Shown one piece after another: positions 1-43,833 of a stretch of DNA of 43,833 nucleotides. The DNA lies in NCBI GenBank assembly GCA_018499985.2, contig JAHBAT020000014.1, positions 1-43,833 on the forward strand, read 5' to 3'. Numbering within the stretch: the first letter of the stretch is position 1; each line of letters starts with the position of its first letter. Under the pieces are notes generated by a model that was not told where the DNA came from, made no database searches, and worked only from the letters and a program-made list of their open reading frames with translations. This DNA comes from Candidatus Moraniibacteriota bacterium. Lineage in GTDB: Bacteria > Patescibacteriota > Minisyncoccia > Moranbacterales > UBA1568. The translations under genes and the position numbers were made by a program.

Positions 1-72
1 GACTACTTAAGAGGCGTTTCATATATTTAGATTGGTTATTTATTTGTTTTTGATTAGTTGAATTATATCACA

Positions 73-99
73 AAAAAACCATCCTTGGGGATGGTTTTT
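73..99 (-). terminator. recA intrinsic terminator
   Basis: The arms CCATCC (79-84) and GGATGG (89-94) close a 4-nt loop. An A-run (73-78) and a T-run (95-99) flank the stem, so the hairpin could work in both directions. It lies 13 bases past the recA stop. Positions 1-72 hold no gene I can support. Confidence 0.85.
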
Positions 100-111
100 C
101 GCAAAAGCACT

Positions 112-1164
112 TTATTCCTCACCTTCACTCGAAGCTTCTATCTCAATAGGGGCTTCTTTGGATTGTTTGATAATTGCTTTTTCTATTTCTTTCGTTACCT
201 TCATATTTTCCTTAAGGAAGTTTTTGGCATTTTCTCTTCCGACTCCAAGCTTCACTTCTCCATAAGAATACGAATTACCCGATTTCTTAACTACTTGATA
301 GAGAATACCTGTATCCAAGACATCTCCTGCAATAGAGATACCTTCATTGTACATGATGTCAAACTCAGCTGTTTTAAATGGAGCCGCTACTTTATTTTTG
401 ACTACCTTTACCTTAGTTCTATTGCCCACGATAGCTTCCCCTTTCTTGATCTGAGCGCTACGACGAATTTCTAGGCGGACTGAAGAATAGAACTTAAGAG
501 CTTGTCCTCCGGTAGTGGTTTCTGGATTACCAAACATCACACCAATCTTCATACGAATCTGATTGATAAAGATCACCACTACATTGGACTGCGCAATAAT
601 AGCAGTCAACTTACGAAGCGCCTGCGACATAAGACGCGCCTGACGTCCCACATGCTGGTCACCCATTTCTCCTTCAATTTCAGCTCGTGGCACAAGAGCA
701 GCTACAGAGTCCACCACAATCACATCTACCATATTGGAGCGCACTAGGGTCTCTACAATATCAAGCGCCTGTTCTCCGGTATCTGGCTGAGAGATAAGAA
801 GATCATTAATATTTACTCCGATACGCTTTGCGTACTCTGGATCAAGAGCGTGCTCAGCATCCACAAAAGCTGCCAAACCACCTGCCTTCTGAGCATTGGC
901 TACAATATGCAGTGTCAATGTAGTCTTACCTGATGACTCTGGCCCATAGATTTCTACTACACGTCCGCGAGGCACGCCTCCGATACCAAGAGCCATATCG
1001 AGAGACAGTGCTCCTGTCGGGATAGCTTCTACATCTACCTTTGGCACATCACCCAACTTCATCATTGTTCCTTCTCCATACTTTTCTTGAATAGTATCAA
1101 GAACGCTATCAATCTTACTCTTTTCACTAGAAGCTTTCTTCGTTTCTTTTTTTGCTTTTGCCAT
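112..1164 (-). CDS. recA: Recombinase RecA
   Basis: RecA forms ATP-dependent filaments on single-stranded DNA for homologous recombination and the DNA-damage response. The protein is about 350 aa, the usual length. Walker A GPESSGKT lies near residues 74-81, Walker B is VIVVDS, and the DNA-binding loop 2 region ([18 protein letters not shown]) is intact. The tail is acidic, as in most RecAs. An in-frame ATG lies four codons upstream (1176). I prefer the start MAKAKK because it matches the family N-terminus, although an AGGGAAG tract could serve either ATG. It is the last gene of the run ftsK, rodZ-like, recA, with an 87-nt gap before it that may hold its own weak promoter. No LexA-type operator was recognised. 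Confidence 0.98.
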
Positions 1165-1251
1165 AGACTCATACACTTCCCTAGCCTACTCACAAAGTGA
1201 ATACTCGGGTTGTTTCTTGTTTAATTAGGTTACATATAAAAGTAAACGTTT

Positions 1252-2256
1252 TTATTGTACTCCTTCTTCTTTTTCTTGTCTACCTGTTTCTGTGAAGATA
1301 ATGTCTTTCGCTGGCTTCTCCGTCTCTCCTAGGACAATTTCTTCCCCGCCTTCTTCCTTAATAACCGTATTCGAAGCATTGCTCGTGGTAATTTTTATCT
1401 CACCCTTTGCTTCAATTTTACGCACAGTATCTGGCTCCAAAAGGCCGTTTTGTACTACCTCTCCATCAGCTGTCACGGTGATAGTGGTAGGTTTTTTAAC
1501 AGACACCTCTAAAAAGAAACTCCTGTCATTCTCTGCTCTTTCCTGCAATTCTTCGGAGCCAGGCGCAGCCTCTTTGGCAAAGTTGGCCTCAAGAGTAAGT
1601 GTTTCTGTTTTCACTTTTTCAAAACGGTTAATAGCTACAATAGAGATCGTATTCATACCTGACTGCAGTGTCATTTTTTCACTGAAATCACCTTCACTTC
1701 CCACAAAACTTGCCTCTCCATTGACCGAAACTCTTGCCCCTTTATCCGTTTTCCCTCGAAGAATAATCTCACTTGTATCAACTGTCGATCCTGATGCTGG
1801 CTCCAAAATAACAAGTCTTGGCTCTGAAGCAAAACTGCGAAACTCTTTGTAAAGATATCCAAACACTATCAAGATAAGGATAGCTGCTATCGTCAGTACA
1901 ACTGTACGAGAAGTAATGACAATAGAGTGCATAGGGATGCCTATCTTTTTTTTCGGTTTATCTTCGGTACCCTCCATATTGGCTCGAATATTTCTTTCGC
2001 GATCATAAAGCTTCATAAGCGCTACTTCGTCCACTCCCAGAAAACGAGCATAGTTACGCAAAAAACCCCGTACATAGACGTCTGCCGGCAACTTAGCATA
2101 TTCACCACTCTCTAAAAGCTCGAGGTACTTCACGCGTATCCGAGTAGCTCTAGATACCTCAGAAAGAGGTATATGTGTTTCATTGCGTAATTTGCGGAGC
2201 TTCTCACCCAAAGTGAGAGACTCTATTTTTTTGCGGGTAAAGCTCGCTTCTACCAT
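1252..2256 (-). CDS. RodZ-like HTH membrane protein
   Basis: This is a 334-aa bitopic protein with RodZ architecture. A cytoplasmic helix-turn-helix domain covers about residues 15-85 (LGEKLRKLRNETHIPLSEVS, then YLELLESG and VYVRGFLRNYARFLG). A basic linker and one membrane helix follow (about 112-135). Outside are a small beta domain (about 147-225, glucodextranase-B-like) and a C-terminal DUF4115-like domain (about 243-320). In rod-shaped bacteria RodZ links MreB to wall synthesis. No mreB lies in this window, so the cytoskeletal role here is inferred. It follows ftsK by 36 nt and is probably co-transcribed with it. Confidence 0.88.
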   Translation of the reverse strand: MVEASFTRKKIESLTLGEKLRKLRNETHIPLSEVSRATRIRVKYLELLESGEYAKLPADVYVRGFLRNYARFLGVDEVALMKLYDRERNIRANMEGTEDKPKKKIGIPMHSIVITSRTVVLTIAAILILIVFGYLYKEFRSFASEPRLVILEPASGSTVDTSEIILRGKTDKGARVSVNGEASFVGSEGDFSEKMTLQSGMNTISIVAINRFEKVKTETLTLEANFAKEAAPGSEELQERAENDRSFFLEVSVKKPTTITVTADGEVVQNGLLEPDTVRKIEAKGEIKITTSNASNTVIKEEGGEEIVLGETEKPAKDIIFTETGRQEKEEGVQ

Positions 2257-2292
2257 AAAAGAAATTCTGTATTAAAGATACCGTTTACTATT

Positions 2293-4662
2293 CTACAATT
2301 GCCATTTTTCACGCTCACGTTCTTCCCGTAAGTGGTCATCTCCATATTTTTGTTCATCTTCATCTGGAGCATGCATCGAGGCTTTGCCTACGAGCACTTT
2401 TTTCTTACCATCTACCATTCCCACTACGCCATTTTGTTCCAGCAAATGCATGAGACGAGCACCTCTTGGGTAGCCAATACCGAGAGCAGTCTGAAGATAC
2501 GTTGTTGAGGCACGACCACTATCAATCACAATGCTTTTGGCTTTTTCATACATATCATCTTCCTTAGCACCATCATCTACAGCGTTCAAAGCCTGGATAA
2601 GTGGGTCATTTTCATCTTCACTTCCAAATACATCTTCTTCCTCATCATCACCGAGATCATTCTTCTGCTGACGTAAGAAATTCGTCACTTTTTTGACTTC
2701 ATCATCAGAAACAAACACTCCCTGGAGACGCACCGCATCACCACCCTCCGGAGAAGAGTACAGCATATCACCATTACCAATCAACTTTTCTGCTCCGCCA
2801 CTATCAAGAATCGTACGTGAGTCTATCTGAGTCGTCACCTGAAAAGCAATACGCGTCGGGATATTGGCCTTGATAAGCCCGGTAAGCACCTCCACGCTCG
2901 GACGCTGAGTAGCCAAGATAAGGTGAATACCGATTGCACGAGACATCTGCGCTAGACGAATAATCAAAGCTTCTACTTCCTTACCATGAGCAGACATTAG
3001 GTCTGCCATTTCATCAATCACAATCACAATATATGGAAGGTTTTCCATTGGTTCTTCCGTCACCTCATTGCTCTCAAGATTGACTTTTGTCACTGTTTCG
3101 CCGCGACTATATTTCTCTCGGTAACTTTGAAGCTCACGCACCTTCGCCTCTTCAAGAATCTTATAGCGGCGCTCCATTTCAGCTACCGCCCACTTAAGGA
3201 CATTGACCACTTTCTTGTTTTCCACAATCACTTCTGTCTTGAGATGAGGAATACCTTTATAAGCAGAGAGCTCTACACGTTTTGGATCTACCAAAATAAG
3301 CTTCAGATCTTCTGGTGAATTCTGATACAAAAGAGAAATAAGAAGTGTATTGATACAAACAGACTTACCTGATCCCGTTCGTCCAGCAATCAAAAGATGA
3401 GGCATTTTACGAAGATCCGCAATACGATTTCTTCCTCCTACATCTTGCCCCAAAGCAAGCATGAGGTTAGCTGGACGATCCTTAAAGTCTTTCCCTTCTA
3501 CCACGTTCCGCATTCGCACTCGAGCCGTCTGCTTATTTGGTACCTCTATACCCACCAAAGACTTTCCTGGGATAGGCGCTTCGATACGAATCGGGTGCTT
3601 AGCCAGAGCCAGGGCTAAGTCATTATTGAGTGTTGTAATGCGAGAAATCTTCACACCTAAGGCTGGAGTAAAGGTATACTGCGTCACTGTTGGTCCTTCT
3701 TTGACTTCACCAGGAATCACATCTACTCCAAAATACTTGAGAGTTTTCTGGATAATACTTTTATTTTGCTCTATATCACCGCCTACAGCCTTCTCTCCGT
3801 TTGATTCCAAAAGTTCTGGCGATGGCATAAGCCAAGCGTAGCGAGAACGGCGGCGGCGCTTTTTCTTGACTGGAGCCTCCTCTTCCTCATCTACCTCCTC
3901 CTCTTCCTCTACTTCTTCTTCAAAATCTTCTTCCTCTTCATCAGGAAATTCTACATGACTAATATTATGTTCCTGGAGTGCTTCGACTTCGTCATCAGTC
4001 TCCCCTATTTCTTCTTCTATTATCTCTTCTTCTCCCTCCAAGTCCCCTTCTTCATCTATACCTTCAGCCTCTTCTTCCTCTCGGCGAGAAAAAAGTCCCA
4101 TAAATTTTCCAAGTGAGCCTTCGAGAAATCCAATAAATGAAACATTGAAAGCCATGATAAGGCCTGCCACAAAAAGAGCCAAAAGAAGGATAGCGGCGGC
4201 TGCTTTACCCGCCAAAACAAAAAATCCCGTAGCAAGCACATATCCCAGGTATCCACCACCCTCACCCGCCTCAGCTATCTTGAGGTATGACTTAGCGTCA
4301 CTTCCCATAAAAAGATGGATAAGTGCAAGAATCGTCAAATAGATCACAATCAATCCAACATATTTCACTGCTTCCTTAGCGGTAGTTGTCTTACGAAAGA
4401 GCATCAATCCGGCCAAAGTAAACAAGAGAATAGGAAGAAGCCACTTGCCATACCCAAAGAGTGAACCTATCCCAGTATCAATCCAATGTCCCAAAAGTCC
4501 TGCAGCGTCAAAAAACCCCAGCATAGAAAGCAGCCCAAATGTCACCAAAAAAAGGAGGAGGAGGCTTTTTTTAGCATCAGCATGAAGAATATTGGCAATG
4601 GAAGACACTTCTTCTTCGACTTCTTCCTGTACTTTTTTTGATTCCTTTTTCTTTTTGGCCAT
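2293..4662 (-). CDS. ftsK: DNA translocase FtsK/SpoIIIE
   Basis: FtsK is a septum-located hexameric motor that pumps chromosomal DNA during division. The 789-aa protein has four or five N-terminal membrane helices (about residues 30-190) and a very acidic, low-complexity linker rich in EEEE runs (about 190-275). The RecA-like motor domain follows, with Walker A GRTGSGKS near 425-432 and Walker B IVIVIDEMADLM. The C-terminal winged-helix gamma domain carries the RASTTYLQ and GYPRGARLMHLLE signatures that read KOPS sites. I chose the ATG at 4662 (MAKKKK). The ATG at 4701 adds 13 residues and overlaps a likely -10 box (TATACT). It is shorter than E. coli FtsK and close to SpoIIIE length. Confidence 0.96.
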   Translation of the reverse strand: MAKKKKESKKVQEEVEEEVSSIANILHADAKKSLLLLFLVTFGLLSMLGFFDAAGLLGHWIDTGIGSLFGYGKWLLPILLFTLAGLMLFRKTTTAKEAVKYVGLIVIYLTILALIHLFMGSDAKSYLKIAEAGEGGGYLGYVLATGFFVLAGKAAAAILLLALFVAGLIMAFNVSFIGFLEGSLGKFMGLFSRREEEEAEGIDEEGDLEGEEEIIEEEIGETDDEVEALQEHNISHVEFPDEEEEDFEEEVEEEEEVDEEEEAPVKKKRRRRSRYAWLMPSPELLESNGEKAVGGDIEQNKSIIQKTLKYFGVDVIPGEVKEGPTVTQYTFTPALGVKISRITTLNNDLALALAKHPIRIEAPIPGKSLVGIEVPNKQTARVRMRNVVEGKDFKDRPANLMLALGQDVGGRNRIADLRKMPHLLIAGRTGSGKSVCINTLLISLLYQNSPEDLKLILVDPKRVELSAYKGIPHLKTEVIVENKKVVNVLKWAVAEMERRYKILEEAKVRELQSYREKYSRGETVTKVNLESNEVTEEPMENLPYIVIVIDEMADLMSAHGKEVEALIIRLAQMSRAIGIHLILATQRPSVEVLTGLIKANIPTRIAFQVTTQIDSRTILDSGGAEKLIGNGDMLYSSPEGGDAVRLQGVFVSDDEVKKVTNFLRQQKNDLGDDEEEDVFGSEDENDPLIQALNAVDDGAKEDDMYEKAKSIVIDSGRASTTYLQTALGIGYPRGARLMHLLEQNGVVGMVDGKKKVLVGKASMHAPDEDEQKYGDDHLREEREREKWQL

Positions 4663-4712
4663 AGTATAAAATATTGCGAATATATCCAGTATATCACTCA
4701 ATGACTAACAGA

Positions 4713-4736
4713 AAAAGCCCCTTGGTAAGGGCTTTT
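4713..4736 (-). terminator. Terminator after lipoprotein gene
   Basis: The perfect arms AAAAGCCC (4713-4720) and GGGCTTTT (4729-4736) close an 8-nt loop. The hairpin separates the lipoprotein gene from ftsK, so ftsK probably starts from its own promoter just downstream. Confidence 0.85.
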
Positions 4737-4756
4737 ATCTTCATTTTATGTCTTTT

Positions 4757-5050
4757 TTACTCCGGTGGCTGTAATTTAGCAATTTCCTCTGAAGTCATAC
4801 CATCTACTTCCTCTGTCTCACCAGAAAGAATCTCATCTATTTGTTCTTGAGTATACTGCGGATAATTTTCTGGAGTAGCTTCTACCGCACTCTCCTCAGG
4901 GAGGGTAATTTCTATATCCTCACCGTCAGCCTTCATCACTGAAGCTGCTTCTGGTCTATCAAGACCCGTATTGTCAGGAGCTTTTTCACTCGGGCTACAA
5001 GCTGCCAAAGCTGCCGCTGCACCGAGGATTCCAAATTTTTCAAATCCCAT
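4757..5050 (-). CDS. Small acidic lipoprotein
   Basis: This is a 97-aa protein with a short hydrophobic leader and a lipobox, LAAC with Cys18, so it is probably lipid-anchored to the outer face of the membrane. The mature part is acidic and Pro/Glu-rich (repeated EE, PEN, PPE), has no further cysteine, and shows no domain I recognise. The leader starts MGFEKFG with a single Lys, which is a weak n-region. It lies 20 nt downstream of the coiled-coil gene and ahead of a terminator, so the two are probably one transcript. It could be a spacer-type surface lipoprotein. No function is assigned. Confidence 0.7.
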   Translation of the reverse strand: MGFEKFGILGAAAALAACSPSEKAPDNTGLDRPEAASVMKADGEDIEITLPEESAVEATPENYPQYTQEQIDEILSGETEEVDGMTSEEIAKLQPPE

Positions 5051-5082
5051 ATGTTTATATTTATAACTTACTCAATAATTAC

Positions 5083-7071
5083 TTAAAATGAACTCCTTAC
5101 TAGATCAGCCATTCTTCTTTGCGCTATCTCACGACTTCTCTCATCATAAATTGTTTCAAGTATATTTGTTTTTTCTTCGATACTCTTTTGTGTTTGATCT
5201 AGACTCGCTTGTATCTGACCTTGTTTTTCTTTAGAGACTCTTATATTTTCTTCATTAGAAATTTTATCCAAACGTATTCTCTCAAGCGCGCTCTCTGCCT
5301 CCTCCTGCACCCTGATTAAAAAGTCTTCCCATGATCCCTTGAAGCTTCGTATACCAACCCTTTCTCCAAGTCTCACAATGGTATCTTTTGATCGTGCCTG
5401 TTGTTCTCTATGCTGATTCTGAAAAGCTTGTGTTCTTTTTGTTTGAGTATCCAAAAGAGCTTGCTCAGCCTCTCTCACCTTTCCTTCAAGGTCACTTATA
5501 CTAGCATCGTATTTATCCTTACCGAAAAGTTTTGGCCGAGGAATATTTTTAGCCTTACTCAAGGCGTCTTTGGCATTCTTCAGCGACTCCTCAGCAGATG
5601 CCAGCAGTCCATTTTGCTCTTCTTGAAGTGCATTATATTTTTCAGTATCACTCACCAACGCTACCCTAAGTTCATTATACGAAGTAGTTAGATTCAGCTC
5701 TTCACCAGCAAACTGGCCTTGAACTAGTGGGATTTCTGCTATAAGAATCTGTAGTTCATTTTCATTTCCCTCGTATGTTTTTTGTCTTCCTTCCAGCGCT
5801 TCTGTATTTCTTTGAGCTTCATCTCTTTGATTACTTAGCGTGGCTTGTTCTCGGGTATCGCTCTCACGTTCACGTACAATTTTTGCTTTGTCTTGATCCC
5901 ATCTATCAAGTTGTCCTTTGAGACTAGCTGCTTCATAGGTTTGTATAGAAAACTTTTTTAGTGCCTCACCATCAAAAAGTGTCGCTATATGATGAAGAGA
6001 TTCATACTTAAAACCACTCCCATCTTCATATTTAAATTCCTGGACAGACTGTCCTGGAAAAGATTCGTAGATTTTACGAAGAGTATTTTCTGTTTGAATA
6101 GAATTCTCCCAAGTAGTATGTGCTCGAGTAGGATCAATAGAGCGAAACTTGTCCGACTCACCTCTATACCCTTCTGTATAATTAAGAAGAAGCTTTTTGG
6201 TAGCTCCAGAAAAGGCTTCTGTGTCTATGCTGTCAAACTGACCTCCTTGTTTATATACATCTTCACCCAAAACCTCAAGTACTTTTTTATATTCTTCACT
6301 CTTTTTGATCTCCTGCAATACTAACCTTGGCAAACGCTCACGCAACTGATCTCTTGTGTATGAATCCTCACCTGAAAGATCTTTTTTGAACCAGCCATTT
6401 CTTTCGAATTCACTTAAGGCTCTATTGGTAGCACCCCCAAAAAGCACTCTTCCTGATCTATAAATTGATTCCACTAACTCACTTTCTCTTTCTTTTATCA
6501 TTTCCTGACGCACTTCTTGGACCTCAGGAAGTTCAGAATCTGGGTTTTGTCGAGCATACTCACGTACTTTGAGAGCCTCTTCTTCTTTTATTTTTTTCAC
6601 CTCTTGTATAAGTTCTTCATTCGTTTTATCCATAGGGTCGACTCCTAAGGAACGTAAAACTTCAATTTTTTCCTTTAATTGTTTGGCGGCCCCGACCACG
6701 TTTTCTTTTTTATTCTTATAATCCTCTTCACCTGGATGAACATCTAGCTCATCTTCTTCTGTTTTCAAAAGCTCGTAAACTGTCGGTACATTTTCTGCGC
6801 CTGCATCAATAGCCTCCTGACGCTCAGACTCAAGTGATTGTCGTCCCTTGCGTTGTTCATTGCGAGCAGTTTTAAAGGCCTTCTTCGATTCCTCTAAAGC
6901 ATCCAAGGCCCCCTGAAGTTCATCTCTTTTTTTGAGTGACCGTAAAAAGCCTTCTTCAGCTGCTTTGGTTTCTAGATTTTCCTGCTCTTTTACTAAAGCT
7001 TCTTGTCTTGCGACCTCTTCTGCCTCAGAGCTCCTTGCTTCTTCGGCCATTTTTTGAAAGCGAGATGTCAT
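5083..7071 (-). CDS. Long cytoplasmic coiled-coil protein
   Basis: This 662-aa protein is dominated by charged heptad-rich segments: about residues 1-110, 115-215, 370-520 and 590-660. A less repetitive central part (about 215-365) contains GRVLFGGATNRAL and FERNGWFKK and may be a globular domain. No signal peptide or membrane helix is visible, so it is probably cytoplasmic. SMC-type Walker motifs are absent, so it is not an SMC or Rad50 ATPase. I chose the ATG at 7071 (MTSRFQ). The upstream GTG at 7080 adds three residues. A terminator-like hairpin stands in its leader. It neighbours ftsK and a lipoprotein gene, which hints at an envelope or division role without proving it. Family not recognised. 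Confidence 0.75.
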   Translation of the reverse strand: MTSRFQKMAEEARSSEAEEVARQEALVKEQENLETKAAEEGFLRSLKKRDELQGALDALEESKKAFKTARNEQRKGRQSLESERQEAIDAGAENVPTVYELLKTEEDELDVHPGEEDYKNKKENVVGAAKQLKEKIEVLRSLGVDPMDKTNEELIQEVKKIKEEEALKVREYARQNPDSELPEVQEVRQEMIKERESELVESIYRSGRVLFGGATNRALSEFERNGWFKKDLSGEDSYTRDQLRERLPRLVLQEIKKSEEYKKVLEVLGEDVYKQGGQFDSIDTEAFSGATKKLLLNYTEGYRGESDKFRSIDPTRAHTTWENSIQTENTLRKIYESFPGQSVQEFKYEDGSGFKYESLHHIATLFDGEALKKFSIQTYEAASLKGQLDRWDQDKAKIVRERESDTREQATLSNQRDEAQRNTEALEGRQKTYEGNENELQILIAEIPLVQGQFAGEELNLTTSYNELRVALVSDTEKYNALQEEQNGLLASAEESLKNAKDALSKAKNIPRPKLFGKDKYDASISDLEGKVREAEQALLDTQTKRTQAFQNQHREQQARSKDTIVRLGERVGIRSFKGSWEDFLIRVQEEAESALERIRLDKISNEENIRVSKEKQGQIQASLDQTQKSIEEKTNILETIYDERSREIAQRRMADLVRSSF

Positions 7072-7094
7072 AGTGTGCACATTTTGTTTTTACT

Positions 7095-7136
7095 AAAAAA
7101 GAAAACGGATGTCCTCAGAGAGAGGTCACCCGTTTT
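7095..7136 (-). terminator. Terminator-like hairpin in coiled-coil gene leader
   Basis: Read on the minus strand, AAAACGG pairs with CCGTTTT (7102-7108 with 7130-7136). The stem continues through a G-U and two Watson-Crick pairs, one A-A mismatch and CCTC/GAGG, closing a 5-nt loop (7117-7121). TTTTC and six T's follow. It lies between a predicted promoter (7153-7161) and the ATG at 7071, so it may be an attenuator rather than a second rpoC terminator. Confidence 0.7.
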
Positions 7137-7152
7137 TTACCTTTATGCATCA

Positions 7153-7161
7153 AGTATAGCA
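7153..7161 (-). promoter_or_regulatory. Extended -10 promoter, coiled-coil gene
   Basis: TGCTATACT on the minus strand is an extended -10 that begins five bases after the T-tract of the rpoC terminator. No -35 match is visible because that position falls in the terminator stem. Predicted start near 7146. Confidence 0.6.
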
Positions 7162-7166
7162 CAAAA

Positions 7167-7188
7167 AAAGCCCCTTTGCAAGGGCTTT
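7167..7188 (-). terminator. rpoC terminator
   Basis: The arms AAAGCCC (7167-7173) and GGGCTTT (7182-7188) are followed, on the minus strand, by a run of seven T's (7169-7163). The hairpin lies 30 nt past the rpoC stop. Confidence 0.85.
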
Positions 7189-7217
7189 CTTTGAAAGTAA
7201 GCTACGATTTTTATATC

Positions 7218-10200
7218 TTACGCTTCTTCTTTTGGAGTCTCACTTCCGCGGTAACCAGTACCAGCAGGGATAAGACGTCCGATAATCACATTTTCCTTAA
7301 GTCCACGGAGGCGATCTTCTTTACCAGCGATTGAAGCGTTGATAAGAACACGCGCAGTCTCCATAAATGAAGCAGCAGAGAGGAATGATTCTGTAGAGAG
7401 AGCTACCTTGGTGATACCCAAGACCATAGCTTCACCAGTTGCCTCACGTCCACCAGCCTTACGAGCCTCTTCATTGGCTTCTTCAAACTGATCACGTTCA
7501 GCAACATCTCCTGGAAGGAGCATAGTAGTACCAGGATCGACAATCTTGAAGCGTGACATCATCTGACGAATGATTACTTCAATATGTTTGTCGTTAATAC
7601 CTTCACCCTGTGAAGCATAGATTTCCTGAATCTCACGCACGATATAACGATGCACAGCTTCCTGACCCATCACAGCGTAGAGCTTCTTCAAATCGATATG
7701 CCCCTCAGAAAGTACGGTTCCTACACCTACCAGATCATTTTGTTTGACTTTAAGAGTAGCATTGGCAGGCACACTATACTCATAAGCTTCTTTGTCGTTA
7801 CCACGAACAAGAATCTTTATTGCCTTCACGTCTTTCTCGATCTTTTCTATCTGACCATCTACCTCAGAAAGGATAGCTTCGGTCTTTGGGTTACGGGCTT
7901 CAAAGATTTCTTCTACACGAGGAAGACCCTGGGTAATGTCTGATCCGGCCACACCTCCAACGTGGAAAGTACGCATAGTAAGCTGTGTTCCCGGCTCACC
8001 AATAGCCTGAGCGGCCACAACACCAACTGAAGCTCCAAGAGCAACAAGATTGCTTCGTCCAAGGTCAATTCCATAACAAAGCTGACATACTCCACGACGT
8101 GAACGACAAGCTACTAAGCTTCGGATACGCACCTCTTTGATACCAGCTTCTTCAACAAGCTTAGCTTCTGCCTTATTGACAAGACTTCCCTTGGCAACAA
8201 GTACCTCCTTAGTCTCAGGATGCTTAAGAGCATCAATCACTACGCGGCCTTCTACACGACTTGCAAAGCTAATACCAAGCTTCTCTGAGTCTTCACGATA
8301 AAGGAAGGTACCTTCGGTATCACCACAATCTTCATCGCGAACGATGATATCTTGTGCCACATCCACCAAACGACGAGTAAGGTATCCAGCGGTAGCAGTA
8401 CGAAGAGCGGTATCAGCCATACCCTTACGAGCACCGTGAGTAGAGATGAAGTACTCCAATACATTAAATCCTTCTTTGAAAGAACTCTTTACTGGGAGTT
8501 CGATTGTTTCACCGGTAGGACCAGCCATAAGACCCTTCATACCAGTCATCTGTACGATAACTGATTCAGATCCACGAGCCTTAGAGTACACCATAGCATG
8601 TACAGGACCTTCCTTGTCGACAGTGTTACGCACTGCATCGGTGATATTATTCTTGGTTTCGTTCCAAATTTCAATCACACGGTTACGACGCTCTTCATTG
8701 GTGAGAAGTCCCATATTGAACTGGTCATGTACTTCTTTGACACGTACTTCAGCAGCAGCAATAAGACCCTTCTTTTCTTTTGGTACCTGAAGGTCATCCA
8801 TACCCCAGCTAATACCTGAACGAGAAACAGACTTAAACGTCAAATCTTTCATGCGGTCAGCGAAGGCAGCAGCCTCAGTCTGTCCAAGAGTTTCAAGGAT
8901 ACGTGACATCACGTTCTTCAAATCCTTCTTGGTCATTTCTTCGTTGATGAAACGAATTTCCTCTGGGAAAATATCATTTAACATCGCGCGACCAACTGAA
9001 GTCTCAATCACCTCACCATTGTAGAGAAGCTTGATAGCGACGTTAATATCAACATGGCCATTTTGAAAAGCCATGATAGCTTCATTGATAGATGAGAAGC
9101 TTTTACCCTTACCCTTACCCTCTGGCTTGATATGAGTCAGATAGTATCCACCAAGTACCATATCAAGAGAAGCGGTTACAATCGGTTCACCAGAAGCAGG
9201 CTTGAGCAAGTTCTTAGATGAGAGCATGATGTTAGCACTTTCTGAACGAGCCTGATCGGTCAACGGCACATGAACAGCCATCTGGTCACCGTCGAAGTCA
9301 GCGTTGAAAGCGGCACATACCATAGGATGAAGACGAATAGCCTTACCCTCAATCAATACTGGCTGGAAAGCCTGAATAGAAAGACGGTGAAGCGTCGGTG
9401 CACGGTTCAAAAGTACGTAGTGATGCTCGATAATCTGATCCAGGATTTCGTATGCCTCTTCTGTCTCAGCATCCACCATACGACCGGCAGTACGCACGTT
9501 GTGTGCATACTCTTTTTCGATCAGCTTGTTGATAATAAACGGCTTGAAAAGCTCAAGAGCCATTTTCTTAGGCAAACCACACTGATGAAGCTTCAAGCTC
9601 GGTCCAACTACAATTACTGAACGTCCTGAGTAGTCAACACGCTTTCCAAGAAGGTTCTGACGGAAGCGTCCCTGCTTACCTTTAAGAGCATCAGCCAATG
9701 AACGAAGAGCACGGCGCTGTCCAGTAGAGGCAGCAGTAGAAGCCTGTCCACGACGAGCACTGTTGTCGAAAAGTGCATCTACAGCTTCCTGAAGCATACG
9801 CTTTTCATTTCGAGTAATCACTTCTGGAGCACCAATAGCCATCAGCTTTTTGAGACGGTTGTTACGATTGATGATACGGCGATAGAGATCGTTTAGATCA
9901 GAAGTTGCAAAACGGCCACCATCAAGAGCTACCATCGGACGAAGGTCTGGTGGAATAACTGGGAGAGCAGTCGGAAGCATCCATTCAAAACTCAAGTTAG
10001 CTTTCTTGAAACCCTGGTAGACTTTTAGTCTCTGCAAAAGCTTCTTTTGGTCAATATTTTCATTTGACTCAAGTTCTACACGAAGCTCTTCAAGTTTTTC
10101 GTCTACATTGATAGTCTCGAGAATCTTACGGATAGCTTCTGCTCCAATACCAGCAGTAAATACCTGCCCAAAACGACTTGAGAGATTGAAGTACTCCACT

Positions 10201-10823
10201 TCAGAAACAATCTGATTTGGACGAAGGTTCTTAATCTCATCTTTTGTACTCTTGTAGTAATCCTTGAGTTCCTCCAAGCGAGCCTCAAGCATTTTTTCGT
10301 TCTTTTCTCCTGTGCGGAGTTCTTTTTGCTTTGACTTGTATTCTTTTTCAAGACTTTCAAGCGTCTGCTCCTTCAAGGCCTCATTGACATCCATGATGAT
10401 GTAGGCAGAGAAGTAGATAACACGCTCAAGATCCTGTGGTGAAATACCTAAAACAAGACCGATTTTTGAAGGCACGCCACGAAGGTACCAGATATGTGAC
10501 ACTGGAGTAGCCAACTTGATATGCCCCATACGCTCACGACGTACAATGGCACGAGTTACTTCTACACCACACTTATCACACACGATACCGTTGTAACGGA
10601 TACGCTTGTACTTACCACAATAACACTCCCAGTCTTTTGATGGTCCAAAAATCTTTTCACAGAAAAGTCCATCTGGTTCGTAACGCTGGGTACGGTAGTT
10701 GATAGTTTCAGGCTTGGTAATCTCACCATGAGACCACTCAAGAATTTGTTCTGGGCTAGCAAGAGTGAGTCGCACACTTTCGAAATCACTCACTTTCGTT
10801 ATGTTGTCCATAGGATTGGTCAT
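7218..10823 (-). CDS. rpoC: RNA polymerase subunit beta-prime
   Basis: RpoC is the catalytic large subunit of RNA polymerase. The 1201-aa protein starts with the usual N-terminus ([20 protein letters not shown]) and has the first zinc site CYCGKY...CDKCGV near residue 60. The active-site loop [12 protein letters not shown] (near residue 509) carries the three magnesium-binding aspartates. The second zinc site is the [13 protein letters not shown] segment. The trigger-loop and bridge-helix region ([21 protein letters not shown]) is intact. The length is typical of CPR and Gram-positive RpoC, without the large insertions of proteobacteria. It starts 27 nt after the rpoB stop and has no visible Shine-Dalgarno site. 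Confidence 0.99.
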
Positions 10824-10850
10824 ACGTTTGTTTCGTTAGAGTGATTAAGA

Positions 10851-13800
10851 TTAGTATGTGTCGGGCTCATCGGCTGGATCAATGGTCTTGATCCCCTTGA
10901 GCTCCACATTGAGACACAATCCCTTGAGTTCATTCACAAGCACGTGAAATGATGCTGGAAGGTTTGGACTCTTAATTGGCTCACCCTTGATAATAGACTC
11001 GTATGCTTTCGAGCGACCCAAGACATCATCTGACTTGATCGTAAGCATTTCCTGAAGAGTATGAGCGGCACCATATCCTTCGAGTGCCCATACTTCCATT
11101 TCTCCAAAACGCTGTCCTCCAAACTGAGCTTTACCTCCAAGAGGCTGCTGAGTAATAAGAGAGTACGGTCCGATAGAACGCATGTGAATCTTGTCATCAA
11201 TCAAGTGATTGAGCTTCAAGATATACATCACACCGACAGTAGACTCATTGTCGTACTGTTCACCAGTCTTACCATTGGTAAGGCGGATTTTCCCATTCTC
11301 TGGAAGACCTGCTTCACGAAGCTGACTCTTGATATCCTCTACAGAAACACCATCAAGAGAAGAACTTGCTACTTTGTAACCCAAAGTCTTCGCTGCCCAT
11401 CCAAGATGAGTCTCGAGAATCTGACCAATGTTCATACGTGATGCTACACCAAGTGGGTTTAGGATCACGTCTACTGGTGTACCATCTGGTAGGTATGGCA
11501 TATCAGCAGCTGGAGCAATATGAGAGATAACACCCTTGTTACCGTGACGACCAGCAAGCTTATCTCCTACACTGATCTTACGCATGTTGGCAACTGAAAT
11601 CTGAATCTGCTGAAATACTCCCATTGGCAATTTATCTCCACGCTCACGTGAGAAAATTTTGACATCGACTACTTTACCGCGCTCCCCATGAGGAAGATAC
11701 ATAGAAGAGTCTTTGACATCGCGAGACTTCTCACCAAAGATGACACGGAGCAAACGCTCTTCGGCAGTCAAATCACCTTCTCCCTTCGGGGTAATTTTTC
11801 CACACATGATATCACCAGAGGCAATTTCTGCACCGACACGGATAATACCGTTTTCATCTAAGTTCTTGAGACGATCTTCACCAATATTTGGAATATCACG
11901 AGTAATCACTTCCGGTCCAAGCTTGGTATCACGAACATCGAGAGTGAAGTCTTCGATATGAATAGAGCTCCAACGATCAGTCTGTACGATACGCTCAGAT
12001 ACGATGATGGCATCTTCGAAGTTGTATCCATCAAATGGTACGAAAGCCACTACCATGTTTTGTCCAAGAGCAAGCTCCCCATGGTCAGTAGAAGCACCAT
12101 CTGAGAGAAGGTCTCCCTTCTTTACCATCTGACCTTTTGATACACGTGGTACCTGGTTCATACTGGTAAAAGCGTTTGACTTCTCGAAGGTCTGCAAGAT
12201 GTACTCGTAGTCTTTGTACTCTTTCTTTGATCCTGCTGGGGCCTTGGCACGAAGCACGATATGGCCACCGTCTACTTCGACAATTTCACCATCGGCATCC
12301 GCAAGTACCACCTGTCCAGAGTCGCGAGCTGCCTTATCCTCGATACCTGTTCCTACGATAGGAGACTCTGGCACCACACAAGAAACTGCCTGACGTTGCA
12401 TGTTTGAACCCATCAATGCACGGTTGGCATCATCATGCTCCAAAAATGGAATAAGAGCGGTAGCAATAGAGATACACTGCTTTACAGAAACATCCATAAA
12501 GTCGATTCTTTCAATCTCGGTAGTTTCTGGATGACCCTTCACACGAGCCTCTACAAGAGCTTCAGCGAAGTTACGGTTTTCATCGAGCTCTACACCAGCA
12601 TGAGCAATGATCTTGCGGTCTTCTACGATAGCATTGAGGTATTCAATCTCAAGGGTGACGAACGGACGCACCGCTACCATCTCGCCCTTCAAAGCATCAG
12701 CTACTTTCTTGGCAGTTTCTTTGGTAAGTTTCTCACCAGCCTTTACACCAGCCACTCCTTCTACGAGGATGCGATGCTCAAGTTCTTCTGTAGTGGCTTT
12801 TACCTCTCTTTTCACAATCAAGTATGGTGTCTCAAGGAAACCATATTCGTTGACACGAGCATAGCTTGCAAGGTGACCTACGAGTCCAATGTTTGGACCT
12901 TCTGGAGTCTCAATTGGACAAATACGTCCGTAGTGAGAATGATGAACGTCACGAACCTCAAAGCCAGCACGCTCACGAGTAAGTCCACCAGGACCCATAG
13001 CTGACAAACGACGCTTATGTTCGAGCTCAGCGAGTGGATTTACCTGATCCATAAACTGTGACAACTGTGAACTTGAGAAAAATTCTTTCACAGCAGCAGC
13101 GACCGGACGAGGATTGATAAGCTGACCAGGGACAACTGTCTCTGGGTCACAGGTACTCATACGATCCTTGATGTTACGCACCATACGGTACAAACCAACA
13201 CGAAGCTTGTTCTGAATAAGTTCGCCAACTGCACGGACACGACGGTTTCCGAGGTGATCGATATCATCAGCACGACCCTCTGGATCATTCATAAGACGAA
13301 TCACTTCGCTTACGATAAGTACGAGGTCCTCTGTGTTTAAAATACGGTTTTCTTCACTGTCTGAACGCTCTACAGAGAGGCGCTGGTTCAAGCGATAGCG
13401 TCCTACAGCACCAAAGTCATAACGCTCGAAGTTGAAGAACATGGCATCGATCATCTGCTTAGCGTTGTCTTCTGTAGCAAGGTCACCTGGACGAAGACGC
13501 TTGTAGACTTCGCGGTAGGCCTCACCCTGACTTGTAGTAGTGTCCTTAAGAAGAGTATTTTCCATGAACTTTACTGGACCGTTATCAATGTCCGTAAAAG
13601 CTTCACGAATCTGCTTTTCATCAAAACCAAAAGCACGGAAAAGGGTGGTGACAGGAAGCTTACGCTTACGATCAATCTTCACTGAGATCACTCCATCGAC
13701 GTCTGTTTCAATTTCCAACCAAGCTCCGCGGTTAGGAATAATCTTAGCGCCAAAAAGCTTCTTTCCCTTCTGGAAGTCCATGGTAAAGAAAACGCCAGGA

Positions 13801-14249
13801 GAGCGGATAAGCTGACTCACTACGACACGCTCAACACCATTGATAATAAAGGTTCCGCGCTCAGTCATGAGCGGAAATTCTCCAAGGTAGATTTCTTGTT
13901 CTTTCACTTCTCCCGTCTTCTTCATGACCAATTGAGCCTTGGCGCGAAGAGGAGCTTCATAAGAAATATTTTTATTCTTGGCAACCAGAGCGCTGTACTT
14001 AGGCTCATCAAGGTAGTATTCCTTAATAGAAAGCTCCAAATCCTTACCAGTAAAATCAGCCACTGGGTTGATTTCATCGAAAAGCTCTTTGAGAGCCTTA
14101 TCCCAAAACCACTTGTATGAATCAGTCTGTACCTCAATCAGGTCCGGAAGAGAGACAGTGATACGGTTATTAAAAAAGCGACGCTTACTAAGGGACGAAT
14201 CCTTACTAAACGAATCTTTGACTCGCAGAGCTTTCTGGTCTTGAGACAT
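10851..14249 (-). CDS. rpoB: RNA polymerase subunit beta
   Basis: RpoB forms the other jaw of RNA polymerase and the rifampicin pocket. The 1132-aa protein is collinear with short bacterial RpoBs. The rifampicin region reads SSQLSQFMDQVNPLAELEHKRRLSAMGPGGL, and the C-terminus holds the clamp-linked GGKAQFGGQRFGEMEVWALEGYGAAHTLQEML motif. The ATG at 14249 has no Shine-Dalgarno at normal spacing. An AAGGAG at 14276-14271 is instead placed correctly for an ATG-TGA start-stop at 14265-14260, 14 nt upstream of the rpoB start. No rplJ or rplL precedes it, unlike the classical beta operon. Confidence 0.99.
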   Translation of the reverse strand: MSQDQKALRVKDSFSKDSSLSKRRFFNNRITVSLPDLIEVQTDSYKWFWDKALKELFDEINPVADFTGKDLELSIKEYYLDEPKYSALVAKNKNISYEAPLRAKAQLVMKKTGEVKEQEIYLGEFPLMTERGTFIINGVERVVVSQLIRSPGVFFTMDFQKGKKLFGAKIIPNRGAWLEIETDVDGVISVKIDRKRKLPVTTLFRAFGFDEKQIREAFTDIDNGPVKFMENTLLKDTTTSQGEAYREVYKRLRPGDLATEDNAKQMIDAMFFNFERYDFGAVGRYRLNQRLSVERSDSEENRILNTEDLVLIVSEVIRLMNDPEGRADDIDHLGNRRVRAVGELIQNKLRVGLYRMVRNIKDRMSTCDPETVVPGQLINPRPVAAAVKEFFSSSQLSQFMDQVNPLAELEHKRRLSAMGPGGLTRERAGFEVRDVHHSHYGRICPIETPEGPNIGLVGHLASYARVNEYGFLETPYLIVKREVKATTEELEHRILVEGVAGVKAGEKLTKETAKKVADALKGEMVAVRPFVTLEIEYLNAIVEDRKIIAHAGVELDENRNFAEALVEARVKGHPETTEIERIDFMDVSVKQCISIATALIPFLEHDDANRALMGSNMQRQAVSCVVPESPIVGTGIEDKAARDSGQVVLADADGEIVEVDGGHIVLRAKAPAGSKKEYKDYEYILQTFEKSNAFTSMNQVPRVSKGQMVKKGDLLSDGASTDHGELALGQNMVVAFVPFDGYNFEDAIIVSERIVQTDRWSSIHIEDFTLDVRDTKLGPEVITRDIPNIGEDRLKNLDENGIIRVGAEIASGDIMCGKITPKGEGDLTAEERLLRVIFGEKSRDVKDSSMYLPHGERGKVVDVKIFSRERGDKLPMGVFQQIQISVANMRKISVGDKLAGRHGNKGVISHIAPAADMPYLPDGTPVDVILNPLGVASRMNIGQILETHLGWAAKTLGYKVASSSLDGVSVEDIKSQLREAGLPENGKIRLTNGKTGEQYDNESTVGVMYILKLNHLIDDKIHMRSIGPYSLITQQPLGGKAQFGGQRFGEMEVWALEGYGAAHTLQEMLTIKSDDVLGRSKAYESIIKGEPIKSPNLPASFHVLVNELKGLCLNVELKGIKTIDPADEPDTY

Positions 14250-14455
14250 AAAAAATCGCTCACATCGGTACTCCTTGTTCTAGTGAAAGATAGAACAAGT
14301 AGGGTCTGTGAGATTACGGATAACTATTTACAACTAACTTGGGTGGCAGGTCGCACCATTGCTTGGGAAATTTAGCGGCCGAATACTAGCACTCTCTTTT
14401 ACTGATTTACTCGGACCTGAAGAGAAAAGTAAATCACTTTAAAATAAGTCTCAAG
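14250..14455 (-). ncRNA. Structured rpoBC 5' leader
   Basis: About 200 nt separate the predicted start (near 14449) from rpoB. Hairpins seen on the minus strand are GATTTACT/AGTAAATC (14435-14428 with 14411-14404, 16-nt loop); GGTG/CACC around 14357-14342; and TTGTTCTA/TAGAACAA (14298-14291 with 14282-14275, 8-nt loop), the last placed directly before AAGGAG. This is the only stretch over 300 bases without a gene (14250-14596). It holds this leader, the promoter and a weak terminator. No known riboswitch or T-box was recognised. An L10-type leader is possible but not shown. Confidence 0.6.
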
Positions 14456-14484
14456 ATTATAACAAGGAGATAGTTTATTGTCAA
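14456..14484 (-). promoter_or_regulatory. Consensus sigma-70 promoter for rpoBC
   Basis: TTGACA (14484-14479), a 17-nt spacer and TATAAT (14461-14456) give a perfect match to the housekeeping consensus. This is the strongest promoter in the window, as expected for RNA polymerase genes. Confidence 0.93.
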
Positions 14485-14500
14485 CAGAAAACGAAAAATG

Positions 14501-14515
14501 GGCTTTTTAGAAGCC
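14501..14515 (-). terminator. Weak terminator after TsaB-like gene
   Basis: The short arms GGCTT (14501-14505) and AAGCC (14511-14515) are followed on the minus strand by CATTTTTCGTTTT. The stem is only 5 bp, so efficiency may be low. The rpoB -35 box begins about 16 bases further on. Confidence 0.5.
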
Positions 14516-14596
14516 TTTTAACGAAATTTCTTCTTGTTTGGGAAAGAAGTAAACATTTTTTGATTTTTTTCAATCAAACGAAAGAACGTATAAAAA

Positions 14597-14872
14597 CTAC
14601 TGTTGATTGATAGCAAAAGTATACACTTTTTGGACAGTTTCAGCAATACGTCTTGAAGTGAAGTTTTCTTTAGCATTACCATCAATCATAAACTCTTTTA
14701 TGAGGGTTTTATCTACGCCATTTTCAGTCAGTATTCCATCAAGTGCACTAAGAAGTTGCTTCCCCATGTCGCGTTCTTCTTGCCAGCTTCGCTCCCCTAT
14801 CACTTCATCATCTTTCATAAGATGAACTACCGAAGCATCCTGATTAACCGTTAGTTTTAGTGTGTAAGTCAT
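14597..14872 (-). CDS. Truncated TsaB-like protein
   Basis: This 91-aa protein resembles only the first lobe of TsaB (YeaZ), a partner in t6A tRNA modification. The fit lies in the order of elements: beta strands with ALSVALL-like spacing (DASVVHLMKDDEVIGERSW), then LLSALDGILTENGVD as in the LLPLIDELL helix, then ENFTSRRIAETVQKVYTFA in place of the family's SFTGLRIG segment. The N-terminal DTS motif and the whole second lobe are missing. The gene ends cleanly before a terminator, so it is not a fresh frameshift. I chose the ATG at 14872, 4 nt after the upstream amidase stop. The ATG at 14938 would overlap that gene. Homology is inferred by eye. It could be a structural partner for TsaD or have another role. 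Confidence 0.55.
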   Translation of the reverse strand: MTYTLKLTVNQDASVVHLMKDDEVIGERSWQEERDMGKQLLSALDGILTENGVDKTLIKEFMIDGNAKENFTSRRIAETVQKVYTFAINQQ

Positions 14873-14876
14873 ATAC

Positions 14877-15629
14877 TTAGAGTTTATTCCAATCAAAATT
14901 CCATGGGTCAGTTTTCCGTCCTGGAGCAATATCATCATGACCCACTACATACTTAATAGCATACTTTGCCTTTAAATGAGTTATGAGGTCTTTTGTTGCC
15001 TGGTACTGAGCCTTCGTATATTCATCATCTTTGGTATTCAAGATCTCTACTCCAATTGAGAAATCGTTGACGTTTTTGCGACCATCTTTCATAGCACTTT
15101 CCCCAGCATGGTAAGCAATATCTTTATCTGAAACAAGCTGATAGACAGTGCCGTCACGGGCTATCATATAGTGTGGCGCCACACCATAACTCTGCCAAAT
15201 ACTCCTGACAGCGCCCACGGCGTACGGGTCACCATTTGGATTATATGATGAATGAAGGACTACAGTATCAATTTTTCTTCCGCTAGCACTCTCATGACCA
15301 AAGGACACTAAAGCACTCTGTATTTTGAAACTCTTTGGTGCCACATCTTCAGATGTTTCTTTCTTTTCTTCTGATTTAATCTCAGTAGTTTCTTTTTTGG
15401 ATTCTAGCTGAACCTCCTCTTCTTTTTGAACGTTCGCATCTACTGATACTTCATCCTTTTGAGCTATCTCAGGCACCTCAACTGGAGCAGTTGGTACTTG
15501 CACATCTCTATTGACTGACTGAGATTCAAAAACCGTTTCTGTCTGATTGGTCTTGCCATACCAAAAAAGACCCCCCGAGAGAGCGCCGAGTACGATAAAA
15601 CCGCTAAATATTTTCCAAAAGAGTTTCAT
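14877..15629 (-). CDS. Anchored N-acetylmuramoyl-L-alanine amidase
   Basis: The protein is predicted to cleave the bond between MurNAc and the stem peptide of peptidoglycan outside the membrane. It has 250 aa: a signal anchor (about residues 5-25), an acidic linker to about 95, then an Amidase_2 (AmpD/PGRP-type) domain. The zinc and catalytic residues of the family are visible: His in VVLHSSYNP, Glu in IGVEI, His in VVGHDDIAPGRKTDP, and the Lys and Asp of that last motif. It starts six bases after a -10 box, so its mRNA is probably leaderless. The TsaB-like gene follows 4 nt after its stop. Confidence 0.9.
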   Translation of the reverse strand: MKLFWKIFSGFIVLGALSGGLFWYGKTNQTETVFESQSVNRDVQVPTAPVEVPEIAQKDEVSVDANVQKEEEVQLESKKETTEIKSEEKKETSEDVAPKSFKIQSALVSFGHESASGRKIDTVVLHSSYNPNGDPYAVGAVRSIWQSYGVAPHYMIARDGTVYQLVSDKDIAYHAGESAMKDGRKNVNDFSIGVEILNTKDDEYTKAQYQATKDLITHLKAKYAIKYVVGHDDIAPGRKTDPWNFDWNKL

Positions 15630-15635
15630 GTCAGT

Positions 15636-15644
15636 AGTATAACA
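15636..15644 (-). promoter_or_regulatory. Extended -10 for amidase gene, leaderless
   Basis: TGTTATACT on the minus strand ends six bases before the amidase ATG (15629). The expected start site coincides with the start codon. The element directly abuts the T-run of the preceding terminator. Confidence 0.6.
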
Positions 15645-15672
15645 AAAAAGGTGCCATTACTGGCACCTTTTT
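15645..15672 (-). terminator. Terminator after YqjD-like gene
   Basis: The perfect 12-bp arms AAAAAGGTGCCA (15645-15656) and TGGCACCTTTTT (15661-15672) close a TTAC loop. This is the most regular terminator in the window. Confidence 0.92.
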
Positions 15673-15684
15673 AAACGATAGGTC

Positions 15685-15945
15685 TTATTTCTTCTTTTTT
15701 TTGTTGTCACCTGACATCAAAACAGCTGCTACAGCACCTAAGGCAGCACCGATACCGGCTGAGATAAGCACTGCTTTCTCTGGATTCTTTTTGATAAGAT
15801 CGTCTGCCTTTTTCATGGTTGATTCTACTTGCTTACGCACCTTGGCAATTTCTTTTTCGGCATTAGCCTTTTGCTTATCTACTTCTGTCATTACGGTCTT
15901 CTGAACCTTGGCAATTTGCTTCTTGCCTTCTGTAGCAATACTCAT
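15685..15945 (-). CDS. YqjD/ElaB-like (DUF883-type) protein
   Basis: This 86-aa protein has a charged helical N-terminal half (about residues 1-52, Lys/Glu heptads), the segment DLIKKNPEKAVLIS, one glycine-rich membrane helix (about 58-77, GIGAALGAVAAVLM), and a lysine tail. That layout matches DUF883 proteins such as YqjD and ElaB, which tether ribosomes to the inner membrane in E. coli in stationary phase. The ribosome role is known there and only inferred here. The upstream neighbour is a holin/YqjE-like protein 34 nt away, which repeats the enteric yqjD-yqjE pairing and supports the call. Confidence 0.7.
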   Translation of the reverse strand: MSIATEGKKQIAKVQKTVMTEVDKQKANAEKEIAKVRKQVESTMKKADDLIKKNPEKAVLISAGIGAALGAVAAVLMSGDNKKKKK

Positions 15946-15979
15946 ACGTTTTCTTTTACTATTTAATTATTTTTATATC

Positions 15980-16321
15980 CTACTTTTTCTTACCGGGCAC
16001 AAGATACCAGATAAGAGCAATGAGAATAATCGTACCTCCAATAATCAGCTCCCCTGAGCCAGTCTTCTTAAGCGTATCGTTGATGATACGCGCAAGACCA
16101 ACCAGGATAAACATCACTCCTGCAAAAGCGACACCTACCAATACCAGCACCTTCAAGAGCTTTGCAAAGTATTGCTCGGTATTTTTTTTCGCCTCAGAAA
16201 GAGACTCCATGACAAAACTCTCCACTTTGGATATGAGCGGTGCCATAAGTAAGGTAGAAAAAAGAGCGCCTAGCGCTCCAAATCCACTCTCTTCAGTTTT
16301 TGAGGTTTTTTTGGAAGCCAT
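15980..16321 (-). CDS. YqjE/phage-holin-superfamily-like membrane protein
   Basis: This is a 113-aa protein. Residues 1-15 are charged and are followed by a hydrophobic stretch GALGALFSTLLMAP, a charged amphipathic helix (about 30-52), and two strong membrane helices (about 53-75 and 90-108) ending in a basic KKK tail. The shape matches the YqjE/Holin-X group often encoded beside YqjD-like proteins, as it is here. I chose the ATG at 16321 (MASKKTSK). The longer frame to 16369 would run through the promoter and the T-tract. No catalytic motif is visible. It probably organises or signals at the membrane and need not lyse cells. Confidence 0.6.
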   Translation of the reverse strand: MASKKTSKTEESGFGALGALFSTLLMAPLISKVESFVMESLSEAKKNTEQYFAKLLKVLVLVGVAFAGVMFILVGLARIINDTLKKTGSGELIIGGTIILIALIWYLVPGKKK

Positions 16322-16340
16322 ATTTCTTCTCTGTATACCT

Positions 16341-16349
16341 ATAATAGCA
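16341..16349 (-). promoter_or_regulatory. Extended -10 for YqjE-like gene
   Basis: TGCTATTAT on the minus strand follows the seven-T tract of the preceding hairpin within two bases. The predicted leader is about 13 nt and includes AGAGAAG before the ATG at 16321. Confidence 0.55.
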
Positions 16350-16357
16350 CAAAAAAA

Positions 16358-16483
16358 GGCCCTTGGCAAGGTTTACCCGCCTTCGGAGGGCCCTTATAAG
16401 TTTCAAATGTTCAACCCGAACTAAATAGTACGTATAAAAAACTTATAACGGGGCAAGAGCGTCTCTTTCTTGTTTAGTAAAGA
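16358..16483 (-). ncRNA. Possible small RNA between two terminators
   Basis: This ~125-nt stretch has no ORF and lies between the terminator at 16484-16509 and the GC-rich hairpin at 16358-16392. On the minus strand it contains a 10-bp stem TTATAAGTTT/AAACTTATAA (16448-16439 with 16403-16394) enclosing GTTC/GAAC (16421-16418 with 16412-16409). The GGCCC/GGGCC hairpin and seven T's then end it. Together they look like an independent short transcript. No convincing promoter was found and it matches no family I know. Confidence 0.4.
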
Positions 16484-16509
16484 AAAAAGGACTCTTGCGA
16501 GTCCTTTTT
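16484..16509 (-). terminator. Terminator after polytopic membrane gene
   Basis: The perfect 11-bp arms AAAAAGGACTC (16484-16494) and GAGTCCTTTTT (16499-16509) close a TTGC loop, 11 nt after the stop codon. Confidence 0.9.
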
Positions 16510-16519
16510 GAAATAATCC

Positions 16520-17203
16520 TTATACTGCTGGTTCTGGAGTAGAGGCTGGCAAATCAATCACTTCTTCTTTTTTTTCCTCTTCTACTTTCACTTCTTCTGA
16601 GGCCCCGCTCTTCTCTTTCTTTAGGTGTTCATACGCCATGGTCATAGCGATATATGATACTGGAGCAGTGACCAAAAGACCCACTAGAAGAAGAAGTGCT
16701 CCTACAAAGTTCATCAAGGTAAGGAGAAGGATAAAGCCAAAAAGATTCAGGCGGTTACCTTCTGAAAGACGAGAAGCTTCCTTGAGAGACTCTTTCCAGC
16801 CAAGTTTCTGATCCACCAAGACATACGGCAAAAGCATGAAGCGCACCGCTACATATACACCAGGGATAATAAGAAGGAGAAAGCCGACAAAAAGCATAAG
16901 AGCAAACACAATAGTAGCAATCAATGCCTGAACATAGATAGCTTTTTGTCCAGCAATTTCTTTTATGTCACCTTCTGTGTCTGTGCGTACCAGCTTGAGC
17001 AAAAGAGCAATAGCTCCCAACTCAAAGAAAAGTGAGACTAGACTAGAGAGTATCGAGATAAGAGCGCTATCACCCTTTGGATTGATAATAGAAAAAACGA
17101 TAGAGACGGCAAGCATGATTCCAAGAATCATCCAGGTAAAAACGATGTGCTTTTTCCAAACTTCCCAGGCCTGACCAATGATGTTTGTCGCTGAAAAATT
17201 CAT
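16520..17203 (-). CDS. Polytopic membrane protein, DUF975-like
   Basis: This 227-aa protein has about five or six membrane helices (about 20-42, 50-75, 92-118, 120-140, 152-188) and an acidic C-terminal tail of about 35 residues rich in EEK. The segment LIIPGVYVAVRFMLLPYVLVDQ, followed by WKESLKEASRLSEGNRLNLF, resembles the repeated unit of DUF975 and GPDPase-membrane-domain proteins (IPG..., then SLKxSxxLxxG). These families lack a settled biochemical function. It has its own good promoter, divergent from the DUF4012 gene. An envelope role is likely, but no substrate can be named. Confidence 0.65.
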   Translation of the reverse strand: MNFSATNIIGQAWEVWKKHIVFTWMILGIMLAVSIVFSIINPKGDSALISILSSLVSLFFELGAIALLLKLVRTDTEGDIKEIAGQKAIYVQALIATIVFALMLFVGFLLLIIPGVYVAVRFMLLPYVLVDQKLGWKESLKEASRLSEGNRLNLFGFILLLTLMNFVGALLLLVGLLVTAPVSYIAMTMAYEHLKKEKSGASEEVKVEEEKKEEVIDLPASTPEPAV

Positions 17204-17242
17204 AGCGAAATGTATTAAAAAATAGTTACTCTTTACCCCTTT

Positions 17243-17271
17243 ATTATAGGATTGGGAAAGCCTTTTGTAAA
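17243..17271 (-). promoter_or_regulatory. Promoter for DUF975-like gene
   Basis: TTTACA (17271-17266), a 17-nt spacer and TATAAT (17248-17243) on the minus strand. It stands back to back with the plus-strand promoter that starts at 17274. Confidence 0.8.
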
Positions 17272-17273
17272 GG

Positions 17274-17302
17274 TAGTCAAAGGCTCTAAGCTCTGGTAAA
17301 CT
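17274..17302 (+). promoter_or_regulatory. Promoter for DUF4012-thrS
   Basis: TAGTCA (17274-17279), a 17-nt spacer and TAAACT (17297-17302). The match is moderate. The AGGAGG at 17303-17308 lies too close to the -10 box and too far from the ATG (17335) to serve as a Shine-Dalgarno site. Confidence 0.55.
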
Positions 17303-17334
17303 AGGAGGGTATTTATCTATTTATTTTCCTACAC

Positions 17335-18741
17335 ATGAACTCATTTTCACGTCGGCAAAAAATATTTTTTGCACTTATCTTACTCCTTGTTATCGGTCTT
17401 GGGGCTGGCTTTTTCTATGCCAAGAACAACAAAACTGAATTTGCAGCTGGAGGACTGAGTCTTTTCCAAAAAGTCTCTAAATTTCTCCCTCTTTCTACGG
17501 ATACCAAAAAGGAAATTGAAGTCGTTGATAAACTTGTCTCCGAACTGACCAAAAAGGATGGCGTCACGCGCACCTACCTACTCATGCTTCAAAACAACCA
17601 CGAGCTTCGTCCTGGTGGTGGCTTTCTTGGGCAATACGCTGTTGTAAAAGTCAAAGACGGGGAAGTTATCTCTCAGAAATTTGAAGATGCCAACCTCCTT
17701 GATCAGCGTATCAATGCCAAAGTAACTCCTCCATACCCACTAACCCGTAAGATGCAGATCAAGAAGTGGAAGTTTCGTGATTCAAACTTCTCGCCAGACT
17801 TCCCTACCAATGTCGAAAAGGCTGAGTACTTCTATCGTCTTGCTGGCGGAGGAGAAAAATTTGATGGCGTAGTGGCGGTCAATGGCGACGTATTCAATCG
17901 TGTCCTTGAGCTTACTGGTCCGCTGACCCCTACTGGCTACAACACCACTTTTACTAGCCAGGATGGCGCTATCAAACTTCAAGAAGTTGTTGAGCGAGCC
18001 TACCTCGGAGATGATGTGCCAGCCGAAAGTAAACAGGCTCGCAAAAACATCATGAAAGTACTTACTGCTGAAATCATTACCAAACTCACTAGTCTCAATA
18101 ATATTCCTAAGGTAGCCGAACTTGGCTTAGATGAACTTCGCAAGAAAAACGTGATGATCAACTTCGAAGATCCAAACCTTCAAAGTCTCGTGGAGAGCGT
18201 CAACTGGGCCGGAAAAGTCAATCAAGAATGGACTGGTGACTATCTCATGTTTGTCGATGCCAATCTCGGAGCCCTAAAAACTGATTACTACGTCAAGCGT
18301 CGTATCGACTATACAGTAGACTTTACCGGTGAAAAGCCTTTTGCTACAGCAGTGTATGTCTACAACAACACTGCTCCTACCAACGACTGGCGCACCAGCG
18401 ACTACCACACCTATGTGCGAGCCTATGTACCGAAAGGCTCTACCTACAAAGAGCGCTTCATGATCAATGCCGTCGCTCCAGGTGAAGACCTAGGACGCAC
18501 CTTTATCGGTGGCTATGTCGATGCCGAAATCAACCAAGGTGATGTCACTACTACTCTCAAATACGAACTCCCTGAGACCATCACTCCTGATAACTACAGT
18601 CTCATGATCCAAAAACAATCAGGTATCGGCACCCTACCCGTGCATATCAAAATTATTACCAAAGAAAAAACCGTCGAACAGTCCGCAGATATTATCCATG
18701 ACACTACCTTCACCTTCCAAGAGACTGAAGAAAAGAAATAA
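17335..18741 (+). CDS. DUF4012 domain protein, membrane-anchored
   Basis: This 468-aa protein has an N-terminal signal anchor (about residues 10-29), so the rest faces outward. The DUF4012 signatures are clear: TYLLMLQNNHELRPGGGFLG, the RDSNFSPDFPTNVEKAEYFY block, and FDGVVAVNGDVF. DUF4012 proteins are common in CPR and actinobacteria. They are often near envelope polysaccharide genes, but their reaction is unknown. The C-terminal 130 residues look like a beta-rich extracellular domain. It is the first gene of a two-gene plus-strand unit with thrS, separated by 11 nt and then a shared terminator. No cysteines are obvious. The ATG lacks a Shine-Dalgarno site. Confidence 0.85.
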   Translation: MNSFSRRQKIFFALILLLVIGLGAGFFYAKNNKTEFAAGGLSLFQKVSKFLPLSTDTKKEIEVVDKLVSELTKKDGVTRTYLLMLQNNHELRPGGGFLGQYAVVKVKDGEVISQKFEDANLLDQRINAKVTPPYPLTRKMQIKKWKFRDSNFSPDFPTNVEKAEYFYRLAGGGEKFDGVVAVNGDVFNRVLELTGPLTPTGYNTTFTSQDGAIKLQEVVERAYLGDDVPAESKQARKNIMKVLTAEIITKLTSLNNIPKVAELGLDELRKKNVMINFEDPNLQSLVESVNWAGKVNQEWTGDYLMFVDANLGALKTDYYVKRRIDYTVDFTGEKPFATAVYVYNNTAPTNDWRTSDYHTYVRAYVPKGSTYKERFMINAVAPGEDLGRTFIGGYVDAEINQGDVTTTLKYELPETITPDNYSLMIQKQSGIGTLPVHIKIITKEKTVEQSADIIHDTTFTFQETEEKK

Positions 18742-18752
18742 CTCTTATCCCT

Positions 18753-20513
18753 ATGTCCGAACAACTCCACAACAAACGTCACTCGCTTGCTCATCTCTTA
18801 GCTATTGCTGCTCTCAAGCATGACCCTGAGGCTCTCCTTTCTGTGGGTCCAGCTACTGACACTGGCTTCTACTACGATATCCTTTTTTCTCCTGGCAAAA
18901 CTCCTACCCTTGAGGATCTCAAAACTCTTGAGAAAAGTATGCGTCATACCCTCAAGCAAAATCTTTCCTTTGAACGTGAAGCAGTAGCTCATGAAGAAGC
19001 CAAGAAGCGCTTCGTCGGTAATCAATTCAAACTCGCTATTGTAGAAGACAAAGAAAAAGAAGGTACTGACCTCACACTCTACCATACTGGTGACTTCACC
19101 GATTTGTGTGCTGGTGGCCATGTAGAGAATACCAAAGAAATTGATCCTGATAGCTTCGCCCTTACCAACATCGCCGGAGCATACTGGCGCGGCGATGACA
19201 AAAACCCTATGCTCACTCGTATCTACGGGGTAGCTTTTGATACCAAGGAGGAGCTCCTTCAATACCAGCAAGAACAAGAAGAAGCTCGCGCTCGTGATCA
19301 CAAAAAACTTGGTCGAGAACTTGATCTCTTCACTTTTTCAGATGTCGTAGGTAAAGGCCTCCCTCTCTGGACAGAAAAAGGCACCACTATCCGTCGAGAA
19401 CTTGAGCGCTTTATCGTAGATGAAGAAGTGCGTCGTGGTTATATTCATGTCATGACTCCAGATATCGCCAAGCTCGATCTCTACAAAAAATCAGGCCACT
19501 ATCCTCACTACAAGGACTCCATGTACGCTCCAATCAAAATAGATGATGATGAGTTTATGCTTCGTCCGATGACCTGCCCACACCACTACGAGCTCTACCT
19601 CCGTAAGCCTCACAGCTACCGAGAACTTCCTCTTCGTATTGCCGAACTTGCTCAACTCTATCGCTATGAGCAGTCAGGTGAACTCTCTGGTCTTGAGCGT
19701 GTCCGCACCTTCTGTCTCGCTGATGCTCATATTATCTGTAAAGATGAGAATCAGGCTGTGACTGAGATCGGTCAAGCCCTGGATCTTATCGAATATGTCA
19801 CTGGAGTTTTTGGACTTGTCTATGGTGAAAACTATTGGTACCGCCTCTCTCTTGGTGACAGAAACAACACCGAGAAATACTACGACAATCCTGCCGCCTG
19901 GGAAACCGGCGAAAACCTCCTCCGCAAGCTCTTGGTAAAGCGCGGAAAAGATTTCGTCGAAGAAGAAGATGAGGCTGCTTTCTATGGACCAAAGATTGAT
20001 ATCCAGATGAAAAACGTCAATGGTAAAGAAAACACTGCCTTTACCGTACAGTATGATTTCTGTATGCCTGAGCGTTTTGACCTCAACTATACAGATGAGT
20101 CTGGTAATCTTAAGCGAGCTTTTGTGGTGCATCGCTCATCTATCGGAGCGATAGAGCGTATCATGGCTTTCCTTATTGAGCGTTATGCCGGCGCCTTTCC
20201 TCTCTGGCTCTCTCCTACACAAATCACCCTCCTACCCGTCAGCGAAAAATTTGCTGATACCGCTTACACCCTGGAGCGTATTCTTCGTGAAAATAATATC
20301 CGTGTCGAAGTAGATGCTACCAATGAATCTCTTGGTAAACGTATCCGTAGTGCCAAAACAAACAAAACTCCTTATGTCTTGGTGATTGGAGAAAAAGAAT
20401 CCAATGGTGAGCCCCTCACACTTGAAGGACGCGGCGATGAAAAAGCAAGCTTTCCCAATATTCACGAAGCCGTCGAATTCCTCTCCAAGAAAATTCGTAA
20501 CCGTGAACAATAA
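18753..20513 (+). CDS. thrS: Threonyl-tRNA synthetase lacking TGS domain
   Basis: ThrRS charges tRNA-Thr with threonine. The 586-aa protein starts directly in the editing domain: HxxxH at His10 and His14, then CAGGH at Cys118 to His122. The usual N-terminal TGS domain of about 60 aa is absent. The class II core has the RPMTCPHH segment with zinc ligand Cys274, then YRYEQSG and VRTFCLADAHI (motif 2 region, His325). Motif 3 is SIGAIERIMAFLIERY. The C-terminal anticodon-binding domain (FPLWLSPTQITLLPVSEK to the end) is complete. No upstream in-frame extension encodes a TGS domain because the DUF4012 stop is only 11 nt away. Confidence 0.97.
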   Translation: MSEQLHNKRHSLAHLLAIAALKHDPEALLSVGPATDTGFYYDILFSPGKTPTLEDLKTLEKSMRHTLKQNLSFEREAVAHEEAKKRFVGNQFKLAIVEDKEKEGTDLTLYHTGDFTDLCAGGHVENTKEIDPDSFALTNIAGAYWRGDDKNPMLTRIYGVAFDTKEELLQYQQEQEEARARDHKKLGRELDLFTFSDVVGKGLPLWTEKGTTIRRELERFIVDEEVRRGYIHVMTPDIAKLDLYKKSGHYPHYKDSMYAPIKIDDDEFMLRPMTCPHHYELYLRKPHSYRELPLRIAELAQLYRYEQSGELSGLERVRTFCLADAHIICKDENQAVTEIGQALDLIEYVTGVFGLVYGENYWYRLSLGDRNNTEKYYDNPAAWETGENLLRKLLVKRGKDFVEEEDEAAFYGPKIDIQMKNVNGKENTAFTVQYDFCMPERFDLNYTDESGNLKRAFVVHRSSIGAIERIMAFLIERYAGAFPLWLSPTQITLLPVSEKFADTAYTLERILRENNIRVEVDATNESLGKRIRSAKTNKTPYVLVIGEKESNGEPLTLEGRGDEKASFPNIHEAVEFLSKKIRNREQ

Positions 20514-20520
20514 AGAAAAC

Positions 20521-20546
20521 AAAAAGCCCCTTCTCGGGGCTTTTTT
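20521..20546. terminator. Bidirectional terminator, thrS / RNHCP gene
   Basis: AAAAAGCCCC (20521-20530) and GGGGCTTTTTT (20536-20546) close a 5-nt loop. Convergent genes end on either side, at 20513 and 20555. Confidence 0.92.
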
Positions 20547-20554
20547 AAATCTTT

Positions 20555-20872
20555 TTACTTAGATACTTTATCAGCTAGATTCTTTGCAAGAGCATAAACA
20601 GCATCCATATTGTCTTCTTCCTGGACGTCATTAATTTTTTCATAGCTACACTCTCGACAGCGATGCGTAATCCGATATTTATCTCCCTTAACCTCAAGGG
20701 CTACTGGATCCATAAGTCCCTGACACTCCTCAAGTCGATCACCTGGAAAGATGTCTACATGCTTACTGACTAGGCAAACTGGACAGTGGTTAGTATAGCC
20801 ATTGCCCTTCACTTCTTTGCCACAGGCTTCGCACACAAAGTCTTCTGTAATTTTTTGAAAATATTTGATCAT
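20555..20872 (-). CDS. RNHCP-domain zinc-ribbon protein
   Basis: This is a 105-aa small protein with the RNHCP-family pattern: FVCEACGKEV, then NHCPVCLVSKHVD, FPGDRLEECQGLMDPVA, and HRCRECSYEKIND. Four Cys pairs and His are placed to bind one or two zinc ions. In the naming motif the Arg is replaced by Thr (TNHCP). The family is widespread in bacteria, and its function is not established to my knowledge. The predicted location is the cytoplasm. It starts 8 nt after the stop of the anchored disulfide-rich protein gene and so is co-transcribed with it. Confidence 0.85.
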   Translation of the reverse strand: MIKYFQKITEDFVCEACGKEVKGNGYTNHCPVCLVSKHVDIFPGDRLEECQGLMDPVALEVKGDKYRITHRCRECSYEKINDVQEEDNMDAVYALAKNLADKVSK

Positions 20873-20880
20873 AGCATTTC

Positions 20881-22170
20881 TTAGTATCCTTTCTTTTTTA
20901 AAATCGCATTAATATTATCTTCGTCAGCACAACTATACTTGCGACTAGCTGAATAAAACCGGTCTTTTGGTCCACTGCAGCCACCATTGTCTTCGTGGAG
21001 TGTGGCAAGCATAGGCATGAGAAAACCTACATCTTGCTTCCGAAAAGAAGTGTACAATGTATCCAAAACTTTTGTTCTCTCTTCTTTTTCCATACGAGTA
21101 AACACGCTCATATCGTCCCCTATCTTTCCGCTCCAATCAAGGTGGACGAAGACATTATTAGCCTTACCCTTCCACTTTTGATGCCAGAGGAGTGCCCAGC
21201 ACCAATCGCCTGGTTTTTTATACCAGCGAGAAAAACAGGCTCCATCTTCGATACTCCCATCTCGCCTCAAGCCCACACCTCCCTCAATAAAATCAAACTG
21301 CTTCAGATACACTTCATCATCTATATCATTGGTCTGAGCACCAATCACTATTTCCATATTACGAAACTGCGCATACTCACGCATCCCTCTTAAAACTTCG
21401 GCCATATGACCATCTTTACCCTGACTGGGATCCTGATAAAATACCTGTCCAAACATAAAACTCTGGATGCCCATATTCATAGCTTCTTCGGTAATATAGC
21501 GAAGGTATTCTCGATATTCCTTTTTTTCTACCGAAGGCTTACAGCTATGTTCTCCCCAAAAATTCTTACTCCCTTCGCGACACATCTTTTTAAAGTCAAA
21601 GTCGCGGTCTTCTGCTGGAAACTTATAATCCTTATTGGTCCGGAGCGCCTCGGCAATAAACATACCGTAGACTGTATTTGGCTTGGTCACTTGCTCCTGT
21701 ATTTCACGAGCTCGCTCAAAGTCTGGTGGTTCAAGCCAGGTCTCAAGTGCTCGGTGTAAGTAGTAGCAACTCGAACGATTGATAAGGGCTATCGAACTAT
21801 TGCGGTCTCCTCCATACGCAGACAGAAAACCGTCTGCCACACAACCATTACTCTTCATGCGAGCCATATTAGGCTTGGGTGGCGGAGGCAGAAGCGGTAA
21901 AGCCTTATCGTTTTTATTGTCATTTTCTTCGGGTTCATAGAAGCTCTGTACCGCTACCACTTCTTCTTCTGGTACCACTATTTCCAGCGCAAGCTCTTGC
22001 TTATCCTTTTTTGGTATTGATTCATCCGAAATCATTTTGGTAGGCACAAAAGTCATCCAAGAAAGCGATCCTACAAAAACAAGACTCGTGATACCGCTAC
22101 CCCAAAGAAGGGCTTTTTTCTTATCAAGCCTTGATTTTTCCTGATTTGGATTGAAGATGTATTCTGCCAT
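20881..22170 (-). CDS. Anchored disulfide-rich extracellular protein
   Basis: This 429-aa protein has a short cytoplasmic N-terminus, one membrane helix (about 24-44) and a Pro-rich stalk (LLPPPPKPN near 92-100), then a folded extracellular region of about 330 aa. Eight cysteines occur only in the extracellular part (around CVADG, SSCYY, MCREG, HSCKP, ACFSR, DWCWA, GGCSG, YSCAD), enough for four disulfides. Segments such as MEIVIGAQTNDID, FDFIEGGVGL and NNVFVHLDWSGKIGDD alternate strand and helix. This suggests a barrel of glycosidase type, but no catalytic signature can be fixed. Aromatic patches (WYKKPGDWCWALLWHQKW) could bind sugars. Family not recognised. It heads a two-gene unit with the RNHCP protein. 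Confidence 0.7.
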   Translation of the reverse strand: MAEYIFNPNQEKSRLDKKKALLWGSGITSLVFVGSLSWMTFVPTKMISDESIPKKDKQELALEIVVPEEEVVAVQSFYEPEENDNKNDKALPLLPPPPKPNMARMKSNGCVADGFLSAYGGDRNSSIALINRSSCYYLHRALETWLEPPDFERAREIQEQVTKPNTVYGMFIAEALRTNKDYKFPAEDRDFDFKKMCREGSKNFWGEHSCKPSVEKKEYREYLRYITEEAMNMGIQSFMFGQVFYQDPSQGKDGHMAEVLRGMREYAQFRNMEIVIGAQTNDIDDEVYLKQFDFIEGGVGLRRDGSIEDGACFSRWYKKPGDWCWALLWHQKWKGKANNVFVHLDWSGKIGDDMSVFTRMEKEERTKVLDTLYTSFRKQDVGFLMPMLATLHEDNGGCSGPKDRFYSASRKYSCADEDNINAILKKKGY

Positions 22171-22182
22171 ACTCGTAGTCCT

Positions 22183-22191
22183 AGTATAGCA
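22183..22191 (-). promoter_or_regulatory. Extended -10 for anchored protein gene
   Basis: TGCTATACT on the minus strand lies 12 bases before the ATG at 22170, giving a leader of about 6 nt. No terminator separates it from the upstream kinase-like gene. Confidence 0.55.
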
Positions 22192-22206
22192 CTCTGGGTG
22201 CGCTTC

Positions 22207-23082
22207 TTATCCTTGCCTATCTCTCAATTTTTGCACCCGATAATGTGCCAAGTGACGCGGGAGCTCAGCCTGGCCAAGCTTTACGAGGGCAAGAAATTCT
22301 CGAAAAGCATCGCTTTGCTTGTCATCTGATAATACCCGCTGCCCTTCATACCAGTCATAAAAAAGTGGGCTGTCTGGCGCATCCCAAATAGGACGAGTCT
22401 TTGGCTCAGCTACCACTACTTCTTCTTTATTTTTGGGAAGAAGCTTCGTACGCTCCCAGTCTACCGGCGTGACCTTGGTCACCTTTCTTTCGGCAAAATC
22501 AATTTCAAATATCATGTCCTGAATTTTCCATTTCTCTCGCACAATTCCTTCAGCTTCAAGTTTATTCTTGAGTAATTCCATCTCTCTCTGGACCTGACTC
22601 TTTAGCTCTTCTACATCTTCTTTGGTATAGTCATGAGCGGCAAATTTTTCATCGAGCATCGCTGTATCATAGACCGTAAATCCAGCCACTCTCTCCGTGA
22701 AAAAAAGATACTGTCCCTCATCTTCAGTGATAGCAAGAAGCCTCGCCACAGGCAATCCTGCCTCAGCTACACGCATCATGACATCAGTCTCATGCCAAGG
22801 ATTACCAGTCTTTGCTGCCTCTCCCTTGGCTGGATTGATTTTCTTGGCAATGACTCGAATCGAGTTACCTTCTTGATCGTGCCAAACCGGAAGACACTTT
22901 ACGGCAGTAGGATCTTCTTTGATACTGCCGTCTTCCTTGTGCTCAGTTTCACCTGGTTTGATATTGAGTCCATGCTCCTCGAAATACTGCCATGGCGATT
23001 CTCGAAAAGCCTCTGGCACCACTAAGCCAGGCTCGATAGAAAGCTTTGTTTTTGGTTTTTCAACTTTTGGTATTTCAAACAT
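22207..23082 (-). CDS. Kinase-like fold protein
   Basis: This 291-aa soluble protein has the element order of a protein-kinase-like phosphotransferase. A VIAKK strand carries a lysine (about 80-81). HETDVMMRVAEAGLPVARLL is an alpha-C-like helix with Glu98. YLFFTERVAGFTV is a hinge-like strand. KIQDMIFEID stands at the catalytic-loop position (Asp189) and VDWERTK at the metal-binding position (Asp208). The glycine-rich loop is not obvious. Relatives could be aminoglycoside or lipopolysaccharide kinase-like enzymes. The fold assignment is by eye and activity is uncertain. Its mRNA is probably leaderless, because a -10 box ends six bases before the ATG. Confidence 0.55.
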   Translation of the reverse strand: MFEIPKVEKPKTKLSIEPGLVVPEAFRESPWQYFEEHGLNIKPGETEHKEDGSIKEDPTAVKCLPVWHDQEGNSIRVIAKKINPAKGEAAKTGNPWHETDVMMRVAEAGLPVARLLAITEDEGQYLFFTERVAGFTVYDTAMLDEKFAAHDYTKEDVEELKSQVQREMELLKNKLEAEGIVREKWKIQDMIFEIDFAERKVTKVTPVDWERTKLLPKNKEEVVVAEPKTRPIWDAPDSPLFYDWYEGQRVLSDDKQSDAFREFLALVKLGQAELPRHLAHYRVQKLRDRQG

Positions 23083-23088
23083 GTATCT

Positions 23089-23097
23089 ATCATAGCA
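23089..23097 (-). promoter_or_regulatory. Extended -10 for kinase-like gene, leaderless
   Basis: TGCTATGAT on the minus strand ends six bases before the ATG at 23082. It directly follows the T-tract of the VOC gene terminator. Confidence 0.6.
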
Positions 23098-23123
23098 AAA
23101 AACTCACCAGACCGTGAGTTTTT
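23098..23123 (-). terminator. VOC gene terminator
   Basis: The perfect arms AAAAACTCAC (23098-23107) and GTGAGTTTTT (23114-23123) close a 6-nt loop, 17 nt past the stop. Confidence 0.9.
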
Positions 23124-23140
23124 ATAAGCTATACAACTAG

Positions 23141-23536
23141 CTAGTCACGAGAGATCGGCTGTAGCATACTCACTCGATTTCCCTCTGTATCAATGAAACT
23201 TACATACCTGCCCACTCCTGGTATATTCATTGGCTCACCAAGTACTTCACCACCAGCTTCTTTTACTTTCTCTATTGAAGCCTGTAGATCTTCTACAGAG
23301 ATAACAACTGATGGATACTGTGCTGGCCAGTCTGATTTTTTCGGGAAAAATCCTCCGTTGATAGCACCTTTCTTTTGGATCATACCGTCCGCATCTGTCT
23401 CAGTAGTATGAGCTACTACATAATTCCCCATTTCCTCCCCATACATATGCATATTCCAACCAAAAGTCTCTGTATAAAACTTTGCCATTCGCTCTCTCTC
23501 ATCATAAGACATCTCAAAGTGAACAACTGAATCCAT
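23141..23536 (-). CDS. VOC (glyoxalase-like) family protein
   Basis: This 131-aa protein has the two beta-alpha-beta-beta-beta modules of the vicinal-oxygen-chelate fold. The first is VVHFEMSYDERERMAKFYTE with FGWNMHMYG. The second is VVISVEDLQASIEKVKEAGG, then GVGRYVSFIDTEGNRVSMLQP. The pattern matches the large bleomycin-resistance/glyoxalase superfamily (often annotated PhnB- or glyoxalase-like). Its members isomerise, cleave or sequester small molecules at a metal site. His6 and the Glu in DTEGN are candidate ligands, but the substrate cannot be predicted. It has its own -10 (TAGAAT at 23570-23565) after the tRNA-Gly terminator. Confidence 0.88.
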   Translation of the reverse strand: MDSVVHFEMSYDERERMAKFYTETFGWNMHMYGEEMGNYVVAHTTETDADGMIQKKGAINGGFFPKKSDWPAQYPSVVISVEDLQASIEKVKEAGGEVLGEPMNIPGVGRYVSFIDTEGNRVSMLQPISRD

Positions 23537-23590
23537 ATATGTATATATTTATTATTTCTTTTATTCTACTCTTGCTCATTAAAAAATAAA

Positions 23591-23609
23591 ACCGCCCCAG
23601 AAGGACGGT
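23591..23609 (-). terminator. tRNA-Gly terminator
   Basis: The arms 23591-23597 and 23603-23609 (ACCG/CGGT plus GC pairs with one wobble) are followed on the minus strand by TTTTATTTTTT. The hairpin lies 9 nt after the encoded CCA end of the tRNA. Confidence 0.8.
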
Positions 23610-23617
23610 CTATTTTT

Positions 23618-23693
23618 TGGAGCGGGTAAGGGGAATCGAACCCCTGTCCTCAGCTTGGAAGGCTGATGTAATGAGCCATTATACAATACCCGC
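23618..23693 (-). tRNA. tRNA-Gly (anticodon UCC)
   Basis: The 76-nt gene on the minus strand has the acceptor pair GCGGGTA/TACCCGC and anticodon stem TCAGC/GCTGA around loop CTTCCAA (anticodon TCC). The T-arm is GGGG-TTCGATT-CCCC. The discriminator is U, and CCA is encoded at 23620-23618. It begins 7 nt after the stop of the flavin-reductase gene, so it is probably released from that transcript unless a promoter lies inside the reductase ORF. Confidence 0.96.
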
Positions 23694-23700
23694 TTGGCTA

Positions 23701-24432
23701 CTATTTTTTGATAACGTTGGCCGAGTCCATCCCAGTAAATGGGTCTTTATGCCACTGATCTTCTGGTACTTCCAGGGAATGAAGCATATTTTCCATCGCT
23801 TCTAGGAAAGAAGGCGAACCTACAATATAATACACACATTCTTTGGGATTGTCCATAGAAGCCTCCAAAAGCTCCTTGTTTATATATCCTTTTACTTCTC
23901 CTGGTAGGAGTTCCCTTTCTTCTTGAGAAAAGACGTCTACGTACTGAAAATGAGCTAATTTGAGAGACTTAAGCTCTTCTCGATGAGGTGCATCCTCTTC
24001 TTTGCGGTTAGCATTGAAAAGCACAAAGTGACGTTCACTTCCTGCCTGTGCTTCCTCGATAAGCTGGCTACGAACTGGGGTAATGCCCACTCCTCCTACA
24101 AGATAGACTACCGTGCGAGTATCTCCTGGCTCCAAGACAAACTTACCGATAGGTGGAGTCACACTCACAGTAGCGCCTGGCTCCATAGCCCAAAAAGTCT
24201 GCTTGAAACCGCTCTCACTCTGACGCATGGTAAAAATAAGCTGACTCTCACAAGGAGCAGCACAGATAGAAAGTGACCGCACTCCAGCACGTGTATCTGG
24301 CGCTACAAGCTGATCCACCTTGAGCGCTACGTATTGGCCGGCACGGAATTGAAAATTATCTGGTTTGTTGAAATAAAAAGTTTTGGTGCCAGTAGCAGTG
24401 TCTTCGACTTTTTCTAGGGTAAGGGTAATCAT
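23701..24432 (-). CDS. Ferredoxin-NADP reductase-like flavoprotein
   Basis: This 243-aa protein has an FNR-type two-domain layout. The N-terminal FAD-binding barrel (about residues 1-100) contains AGQYVALKV and the flavin motif RSLSICAAP (RxxS). The NAD(P)-binding half begins with VVYLVGGVGITPVRSQL, and CVYYIVGSPSF follows as in the family's pyridine-nucleotide site. No iron-sulfur cysteine cluster is present, so electrons must pass to a separate partner. The C-terminus ends in MDSANVIKK. It probably moves electrons between NAD(P)H and a small carrier. The specific partner is unknown. tRNA-Gly follows only 7 nt downstream. Confidence 0.9.
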   Translation of the reverse strand: MITLTLEKVEDTATGTKTFYFNKPDNFQFRAGQYVALKVDQLVAPDTRAGVRSLSICAAPCESQLIFTMRQSESGFKQTFWAMEPGATVSVTPPIGKFVLEPGDTRTVVYLVGGVGITPVRSQLIEEAQAGSERHFVLFNANRKEEDAPHREELKSLKLAHFQYVDVFSQEERELLPGEVKGYINKELLEASMDNPKECVYYIVGSPSFLEAMENMLHSLEVPEDQWHKDPFTGMDSANVIKK

Positions 24433-24468
24433 GCGTTTCTTTTTTCGTTAGGTAAACTCTGTATTCTC

Positions 24469-24477
24469 AGTATAGCA
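24469..24477 (-). promoter_or_regulatory. Extended -10 for flavin reductase gene
   Basis: TGCTATACT on the minus strand is an exact repeat of the element at 7153-7161 and 22183-22191. The predicted leader is about 30 nt. Confidence 0.55.
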
Positions 24478-24480
24478 AAG

Positions 24481-25500
24481 TTAGAGAATTTCTTGAAAAA
24501 TCTTCTCGTACGCCCCAATCTCGAGAAGCATGACTATAGTACGAGCAAGCTTGTGTCCATCATGACGGATAAGCGAACGAGTCGCCGCAATGGCATCCCC
24601 CTTCTGACGCACTACCTTTTTCTTGTCCAAGAAATCGCTCGCCACTACTCGATACTTGGCTTGGGGAGCTTTTTTCTCAAGCGTGACAAGTTCACTGTCT
24701 TCCTTACGGTAGCGAACAAGGAGCTCTTCGGCTGGCTTTTTCTTATTGAAAATCACAAAATCTACCCTGTCTCCTCCGAGGTAACTATTAATCTCTTCGA
24801 CGTAGTCATTGGCGCTGTAGCCGTCTGTATGCCCCCTTTTATTCACCAGGTTACAGTTGTAGACTACTTTGGCTCGGGAACGCTGTATAGCCTCACTGAC
24901 ACCCTCTACGAGAAGGTTTGGGATAATACTGCAGTAGTGATTACCAGGCCCAATCACTATGAGGTCTGCCTCGAGGATTTTCTCAATAGCCCTTGGATTG
25001 GCTTTGGCCTTCGGATGAAGAAAGGCTTTTTTGATACCGACTTTACCAAGCTGTTTAGAGGTGTTGATTTCATGCTCCCCTTCAAGAACAGTGCCATCGG
25101 CTAGCTTTACCTTGAGACTCGTATCTGTACCAGTCACTGGGACCACTTCGCCTTTGACATTCAGTATCTGGGCAGCTTCCTCTACTCCTTCCGCAAAACT
25201 ACCTGTGATTTTTTCAAGAGCCGACAAAAAAAGATTACCAAAGCTATGCCCTGAGAGCCCTCCTTCTTGGAAACGATAGTTCATAAGGTCACGAAGCATA
25301 TCTGAAGAATGTGAAAGAGCTACGAGACACTGTCGCACATCTCCAGGAGGAAGTACTCCTAGTTCATCACGAAGCACTCCTGTAGAGCCTCCGTCATCAG
25401 CCATAGAGACAATAGCGGTAATCTCCACCGGGTACTCGCGAAGACCAGACAGAAGCATAAAACTTCCTGTCCCTCCACCAATTGTGACAATTTTTTTCAT
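24481..25500 (-). CDS. YvcK/CofD-like protein (gluconeogenesis factor family)
   Basis: This 339-aa protein of the YvcK/CofD family starts with IVTIGGGTGSFMLLSGLREY and continues with SMADDGGSTGVLRDELGVLPPGDVRQCL. It also has GHSFGNLFLSALEKITGSF and LIVIGPGNHYCSIIPNLLVEGV. In Bacillus and Mycobacterium YvcK/CuvA bind UDP-sugars and support wall synthesis and growth on gluconeogenic carbon. That role is likely but not demonstrated here. The frame stays open to 25635, but that extension crosses tRNA-Pro. The true start is the ATG at 25500, 37 nt after the tRNA. No terminator separates the two, so they are probably one transcript. Confidence 0.9.
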   Translation of the reverse strand: MKKIVTIGGGTGSFMLLSGLREYPVEITAIVSMADDGGSTGVLRDELGVLPPGDVRQCLVALSHSSDMLRDLMNYRFQEGGLSGHSFGNLFLSALEKITGSFAEGVEEAAQILNVKGEVVPVTGTDTSLKVKLADGTVLEGEHEINTSKQLGKVGIKKAFLHPKAKANPRAIEKILEADLIVIGPGNHYCSIIPNLLVEGVSEAIQRSRAKVVYNCNLVNKRGHTDGYSANDYVEEINSYLGGDRVDFVIFNKKKPAEELLVRYRKEDSELVTLEKKAPQAKYRVVASDFLDKKKVVRQKGDAIAATRSLIRHDGHKLARTIVMLLEIGAYEKIFQEIL

Positions 25501-25536
25501 AAAGCTCTCTGTAGGCCTAAAATACCTACCTTGATG

Positions 25537-25607
25537 TCGGGGCGCTGGGAATCGAACCCAGACTAAATGATCCCAAATCACTCGTACTACCACTATACTA
25601 CGCCCCG
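25537..25607 (-). tRNA. tRNA-Pro (anticodon UGG)
   Basis: The minus-strand gene is 71 nt to the discriminator. The acceptor CGGGGCG/CGCCCCG is a perfect 7 bp. The D-stem is GTAT/GTAC, the anticodon stem AGTGA/TCATT encloses TTTGGGA (anticodon TGG), and the T-arm is CTGGG-TTCGATT-CCCAG. The discriminator is A. CCA is not encoded (CAT follows), unlike the tRNA-Gly here, so a CCA-adding enzyme is needed. Its first six bases also form one arm of a 16-bp inverted repeat with the upstream leader. Confidence 0.95.
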
Positions 25608-25683
25608 TTAGAGATATTATTATCCAACATCTCAATTTTTTAAAACACCTCTGGCTTTATTTGGAGGATATCTCTAACGGGGC
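25602..25683 (-). repeat. 16-bp inverted repeat spanning tRNA-Pro 5' end
   Basis: The perfect arms 25602-25617 and 25668-25683 (GCCCCGTTAGAGATAT and its complement) are separated by 50 nt. The tRNA-proximal arm includes the first six bases of tRNA-Pro. The distal arm can also fold locally as CGGGGC-AA-GCCCCG (25678-25691). In the precursor RNA the leader can therefore pair with the acceptor strand. Confidence 0.9.
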
Positions 25684-25726
25684 AAGCCCCGAAAGTCGAA
25701 TACACTCTCTTTATAAAACACAGTTT

Positions 25727-25755
25727 ATTCTAGCCAAGAAAGCCGTATTCGTCAA
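25727..25755 (-). promoter_or_regulatory. Promoter for tRNA-Pro / YvcK-like gene
   Basis: TTGACG (25755-25750), a 17-nt spacer and TAGAAT (25732-25727) on the minus strand. The predicted start near 25720 gives a leader of about 113 nt before tRNA-Pro that contains the inverted repeat. Confidence 0.75.
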
Positions 25756-25782
25756 TGAGAGAGCCTGGTAAGGTCTAAAAGC

Positions 25783-25808
25783 AAAAATCCCCCTTACGGA
25801 GGATTTTT
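25783..25808 (-). terminator. HU gene terminator
   Basis: AAAAATCC (25783-25790) pairs with GGATTTTT (25801-25808). One mismatch and two more G-C pairs lie inside the stem. Confidence 0.85.
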
Positions 25809-25854
25809 ACTCTATCTTTTTGTTTTACTGCCGAAGCAGCGGTCGAAACCATAA

Positions 25855-26136
25855 TTATTTTACAGCTTCTTTCAAAGTTTTACCAGCAGTGAACTTAGGC
25901 ACTGTCATAGCAGGGATAGTAATTTTCGCCTTTGTCTGTGGGTTGATACCCTCACGTGATGCACGTTGTGAAACCTTAAAAGTTCCAAAACCAGTTAGGG
26001 TTACTTTGTTCCCCTTCTGAAGTTCACCAGTGATGACGTCGAGTGTGCATTCGAGAACTGCTTCTACATCTTTCTTAGAAAGATCAGTTTTGTCTACGAT
26101 TGCGTGTACGAGCATTTCGCGGTTTACGTTTTTCAT
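25855..26136 (-). CDS. HU-family nucleoid protein
   Basis: HU is a small DNA-bending dimer that compacts the chromosome. The 93-aa protein has the whole HU fold: helical N-terminus (LVHAIVDKTDLSKKDVEAVLE), the turn GNKVTLTGFGTF, the DNA-binding arm RASREGINPQTKAKITIPAMTVPKFTAGK, and a short last helix. The arm proline and basic residues are present. An IHF subunit is less likely because the gene stands alone and the arm matches HU better. An AGGTGA element stands 7 nt before the ATG, one of the few good Shine-Dalgarno sites here. The leader is long and carries a strong hairpin. Confidence 0.96.
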   Translation of the reverse strand: MKNVNREMLVHAIVDKTDLSKKDVEAVLECTLDVITGELQKGNKVTLTGFGTFKVSQRASREGINPQTKAKITIPAMTVPKFTAGKTLKEAVK

Positions 26137-26170
26137 GTTGTTTCACCTGCCTTTCTAGTTTAGTCTTTTC

Positions 26171-26227
26171 TTTTTTACTTCACTGCCCGAAAAAAATTTC
26201 AGGCAGGCGTACGCACCGAAGTAAAAA
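26171..26227 (-). promoter_or_regulatory. Large hairpin in HU leader
   Basis: The outer arms TTTTTACTTC (26171-26180) and GAAGTAAAAA (26218-26227) enclose an inner stem CTGCCCGAAA/TTTCAGGCAG (26183-26192 with 26197-26206, one G-U in RNA). A small palindrome, GCGTACGC, adds a third arm. No T-tract follows the inner stem on the minus strand, so it is not a plain terminator. It ends about 35 nt before the HU start and may protect or regulate the mRNA. Confidence 0.65.
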
Positions 26228-26284
26228 GTGAAAGTACAAGTTGTTTATACAATCCTTTTTTGGAGGATGTACCCTCCTGCACTG

Positions 26285-26313
26285 ATATTAAGCCTTTTTT
26301 AGAGAATACGCAA
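26285..26313 (-). promoter_or_regulatory. Candidate promoter for HU
   Basis: TTGCGT (26313-26308), a 17-nt spacer and TAATAT (26290-26285) on the minus strand. The predicted leader is about 140 nt. The 26137-26427 gap holds this promoter, the hairpin, a short GGAGG/CCTCC stem (26262-26277) and the RNase Y terminator. Confidence 0.55.
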
Positions 26314-26378
26314 GAGATAAGCCATTTTTTATCCACAGACCTTATCTAAGCCATTTTTTGCAAAAAATTTTTTAATAA

Positions 26379-26411
26379 AAAACTGACGCTCTTTTTCGGA
26401 GCGTCAGTTTT
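26379..26411 (-). terminator. rny terminator
   Basis: The perfect 13-bp arms AAAACTGACGCTC (26379-26391) and GAGCGTCAGTTTT (26399-26411) lie 16 nt past the rny stop. Confidence 0.92.
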
Positions 26412-26427
26412 GTTTTTGTATCCTCTC

Positions 26428-27945
26428 TTAGCGAGCGTACTCGACAGCACGCGTCTCACGAAAGACATTGACTTTGATTTCACCAGGGAACTTAAGTTCC
26501 TCTTCGATTTTCTTGGCAATATCACGAGCCAATTTCATAGCACCATAATCATCTGTCTTCTCTGGATTGACGAAGATACGCACTTCACGTCCAGCCTGGA
26601 TAGCATATGACTTCTCTACCTCTGGAAAGGTATTGATGAGAGCCTCGAGCTCCTGGAGGCGCTTGATATACTTCTCTGCCGTTTCCTTGCGAGCTCCTGG
26701 ACGAGCTGCCGACAAGGCGTCTGCTGCCGTCACTATAAAAGCTTCAATTGTTTGGTGAGGATATTCATCATGATGACACTTCATAGCGTCGATGACGTTT
26801 TGACCCACACCGAATTTTTCCAAAATACGCATACCAATCTTGACGTGCGTACCTTCAATTTCATGGTCTACTGCCTTACCAATATCATGAAGTAGCCCTG
26901 CTTTCTTAGCGCAAGTAACATCTGCTCCAAGTTCAGCAGCCAAAGCTCCAGCCAGATATGACACTTCTAATGAGTGTAGAAGTACGTTTTGCTTGTAGCT
27001 ATAGCGATAGCGTAGTCTTCCGAGGATATAGAGGAGTTTCGGGTGAAGTCCAGCGATACCAGCATCAAACGCTGCTGCATCTCCTGCTTCTTTGATTTTC
27101 TGATCAAGTTCTTTCTTGGCCTCCTCCACTGCTTCTTCGATGCGAGCTGGATGAATACGTCCATCTGACACCAGTTTCTCTAGAGCGATACGGGCAATCT
27201 CGCGACGCACAGGATCAAAGCCAGAAATAATCACTGACTCTGGAGTATCATCTACGATAAGCTCTACTCCAGTCTCTTTCTCTAGGGCACGGATGTTACG
27301 ACCTTCTTTTCCGATAATCTTACCTTTCACTTCGTCAGAAGGAATAGATACAGTGGTAGTCGTAAACTCAGAAACATGTGAGCGAGAGTATTTATGAATA
27401 ATCGTCGCCATGATATTGAGCGAGCGCTTTTCGAGTTCCTCATGAGCATCGTGCTCCAAGCGAGTCATACGCTTCACGAGAGCCTCCTTACTCTCTTCTT
27501 CGACAAGACGTAGTAATTCCTCGGCCGCCTGCTCTTTGCTCAAACTAGAAATCTCAGCGAGCTTACGCGCTTCTTCAGCCCGAAGTTCTTCGCTTTCTTT
27601 TTGAATTTCCTTGATCATCTCAGCTTTTTCGAGCAAACGACGCTTCTCGTTGTCTACGCTTTTGTGCTGCTCTTCCAGTTGTACTTCTCTTTTTTCAAGA
27701 CGATCTTCTTGATTGTTGAGTTTTTCTTGACGTTGCTTTTCTTCCTTTTTAGCTTCCTCAAGAATCTGTAGAGCTTCTTTTTTGGCATCAAGCGTAATAG
27801 TCTCAACTTGCTTCTCAGCTTTTTCGAGAATACGAGCCGCCTGAGCCTCAGCGGTATTGAGCTGCTTTTTGGCTAAATTCTGACGAATGACGTAACCCAA
27901 AAGGAGACCGGCTCCTAGGGCGATTAATCCCATTAAAAAATCCAT
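26428..27945 (-). CDS. rny: Ribonuclease Y
   Basis: RNase Y is a membrane-anchored endoribonuclease that starts mRNA decay. The 505-aa protein has a single N-terminal membrane helix (about residues 3-21), a long coiled coil (about 25-175) and a KH domain with [15 protein letters not shown]. An HD domain follows, in which [12 protein letters not shown] carries the metal-binding His-Asp pair and KCHHDEYP follows. The length is typical. It has its own promoter divergent from gpmI and a leader of about 180 nt, so its mRNA offers room for self-regulation. Confidence 0.97.
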
Positions 27946-28125
27946 AAGTGTGAATACACCGTATGGAACAAGCTGAGAGAAAAAAGACGCTCAAACAAAC
28001 CCTTTTACACTTTCTGGGCACTACTGACTGAAAAGGTTTTGAAGTTGAATGAATGAAGTTTCACAAAAATGAATGAATGTTCTCTTGTTTATTCCAAACA
28101 GGTGCGATATGAGTAAATTACCTGC
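27946..28125 (-). other. Long 5' leader of rny
   Basis: This is about 180 nt from the predicted start to the rny ATG, with no ORF. On the minus strand AAAACCTTTT (28040-28031) can pair with AAAAGGGTTT (28006-27997) with one bulge. GGTGC/GCACC near the 5' end forms a second stem. Two copies of a TGAATGAATGA-type repeat (28046-28057, 28069-28079) lie between. No known element was recognised. Confidence 0.45.
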
Positions 28126-28131
28126 ACCCCC

Positions 28132-28161
28132 ATCATAGCTCGTAAGAAAGCCTTTTGTCAA
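28132..28161 (-). promoter_or_regulatory. Promoter for rny
   Basis: TTGACA (28161-28156), an 18-nt spacer and TATGAT (28137-28132) on the minus strand. The -35 box overlaps the plus-strand gpmI -35 box (28155-28160) by five bases. Confidence 0.75.
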
Positions 28162-28183
28162 AGGCCTTACTCGGTGCTAAAAT
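28155..28183 (+). promoter_or_regulatory. Promoter for gpmI
   Basis: TTGTCA (28155-28160), a 17-nt spacer and TAAAAT (28178-28183). The predicted start near 28190 leaves a leader of about 22 nt without a Shine-Dalgarno site. Confidence 0.75.
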
Positions 28184-28211
28184 AGCCTTACTAACACTAA
28201 TACAAACAAAA

Positions 28212-29777
28212 ATGCTTCGTCCGCTTGTCCTCGTAGTCCTCGATGGCTGGGGCCTGAGTAACAGTACTCAGGGAAACCCTATCCGTGAAGCCACTCTACC
28301 GACTTTTGACACCCTCAATCGCTACTATCCCATGACTACCCTGCAGGCATCGGGTATTTCTGTAGGATTGCCTTGGAATACCGCTGGTAATAGCGAGGTG
28401 GGCCATATGACCATGGGCGCTGGACGAGTAATCTACCAAAACCTCCCCCGTATCTCTCTTGCCATTCAAGATGAAAGCTTCTTCAAAAATGAGATTTTGC
28501 TCGAAGCTATGGAAAAGGCTAAGGCCGGTGGCAAGAAACTCCACCTTATGGGGCTTGTCAGTACCGGTAGTGTCCACGCTCACCGTGATCACATTACTGC
28601 TCTCCTACAGATGGCCAAGCAGGCTGGTCTGACAGATGTATTTCTTCACGCCTTTACCGATGGACGCGACTCAGCGCCTACTTCTGGTATCGCAGCTATC
28701 AAAGAAGTTATCCGAGAAATGCAGGTCATGGGTGTTGGCAAACTTGCCAGTCTTTCTGGTCGCAACTACTCCATGGATCGCAACAACAACTGGGAACGTA
28801 TCGCCAAAACCTACAAGATGCTCACTGAGGGTATTGGAGACCAAACCGAAGATCCCCTCCTCTACCTAGAACATTCCTATACCCAAAACATCACCGACGA
28901 ATACATCGAGCCTACCTGCGTCACCAAGGACGGTAAGCCGCTTGCTCTTATCGAGGATGGTGATTCAGTTATTTTCTTTAACTTCCGTGAAGATCGTGCC
29001 CGCGAACTTACAAAGGCCTTTGCTTTGGATAACTTTGATGGTTTCAGTCGTCAAAAGAAAAATATTTTCTTTGTTACCCTCACAGAATATGAGCAACATC
29101 TTGGAGTACCAGTTGCTTTTGCTCCAGAAAATATCACTGGTAGCCTCGGAGAAGTACTCTCGCAATACGAAAAAACACAGCTTCGTCTCGCTGAGACAGA
29201 AAAATATGCTCACGTTACCTACTTTTTCAACGGTGGAACCGAAGAAGCTTTTCCTAATGAAGACCGAGTCCTTATTCCGTCACCTACTGTTGCCCACTTC
29301 GATGAAATTCCTGAGATGAGCTCTCCTCAAATTACCGAAGCCCTTGTCAAAGCAATTATGAGTAGCAAATACGACTTTATCCTGGTCAACTATGCCAACC
29401 CAGATATGGTAGGCCATACTGGCAACGAACAGGCTTCCATTGAAGCTGTCGAAGCGACTGACAAAAGTCTTTCTATCGTTATTCCAGCCGTCATCAAAGC
29501 TGGTGGGGCTATGATTATCACTGCCGACCACGGCAATGTCGAAGAAGTAACCCGTATCGCTACTGGTGAAGTGGACACCGAACACTCCACCAATCCTATT
29601 CCTCTGTGGTACATCACTCCAGATAACCAGCGAGAAAAAACCGCCGACCAAATGATGCGCGAGCAAAACCAGGTCAATGGTCTCCTCTCTGATGTCGCCC
29701 CTACCGTACTCGAGATCATGGACATTCCCAAGCCGACCGCTATGAACGGCACAAGTCTCTTAGAACTCTTGAAGTAA
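28212..29777 (+). CDS. gpmI: 2,3-bisphosphoglycerate-independent phosphoglycerate mutase
   Basis: This manganese enzyme interconverts 3- and 2-phosphoglycerate in glycolysis. The 521-aa protein has metal site LVVLDGWGL, the phosphoserine loop TAGNSEVGHMTMGAGR, substrate loop DGRDSAPTSG, NFREDRARELTKAF, NYANPDMVGHTG, and ADHGNVEE with the second set of metal ligands. All catalytic blocks are present, so it should be active. I chose the ATG at 28212 (MLRPLVLVVLDGWG). The frame continues upstream to a TTG at 28155, but that TTG is part of the promoter. It is a single gene with its own terminator, convergent with clpP. Confidence 0.98.
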   Translation: MLRPLVLVVLDGWGLSNSTQGNPIREATLPTFDTLNRYYPMTTLQASGISVGLPWNTAGNSEVGHMTMGAGRVIYQNLPRISLAIQDESFFKNEILLEAMEKAKAGGKKLHLMGLVSTGSVHAHRDHITALLQMAKQAGLTDVFLHAFTDGRDSAPTSGIAAIKEVIREMQVMGVGKLASLSGRNYSMDRNNNWERIAKTYKMLTEGIGDQTEDPLLYLEHSYTQNITDEYIEPTCVTKDGKPLALIEDGDSVIFFNFREDRARELTKAFALDNFDGFSRQKKNIFFVTLTEYEQHLGVPVAFAPENITGSLGEVLSQYEKTQLRLAETEKYAHVTYFFNGGTEEAFPNEDRVLIPSPTVAHFDEIPEMSSPQITEALVKAIMSSKYDFILVNYANPDMVGHTGNEQASIEAVEATDKSLSIVIPAVIKAGGAMIITADHGNVEEVTRIATGEVDTEHSTNPIPLWYITPDNQREKTADQMMREQNQVNGLLSDVAPTVLEIMDIPKPTAMNGTSLLELLK

Positions 29778-29783
29778 AAAAAC

Positions 29784-29812
29784 AAAAAAGACCTCCAAGT
29801 GAGGCCTTTTTT
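29784..29812. terminator. Bidirectional terminator, gpmI / clpP
   Basis: AAAAAAGACCTC and GAGGCCTTTTTT close a 5-nt loop with one A-C mismatch. Convergent genes end at 29777 and 29824. Confidence 0.88.
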
Positions 29813-29823
29813 ATACTCTTTTT

Positions 29824-30405
29824 TTACTTTACGATTTTGTCTACGATACCATACTTGAGAGCTTCTTCAGCCGACATATAGTAGTCACGCTCTGTGTCTT
29901 GCTCAATCTTGGTAATCTTTTGACCGGTATGCTTAGCAAGTATCTTATTGAGGCGGTCACGAGTCTTTAGGATATGACGTGCCTGAATATCAATTTCTGT
30001 AGCTTGTCCCTGAGCACCTCCCAAGACCTGATGAATCATGACTTCAGCATTGGGGAGAATCATCCGCTTACCCTTTGCTCCAGCGGCGAGTAAGAGTGAA
30101 GCGGCCGAAGCGGCCATACCCATACAGATAGTCTCTACCGGGGCTTTGACATACTGCATAGTATCATAAATAGCCAGGGCTGATGTCACCTGCCCTCCCG
30201 GTGAATTGATATACATCTTGATATCTTCTTTGGAGCTCTCAGATTCCAGGAAAAGAAGCTGTGCTATGACAGCATTAGCGACATCATCGTTTATCGGTGT
30301 ACCAATAAAAATAATCCGGTCCTTCAAAAGACGTGAATAAATATCGTAGGCACGCTCTCCTTGAGGAGATTTTTCTACAACCATAGGAACAAGAAAATTT
30401 TTCAT
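29824..30405 (-). CDS. clpP: ATP-dependent Clp protease proteolytic subunit
   Basis: ClpP forms the double-ring serine protease chamber that works with ClpX or ClpC ATPases. The 193-aa protein has the catalytic triad: Ser in [10 protein letters not shown], His in [10 protein letters not shown], and Asp in [16 protein letters not shown]. The oxyanion strand ([18 protein letters not shown]) is intact. It is the last gene of the nusA-ppa-tig-clpP unit, 31 nt after tig. The tig-clpP order is conserved in many bacteria, where clpX often follows. Here clpX is absent and the convergent gpmI gene follows. Confidence 0.98.
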
Positions 30406-30436
30406 ACGGTTATTTTAAATCAATTTAACTTACTCT

Positions 30437-31729
30437 TTACTTTACTTCTTCAAGATATTCTAAGGTCTTGCGGTTTTGCAATTGCTCTTGGACAACAGCG
30501 TACAAACGTGGAAGATCAATCTTTTTTTCAGCCTCTTCTACATTTTTGTAGTACTGCATTGTTTTGTTCATTTCTTCTTCGATTTCTTCTGCTGTCGGTT
30601 TGATATCAGCATCCTTGGCTACAGCCTGAAGCACAAGCTCAGCACCAATACGCTTCTTAGCCTGCGGTGTCCATTCCTTCTTTACCTCTTCTTCTGTCTT
30701 ACCCATACGAGTGAGATAGTCTGAGAAGACAATACCCATCATTTCAGCCTGTGAAGCAAATTCACGAAGCATACGATTTTCTTCTTCGAGCACCAAGCTC
30801 TCTGGATACTCAAAACTTACTCCCTCAAGAAGGGTATCGAGAATTTTAGTACGACGTTCTTCTTTAGCTTTCGCTTTTTGTTCCTCAAGAATCCCTGTCT
30901 GGATATTTTCCTTAAGTGAAGCAAGTGTCTCAAAGTTTCCGACCGTCTTAGCAAATTCATCATCGAGCTCTGGAGTTTGTTTTTCTTGAACGGCTCGTAC
31001 TACCACCGTAAACTGAGCCTCTCTTCCAGCAAGATGCTTCGCGTGGTATTCAGCTGGAAAACTAAGCGTGAAGGTTTTTTCTTCACCAGCTTCCATATCA
31101 ATCACCTCATCTTCAAAGCCAGGGATAAAAGTATTACTTCCGAGTACGAGCGGATGATTTTCGCTTTTTCCGCCTTCAATCACTACACCGTCTTGCATAA
31201 CAGTAAAATCTACCAATACCGTGTCACCTTCTTTGGCGCCACGAGCTACCGTGATAAGAGGAGCGCGCATCTCAGCGATACGCTTGAGCTCTTCATCCAC
31301 TTCGCTGTCAGCTACTGTCACTGGATTTTTGTCAGCTTCTTGATTGATTTTCTTTACGGCCTTTTTCCAGTCTGTAAGAGTAACCTCTGGCATCACATCT
31401 GTCTCTACCATGTATACCAAATCTTCTCCTTCTTTGAAGTTTTTGAGGTCTACGGCTGGGTGACCAATTGCCTCAATCTTCTCTTGATTAAGTACCTTTG
31501 GATAACTATGGCCCACAGCATGCTCAGCAGCTTCTGCCAAAATAGCTTCACGGCCAAAACGCTGCTCTACGACATCCTTTGGCACTTTCCCTTTACGGAA
31601 CCCTGGAAGCTTTACATTTTTGGCCATACTTTCCGCAGCATGATCAATTTCTTTTTGCCATTCAGCCCAAGGCAAAGTAACAGTAATTGCCATACGAGAA
31701 GCTGGGAGTAATTTCTTGTCTACATTCAT
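30437..31729 (-). CDS. tig: Trigger factor
   Basis: Trigger factor is the ribosome-bound chaperone and prolyl isomerase that meets nascent chains. The 430-aa protein starts with the ribosome-binding domain, whose signature is GFRKGKVPKDVVEQRFG. An FKBP-type isomerase domain follows (GDTVLVDFTVMQDG, then LGSNTFIPGFEDEVIDM and AEYHAKHLAGREAQF). The C-terminal helical chaperone arms end in LEYLEEVK. I chose the ATG at 31729 (MNVDKK), 22 nt after the ppa stop. The longer frame to 31786 overlaps ppa and adds a hydrophilic stretch unlike the family. Confidence 0.97.
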   Translation of the reverse strand: MNVDKKLLPASRMAITVTLPWAEWQKEIDHAAESMAKNVKLPGFRKGKVPKDVVEQRFGREAILAEAAEHAVGHSYPKVLNQEKIEAIGHPAVDLKNFKEGEDLVYMVETDVMPEVTLTDWKKAVKKINQEADKNPVTVADSEVDEELKRIAEMRAPLITVARGAKEGDTVLVDFTVMQDGVVIEGGKSENHPLVLGSNTFIPGFEDEVIDMEAGEEKTFTLSFPAEYHAKHLAGREAQFTVVVRAVQEKQTPELDDEFAKTVGNFETLASLKENIQTGILEEQKAKAKEERRTKILDTLLEGVSFEYPESLVLEEENRMLREFASQAEMMGIVFSDYLTRMGKTEEEVKKEWTPQAKKRIGAELVLQAVAKDADIKPTAEEIEEEMNKTMQYYKNVEEAEKKIDLPRLYAVVQEQLQNRKTLEYLEEVK

Positions 31730-31751
31730 AGCGCAGGTTCGGTTAGAGATA

Positions 31752-32285
31752 CTAATTAGTGGGAAACTTTTCTTGATACAAGCCAAGTGACTTGATCACA
31801 GCAGCATGCGCTGCTTCGCGACCCTCAATGCCATTGATAACGACACTTTTCCCTTCGATAGTTTTGTAAGTTTCTAAGAAGTGCTGGATTTCTTTTACAG
31901 TGTGTGGATTGACATCAGCTAGGTCTTTGACTCCTTCCCAGCGTGGATCGTTTTTAGGTACAGCAATCACTTTATCATCACCTTCACCGCCATCAATCAT
32001 ATGAATGACAGCCACTGGACGAGCCTCTACAAGAATGCCTGGAAAAAGAGGATTGGTAGTAAGAAGAATCACGTCCAATGCATCACCGTCTTCCCAAAGA
32101 GTCTGTGGTACAAAGCCATAGTCAAACGGATAATCTTGAGCAGTCTTCATAGCTCGATCAAGTTTGATAAGACCAGTTTCCTTGTCTATTTCATACTTAT
32201 TTTTTGAGCCTTTTGGAATTTCTACAATCACATTGATAATTTCTGGGAGATTTTTTCCAGAAGAGATTTCGTGCCAAAGATTCAT
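31752..32285 (-). CDS. ppa: Inorganic pyrophosphatase (family I)
   Basis: The enzyme splits pyrophosphate to phosphate and so pulls biosynthetic reactions forward. The 177-aa protein has the family I core: VIVEIPKGSKNKYEID, DYPFDYGFVPQTLWEDGDALDVIL with the metal-binding Asp cluster, and IDGGEGDDKVIAVPKNDPRW with further Asp and Lys residues. The length is typical for a cytoplasmic soluble PPase. It lies between nusA (33 nt) and tig (22 nt) with no terminator on either side. Confidence 0.97.
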   Translation of the reverse strand: MNLWHEISSGKNLPEIINVIVEIPKGSKNKYEIDKETGLIKLDRAMKTAQDYPFDYGFVPQTLWEDGDALDVILLTTNPLFPGILVEARPVAVIHMIDGGEGDDKVIAVPKNDPRWEGVKDLADVNPHTVKEIQHFLETYKTIEGKSVVINGIEGREAAHAAVIKSLGLYQEKFPTN

Positions 32286-32318
32286 AAATTTTTAGTATTA
32301 CGTATTTAGAAGTAAGTA

Positions 32319-33584
32319 TTAAGCTTCTGTTTCTTCTTCGCCTGAAAGAGATTCAATATCTTCAGATGTAGCCTCCAAAGCTTCTGCCTCTGCCTCTACT
32401 ACAGGCTCATCATTACTCACCACGTCAAGCTTCCAGCCTGTAAGCTTGGCAGCGAGACGGACGTTTTGTCCGCGCTTACCAATAGCCAGTGAAAGCTGGT
32501 CATGAGGTACAGTCACTACAGCGCGCATTTCATCCTCAAAGAGTTCTACTCCGAGCACCTTGGCTGGAGAAAGGGCAGCGCTGATGAACTTACTTGCATC
32601 TTCACTCCATTCGATAATATCAATTTTTTCACCACCAAGCTCATCGATAATAGCCTGGACACGAGTACCTTTCTGACCAACACATGATCCAATTGGATCT
32701 ACTCCTTCTTCGCTTGTAGCTACTGCAATTTTGGTACGACTACCTGCTTCACGAGAAATAGCTTTGATCTGGACAGTACCGGTAAATATTTCTGGCACTT
32801 CAAGCGTAAAGAGGTGTTCTACCATAGCTGGATTAGCACGAGACAAGAGAAGTCCTGGACCTTTAGTGTCTGACTCTACGCGTACGAGAAATACCTTTAA
32901 GTGCTGGCCTACACGATAGTTCTCACCTTCAATCTGCTCTGATGGAAAAAGAATACCTACTGATTTTCCAAGATCTACAAAAACATTGCGACCTTCGACA
33001 CGCTGCACAATACCATTGACCACCTGTCCTTCTTTTTCTTTGTACTCTTCAAACATTGTCTCTCGCTCAGCTTCACGAATACGCTGAATGATGACCTGCT
33101 TAGCAGTCTGAGCTGCTACACGACCAAAAGTATCCTGACTTTCAAGTTCGAGCTCTACAAAATCACCAAGCTTATATGACTTCTTGATTTTCTTGGCATC
33201 CTCGAGAGTAATATCGCGCTCACGATTAAAGCGAGGGAGCTTACCTTCTTCTGTATCAAACTCCTCACGAGCCACCTCTACTCCTTCCTCTTCTTCTGTC
33301 TCCTCTACAAATTCACGAGTAGTTTCATCTACTACTTCTTTGACCAAGAAAAAATCTGCGGCCTTAGCTACTTCATCAAAACGAGCCTTAATAACCTGAC
33401 CCTTCTTACCGTAGTCCTTCTTATACGCAGCAGCGAGTGCAGCTTCGACTACTTCCAATACTTTCTCTTTTGAGAGACTCTTCTCGTCAGCAATTTGCAT
33501 GACCGCGCTTCCAAATTCTCCAAGGCGCCCAGAGAGACTGCTCTGATCGTCGTTTTCTTCTTCTTGTACTATTTTCTTTGCCAT
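32319..33584 (-). CDS. nusA: Transcription factor NusA
   Basis: NusA binds RNA polymerase and modulates pausing, termination and antitermination. The 421-aa protein has the N-terminal polymerase-binding domain (ending about residue 140). An S1 domain follows (about 175-245, GIVQRVEGRNVFVDLGKSVGILFPSEQ), and then two KH domains (DPIGSCVGQKGTRVQAIIDELGGEKIDII and VVTVPHDQLSLAIGKRGQNVRLAAKLTGWKLDVV). An acidic tail ends it. An insertion rich in acidic residues sits in the N-terminal domain (VEETEEEEGVEVAREEFDTEEG region, about 88-112). It heads the nusA-ppa-tig-clpP operon, not the usual rimP-nusA-infB order. A terminator-like hairpin stands in its own leader. Confidence 0.97.
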   Translation of the reverse strand: MAKKIVQEEENDDQSSLSGRLGEFGSAVMQIADEKSLSKEKVLEVVEAALAAAYKKDYGKKGQVIKARFDEVAKAADFFLVKEVVDETTREFVEETEEEEGVEVAREEFDTEEGKLPRFNRERDITLEDAKKIKKSYKLGDFVELELESQDTFGRVAAQTAKQVIIQRIREAERETMFEEYKEKEGQVVNGIVQRVEGRNVFVDLGKSVGILFPSEQIEGENYRVGQHLKVFLVRVESDTKGPGLLLSRANPAMVEHLFTLEVPEIFTGTVQIKAISREAGSRTKIAVATSEEGVDPIGSCVGQKGTRVQAIIDELGGEKIDIIEWSEDASKFISAALSPAKVLGVELFEDEMRAVVTVPHDQLSLAIGKRGQNVRLAAKLTGWKLDVVSNDEPVVEAEAEALEATSEDIESLSGEEETEA

Positions 33585-33633
33585 AGTCTTTTATTAAATT
33601 GTCTATAATGAGTTACATTTACTTGATTTGAGT

Positions 33634-33660
33634 AAAAAAAATGGCCCGCTTGCGCGCACC
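33634..33660 (-). terminator. Terminator-like attenuator in nusA leader
   Basis: On the minus strand GGTGCGC (33660-33654), loop GCAA and GCGGGCC (33649-33643) form a hairpin with one G-U and one G-G mismatch. An A and eight T's follow (33641-33634). It lies between the predicted nusA promoter and the nusA start. A further outer pairing, GAGTAAA with TTTACTC (33677-33671 with 33636-33630), extends the stem. Confidence 0.65.
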
Positions 33661-33684
33661 GTAATCACTCTTTACTCTGTATCT

Positions 33685-33713
33685 ATATTACTCTCAAAAT
33701 AGCTTTTTGTCAA
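33685..33713 (-). promoter_or_regulatory. Promoter for nusA operon
   Basis: TTGACA (33713-33708), a 17-nt spacer and TAATAT (33690-33685) on the minus strand. The predicted start near 33678 leaves a leader of about 94 nt containing the terminator-like hairpin. Confidence 0.8.
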
Positions 33714-33738
33714 CCCAAAAGGCTTATACAAAAGAAAA

Positions 33739-33769
33739 GCGGCGGGTTCCCATTAGGGTTCCCGCCGCC
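33739..33769 (-). terminator. Terminator of GC-rich island operon
   Basis: GCGGCGGG (33739-33746) pairs with CCCGCCGC (33761-33768). A 2x2 internal loop and CCC/GGG lie inside, and TTTTC follows on the minus strand. The hairpin is far more GC-rich than the others in the window and belongs to the island. Confidence 0.8.
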
Positions 33770-33774
33770 AAGCC

Positions 33775-34887
33775 TCAGTTGAATACCAAGGCCAAAGTTT
33801 GCCGCTTCCAGCTGGTCCGGTCGAGGCCGAACGTCAGCCGGACACAGCCATCGCCCCGAACCCTGGTTTCACCAGAGAACGAGCGGCCATCCGGCGAACG
33901 AGTCCCCGGCACGCCGTTGATACGAACGTAACCGGTAAGCTCGTAGGGCGCTTCCGCTCCGAGCGAGACGAACACCGTTGGAATGGTGAACGTCCGATTG
34001 CCCGGGCGAATACCGCACACCTTCTGCATGGCCGTCGAGGTCGTGACAACCTCCCTGGTCACTTCGTAGGTGAGCTCGCCAGTAGCCTGCGCCACCATGC
34101 CGTGTTCTTCCCTCTCTGCCTGGTAGGCATTGAGTTCGTCCCACTGGGCATCAGTCAGCTCTTCACCAGCTTCGATGCGAGCCAGGAGCGCTTCTGCCCG
34201 GGCATTTTTCCGGGCATCATCACGCTCCATGAGGGCCCGCTCGATACGGTTCGTGGTGCGGTCTTGAGGGTGGGTATAGCGATAGCCAGCCACCACCAGG
34301 GCCACAAAGCCGAAGGTGAGAATCACGCCCGTCACCACCTTATAGATCTTCGGTGGTGCCTTGTAGACGAGGGACCAGAGGCCCACGCCACCCAGGAAAA
34401 CGAGTGCGCCCATGGCCGGCCAGCCGTGTTCAAGCTTGAAGAGAGTCAGGACCGCGAAGGCCGTGATCCAGAACAGGAAGATGTGGGAAATGACTCCCAC
34501 ATACCCCTTGAACTGGTCGACTGCCGACTTGGCCACCTCCCCCAGTTGGAAATTGGGGAGGTTAAACTCCTTCAGGATTTTCTCCAGCTCGATATCCGGG
34601 AGTCCCCGGATGCCGCCCAAGGCCAAGATGAGCGCCAAGGGCTTGGGGTGGAACGTGAAGTAGGCCCATGCTGCCATCAAGATGAACATGATGACTGCGT
34701 TGAGTTCCTTCGCGTCCCAGCTCACATTGAGCCAGACCCCAAACCCGAACAGAAGCATCGGCCCAAGAATGAAGTAGGGCATAGCGTTCCGGTAGATTTT
34801 CGAGATGTACTCGAGCTTCTCCCGGGCCGCAAGGGCAAGAAATTGTGCGGTCTTGCCCCAATACCGCGTTGTACCACTGACTGCCAT
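33775..34887 (-). CDS. Island protein B: polytopic membrane protein with C-terminal domain
   Basis: This 370-aa protein is not recognised. It has about five or six hydrophobic segments (about 36-55, 62-80, 82-95, 132-150, 156-175, 184-202). A charged helical stretch follows (about 208-265, EAxxARIEAGEEL type), then a beta-rich C-terminal domain (about 270-370) with repeated short strands and two cysteines (Cys291, Cys348). Base composition differs sharply from the neighbours: 39 of 60 bases are G or C at 33841-33900, against 26 of 60 in nusA at 32761-32820. It ends in TGA, the only such stop here. It starts 3 nt after the stop of island protein A, so the two are one operon and probably one membrane complex. 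Acquired origin is inferred. Confidence 0.75.
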   Translation of the reverse strand: MAVSGTTRYWGKTAQFLALAAREKLEYISKIYRNAMPYFILGPMLLFGFGVWLNVSWDAKELNAVIMFILMAAWAYFTFHPKPLALILALGGIRGLPDIELEKILKEFNLPNFQLGEVAKSAVDQFKGYVGVISHIFLFWITAFAVLTLFKLEHGWPAMGALVFLGGVGLWSLVYKAPPKIYKVVTGVILTFGFVALVVAGYRYTHPQDRTTNRIERALMERDDARKNARAEALLARIEAGEELTDAQWDELNAYQAEREEHGMVAQATGELTYEVTREVVTTSTAMQKVCGIRPGNRTFTIPTVFVSLGAEAPYELTGYVRINGVPGTRSPDGRSFSGETRVRGDGCVRLTFGLDRTSWKRQTLALVFN

Positions 34888-34890
34888 GAT

Positions 34891-35880
34891 TTAACTCCCT
34901 GTGTTTCTGTAAGCGATCACGAGGATCGCGATGGTGATGAGGATGAAGATCCAGGTTTGCCAAGACCAGTACGTCGGAATTTTCTTCTCCAGACGTGTGA
35001 TCATGTATTCACCTTCGGCATTCCACTTGCCCTTTTGGGGAATGGTGATGCCGTCACGATGGGCTTCGATTTGGCCTCGCTTGTCAGCGAAGGCTGCTTC
35101 GAAAGCCTCTTCGTAGAGCGCATTCAATTTCTCGATGCGCTTCGGATCACTGATTAGCACTGCTCCTTCAGCTGCCTCGAAACGATCGCTCATCCCCAAG
35201 GAGATGAGAGCATCATAGGCTCCAGAGGCGATAGCCGCCTGAAGCTTTTGCGCTTTTTCGATAGCTAATTCCGAGATGGACTTCTCGTCAAAGAAGTTGC
35301 CGAGGAGGTACTCGTAAGCGGCTTTGAAATCATCGTGACCACTCTTCTCGTCGTAGTTCGGGGTGTCTGACTTGATCAGACTGGCCACATACACCAAGTG
35401 TCCAACCCGAGGATCTTCACTGGTGTATTCGTAGTCTTTCGGAAATCGCTGGAAATTCCGGATGACCTCATGAAGGCCACCCTTCTTCCCTTGCTGATTC
35501 TGACCTTGAGCACCAGCCTGAGGCGTTGCCGCCTGGGCCGGAGTCTTGGTCACCACCGAGGTTTCAAATTTCTCGAAATGCTCAGTGAGTACCAGCGTCG
35601 CGATAATCTTCCGCCAGCGTTCCCGCTGGTGCGGCTTCAACCGCTTGCTCCGGAGAGCGGCGATCTTCCGCATCACCACCAGACCATCCACATTGAGCGG
35701 ACCTTCCGGCTTGAGACGCGCTACTGCCTGATCAACCGCGAGAAGAATCGCCTCATCATCCAGTGTCGGCAAAATACCATCTGCCTTCTGCTGGGTAAGC
35801 TTTTCGCCACTCATCGCCCGAAACGCCTTAAAGGCATCCCAGGCCATGGAGGCGGCTCCGATATCAAATCCTGCTGCCAT
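34891..35880 (-). CDS. Island protein A: tail-anchored soluble protein
   Basis: This 329-aa protein is not recognised. It is helical and soluble for about 305 residues, with a Gln/Ala/Gly-rich linker near 111-134 (TPAQAATPQAGAQGQNQQGK), and ends in one membrane helix (about 309-325, WIFILITIAILVIAY). That makes it a tail-anchored protein with its bulk in the cytoplasm. Two parts flank the linker: residues 1-105 (helical, with KPHQRERWRKIIATLVLTEHF) and 140-300. AAAAGGA lies 8 nt before the ATG, a better Shine-Dalgarno than most genes here have. It is the first gene of the GC-rich island. No enzyme motif, Walker box or nuclease signature was found. Confidence 0.75.
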   Translation of the reverse strand: MAAGFDIGAASMAWDAFKAFRAMSGEKLTQQKADGILPTLDDEAILLAVDQAVARLKPEGPLNVDGLVVMRKIAALRSKRLKPHQRERWRKIIATLVLTEHFEKFETSVVTKTPAQAATPQAGAQGQNQQGKKGGLHEVIRNFQRFPKDYEYTSEDPRVGHLVYVASLIKSDTPNYDEKSGHDDFKAAYEYLLGNFFDEKSISELAIEKAQKLQAAIASGAYDALISLGMSDRFEAAEGAVLISDPKRIEKLNALYEEAFEAAFADKRGQIEAHRDGITIPQKGKWNAEGEYMITRLEKKIPTYWSWQTWIFILITIAILVIAYRNTGS

Positions 35881-35911
35881 GGTACTATTCCTTTTCTCTC
35901 AATTGTTAATG

Positions 35912-35984
35912 TGCCCATCGGGAGAGGCCGAAGCCGTACTCTCGGTTACAGCCTGTCCACGACGGGCAGATAAATCACTGTAAC
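35912..35984 (-). promoter_or_regulatory. Structured, possibly switching leader of island operon
   Basis: Two exclusive folds can be drawn on the minus strand. Fold 1 pairs GTTACAG with CTGTAAC (35984-35978 with 35951-35945) around CTGCCC/GGACAG (35969-35964 with 35958-35953). Fold 2 pairs TGCCCGTCG with CGATGGGCA (35968-35960 with 35920-35912; 9 bp, one G-U). Both use bases 35964-35968. Between them lies a GGC-TTCG-GCC tetraloop hairpin (35935-35926). No known riboswitch was recognised. Confidence 0.5.
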
Positions 35985-35989
35985 ATCCT

Positions 35990-36018
35990 ATTCTAGCACA
36001 AAATTTGACAAAAGTCAA
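35990..36018 (-). promoter_or_regulatory. Promoter of island operon with palindrome at -35
   Basis: TTGACT (36018-36013), a 17-nt spacer and TAGAAT (35995-35990) on the minus strand. The -35 box is one half of a TTGAC-AAAA-GTCAA palindrome (36005-36018), a possible operator. The promoter is AT-rich like host promoters although the genes are GC-rich. Confidence 0.75.
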
Positions 36019-36042
36019 TAGTTATGGCCTGTGAGATAATAG

Positions 36043-36068
36043 AAAAACCCCTTAAATAAGGGGTTTTT
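36043..36068 (-). terminator. Terminator after tandem-pilin gene
   Basis: The perfect 12-bp arms AAAAACCCCTTA (36043-36054) and TAAGGGGTTTTT (36057-36068) lie 22 nt after the stop codon. Confidence 0.92.
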
Positions 36069-36089
36069 ACTTTTTTCTTTATTCTAAGC

Positions 36090-37199
36090 TTAACTTGCGA
36101 CAAAAAAGTCTGCTATTTGCCTCACAATCACCAAGGCGGAGAATGTCACAATCATACCAATAATGGCGTATTTGACGATATCTTTGGCTGTACCAGCTTT
36201 TTTGTCATCACCGGCTGAGGTAAGGTACATAACCGCTCCCACTAAAAACATAATAATAGCCAGAATACCGATAATACCGAGAAGAAAGTTAAGGACATTG
36301 GTAGCAATCTCTGTCAACGAAAGCGCTCCACTGGCCTGACTTGGAAGATCTGTCCAGCCAAGCACTCCTCCAATTTCTTTGAGGAAAGATGGTGCAATCA
36401 TGACTATGGCGAGTCCTACGAGAGCAGCAGTGACAGCTGCCTTGGCAGCACTGATGCGCTTATCGTTACCTGCAGAAGTGATATACAAGAGGCCTCCAAT
36501 AACGAGAAACACGAGAGCAAGAATCACGACAATGTTACGAAGCGTCCCCATCACCTGATCGAGAAGAGCCTCTACCGTGTCGTACTCTAGTGGATTATCA
36601 ATTTCTACAGTGACAGGTGCGCTTGGGGTAGCGGCACCACCTCCGGTAGTAGGCGCGGTAGGGACACAGCAGTTACCCTGATTACCACAAGTACCTTGAG
36701 CAGTCTTGCCACTTGGACAGCCGGCGCTTACAGAAGCACACACTGCCCCGGCAATAGCCGTACAAGTAGCGCTACTATTTGGCGTCGAAGGAGTAGCTCC
36801 GCCGCTCGGTGGAGTGCCCCCCCCACTTGGTGGAGTAGCTCCACCGCTCGGTGGAGTAACAGGAGCGCTGTAAGGAGTAGAGAGAGCTACGCTACGAGAG
36901 ACAAAGGTTACCCCCGAAGTAGGTTCTCCTGTTTTTAGAAGACTATAGCCATTAGCTATAATGATACCCGCATCACGATTAACATTATTTGACTCCGTAG
37001 GATTAAGGCAGCATTTAAATCCAGTTGTGGTGTACACGTTTTGATTCGAAGATTCACCACTCTGACAATTTTGGGTACTCACAGTATTGATACCTCCATA
37101 AGTACCGCATGCCAACTGTACCTTTGGAGCAGCTGCATAAACAGAAGGAGCATTCAATCCTACGAGAAAAATAAAAGCGAGATAAAATATTTTTTTCAT
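36090..37199 (-). CDS. Tandem pilin-like protein with Cys-rich ectodomain
   Basis: This 369-aa protein has a signal peptide (about 1-23) and an extracellular region to about 200. That region contains a CGTYGG...CCLNP part, a PPSGG-type repeat linker (about 114-137) and a second Cys cluster (146-178, eight Cys). Two successive T4SS-pilin/VirB2-like modules follow. Module 1 (about 205-278) has ITSAGNDKRISAAK between two helices. Module 2 (about 296-367) has LTSAGDDKKAGTAK. The SAGxxKxxxxAK loop between paired helices is shared by the three small pilins upstream. A two-pilin fusion with a large disulfide-rich head suggests a tip, adaptor or adhesin subunit. It starts 3 nt after the previous pilin stop. 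Role inferred. Confidence 0.78.
   Translation of the reverse strand: MKKIFYLAFIFLVGLNAPSVYAAAPKVQLACGTYGGINTVSTQNCQSGESSNQNVYTTTGFKCCLNPTESNNVNRDAGIIIANGYSLLKTGEPTSGVTFVSRSVALSTPYSAPVTPPSGGATPPSGGGTPPSGGATPSTPNSSATCTAIAGAVCASVSAGCPSGKTAQGTCGNQGNCCVPTAPTTGGGAATPSAPVTVEIDNPLEYDTVEALLDQVMGTLRNIVVILALVFLVIGGLLYITSAGNDKRISAAKAAVTAALVGLAIVMIAPSFLKEIGGVLGWTDLPSQASGALSLTEIATNVLNFLLGIIGILAIIMFLVGAVMYLTSAGDDKKAGTAKDIVKYAIIGMIVTFSALVIVRQIADFFVAS
36789..36854 (-). repeat. PPSGG-coding tandem repeat
   Basis: Three imperfect copies of a 21-base unit encode a (TPPSGGA)-type linker in the tandem-pilin protein. This is a flexible Pro/Gly spacer. Copy number could vary by slippage. Confidence 0.7.
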
Positions 37200-37202
37200 A
37201 AC

Positions 37203-37598
37203 TTAAAAAGCTACATTTGAAGCAGTAAAGAGAGCGCTCACAGCCTTAATCACAATAAGGCCACTCAAAGCCACTATAATCCCAATGATGGCATTGATCA
37301 TATTGCTTTTACCTTTCTCAGCCATCTTGGGATCGCCGGCTGAGGTAAGATACTGAATACCCGCTACCACAAAAGCGATAATAGCGATAAAACCAAAAAT
37401 AGAAAGGAGCCAGAACATGAATGTCTGAAGAATAATGGTCACCGGTCTATCAGAAAGGCCAGTATTGGTCGGGATACATACCCCTGCCTCTATTGTTCCA
37501 GCGCATGTCACTGCTGCCAAAACAAGTCTGTTGCTCAAAACAATCAACACTGAGAAAAAAGTGGTAACGAAAAATGTATGACGCGAAAAGATTTTCAT
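37203..37598 (-). CDS. T4SS-type pilin-like protein
   Basis: This 131-aa protein has a signal peptide (about 1-29) and a short loop with a Cys pair (CAGTIEAGVC). Two membrane helices (about 55-80 and 99-122) are joined by the charged loop YLTSAGDPKMAEKGK. This is the VirB2/TrbC-like pilin layout typical of CPR genomes. VirB2 subunits assemble into helical filaments with lipid, and whether this one does is inferred. It has its own promoter immediately after a terminator and is co-transcribed with the tandem-pilin gene 3 nt downstream. Confidence 0.8.
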   Translation of the reverse strand: MKIFSRHTFFVTTFFSVLIVLSNRLVLAAVTCAGTIEAGVCIPTNTGLSDRPVTIILQTFMFWLLSIFGFIAIIAFVVAGIQYLTSAGDPKMAEKGKSNMINAIIGIIVALSGLIVIKAVSALFTASNVAF

Positions 37599-37619
37599 AT
37601 TTTTGTATTATTTACTCAT

Positions 37620-37628
37620 AGTATACCA
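37620..37628 (-). promoter_or_regulatory. Extended -10 for pilin pair
   Basis: TGGTATACT on the minus strand lies two bases after the T-run of the upstream terminator. The predicted leader is about 15 nt. Confidence 0.55.
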
Positions 37629-37631
37629 CAA

Positions 37632-37664
37632 AAAAACACCCTCTGTATGTCTCGGGGTGTTTTT
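37632..37664 (-). terminator. Terminator after major-pilin candidate
   Basis: AAAAACACCC (37632-37641) and GGGTGTTTTT (37655-37664) close a 13-nt loop, 21 nt after the stop. Confidence 0.88.
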
Positions 37665-37684
37665 ATGACTTCTTTATTTGTGAA

Positions 37685-38053
37685 CTAGAAGTTAGTGGTA
37701 CTTCCTTGCAAGAAGGTGTTGACTGCCTGGATGATTACAAAACCAATCAAAGCAACAATTACACCAGTAATAGCGGCTGTCATAGCGTTCTTAGCTTTCT
37801 CAGCACGCTTCTCATCTCCCGCTGCGGTGAGATAAAGAATACCAGAGATTACAAAGGCAATAATACCAATGAAACCAAGGATTGCTAGCAGGTAGTTCAT
37901 ACCTGTTCTGATGATACTTACGATAGTCCCTCCTGGGAGCTGTGCACTTGAAGCATTGTTGATACCTGCATTCCACTGAGCGTGAGCGAGTGTAGGAACA
38001 AGTGTCAAGCCAAAAGCAAGCGCACCGTAAACTGTCTTTTTAAGAAATGTCAT
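37685..38053 (-). CDS. T4SS-type pilin-like protein, likely major subunit
   Basis: This 122-aa protein has signal peptide MTFLKKTVYGALAFGLTLVPTLAHA cut after AHA, then a short Asn/Ser-rich N-terminus and two membrane helices (about 48-70, 90-112). The pilin loop LTAAGDEKRAEKAK joins the helices. I chose the ATG at 38053. The GTG at 38065 lies inside the Shine-Dalgarno sequence itself. That Shine-Dalgarno (AAAGGAGGTGA) is the best in the whole window, where most genes have none. High expression is therefore inferred, as expected of a filament's major subunit. Confidence 0.82.
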   Translation of the reverse strand: MTFLKKTVYGALAFGLTLVPTLAHAQWNAGINNASSAQLPGGTIVSIIRTGMNYLLAILGFIGIIAFVISGILYLTAAGDEKRAEKAKNAMTAAITGVIVALIGFVIIQAVNTFLQGSTTNF

Positions 38054-38122
38054 ATTTTCTCTCACCTCCTTTCCTTTGTGAGTAAACTCTTTACGAGCAC
38101 TCTGTTTTTATATTGATGTTTT

Positions 38123-38407
38123 CTAACCGACAAAAAACTCCGCCAACTGACTTATAATTATCATTGTCCCAAAGGCTACCACAGCACCGATAATGGCATA
38201 AAAAAGAATTTTTTTTGCGACCTCGGCTTGCTTCGGATTACCTTGAGCGGTCAGATATAAAAGTCCAGAAATAACTACCGCTATTATAGCAAGCACTCCT
38301 ATGATTGACAATAAAAAATTGACCACATTTTGCAAAACACTCGCAATACTTGGCGCATCACTTATCGTACCAGCGTGTACTATATGTGTTCCGAATAAAT
38401 CCCACAT
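38123..38407 (-). CDS. Short T4SS-type pilin-like protein
   Basis: This 94-aa protein has two membrane helices (about 25-52, 67-90) and the loop LTAQGNPKQAEVAK, matching the two neighbouring pilins. Its N-terminus (MWDLFGTHIVHAGTISDA) is short, and a classical signal peptide is not clear. The frame also opens at 38440, but that would overlap the upstream gene. The ATG at 38407 lies one base after that gene's stop (TAACATG), which points to translational coupling. Probably a minor subunit or assembly partner. Confidence 0.75.
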   Translation of the reverse strand: MWDLFGTHIVHAGTISDAPSIASVLQNVVNFLLSIIGVLAIIAVVISGLLYLTAQGNPKQAEVAKKILFYAIIGAVVAFGTMIIISQLAEFFVG

Positions 38408-38408
38408 G

Positions 38409-38912
38409 TTATTTTGGTTGACTATACGGAGAGAGATCAATGTTGTTTTCGCAAAAACTAAACCCTAGATTTTTACCAGCTAATTCTTCGTTCGTACTAA
38501 ATGGTGCGCCGACATTTGTCTTAATCTTGCAAGCATCTTCTTTAGTAATACCAAGTATCTCTAGAAGTCTTCCTTGCGCTGCCACTCTTGCTTGAAGTAA
38601 ATCTCCCCCAAGAAGAGTGATATTAAATACTTCATCATTTGAAAAATACTCGATCATAAACATCTTATCTTCAGCTAAGAGCACATTACCTAGCTCATCT
38701 GGCTCTGAGATTGCCTTGGTCATTGGATCAGGATAAGTCACTTCTTTGTAGGTATCGCTATTGGTAGCGGCAGAATATGTAACCGATTGAGAAACAACTT
38801 CAACTGGTTCTTCTACTGGCGCTACTGGCTGATTTTTCTTACTCAAGATAAATCCATACCAAGCACCTGCTCCAAGTAACAAGAGTATAACAATAATAAT
38901 TATTTTTTTCAT
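38409..38912 (-). CDS. Membrane-anchored protein in pilin cluster
   Basis: This 167-aa protein has an N-terminal membrane helix (about 3-23), a Pro/Glu/Val-rich stalk (PVAPVEEPVEVV), and an extracellular domain of about 110 aa. Two cysteines (in DACKI and SFCEN) could form a disulfide. The DELGNVLLAEDKMFMIEYFSNDEVFNITLLGG segment shows alternating strands and helices. No family was recognised. It sits between the SGNH-pilin-transglycosylase fusion (12 nt upstream) and a pilin (1 nt downstream), so it is probably an accessory subunit of the same surface machine. Confidence 0.7.
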   Translation of the reverse strand: MKKIIIIVILLLLGAGAWYGFILSKKNQPVAPVEEPVEVVSQSVTYSAATNSDTYKEVTYPDPMTKAISEPDELGNVLLAEDKMFMIEYFSNDEVFNITLLGGDLLQARVAAQGRLLEILGITKEDACKIKTNVGAPFSTNEELAGKNLGFSFCENNIDLSPYSQPK

Positions 38913-38924
38913 AGTACTTGAGTA

Positions 38925-40412
38925 TTAAAGGCTTCTTGGAATACTACACCTTCTGGCTGCCCCCCATGGTCCGGTATTGGTACCGTTATTACTCAATCGA
39001 CAGGCTACGGCAATATTCTTAGCAGCATTGGTTGCGGCTGCTTTACACTGATTATAAAGCGTTGGATTGATTACTCTACAGCTATGGTTACTAGCGGTAT
39101 AAGCTCCGCCTGAGAAAGCCGCTGGACAATTGAGTCCATCTACAGTATTAGCAGTAATATTGATTTGAAACAATCCAAAAGAAGCCGCATTACCATCTGC
39201 ACAGACATCTGTAGAACTTGGGATACGTACGTTACCGTTACTTTCTGCCTGACAAATAGCGGACCAAGCATTGACGCTAGCCCCTCCAAAACAAGTACTC
39301 GCTAAATTAGAGGTGGAGCAAGGATTAGATGTTGAATTCGTGACTGGCTGACAGGTACCTGAACCAGAAAAACTTGTTCCACCACCCGTGCCTCCGCCCG
39401 TGCCTCCGCCACCAGAGCCAGCTCCAGCGCCAAAGTTTGTACTCGTAGCCGTACCAGCATTTGAGGCAGTGTCGCACGTAAAAGAAAAGGTACCTGTTTG
39501 CTGTAGACCTGCCGCTGAAAAAAAGTCAGAGGCTCCCATGATTCTAATCACTGTACTGACCACTACCCAGGCTACTAGTATCCATACCACTCCAATCAAA
39601 GCCGCTTTGATACCGCCCTTTGCAATACCAATCATCTTGTCATTGCCAGCAGAGACTATATAGAGAATGACCATACCAAAAATCATGGCGATGGCAATCA
39701 CGGTCATGACATTGCGTATCCAATCGATAATAGTATCAACCATCAAGAGCGCATGACAAGCGGTACATGGCTTAGATTCATCAATATTAGAGGTGCGAGG
39801 ATCGTCACCACTAAGGCCGCAGGTTACCAAACCAGCCTCTACCGGACCCGATGCCACTGCATTGTAGGTCGGGCCACCCGTGCCTGTAGAAGTACCTCCC
39901 CCTGGAGGAGTAGCAGCGCTCGCTGCTGCACCTAAAGCAGTCTGCACTGCGGCAGCTACCTGACTATAGCTTCTTGGGTGCACTCCATCTGGTGCTGCAG
40001 GAAAACTTGAAAGATCCACGGTGGCATCAGAACCAGCTACTGACCTTACTGTAGCCTTGGCACTCGCATTATATGGAAGAATCCAAACAGTCTTTGCATT
40101 TGGTTGCTTAGCTCTAATCCTTCTCAGGTTAGCAGCCAGGCTACTGCTCGTCGGATCATTACTCCCTGCCGAAATTACCATATGAGTAAACGTACCTGAG
40201 CCATCGTAGCCAGCTATGGTACCAGAACTTGCACCCACTACAGCAGATGTTTTGGTCACTCCTCGCAAGCTTCCAGAAACTCCTACCGCAATACTATCGC
40301 CGATCACAAGGATAGTATCAGCAGCAAAGGTAGTGGCAGGGAAACTTATAAAAGTTCCTCCCAAAAAAAGAAGACTCATCAAAAAATATGCTTTTGATAT
40401 TTGTTTTTTCAT
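38925..40412 (-). CDS. SGNH esterase / pilin-like / lytic transglycosylase fusion
   Basis: This 495-aa secreted membrane protein joins three modules. After a signal peptide (1-31) comes an SGNH-hydrolase domain (about 33-165) with GDSIAVG (Ser40), SAGSND (Asn85) and the Asp/His pair DGVHP (Asp142, His145). A Gly/Thr linker leads to a pilin-like double helix (about 225-292) with YIVSAGNDKMIGIAK. A second Gly-rich linker (328-350) leads to a disulfide-rich lysozyme-like domain (about 354-490). Its AICQAESNGN carries candidate catalytic Glu390, and SFGLFQIN (411-418) is the family's second motif. It would deacylate and then cleave peptidoglycan from a membrane-held pilin scaffold. Residue roles follow the families, and the combined job is inferred. 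It heads the pilin operon. Confidence 0.82.
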   Translation of the reverse strand: MKKQISKAYFLMSLLFLGGTFISFPATTFAADTILVIGDSIAVGVSGSLRGVTKTSAVVGASSGTIAGYDGSGTFTHMVISAGSNDPTSSSLAANLRRIRAKQPNAKTVWILPYNASAKATVRSVAGSDATVDLSSFPAAPDGVHPRSYSQVAAAVQTALGAAASAATPPGGGTSTGTGGPTYNAVASGPVEAGLVTCGLSGDDPRTSNIDESKPCTACHALLMVDTIIDWIRNVMTVIAIAMIFGMVILYIVSAGNDKMIGIAKGGIKAALIGVVWILVAWVVVSTVIRIMGASDFFSAAGLQQTGTFSFTCDTASNAGTATSTNFGAGAGSGGGGTGGGTGGGTSFSGSGTCQPVTNSTSNPCSTSNLASTCFGGASVNAWSAICQAESNGNVRIPSSTDVCADGNAASFGLFQINITANTVDGLNCPAAFSGGAYTASNHSCRVINPTLYNQCKAAATNAAKNIAVACRLSNNGTNTGPWGAARRCSIPRSL

Positions 40413-40420
40413 ACATCTTA

Positions 40421-40426
40421 AGTATA
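40421..40426 (-). promoter_or_regulatory. -10 box of pilin operon
   Basis: TATACT on the minus strand ends eight bases before the ATG at 40412. It follows the T-rich tail of the typA terminator. No -35 match was found, and the leader would be 1-2 nt. Confidence 0.5.
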
Positions 40427-40439
40427 CAAGAAAAAAGAA

Positions 40440-40463
40440 AAACAGCCCATCGATGAGCTGTTT
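40440..40463 (-). terminator. typA terminator
   Basis: AAACAGC (40440-40446) pairs with GCTGTTT (40457-40463). Inside them a C-A mismatch separates the self-complementary CATCGATG. TTTTTCTTTTTT follows on the minus strand. Confidence 0.85.
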
Positions 40464-40481
40464 ATTCTTAGAAAGTCTAGT

Positions 40482-42269
40482 CTATTTTTTGCGACCTGCT
40501 TTGGTGCGATCAGATTCCTTGAGGAATTGCTTACGGAGACGCACTGACTGAGGAGTGACTTCGAGGTATTCATCTTCTGCCATGGTTTCAAGTCCTCGCT
40601 CGATAGAAAGCTCCCATGCTGGGACAAGCTTCACTGCTTCATCTGTTCCAGAAGAGCGCATGTTAGTAAGCTGCTTACCTTTGACAGGATTGACAGACAT
40701 ATCTGAACCCTTAGTGACATTACCGACTACCATACCTTCATACACTTCTATGCCCGGTGCAATATAGAGCACTCCACGATTTTGAAGGTTATCAAGAGCA
40801 AAAGCCAAAGCCTTACCGCTAATCATAGAGATCATAGAGCCAGTATCGCGCTTCTTGATTTCTCCAGCGTATGGACGGAAACCAAGCACGCGGGTATAAA
40901 GAGTTCCTTCACCACGAGTATCAATAGTAAATTCTCCACGATACCCAAGAAGACCGCGCGTAGGCACTTCGATAAGCATACGGGTATATCCACCACTACC
41001 TTCACGCATATCGGTCATGATACCCTTACGCTTACCCATTTTTTCAATCACAGTACCGGTCACTTCTTGTGGACACTCAATAGTTACTTCCTCATACGGC
41101 TCTACCTTGACACCGTCTATCTCCTTGATAATTACCTGTGGCTGAGAAACCTGCACTTCGTACCCTTCACGACGCATGTTTTCAAGAAGGATAGCCACGT
41201 GAAGTTCTCCGCGTCCAAAGACCTTGTATGAGGCATCACCAAATTCAATTTTCAAACCGACGTTTACTTCGAGCTCTTTTTCGAGACGCTCACGAATCTG
41301 CTTATTGGTCACAAACTTACCTTCACGTCCAGCAAAAGGAGAATCATTAACAAAAAAGTTAAGAGAGATGGTTGGCTCATCGATAGCAATAGCTGGAAGA
41401 AGCTCTTCATCAGCAGCCTTTGAGATAGTATCTCCAATTTCAATGGTTGGAAGACCAGCAATCATTACAATATCTCCAGCTGTTACAGTAGTAGCCTCCA
41501 CTCGATCCTGCCCACTGAAAGTAAAGAGTTTCACTACGCGACCAGTTTCGTTTTTACCCTCAACATTGCGGATTACCACTGAATCGTTGACCGAAAGCGT
41601 ACCCTTATAGACACGAGCAACAGCAAGACGCCCTACGAAGTTGTCATAACCAAGGTTAAATGGCTGAGCCACAAGACTCACCTCTGTGTCGCTTGGTGCA
41701 GCAGGTACATGCGAAAGAATCGTATCGAGAATTGGATCGAGGTTTGTACCCTTCTCACCAAGAGTGGTACTAGCCACTCCTTCACGGGCAATAGCATACA
41801 CTACCGGGAAATCAAGCTGCTCATCGTTGGCGCCTAAGTCCAAGAAGAGCTCATAGACCATTTCAGAAACCTCATCTGGACGCGCAGCCGGCTTATCGAT
41901 CTTGTTGAGCACAACAATTGGCTTCAAACCAAGCTCCAAAGACTTCTTCAATACAAAACGCGTCTGTGGCATAGGACCCTCCTGAGCATCCACTACCAGC
42001 ACTACACTATCAATAGAACGAAGCACTCGCTCCACTTCAGAACCAAAATCGGCGTGACCTGGGGTATCTACGATATTAATCTTTGTACCTTTGTAGTTCA
42101 AAGAAGCGTTTTTGGCATAAATGGTAATTCCACGCTCCTGCTCAAGCTGATTAGAATCCATTGATCCACCCTCCCCAGTTACCATACCAGTTTGACGCAT
42201 AAGCGCATCGGTAAGGGTAGTTTTTCCGTGGTCAACGTGAGCGATAATGGCAATATTTCTGATTTCCAT
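40482..42269 (-). CDS. typA: Ribosome-associated GTPase TypA/BipA
   Basis: TypA is a translational GTPase related to EF-G that assists ribosome assembly and stress growth. The 595-aa protein has G1 AHVDHGKTTL, G2 region RGITIYAKNASL, G3 DTPGHADFG, G4 NKIDKPAARP, and domain II. It then has the EF-G-like C-terminal domains and the TypA-specific end (MRSSGTDEAVKLVPAWELSIERGLETMAEDEYLEVTPQSVRLRK). The length matches the family. An AAGGA lies 8 nt before the ATG. It is a single gene between two terminators. Confidence 0.98.
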   Translation of the reverse strand: MEIRNIAIIAHVDHGKTTLTDALMRQTGMVTGEGGSMDSNQLEQERGITIYAKNASLNYKGTKINIVDTPGHADFGSEVERVLRSIDSVVLVVDAQEGPMPQTRFVLKKSLELGLKPIVVLNKIDKPAARPDEVSEMVYELFLDLGANDEQLDFPVVYAIAREGVASTTLGEKGTNLDPILDTILSHVPAAPSDTEVSLVAQPFNLGYDNFVGRLAVARVYKGTLSVNDSVVIRNVEGKNETGRVVKLFTFSGQDRVEATTVTAGDIVMIAGLPTIEIGDTISKAADEELLPAIAIDEPTISLNFFVNDSPFAGREGKFVTNKQIRERLEKELEVNVGLKIEFGDASYKVFGRGELHVAILLENMRREGYEVQVSQPQVIIKEIDGVKVEPYEEVTIECPQEVTGTVIEKMGKRKGIMTDMREGSGGYTRMLIEVPTRGLLGYRGEFTIDTRGEGTLYTRVLGFRPYAGEIKKRDTGSMISMISGKALAFALDNLQNRGVLYIAPGIEVYEGMVVGNVTKGSDMSVNPVKGKQLTNMRSSGTDEAVKLVPAWELSIERGLETMAEDEYLEVTPQSVRLRKQFLKESDRTKAGRKK

Positions 42270-42297
42270 GCTGTTTTTCCTTAATAACGAATCAAAA

Positions 42298-42317
42298 AAG
42301 GCGTTTATAGACGCCTT
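42298..42317 (-). terminator. Terminator after solute-binding gene
   Basis: AAGGCGT (42298-42304) pairs with ACGCCTT (42311-42317), with a TTTTTT run on the minus strand. It separates the solute-binding gene from typA. Confidence 0.85.
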
Positions 42318-42376
42318 CTAATTAATACTAATTGTAACCTAAAATTGGCTCTCCGTCAAATCTAGAGACTCCTTAT

Positions 42377-43762
42377 CTAGCGAGCCAGTACCCGCAGTCT
42401 GTTTGTAGCCGTACTGAGTGCATCATACAATGATCGCTCTCCTCTCACTACTGCTTCAATCATATCTGCTAGAATAGTCTCTGTTTTATCCACATCCACC
42501 TGCTGCCAATGTCCCGCCAAAAGATTACCACTTGCAAAAGGTCCTAGCGTAACATCCTCTTGTTGTACTTCGATGAGATCCCTTCTCGCTGCTGGTTTGT
42601 GTGTTTTTTCCAGATACTTCAAGGCCGGATCTATGGTCAGAGGGAATTCTTTTGTTGTTTTGGATAGGCCATTTTCTAGAGTAATTTTCTTTTCAGGATG
42701 CGGGTAGGTCATATAGCGAAGAAGCTCCCATGCCTCATGCTTGCGCACCTTGTTACGATTATCCTCGCTTAACTGTACCGTCTCGCTTGTTTTCGGTACG
42801 TATTCCTTATTCTTAGTGACTGCGTACCCCCAGTAATTTGAAACATTGCTCGGCTTGCCTCCTATAAACTGTGGGAGTGGTGCTACGCCTATATTAAGCT
42901 TGGCATTCTTTTGCTTAAGGGTAGCATACTGCCAAGAATAGTTGATCATCATAGCAAGTCTCCCCTCATAAAAAGCATCTATCGAATAGTGCTGGCTCGC
43001 ATTCCACGAGTACTGTGGTGAACGAATATTGGCAAACTGCGTATAAAACTCTAGTGCCTTACGATTCTTTTCATCGCTCAAACTTATAGAAGCTTGATTA
43101 CCATTAAACTCCGCCCCTAACTGAAACATCATAGCCGTAAGAATATCCGTAGAGCGATTGATATTTGTCGCCGTACCTAAGGCTGCGCCAGATTGTTCAA
43201 AAGCACCGTTGGCATCTAGCTTTGAAAGAAGCGCTGCATCTGCTGCCAACTCTTCCCATGTTGCAGGCGGCTTAGCAATTCCAGCAGCATTAAATAAATC
43301 TTTATTGTAGTAGAGCCCCAGAGAATCAACTGAGAGTGGAGCACCGTAAATTTTCTTATCCTCTCCAATAAAATCAGCAGCTACCACATCCACAAAAGCT
43401 TCTCGGTAATTCTTTTCTGAATAATTTTCTGGAGCTGGCTCTATTTTATCGGCAAAACCAGGCACCCAAGCATTGCGTAGCATAAAAATATCCGGTCCCT
43501 TATTGGCTGCCAAGGCATTGAGAAGCTCTGTTTGGTAGTTTTCTGGCTGAAGCTTACGATAACGAATCTCTCCAATAAACGGATTTATCTTTTGATACTC
43601 AGCAAATATTTCCGCGTAAGCATCCGAATCATCAAAAACACCCCAGACTTCTAGGTCTACTTTGTATGCATCTTCGTTTGTATCTTTAAATCCACATCCA
43701 CTAAGAGAAAAAAGGAGAAAGACTGCTATAAAAGCTTTTCCTGCTGTACGTATTTTTTTCAT
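42377..43762 (-). CDS. ABC-transporter solute-binding lipoprotein, sugar type
   Basis: This is a 461-aa extracellular lipoprotein with signal peptide and lipobox LSGC (Cys23). The body matches family-1 sugar-binding proteins: VDLEVWGVFDDSDAYAEIFAEYQ, then GPDIFMLRNAWVPGFADKI. KIYGAPLSVDSLGLYYNKDLFNAAGI, PPATWEELAADA and EGRLAMMINYSWQ follow. These usually deliver oligosaccharides to an ABC importer. No permease or ATPase gene lies in the window. Partners may be encoded beyond the right edge, where only 71 bases remain. The conserved folds look complete, so this is an intact gene. Confidence 0.92.
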   Translation of the reverse strand: MKKIRTAGKAFIAVFLLFSLSGCGFKDTNEDAYKVDLEVWGVFDDSDAYAEIFAEYQKINPFIGEIRYRKLQPENYQTELLNALAANKGPDIFMLRNAWVPGFADKIEPAPENYSEKNYREAFVDVVAADFIGEDKKIYGAPLSVDSLGLYYNKDLFNAAGIAKPPATWEELAADAALLSKLDANGAFEQSGAALGTATNINRSTDILTAMMFQLGAEFNGNQASISLSDEKNRKALEFYTQFANIRSPQYSWNASQHYSIDAFYEGRLAMMINYSWQYATLKQKNAKLNIGVAPLPQFIGGKPSNVSNYWGYAVTKNKEYVPKTSETVQLSEDNRNKVRKHEAWELLRYMTYPHPEKKITLENGLSKTTKEFPLTIDPALKYLEKTHKPAARRDLIEVQQEDVTLGPFASGNLLAGHWQQVDVDKTETILADMIEAVVRGERSLYDALSTATNRLRVLAR

Positions 43763-43833
43763 ATTTTTCTATTTCTTTACAAGAAATGAATAATGGAAGG
43801 AGCCCACTGGGATTTCTTCAACTACATTCAAAC

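Follow-up and report, generated by a model that had tools for sequence, protein, structure and literature searches.

A VirB2-Like Pilin Protein Bearing SGNH Hydrolase and Lysozyme-Like Domains in Patescibacteria

Introduction

A 43,833-nucleotide stretch of a Candidatus Moraniibacteriota genome (the window) encodes a protein in which an SGNH hydrolase domain, a VirB2-like pilin hairpin, and a lysozyme-like domain follow one another. According to the available text of one survey, most patescibacterial genomes with VirB2 have no recognized VirB1 (PMC12102498). Lytic transglycosylases and lysozymes are blocked by O-acetylation (PMC1199599). The reading favored here, with slightly better than even confidence, is that the protein is a specialized VirB2-like pilin that supplies the cell's type IV secretion (T4SS) or pilus apparatus with its wall-opening enzymes. 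Pilin-fused enzymes of this kind would fill the VirB1 gap and would explain how the channel passes through peptidoglycan.

Results

Domain Architecture of the 495-Residue Protein

The gene is the first in a six-gene, one-strand unit with terminator-like hairpins at both ends, and is followed by genes for a 167-aa protein, three pilins, and a double pilin (Table 1). Catalytic and structural motifs proposed by the first-pass annotation, which was made from the letters and a list of open reading frames, were all located at the expected sites: G38-D39-S40, G60, S84-N85-D86, and D142-G-V-H145 in the SGNH part, SAGNDK at residues 254–259 of the pilin hairpin, and E390 (within QAESNG) and SFGLFQIN (411–418) in the lysozyme-like part. 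The three domains that it had named were likewise recovered, using Pfam profiles, an AF2 model of the SGNH domain, and motif conservation. In a plain Pfam scan, T4SS_pilin (PF18895; residues 227–287, E 2.4e-5) and SLT_3 (PF18896; residues 374–484, E 1.8e-5) both fell slightly below the curated cut-off (24.7 vs. 26.6 for the pilin); in a whole-genome profile search, both scored above it (29.5 and 29.3 bits, respectively). The closest full-length relative is also from Candidatus Moraniibacteriota, and the window genome belongs to the same family. A TATACT sequence lies a few bases upstream of the SGNH-pilin ATG (window 40412–40430), an arrangement resembling a leaderless transcript.

Table 1. 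Features of the pilin unit, in window coordinates
Feature	Position	Strand	Basis
Terminator-like hairpin following typA, bounding the pilin unit upstream	40440..40463	(-)	
SGNH–T4SS_pilin–SLT_3 protein, 495 aa, ATG start	38925..40412	(-)	ORF, Pfam, and motifs
Signal peptide, residues 1–30	40323..40412	(-)	By eye: hydrophobic N-terminal stretch preceding SGNH
SGNH hydrolase domain, residues 31–165; Ser40, Gly60, Asn85, Asp142/His145	39918..40322	(-)	Model, OatA match, conservation
VirB2-like T4SS_pilin hairpin, residues 217–291	39540..39764	(-)	PF18895 at 39552–39734, 29.5 bits; two model helices
Gly/Thr-rich linker, residues 320–352	39357..39455	(-)	Sequence; low pLDDT
SLT_3 lysozyme-like domain, residues 374–484; Glu390 at 39243–39245	38961..39293	(-)	PF18896; E390 and GLFQIN
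167-aa membrane-anchored partner	38409..38912	(-)	Homologues immediately downstream of SLT_3 at 10 other loci
T4SS pilin	38123..38440	(-)	PF18895, E 8e-11
T4SS pilin	37685..38065	(-)	PF18895, E 1e-7
T4SS pilin	37203..37598	(-)	PF18895, E 3e-11
Double T4SS pilin	36090..37199	(-)	PF18895, two stretches, E 3e-21
Terminator-like hairpin bounding the pilin unit downstream	36043..36068	(-)	

The N-Terminal Domain Has an SGNH Hydrolase Fold

Pfam gave a faint match of the SGNH part to GDSL_2 (E 0.013). The AF2 model, built from an alignment with 34 relatives, reached pLDDT values of 93–98 over residues 31–160, and VIA-align superposed SGNH enzymes on the modeled domain with Z scores of 13–15.6 over about 130 residues. 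The best structural match was Staphylococcus aureus OatA (Z 15.6, 2.2 Å, 130 residues, 16% identity); rows no more than one Z unit apart count as ties, and OatA is therefore not the only candidate. Campylobacter jejuni Ape1 was among the Foldseek matches of the model. Blocks I (GDS), II (G), III (GxND), and V (DxxH) of SGNH hydrolases and their alpha/beta/alpha fold are all present. Across the 35 aligned sequences, no variation was seen at G38, D39, S40, G60, N85, D142, or P146, and H145 is nearly always kept. The fold proposed in the first-pass annotation was thus borne out by the model for the SGNH part, whereas for the lysozyme-like part it stands as a profile match with motif conservation. 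The two residues on which that proposal had been staked are retained in relatives, Ser40 in all 35 sequences and Glu390 in all eight that were compared.

The OatA match does not settle the substrate, because OatA is a transferase that adds acetyl groups and the fold alone gives no substrate. The window domain shares the SGNH fold and catalytic blocks with OatA and Ape1, the enzymes of peptidoglycan O-acetylation, but lacks the acyltransferase-3 membrane domain. In the favored reading, it would take off an acyl group, addition being the less likely direction, and the probable target is the acetyl group of MurNAc.

Phage and Plasmid Relatives of the SGNH Domain

The window SGNH type is common in phages, where it mostly occurs as stand-alone proteins of 125–135 aa that start without a signal peptide. 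Two phage loci (L081 and L082) encode a gp5-like spike protein in which a baseplate OB domain, an SGNH domain, and phage lysozyme domains are joined, and in a third (L083), the SGNH domain lies behind an apparent baseplate hub protein. In the SGNH tree, the two spike sequences form the sister group of the window SGNH, with support of 92/88, below the top support class. They resemble the window protein in combining an SGNH domain of the same subfamily with a lysozyme in one presumably wall-penetrating protein, but they have an OB fold where the window protein has a pilin, and their lysozyme belongs to another family. A general tie of the SGNH family to lysis genes was rejected for the stand-alone phage copies; among the 25 Pfam families listed, out of 79 in their neighbors (144 ORFs), only three were wall-enzyme families, with one member each.

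Plasmid copies were accompanied by conjugation genes within 7–8 kb at 13 of the 16 annotated loci examined, by a lytic transglycosylase at six, and by neither at three. These loci are mostly plasmids with transfer systems, many of them near-copies of one another, and the linkage of the plasmid copies to T4SS is suggestive only. One sequence named "Bacteriophage sp." (L043; MT835823.1) resembles a piece of a sphingomonad conjugative plasmid; its SGNH domain is 93% identical to one on NZ_CP144671.1, and TraG-like and TraH-like frames lie upstream.

The SGNH Domain Is an Accessory Module

A second protein from the same family (L038) joins SGNH and pilin domains to a different lysozyme-like domain (SLT, E 0.002). 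The SGNH domains of the two proteins are 68% identical with the catalytic residues kept. Their codons show identities of 73%, 78%, and 27% at positions 1, 2, and 3, respectively, and are under strong purifying selection. Homology of the two C-terminal regions was rejected (z -0.4). Each pilin is nearer to pilins of its own genus: the window pilin is 56% identical to these (vs. 42%), and the L038 pilin is 73% identical to that of its congener L036, which has no SGNH domain. A chance fusion or an assembly error might be suspected from the rarity of the SGNH domain in the order, but the presence of the same fusion in the independent genome of L038, conserved to this degree, makes such an accident extremely improbable.

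The SGNH domain was found in two of 131 genomes of the order; nearly all close relatives lack it, and it is therefore an accessory, not a core part, of the pilin-hydrolase proteins. A pilin followed by SLT_3 occurs in six relatives (L010, L014, L015, L023, L063, and L065), and the window protein shares this arrangement with the patescibacterial proteins that carry PF18895 and PF18896. Compared with these, it adds an SGNH domain in front, and its pilin belongs to the CTxCH type found in its own genus. We infer that lateral or independent addition of an SGNH module to resident pilin-hydrolase backbones fits these data best.

The Combination Recurs in Another Patescibacterial Order

A survey for SLT_3 also brought up a pilin-SLT-SGNH protein from another class (L074). 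In the order to which it belongs, 14 of 86 genomes gave a strong SGNH match (E < 1e-50); in 13, the matching ORF contains a pilin hairpin as well, and in one, it is cut by a contig end. Four genomes have SGNH-pilin-SLT (G553, G556, G579, and G573). In another five, SGNH comes after SLT; the pilin precedes both in G229, G580, G543, and G531, and the ORF is cut in G548. Of the remainder, three have a C-terminus that Pfam leaves unnamed, and two match M15 or glucosaminidase weakly. The first-pass annotation knew of no protein with this domain order; the same order was found in L174, L177, L184/L209, and L215, and it is rare rather than unique. Pilins of this order also bear Amidase_2, VanY, or C39 domains.

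The SGNH sequences of this order form a clade (100/99) separate from the window type, and the latter falls with sequences from phages and plasmids (97/91); long branches meet where the two subfamilies split. Since the two sets belong to separate subfamilies, the joining of SGNH, pilin, and wall enzyme most likely took place on two or more occasions, and a single, very old origin is less likely. Its recurrence suggests how Patescibacteria open the cell wall for a secretion channel. With SGNH and hydrolase domains joined repeatedly, and apparently independently, on pilin hairpins and phage spikes, an "unblock, then cut" mechanism becomes testable with small domains.

Arrays of modular pilins with SGNH, SLT, Amidase_2, VanY, C39, or alpha/beta-hydrolase-like domains were observed at eight loci (L174, L177, L184, L200, L201, L203, L205, and L215), and in several loci, such arrays lie directly upstream of radA. 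One patescibacterial protein without a pilin (L067:490–2409) carries an SGNH-like domain after a phage-tail-lysozyme-like one. A match of the first SGNH profile (L042/L169) in genome G498 was discarded as a long collagen-like repeat protein.

The Lysozyme-Like Domain and Its Partner Gene

Glu390 and GLFQIN are invariant in the eight SLT_3 sequences compared, and the domain is rich in cysteines. When modeled from the single sequence without an alignment, the SLT_3 part gave a pLDDT of 37, so its fold is assigned from the profile match and the conserved motifs. Profile-profile comparison of SLT_3 with SLT domains returned a probability of 25.8%, and the best PDB profile match was an endolysin (E 0.09). 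PF01464, the VirB1-type SLT profile, does not match the window protein; its sole match in the genome is the one ordinary SLT protein, on contig 21. The profile survey found SLT_3 in 23 of 380 genomes of the phylum, many patescibacterial SLT_3-like domains occur without a pilin fusion, and no relatives were found in the viral contigs searched. The domain is a predicted cutter of glycan strands, either as a transglycosylase or as a hydrolase.

At ten other patescibacterial loci, a homologue of the 167-aa protein lies 0–20 nt downstream of an SLT_3 gene. Together with the window, the family is directly 3' of the SLT_3 gene at 11 of the 15 canonical loci, pilin-fused or not, and at none of the 10 noncanonical SLT_3-like loci examined. 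These counts comprise strong adjacent matches, all already found by plain search; the last profile round drifted onto propeller proteins. Family members carry a single membrane helix at the N-terminus, followed by an outside domain in which two cysteines are conserved. The partner tracks the enzyme rather than the pilin, a pattern expected of an inhibitor, an activator, or a chaperone. It is possibly an inhibitor or immunity protein of the muramidase, and its conservation offers a simple test of self-protection.

Discussion

In the proposed mechanism, the signal peptide would send the SGNH domain outside, and the hairpin would lie in the membrane, its short loop facing the cell interior, a topology predicted from sequence that would place the lysozyme-like domain outside as well. 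The SGNH domain would clear an ester, probably the O-acetyl group of MurNAc, and SLT_3 would then cut the glycan strand beside the assembly as a local counterpart of VirB1. The first-pass annotation had already assigned the two enzymes a joint task on peptidoglycan, and this well-supported inference is the natural reading, because an SGNH domain paired with a peptidoglycan hydrolase recurs on pilin-type proteins (L038 and nine genomes of another order).

VirB1 and the Gram-positive enzymes TraG and PrgK (PMC12857230) resemble the window protein in being exported wall cutters presumed to serve a T4SS, and TraG and PrgK are, like the window protein, membrane-anchored with possibly more than one enzyme domain. 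The window protein differs from these VirB1-type enzymes in using a VirB2-like pilin hairpin as its anchor, SLT_3 as its lytic domain, and SGNH as a second enzyme. Its tandem, divergent pilins resemble the VirB2 arrays described in Patescibacteria (PMC12102498 and PMC10633639). In contrast to the window array, the available text of those two papers does not mention enzyme-bearing pilins, nor does that of the patescibacterial T4SS surveys covered, which were mainly open-access journal papers.

Two features of the genome count against the wall-opener reading. VirB4 is commonly, although not obligatorily, found beside VirB2-like pilins and is absent there in this genome; the pilin unit is on contig 5, and VirB4, read as two adjacent frames, is on contig 20 with a PrgI-like gene adjoining. 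The ordinary SLT protein, moreover, could serve as VirB1. Further points against it are the transferase nature of OatA, the low-confidence SLT_3 model, the loose tie of the stand-alone phage relatives to wall genes, and the absence of an SGNH domain from nearly all close relatives. In its favor, the genome does have VirB4 with a PrgI-like neighbor, and all but one of its pilin domains lie in the window array. The separate location of VirB4, like the many SLT_3-like domains that occur without a pilin, would suit an autolysin acting on the cell's own wall in growth or division, with no tie to secretion and the hairpin a mere membrane anchor. We regard this as quite improbable: the gene shares one unit with four other pilin genes, and SLT_3, SLT, Amidase_2, VanY, and C39 recur on a single hairpin family, which an anchor would not require for so many kinds of hydrolase. 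A somewhat unlikely alternative, which overlaps the other readings and concerns one domain, is that the SGNH domain acts on a different ester (capsule, host glycan, or lipid) or transfers an acyl group in the manner of OatA. A transferase gives the best match to its fold, the substrates of SGNH enzymes are diverse, and the stand-alone phage relatives, besides starting without a signal peptide, rarely adjoin wall enzymes, which argues against a family-wide tie to peptidoglycan. Against this alternative, an SGNH domain and a peptidoglycan hydrolase are combined within single proteins both in phage spikes and on two or more pilin backbones that are unrelated to each other.

The wall that is opened might also be that of a host bacterium, with the enzyme-armed pilin displayed on a surface pilus or at its tip, working like a phage spike, and the 167-aa partner protecting the producer; we hold this to be unlikely. 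The closest SGNH kin are spike-like phage proteins with lysozymes, the partner's position at 11 of 15 canonical loci and its anchored, two-cysteine architecture would suit a protective role, and, as given in the available text of PMC10633639, T4SS pilins are essential for epibiotic growth in one cultivated patescibacterium. Such bulky two-domain pilins may not polymerize, however, and a role for the partner in activation, anchoring, or chaperoning is just as plausible. A wider proposal is that modular pilins with SGNH deacylase, muramidase, amidase, and peptidase domains give Patescibacteria a pilus-borne counterpart of the phage spike, directed at host walls, with a dedicated membrane-anchored inhibitor (the 167-aa family) shielding the producer; we see only a small chance for it. 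For a pilin that opens the wall for secretion, the hairpin may or may not be assembled into a pilus, and the wall that is cut may be the host's or the cell's own.

A search for VirB6 with the TrbL_3 profile gave no match, and the control was equally silent. Apart from the window array, the genome has one other pilin domain, on contig 16, in a protein (L168:5089–6462) whose C-terminus looks M15 peptidase-like by eye, in a part without a Pfam name. The next gene (L168:6478–7617) encodes a propeller-like protein, and relatives of this protein adjoin pilin-hydrolase genes at many loci in two orders. Two adjacent genes of the window (33775–35880) have a third-position GC content of 0.62–0.74, compared with about 0.4 in the other genes measured, and are possibly foreign DNA.
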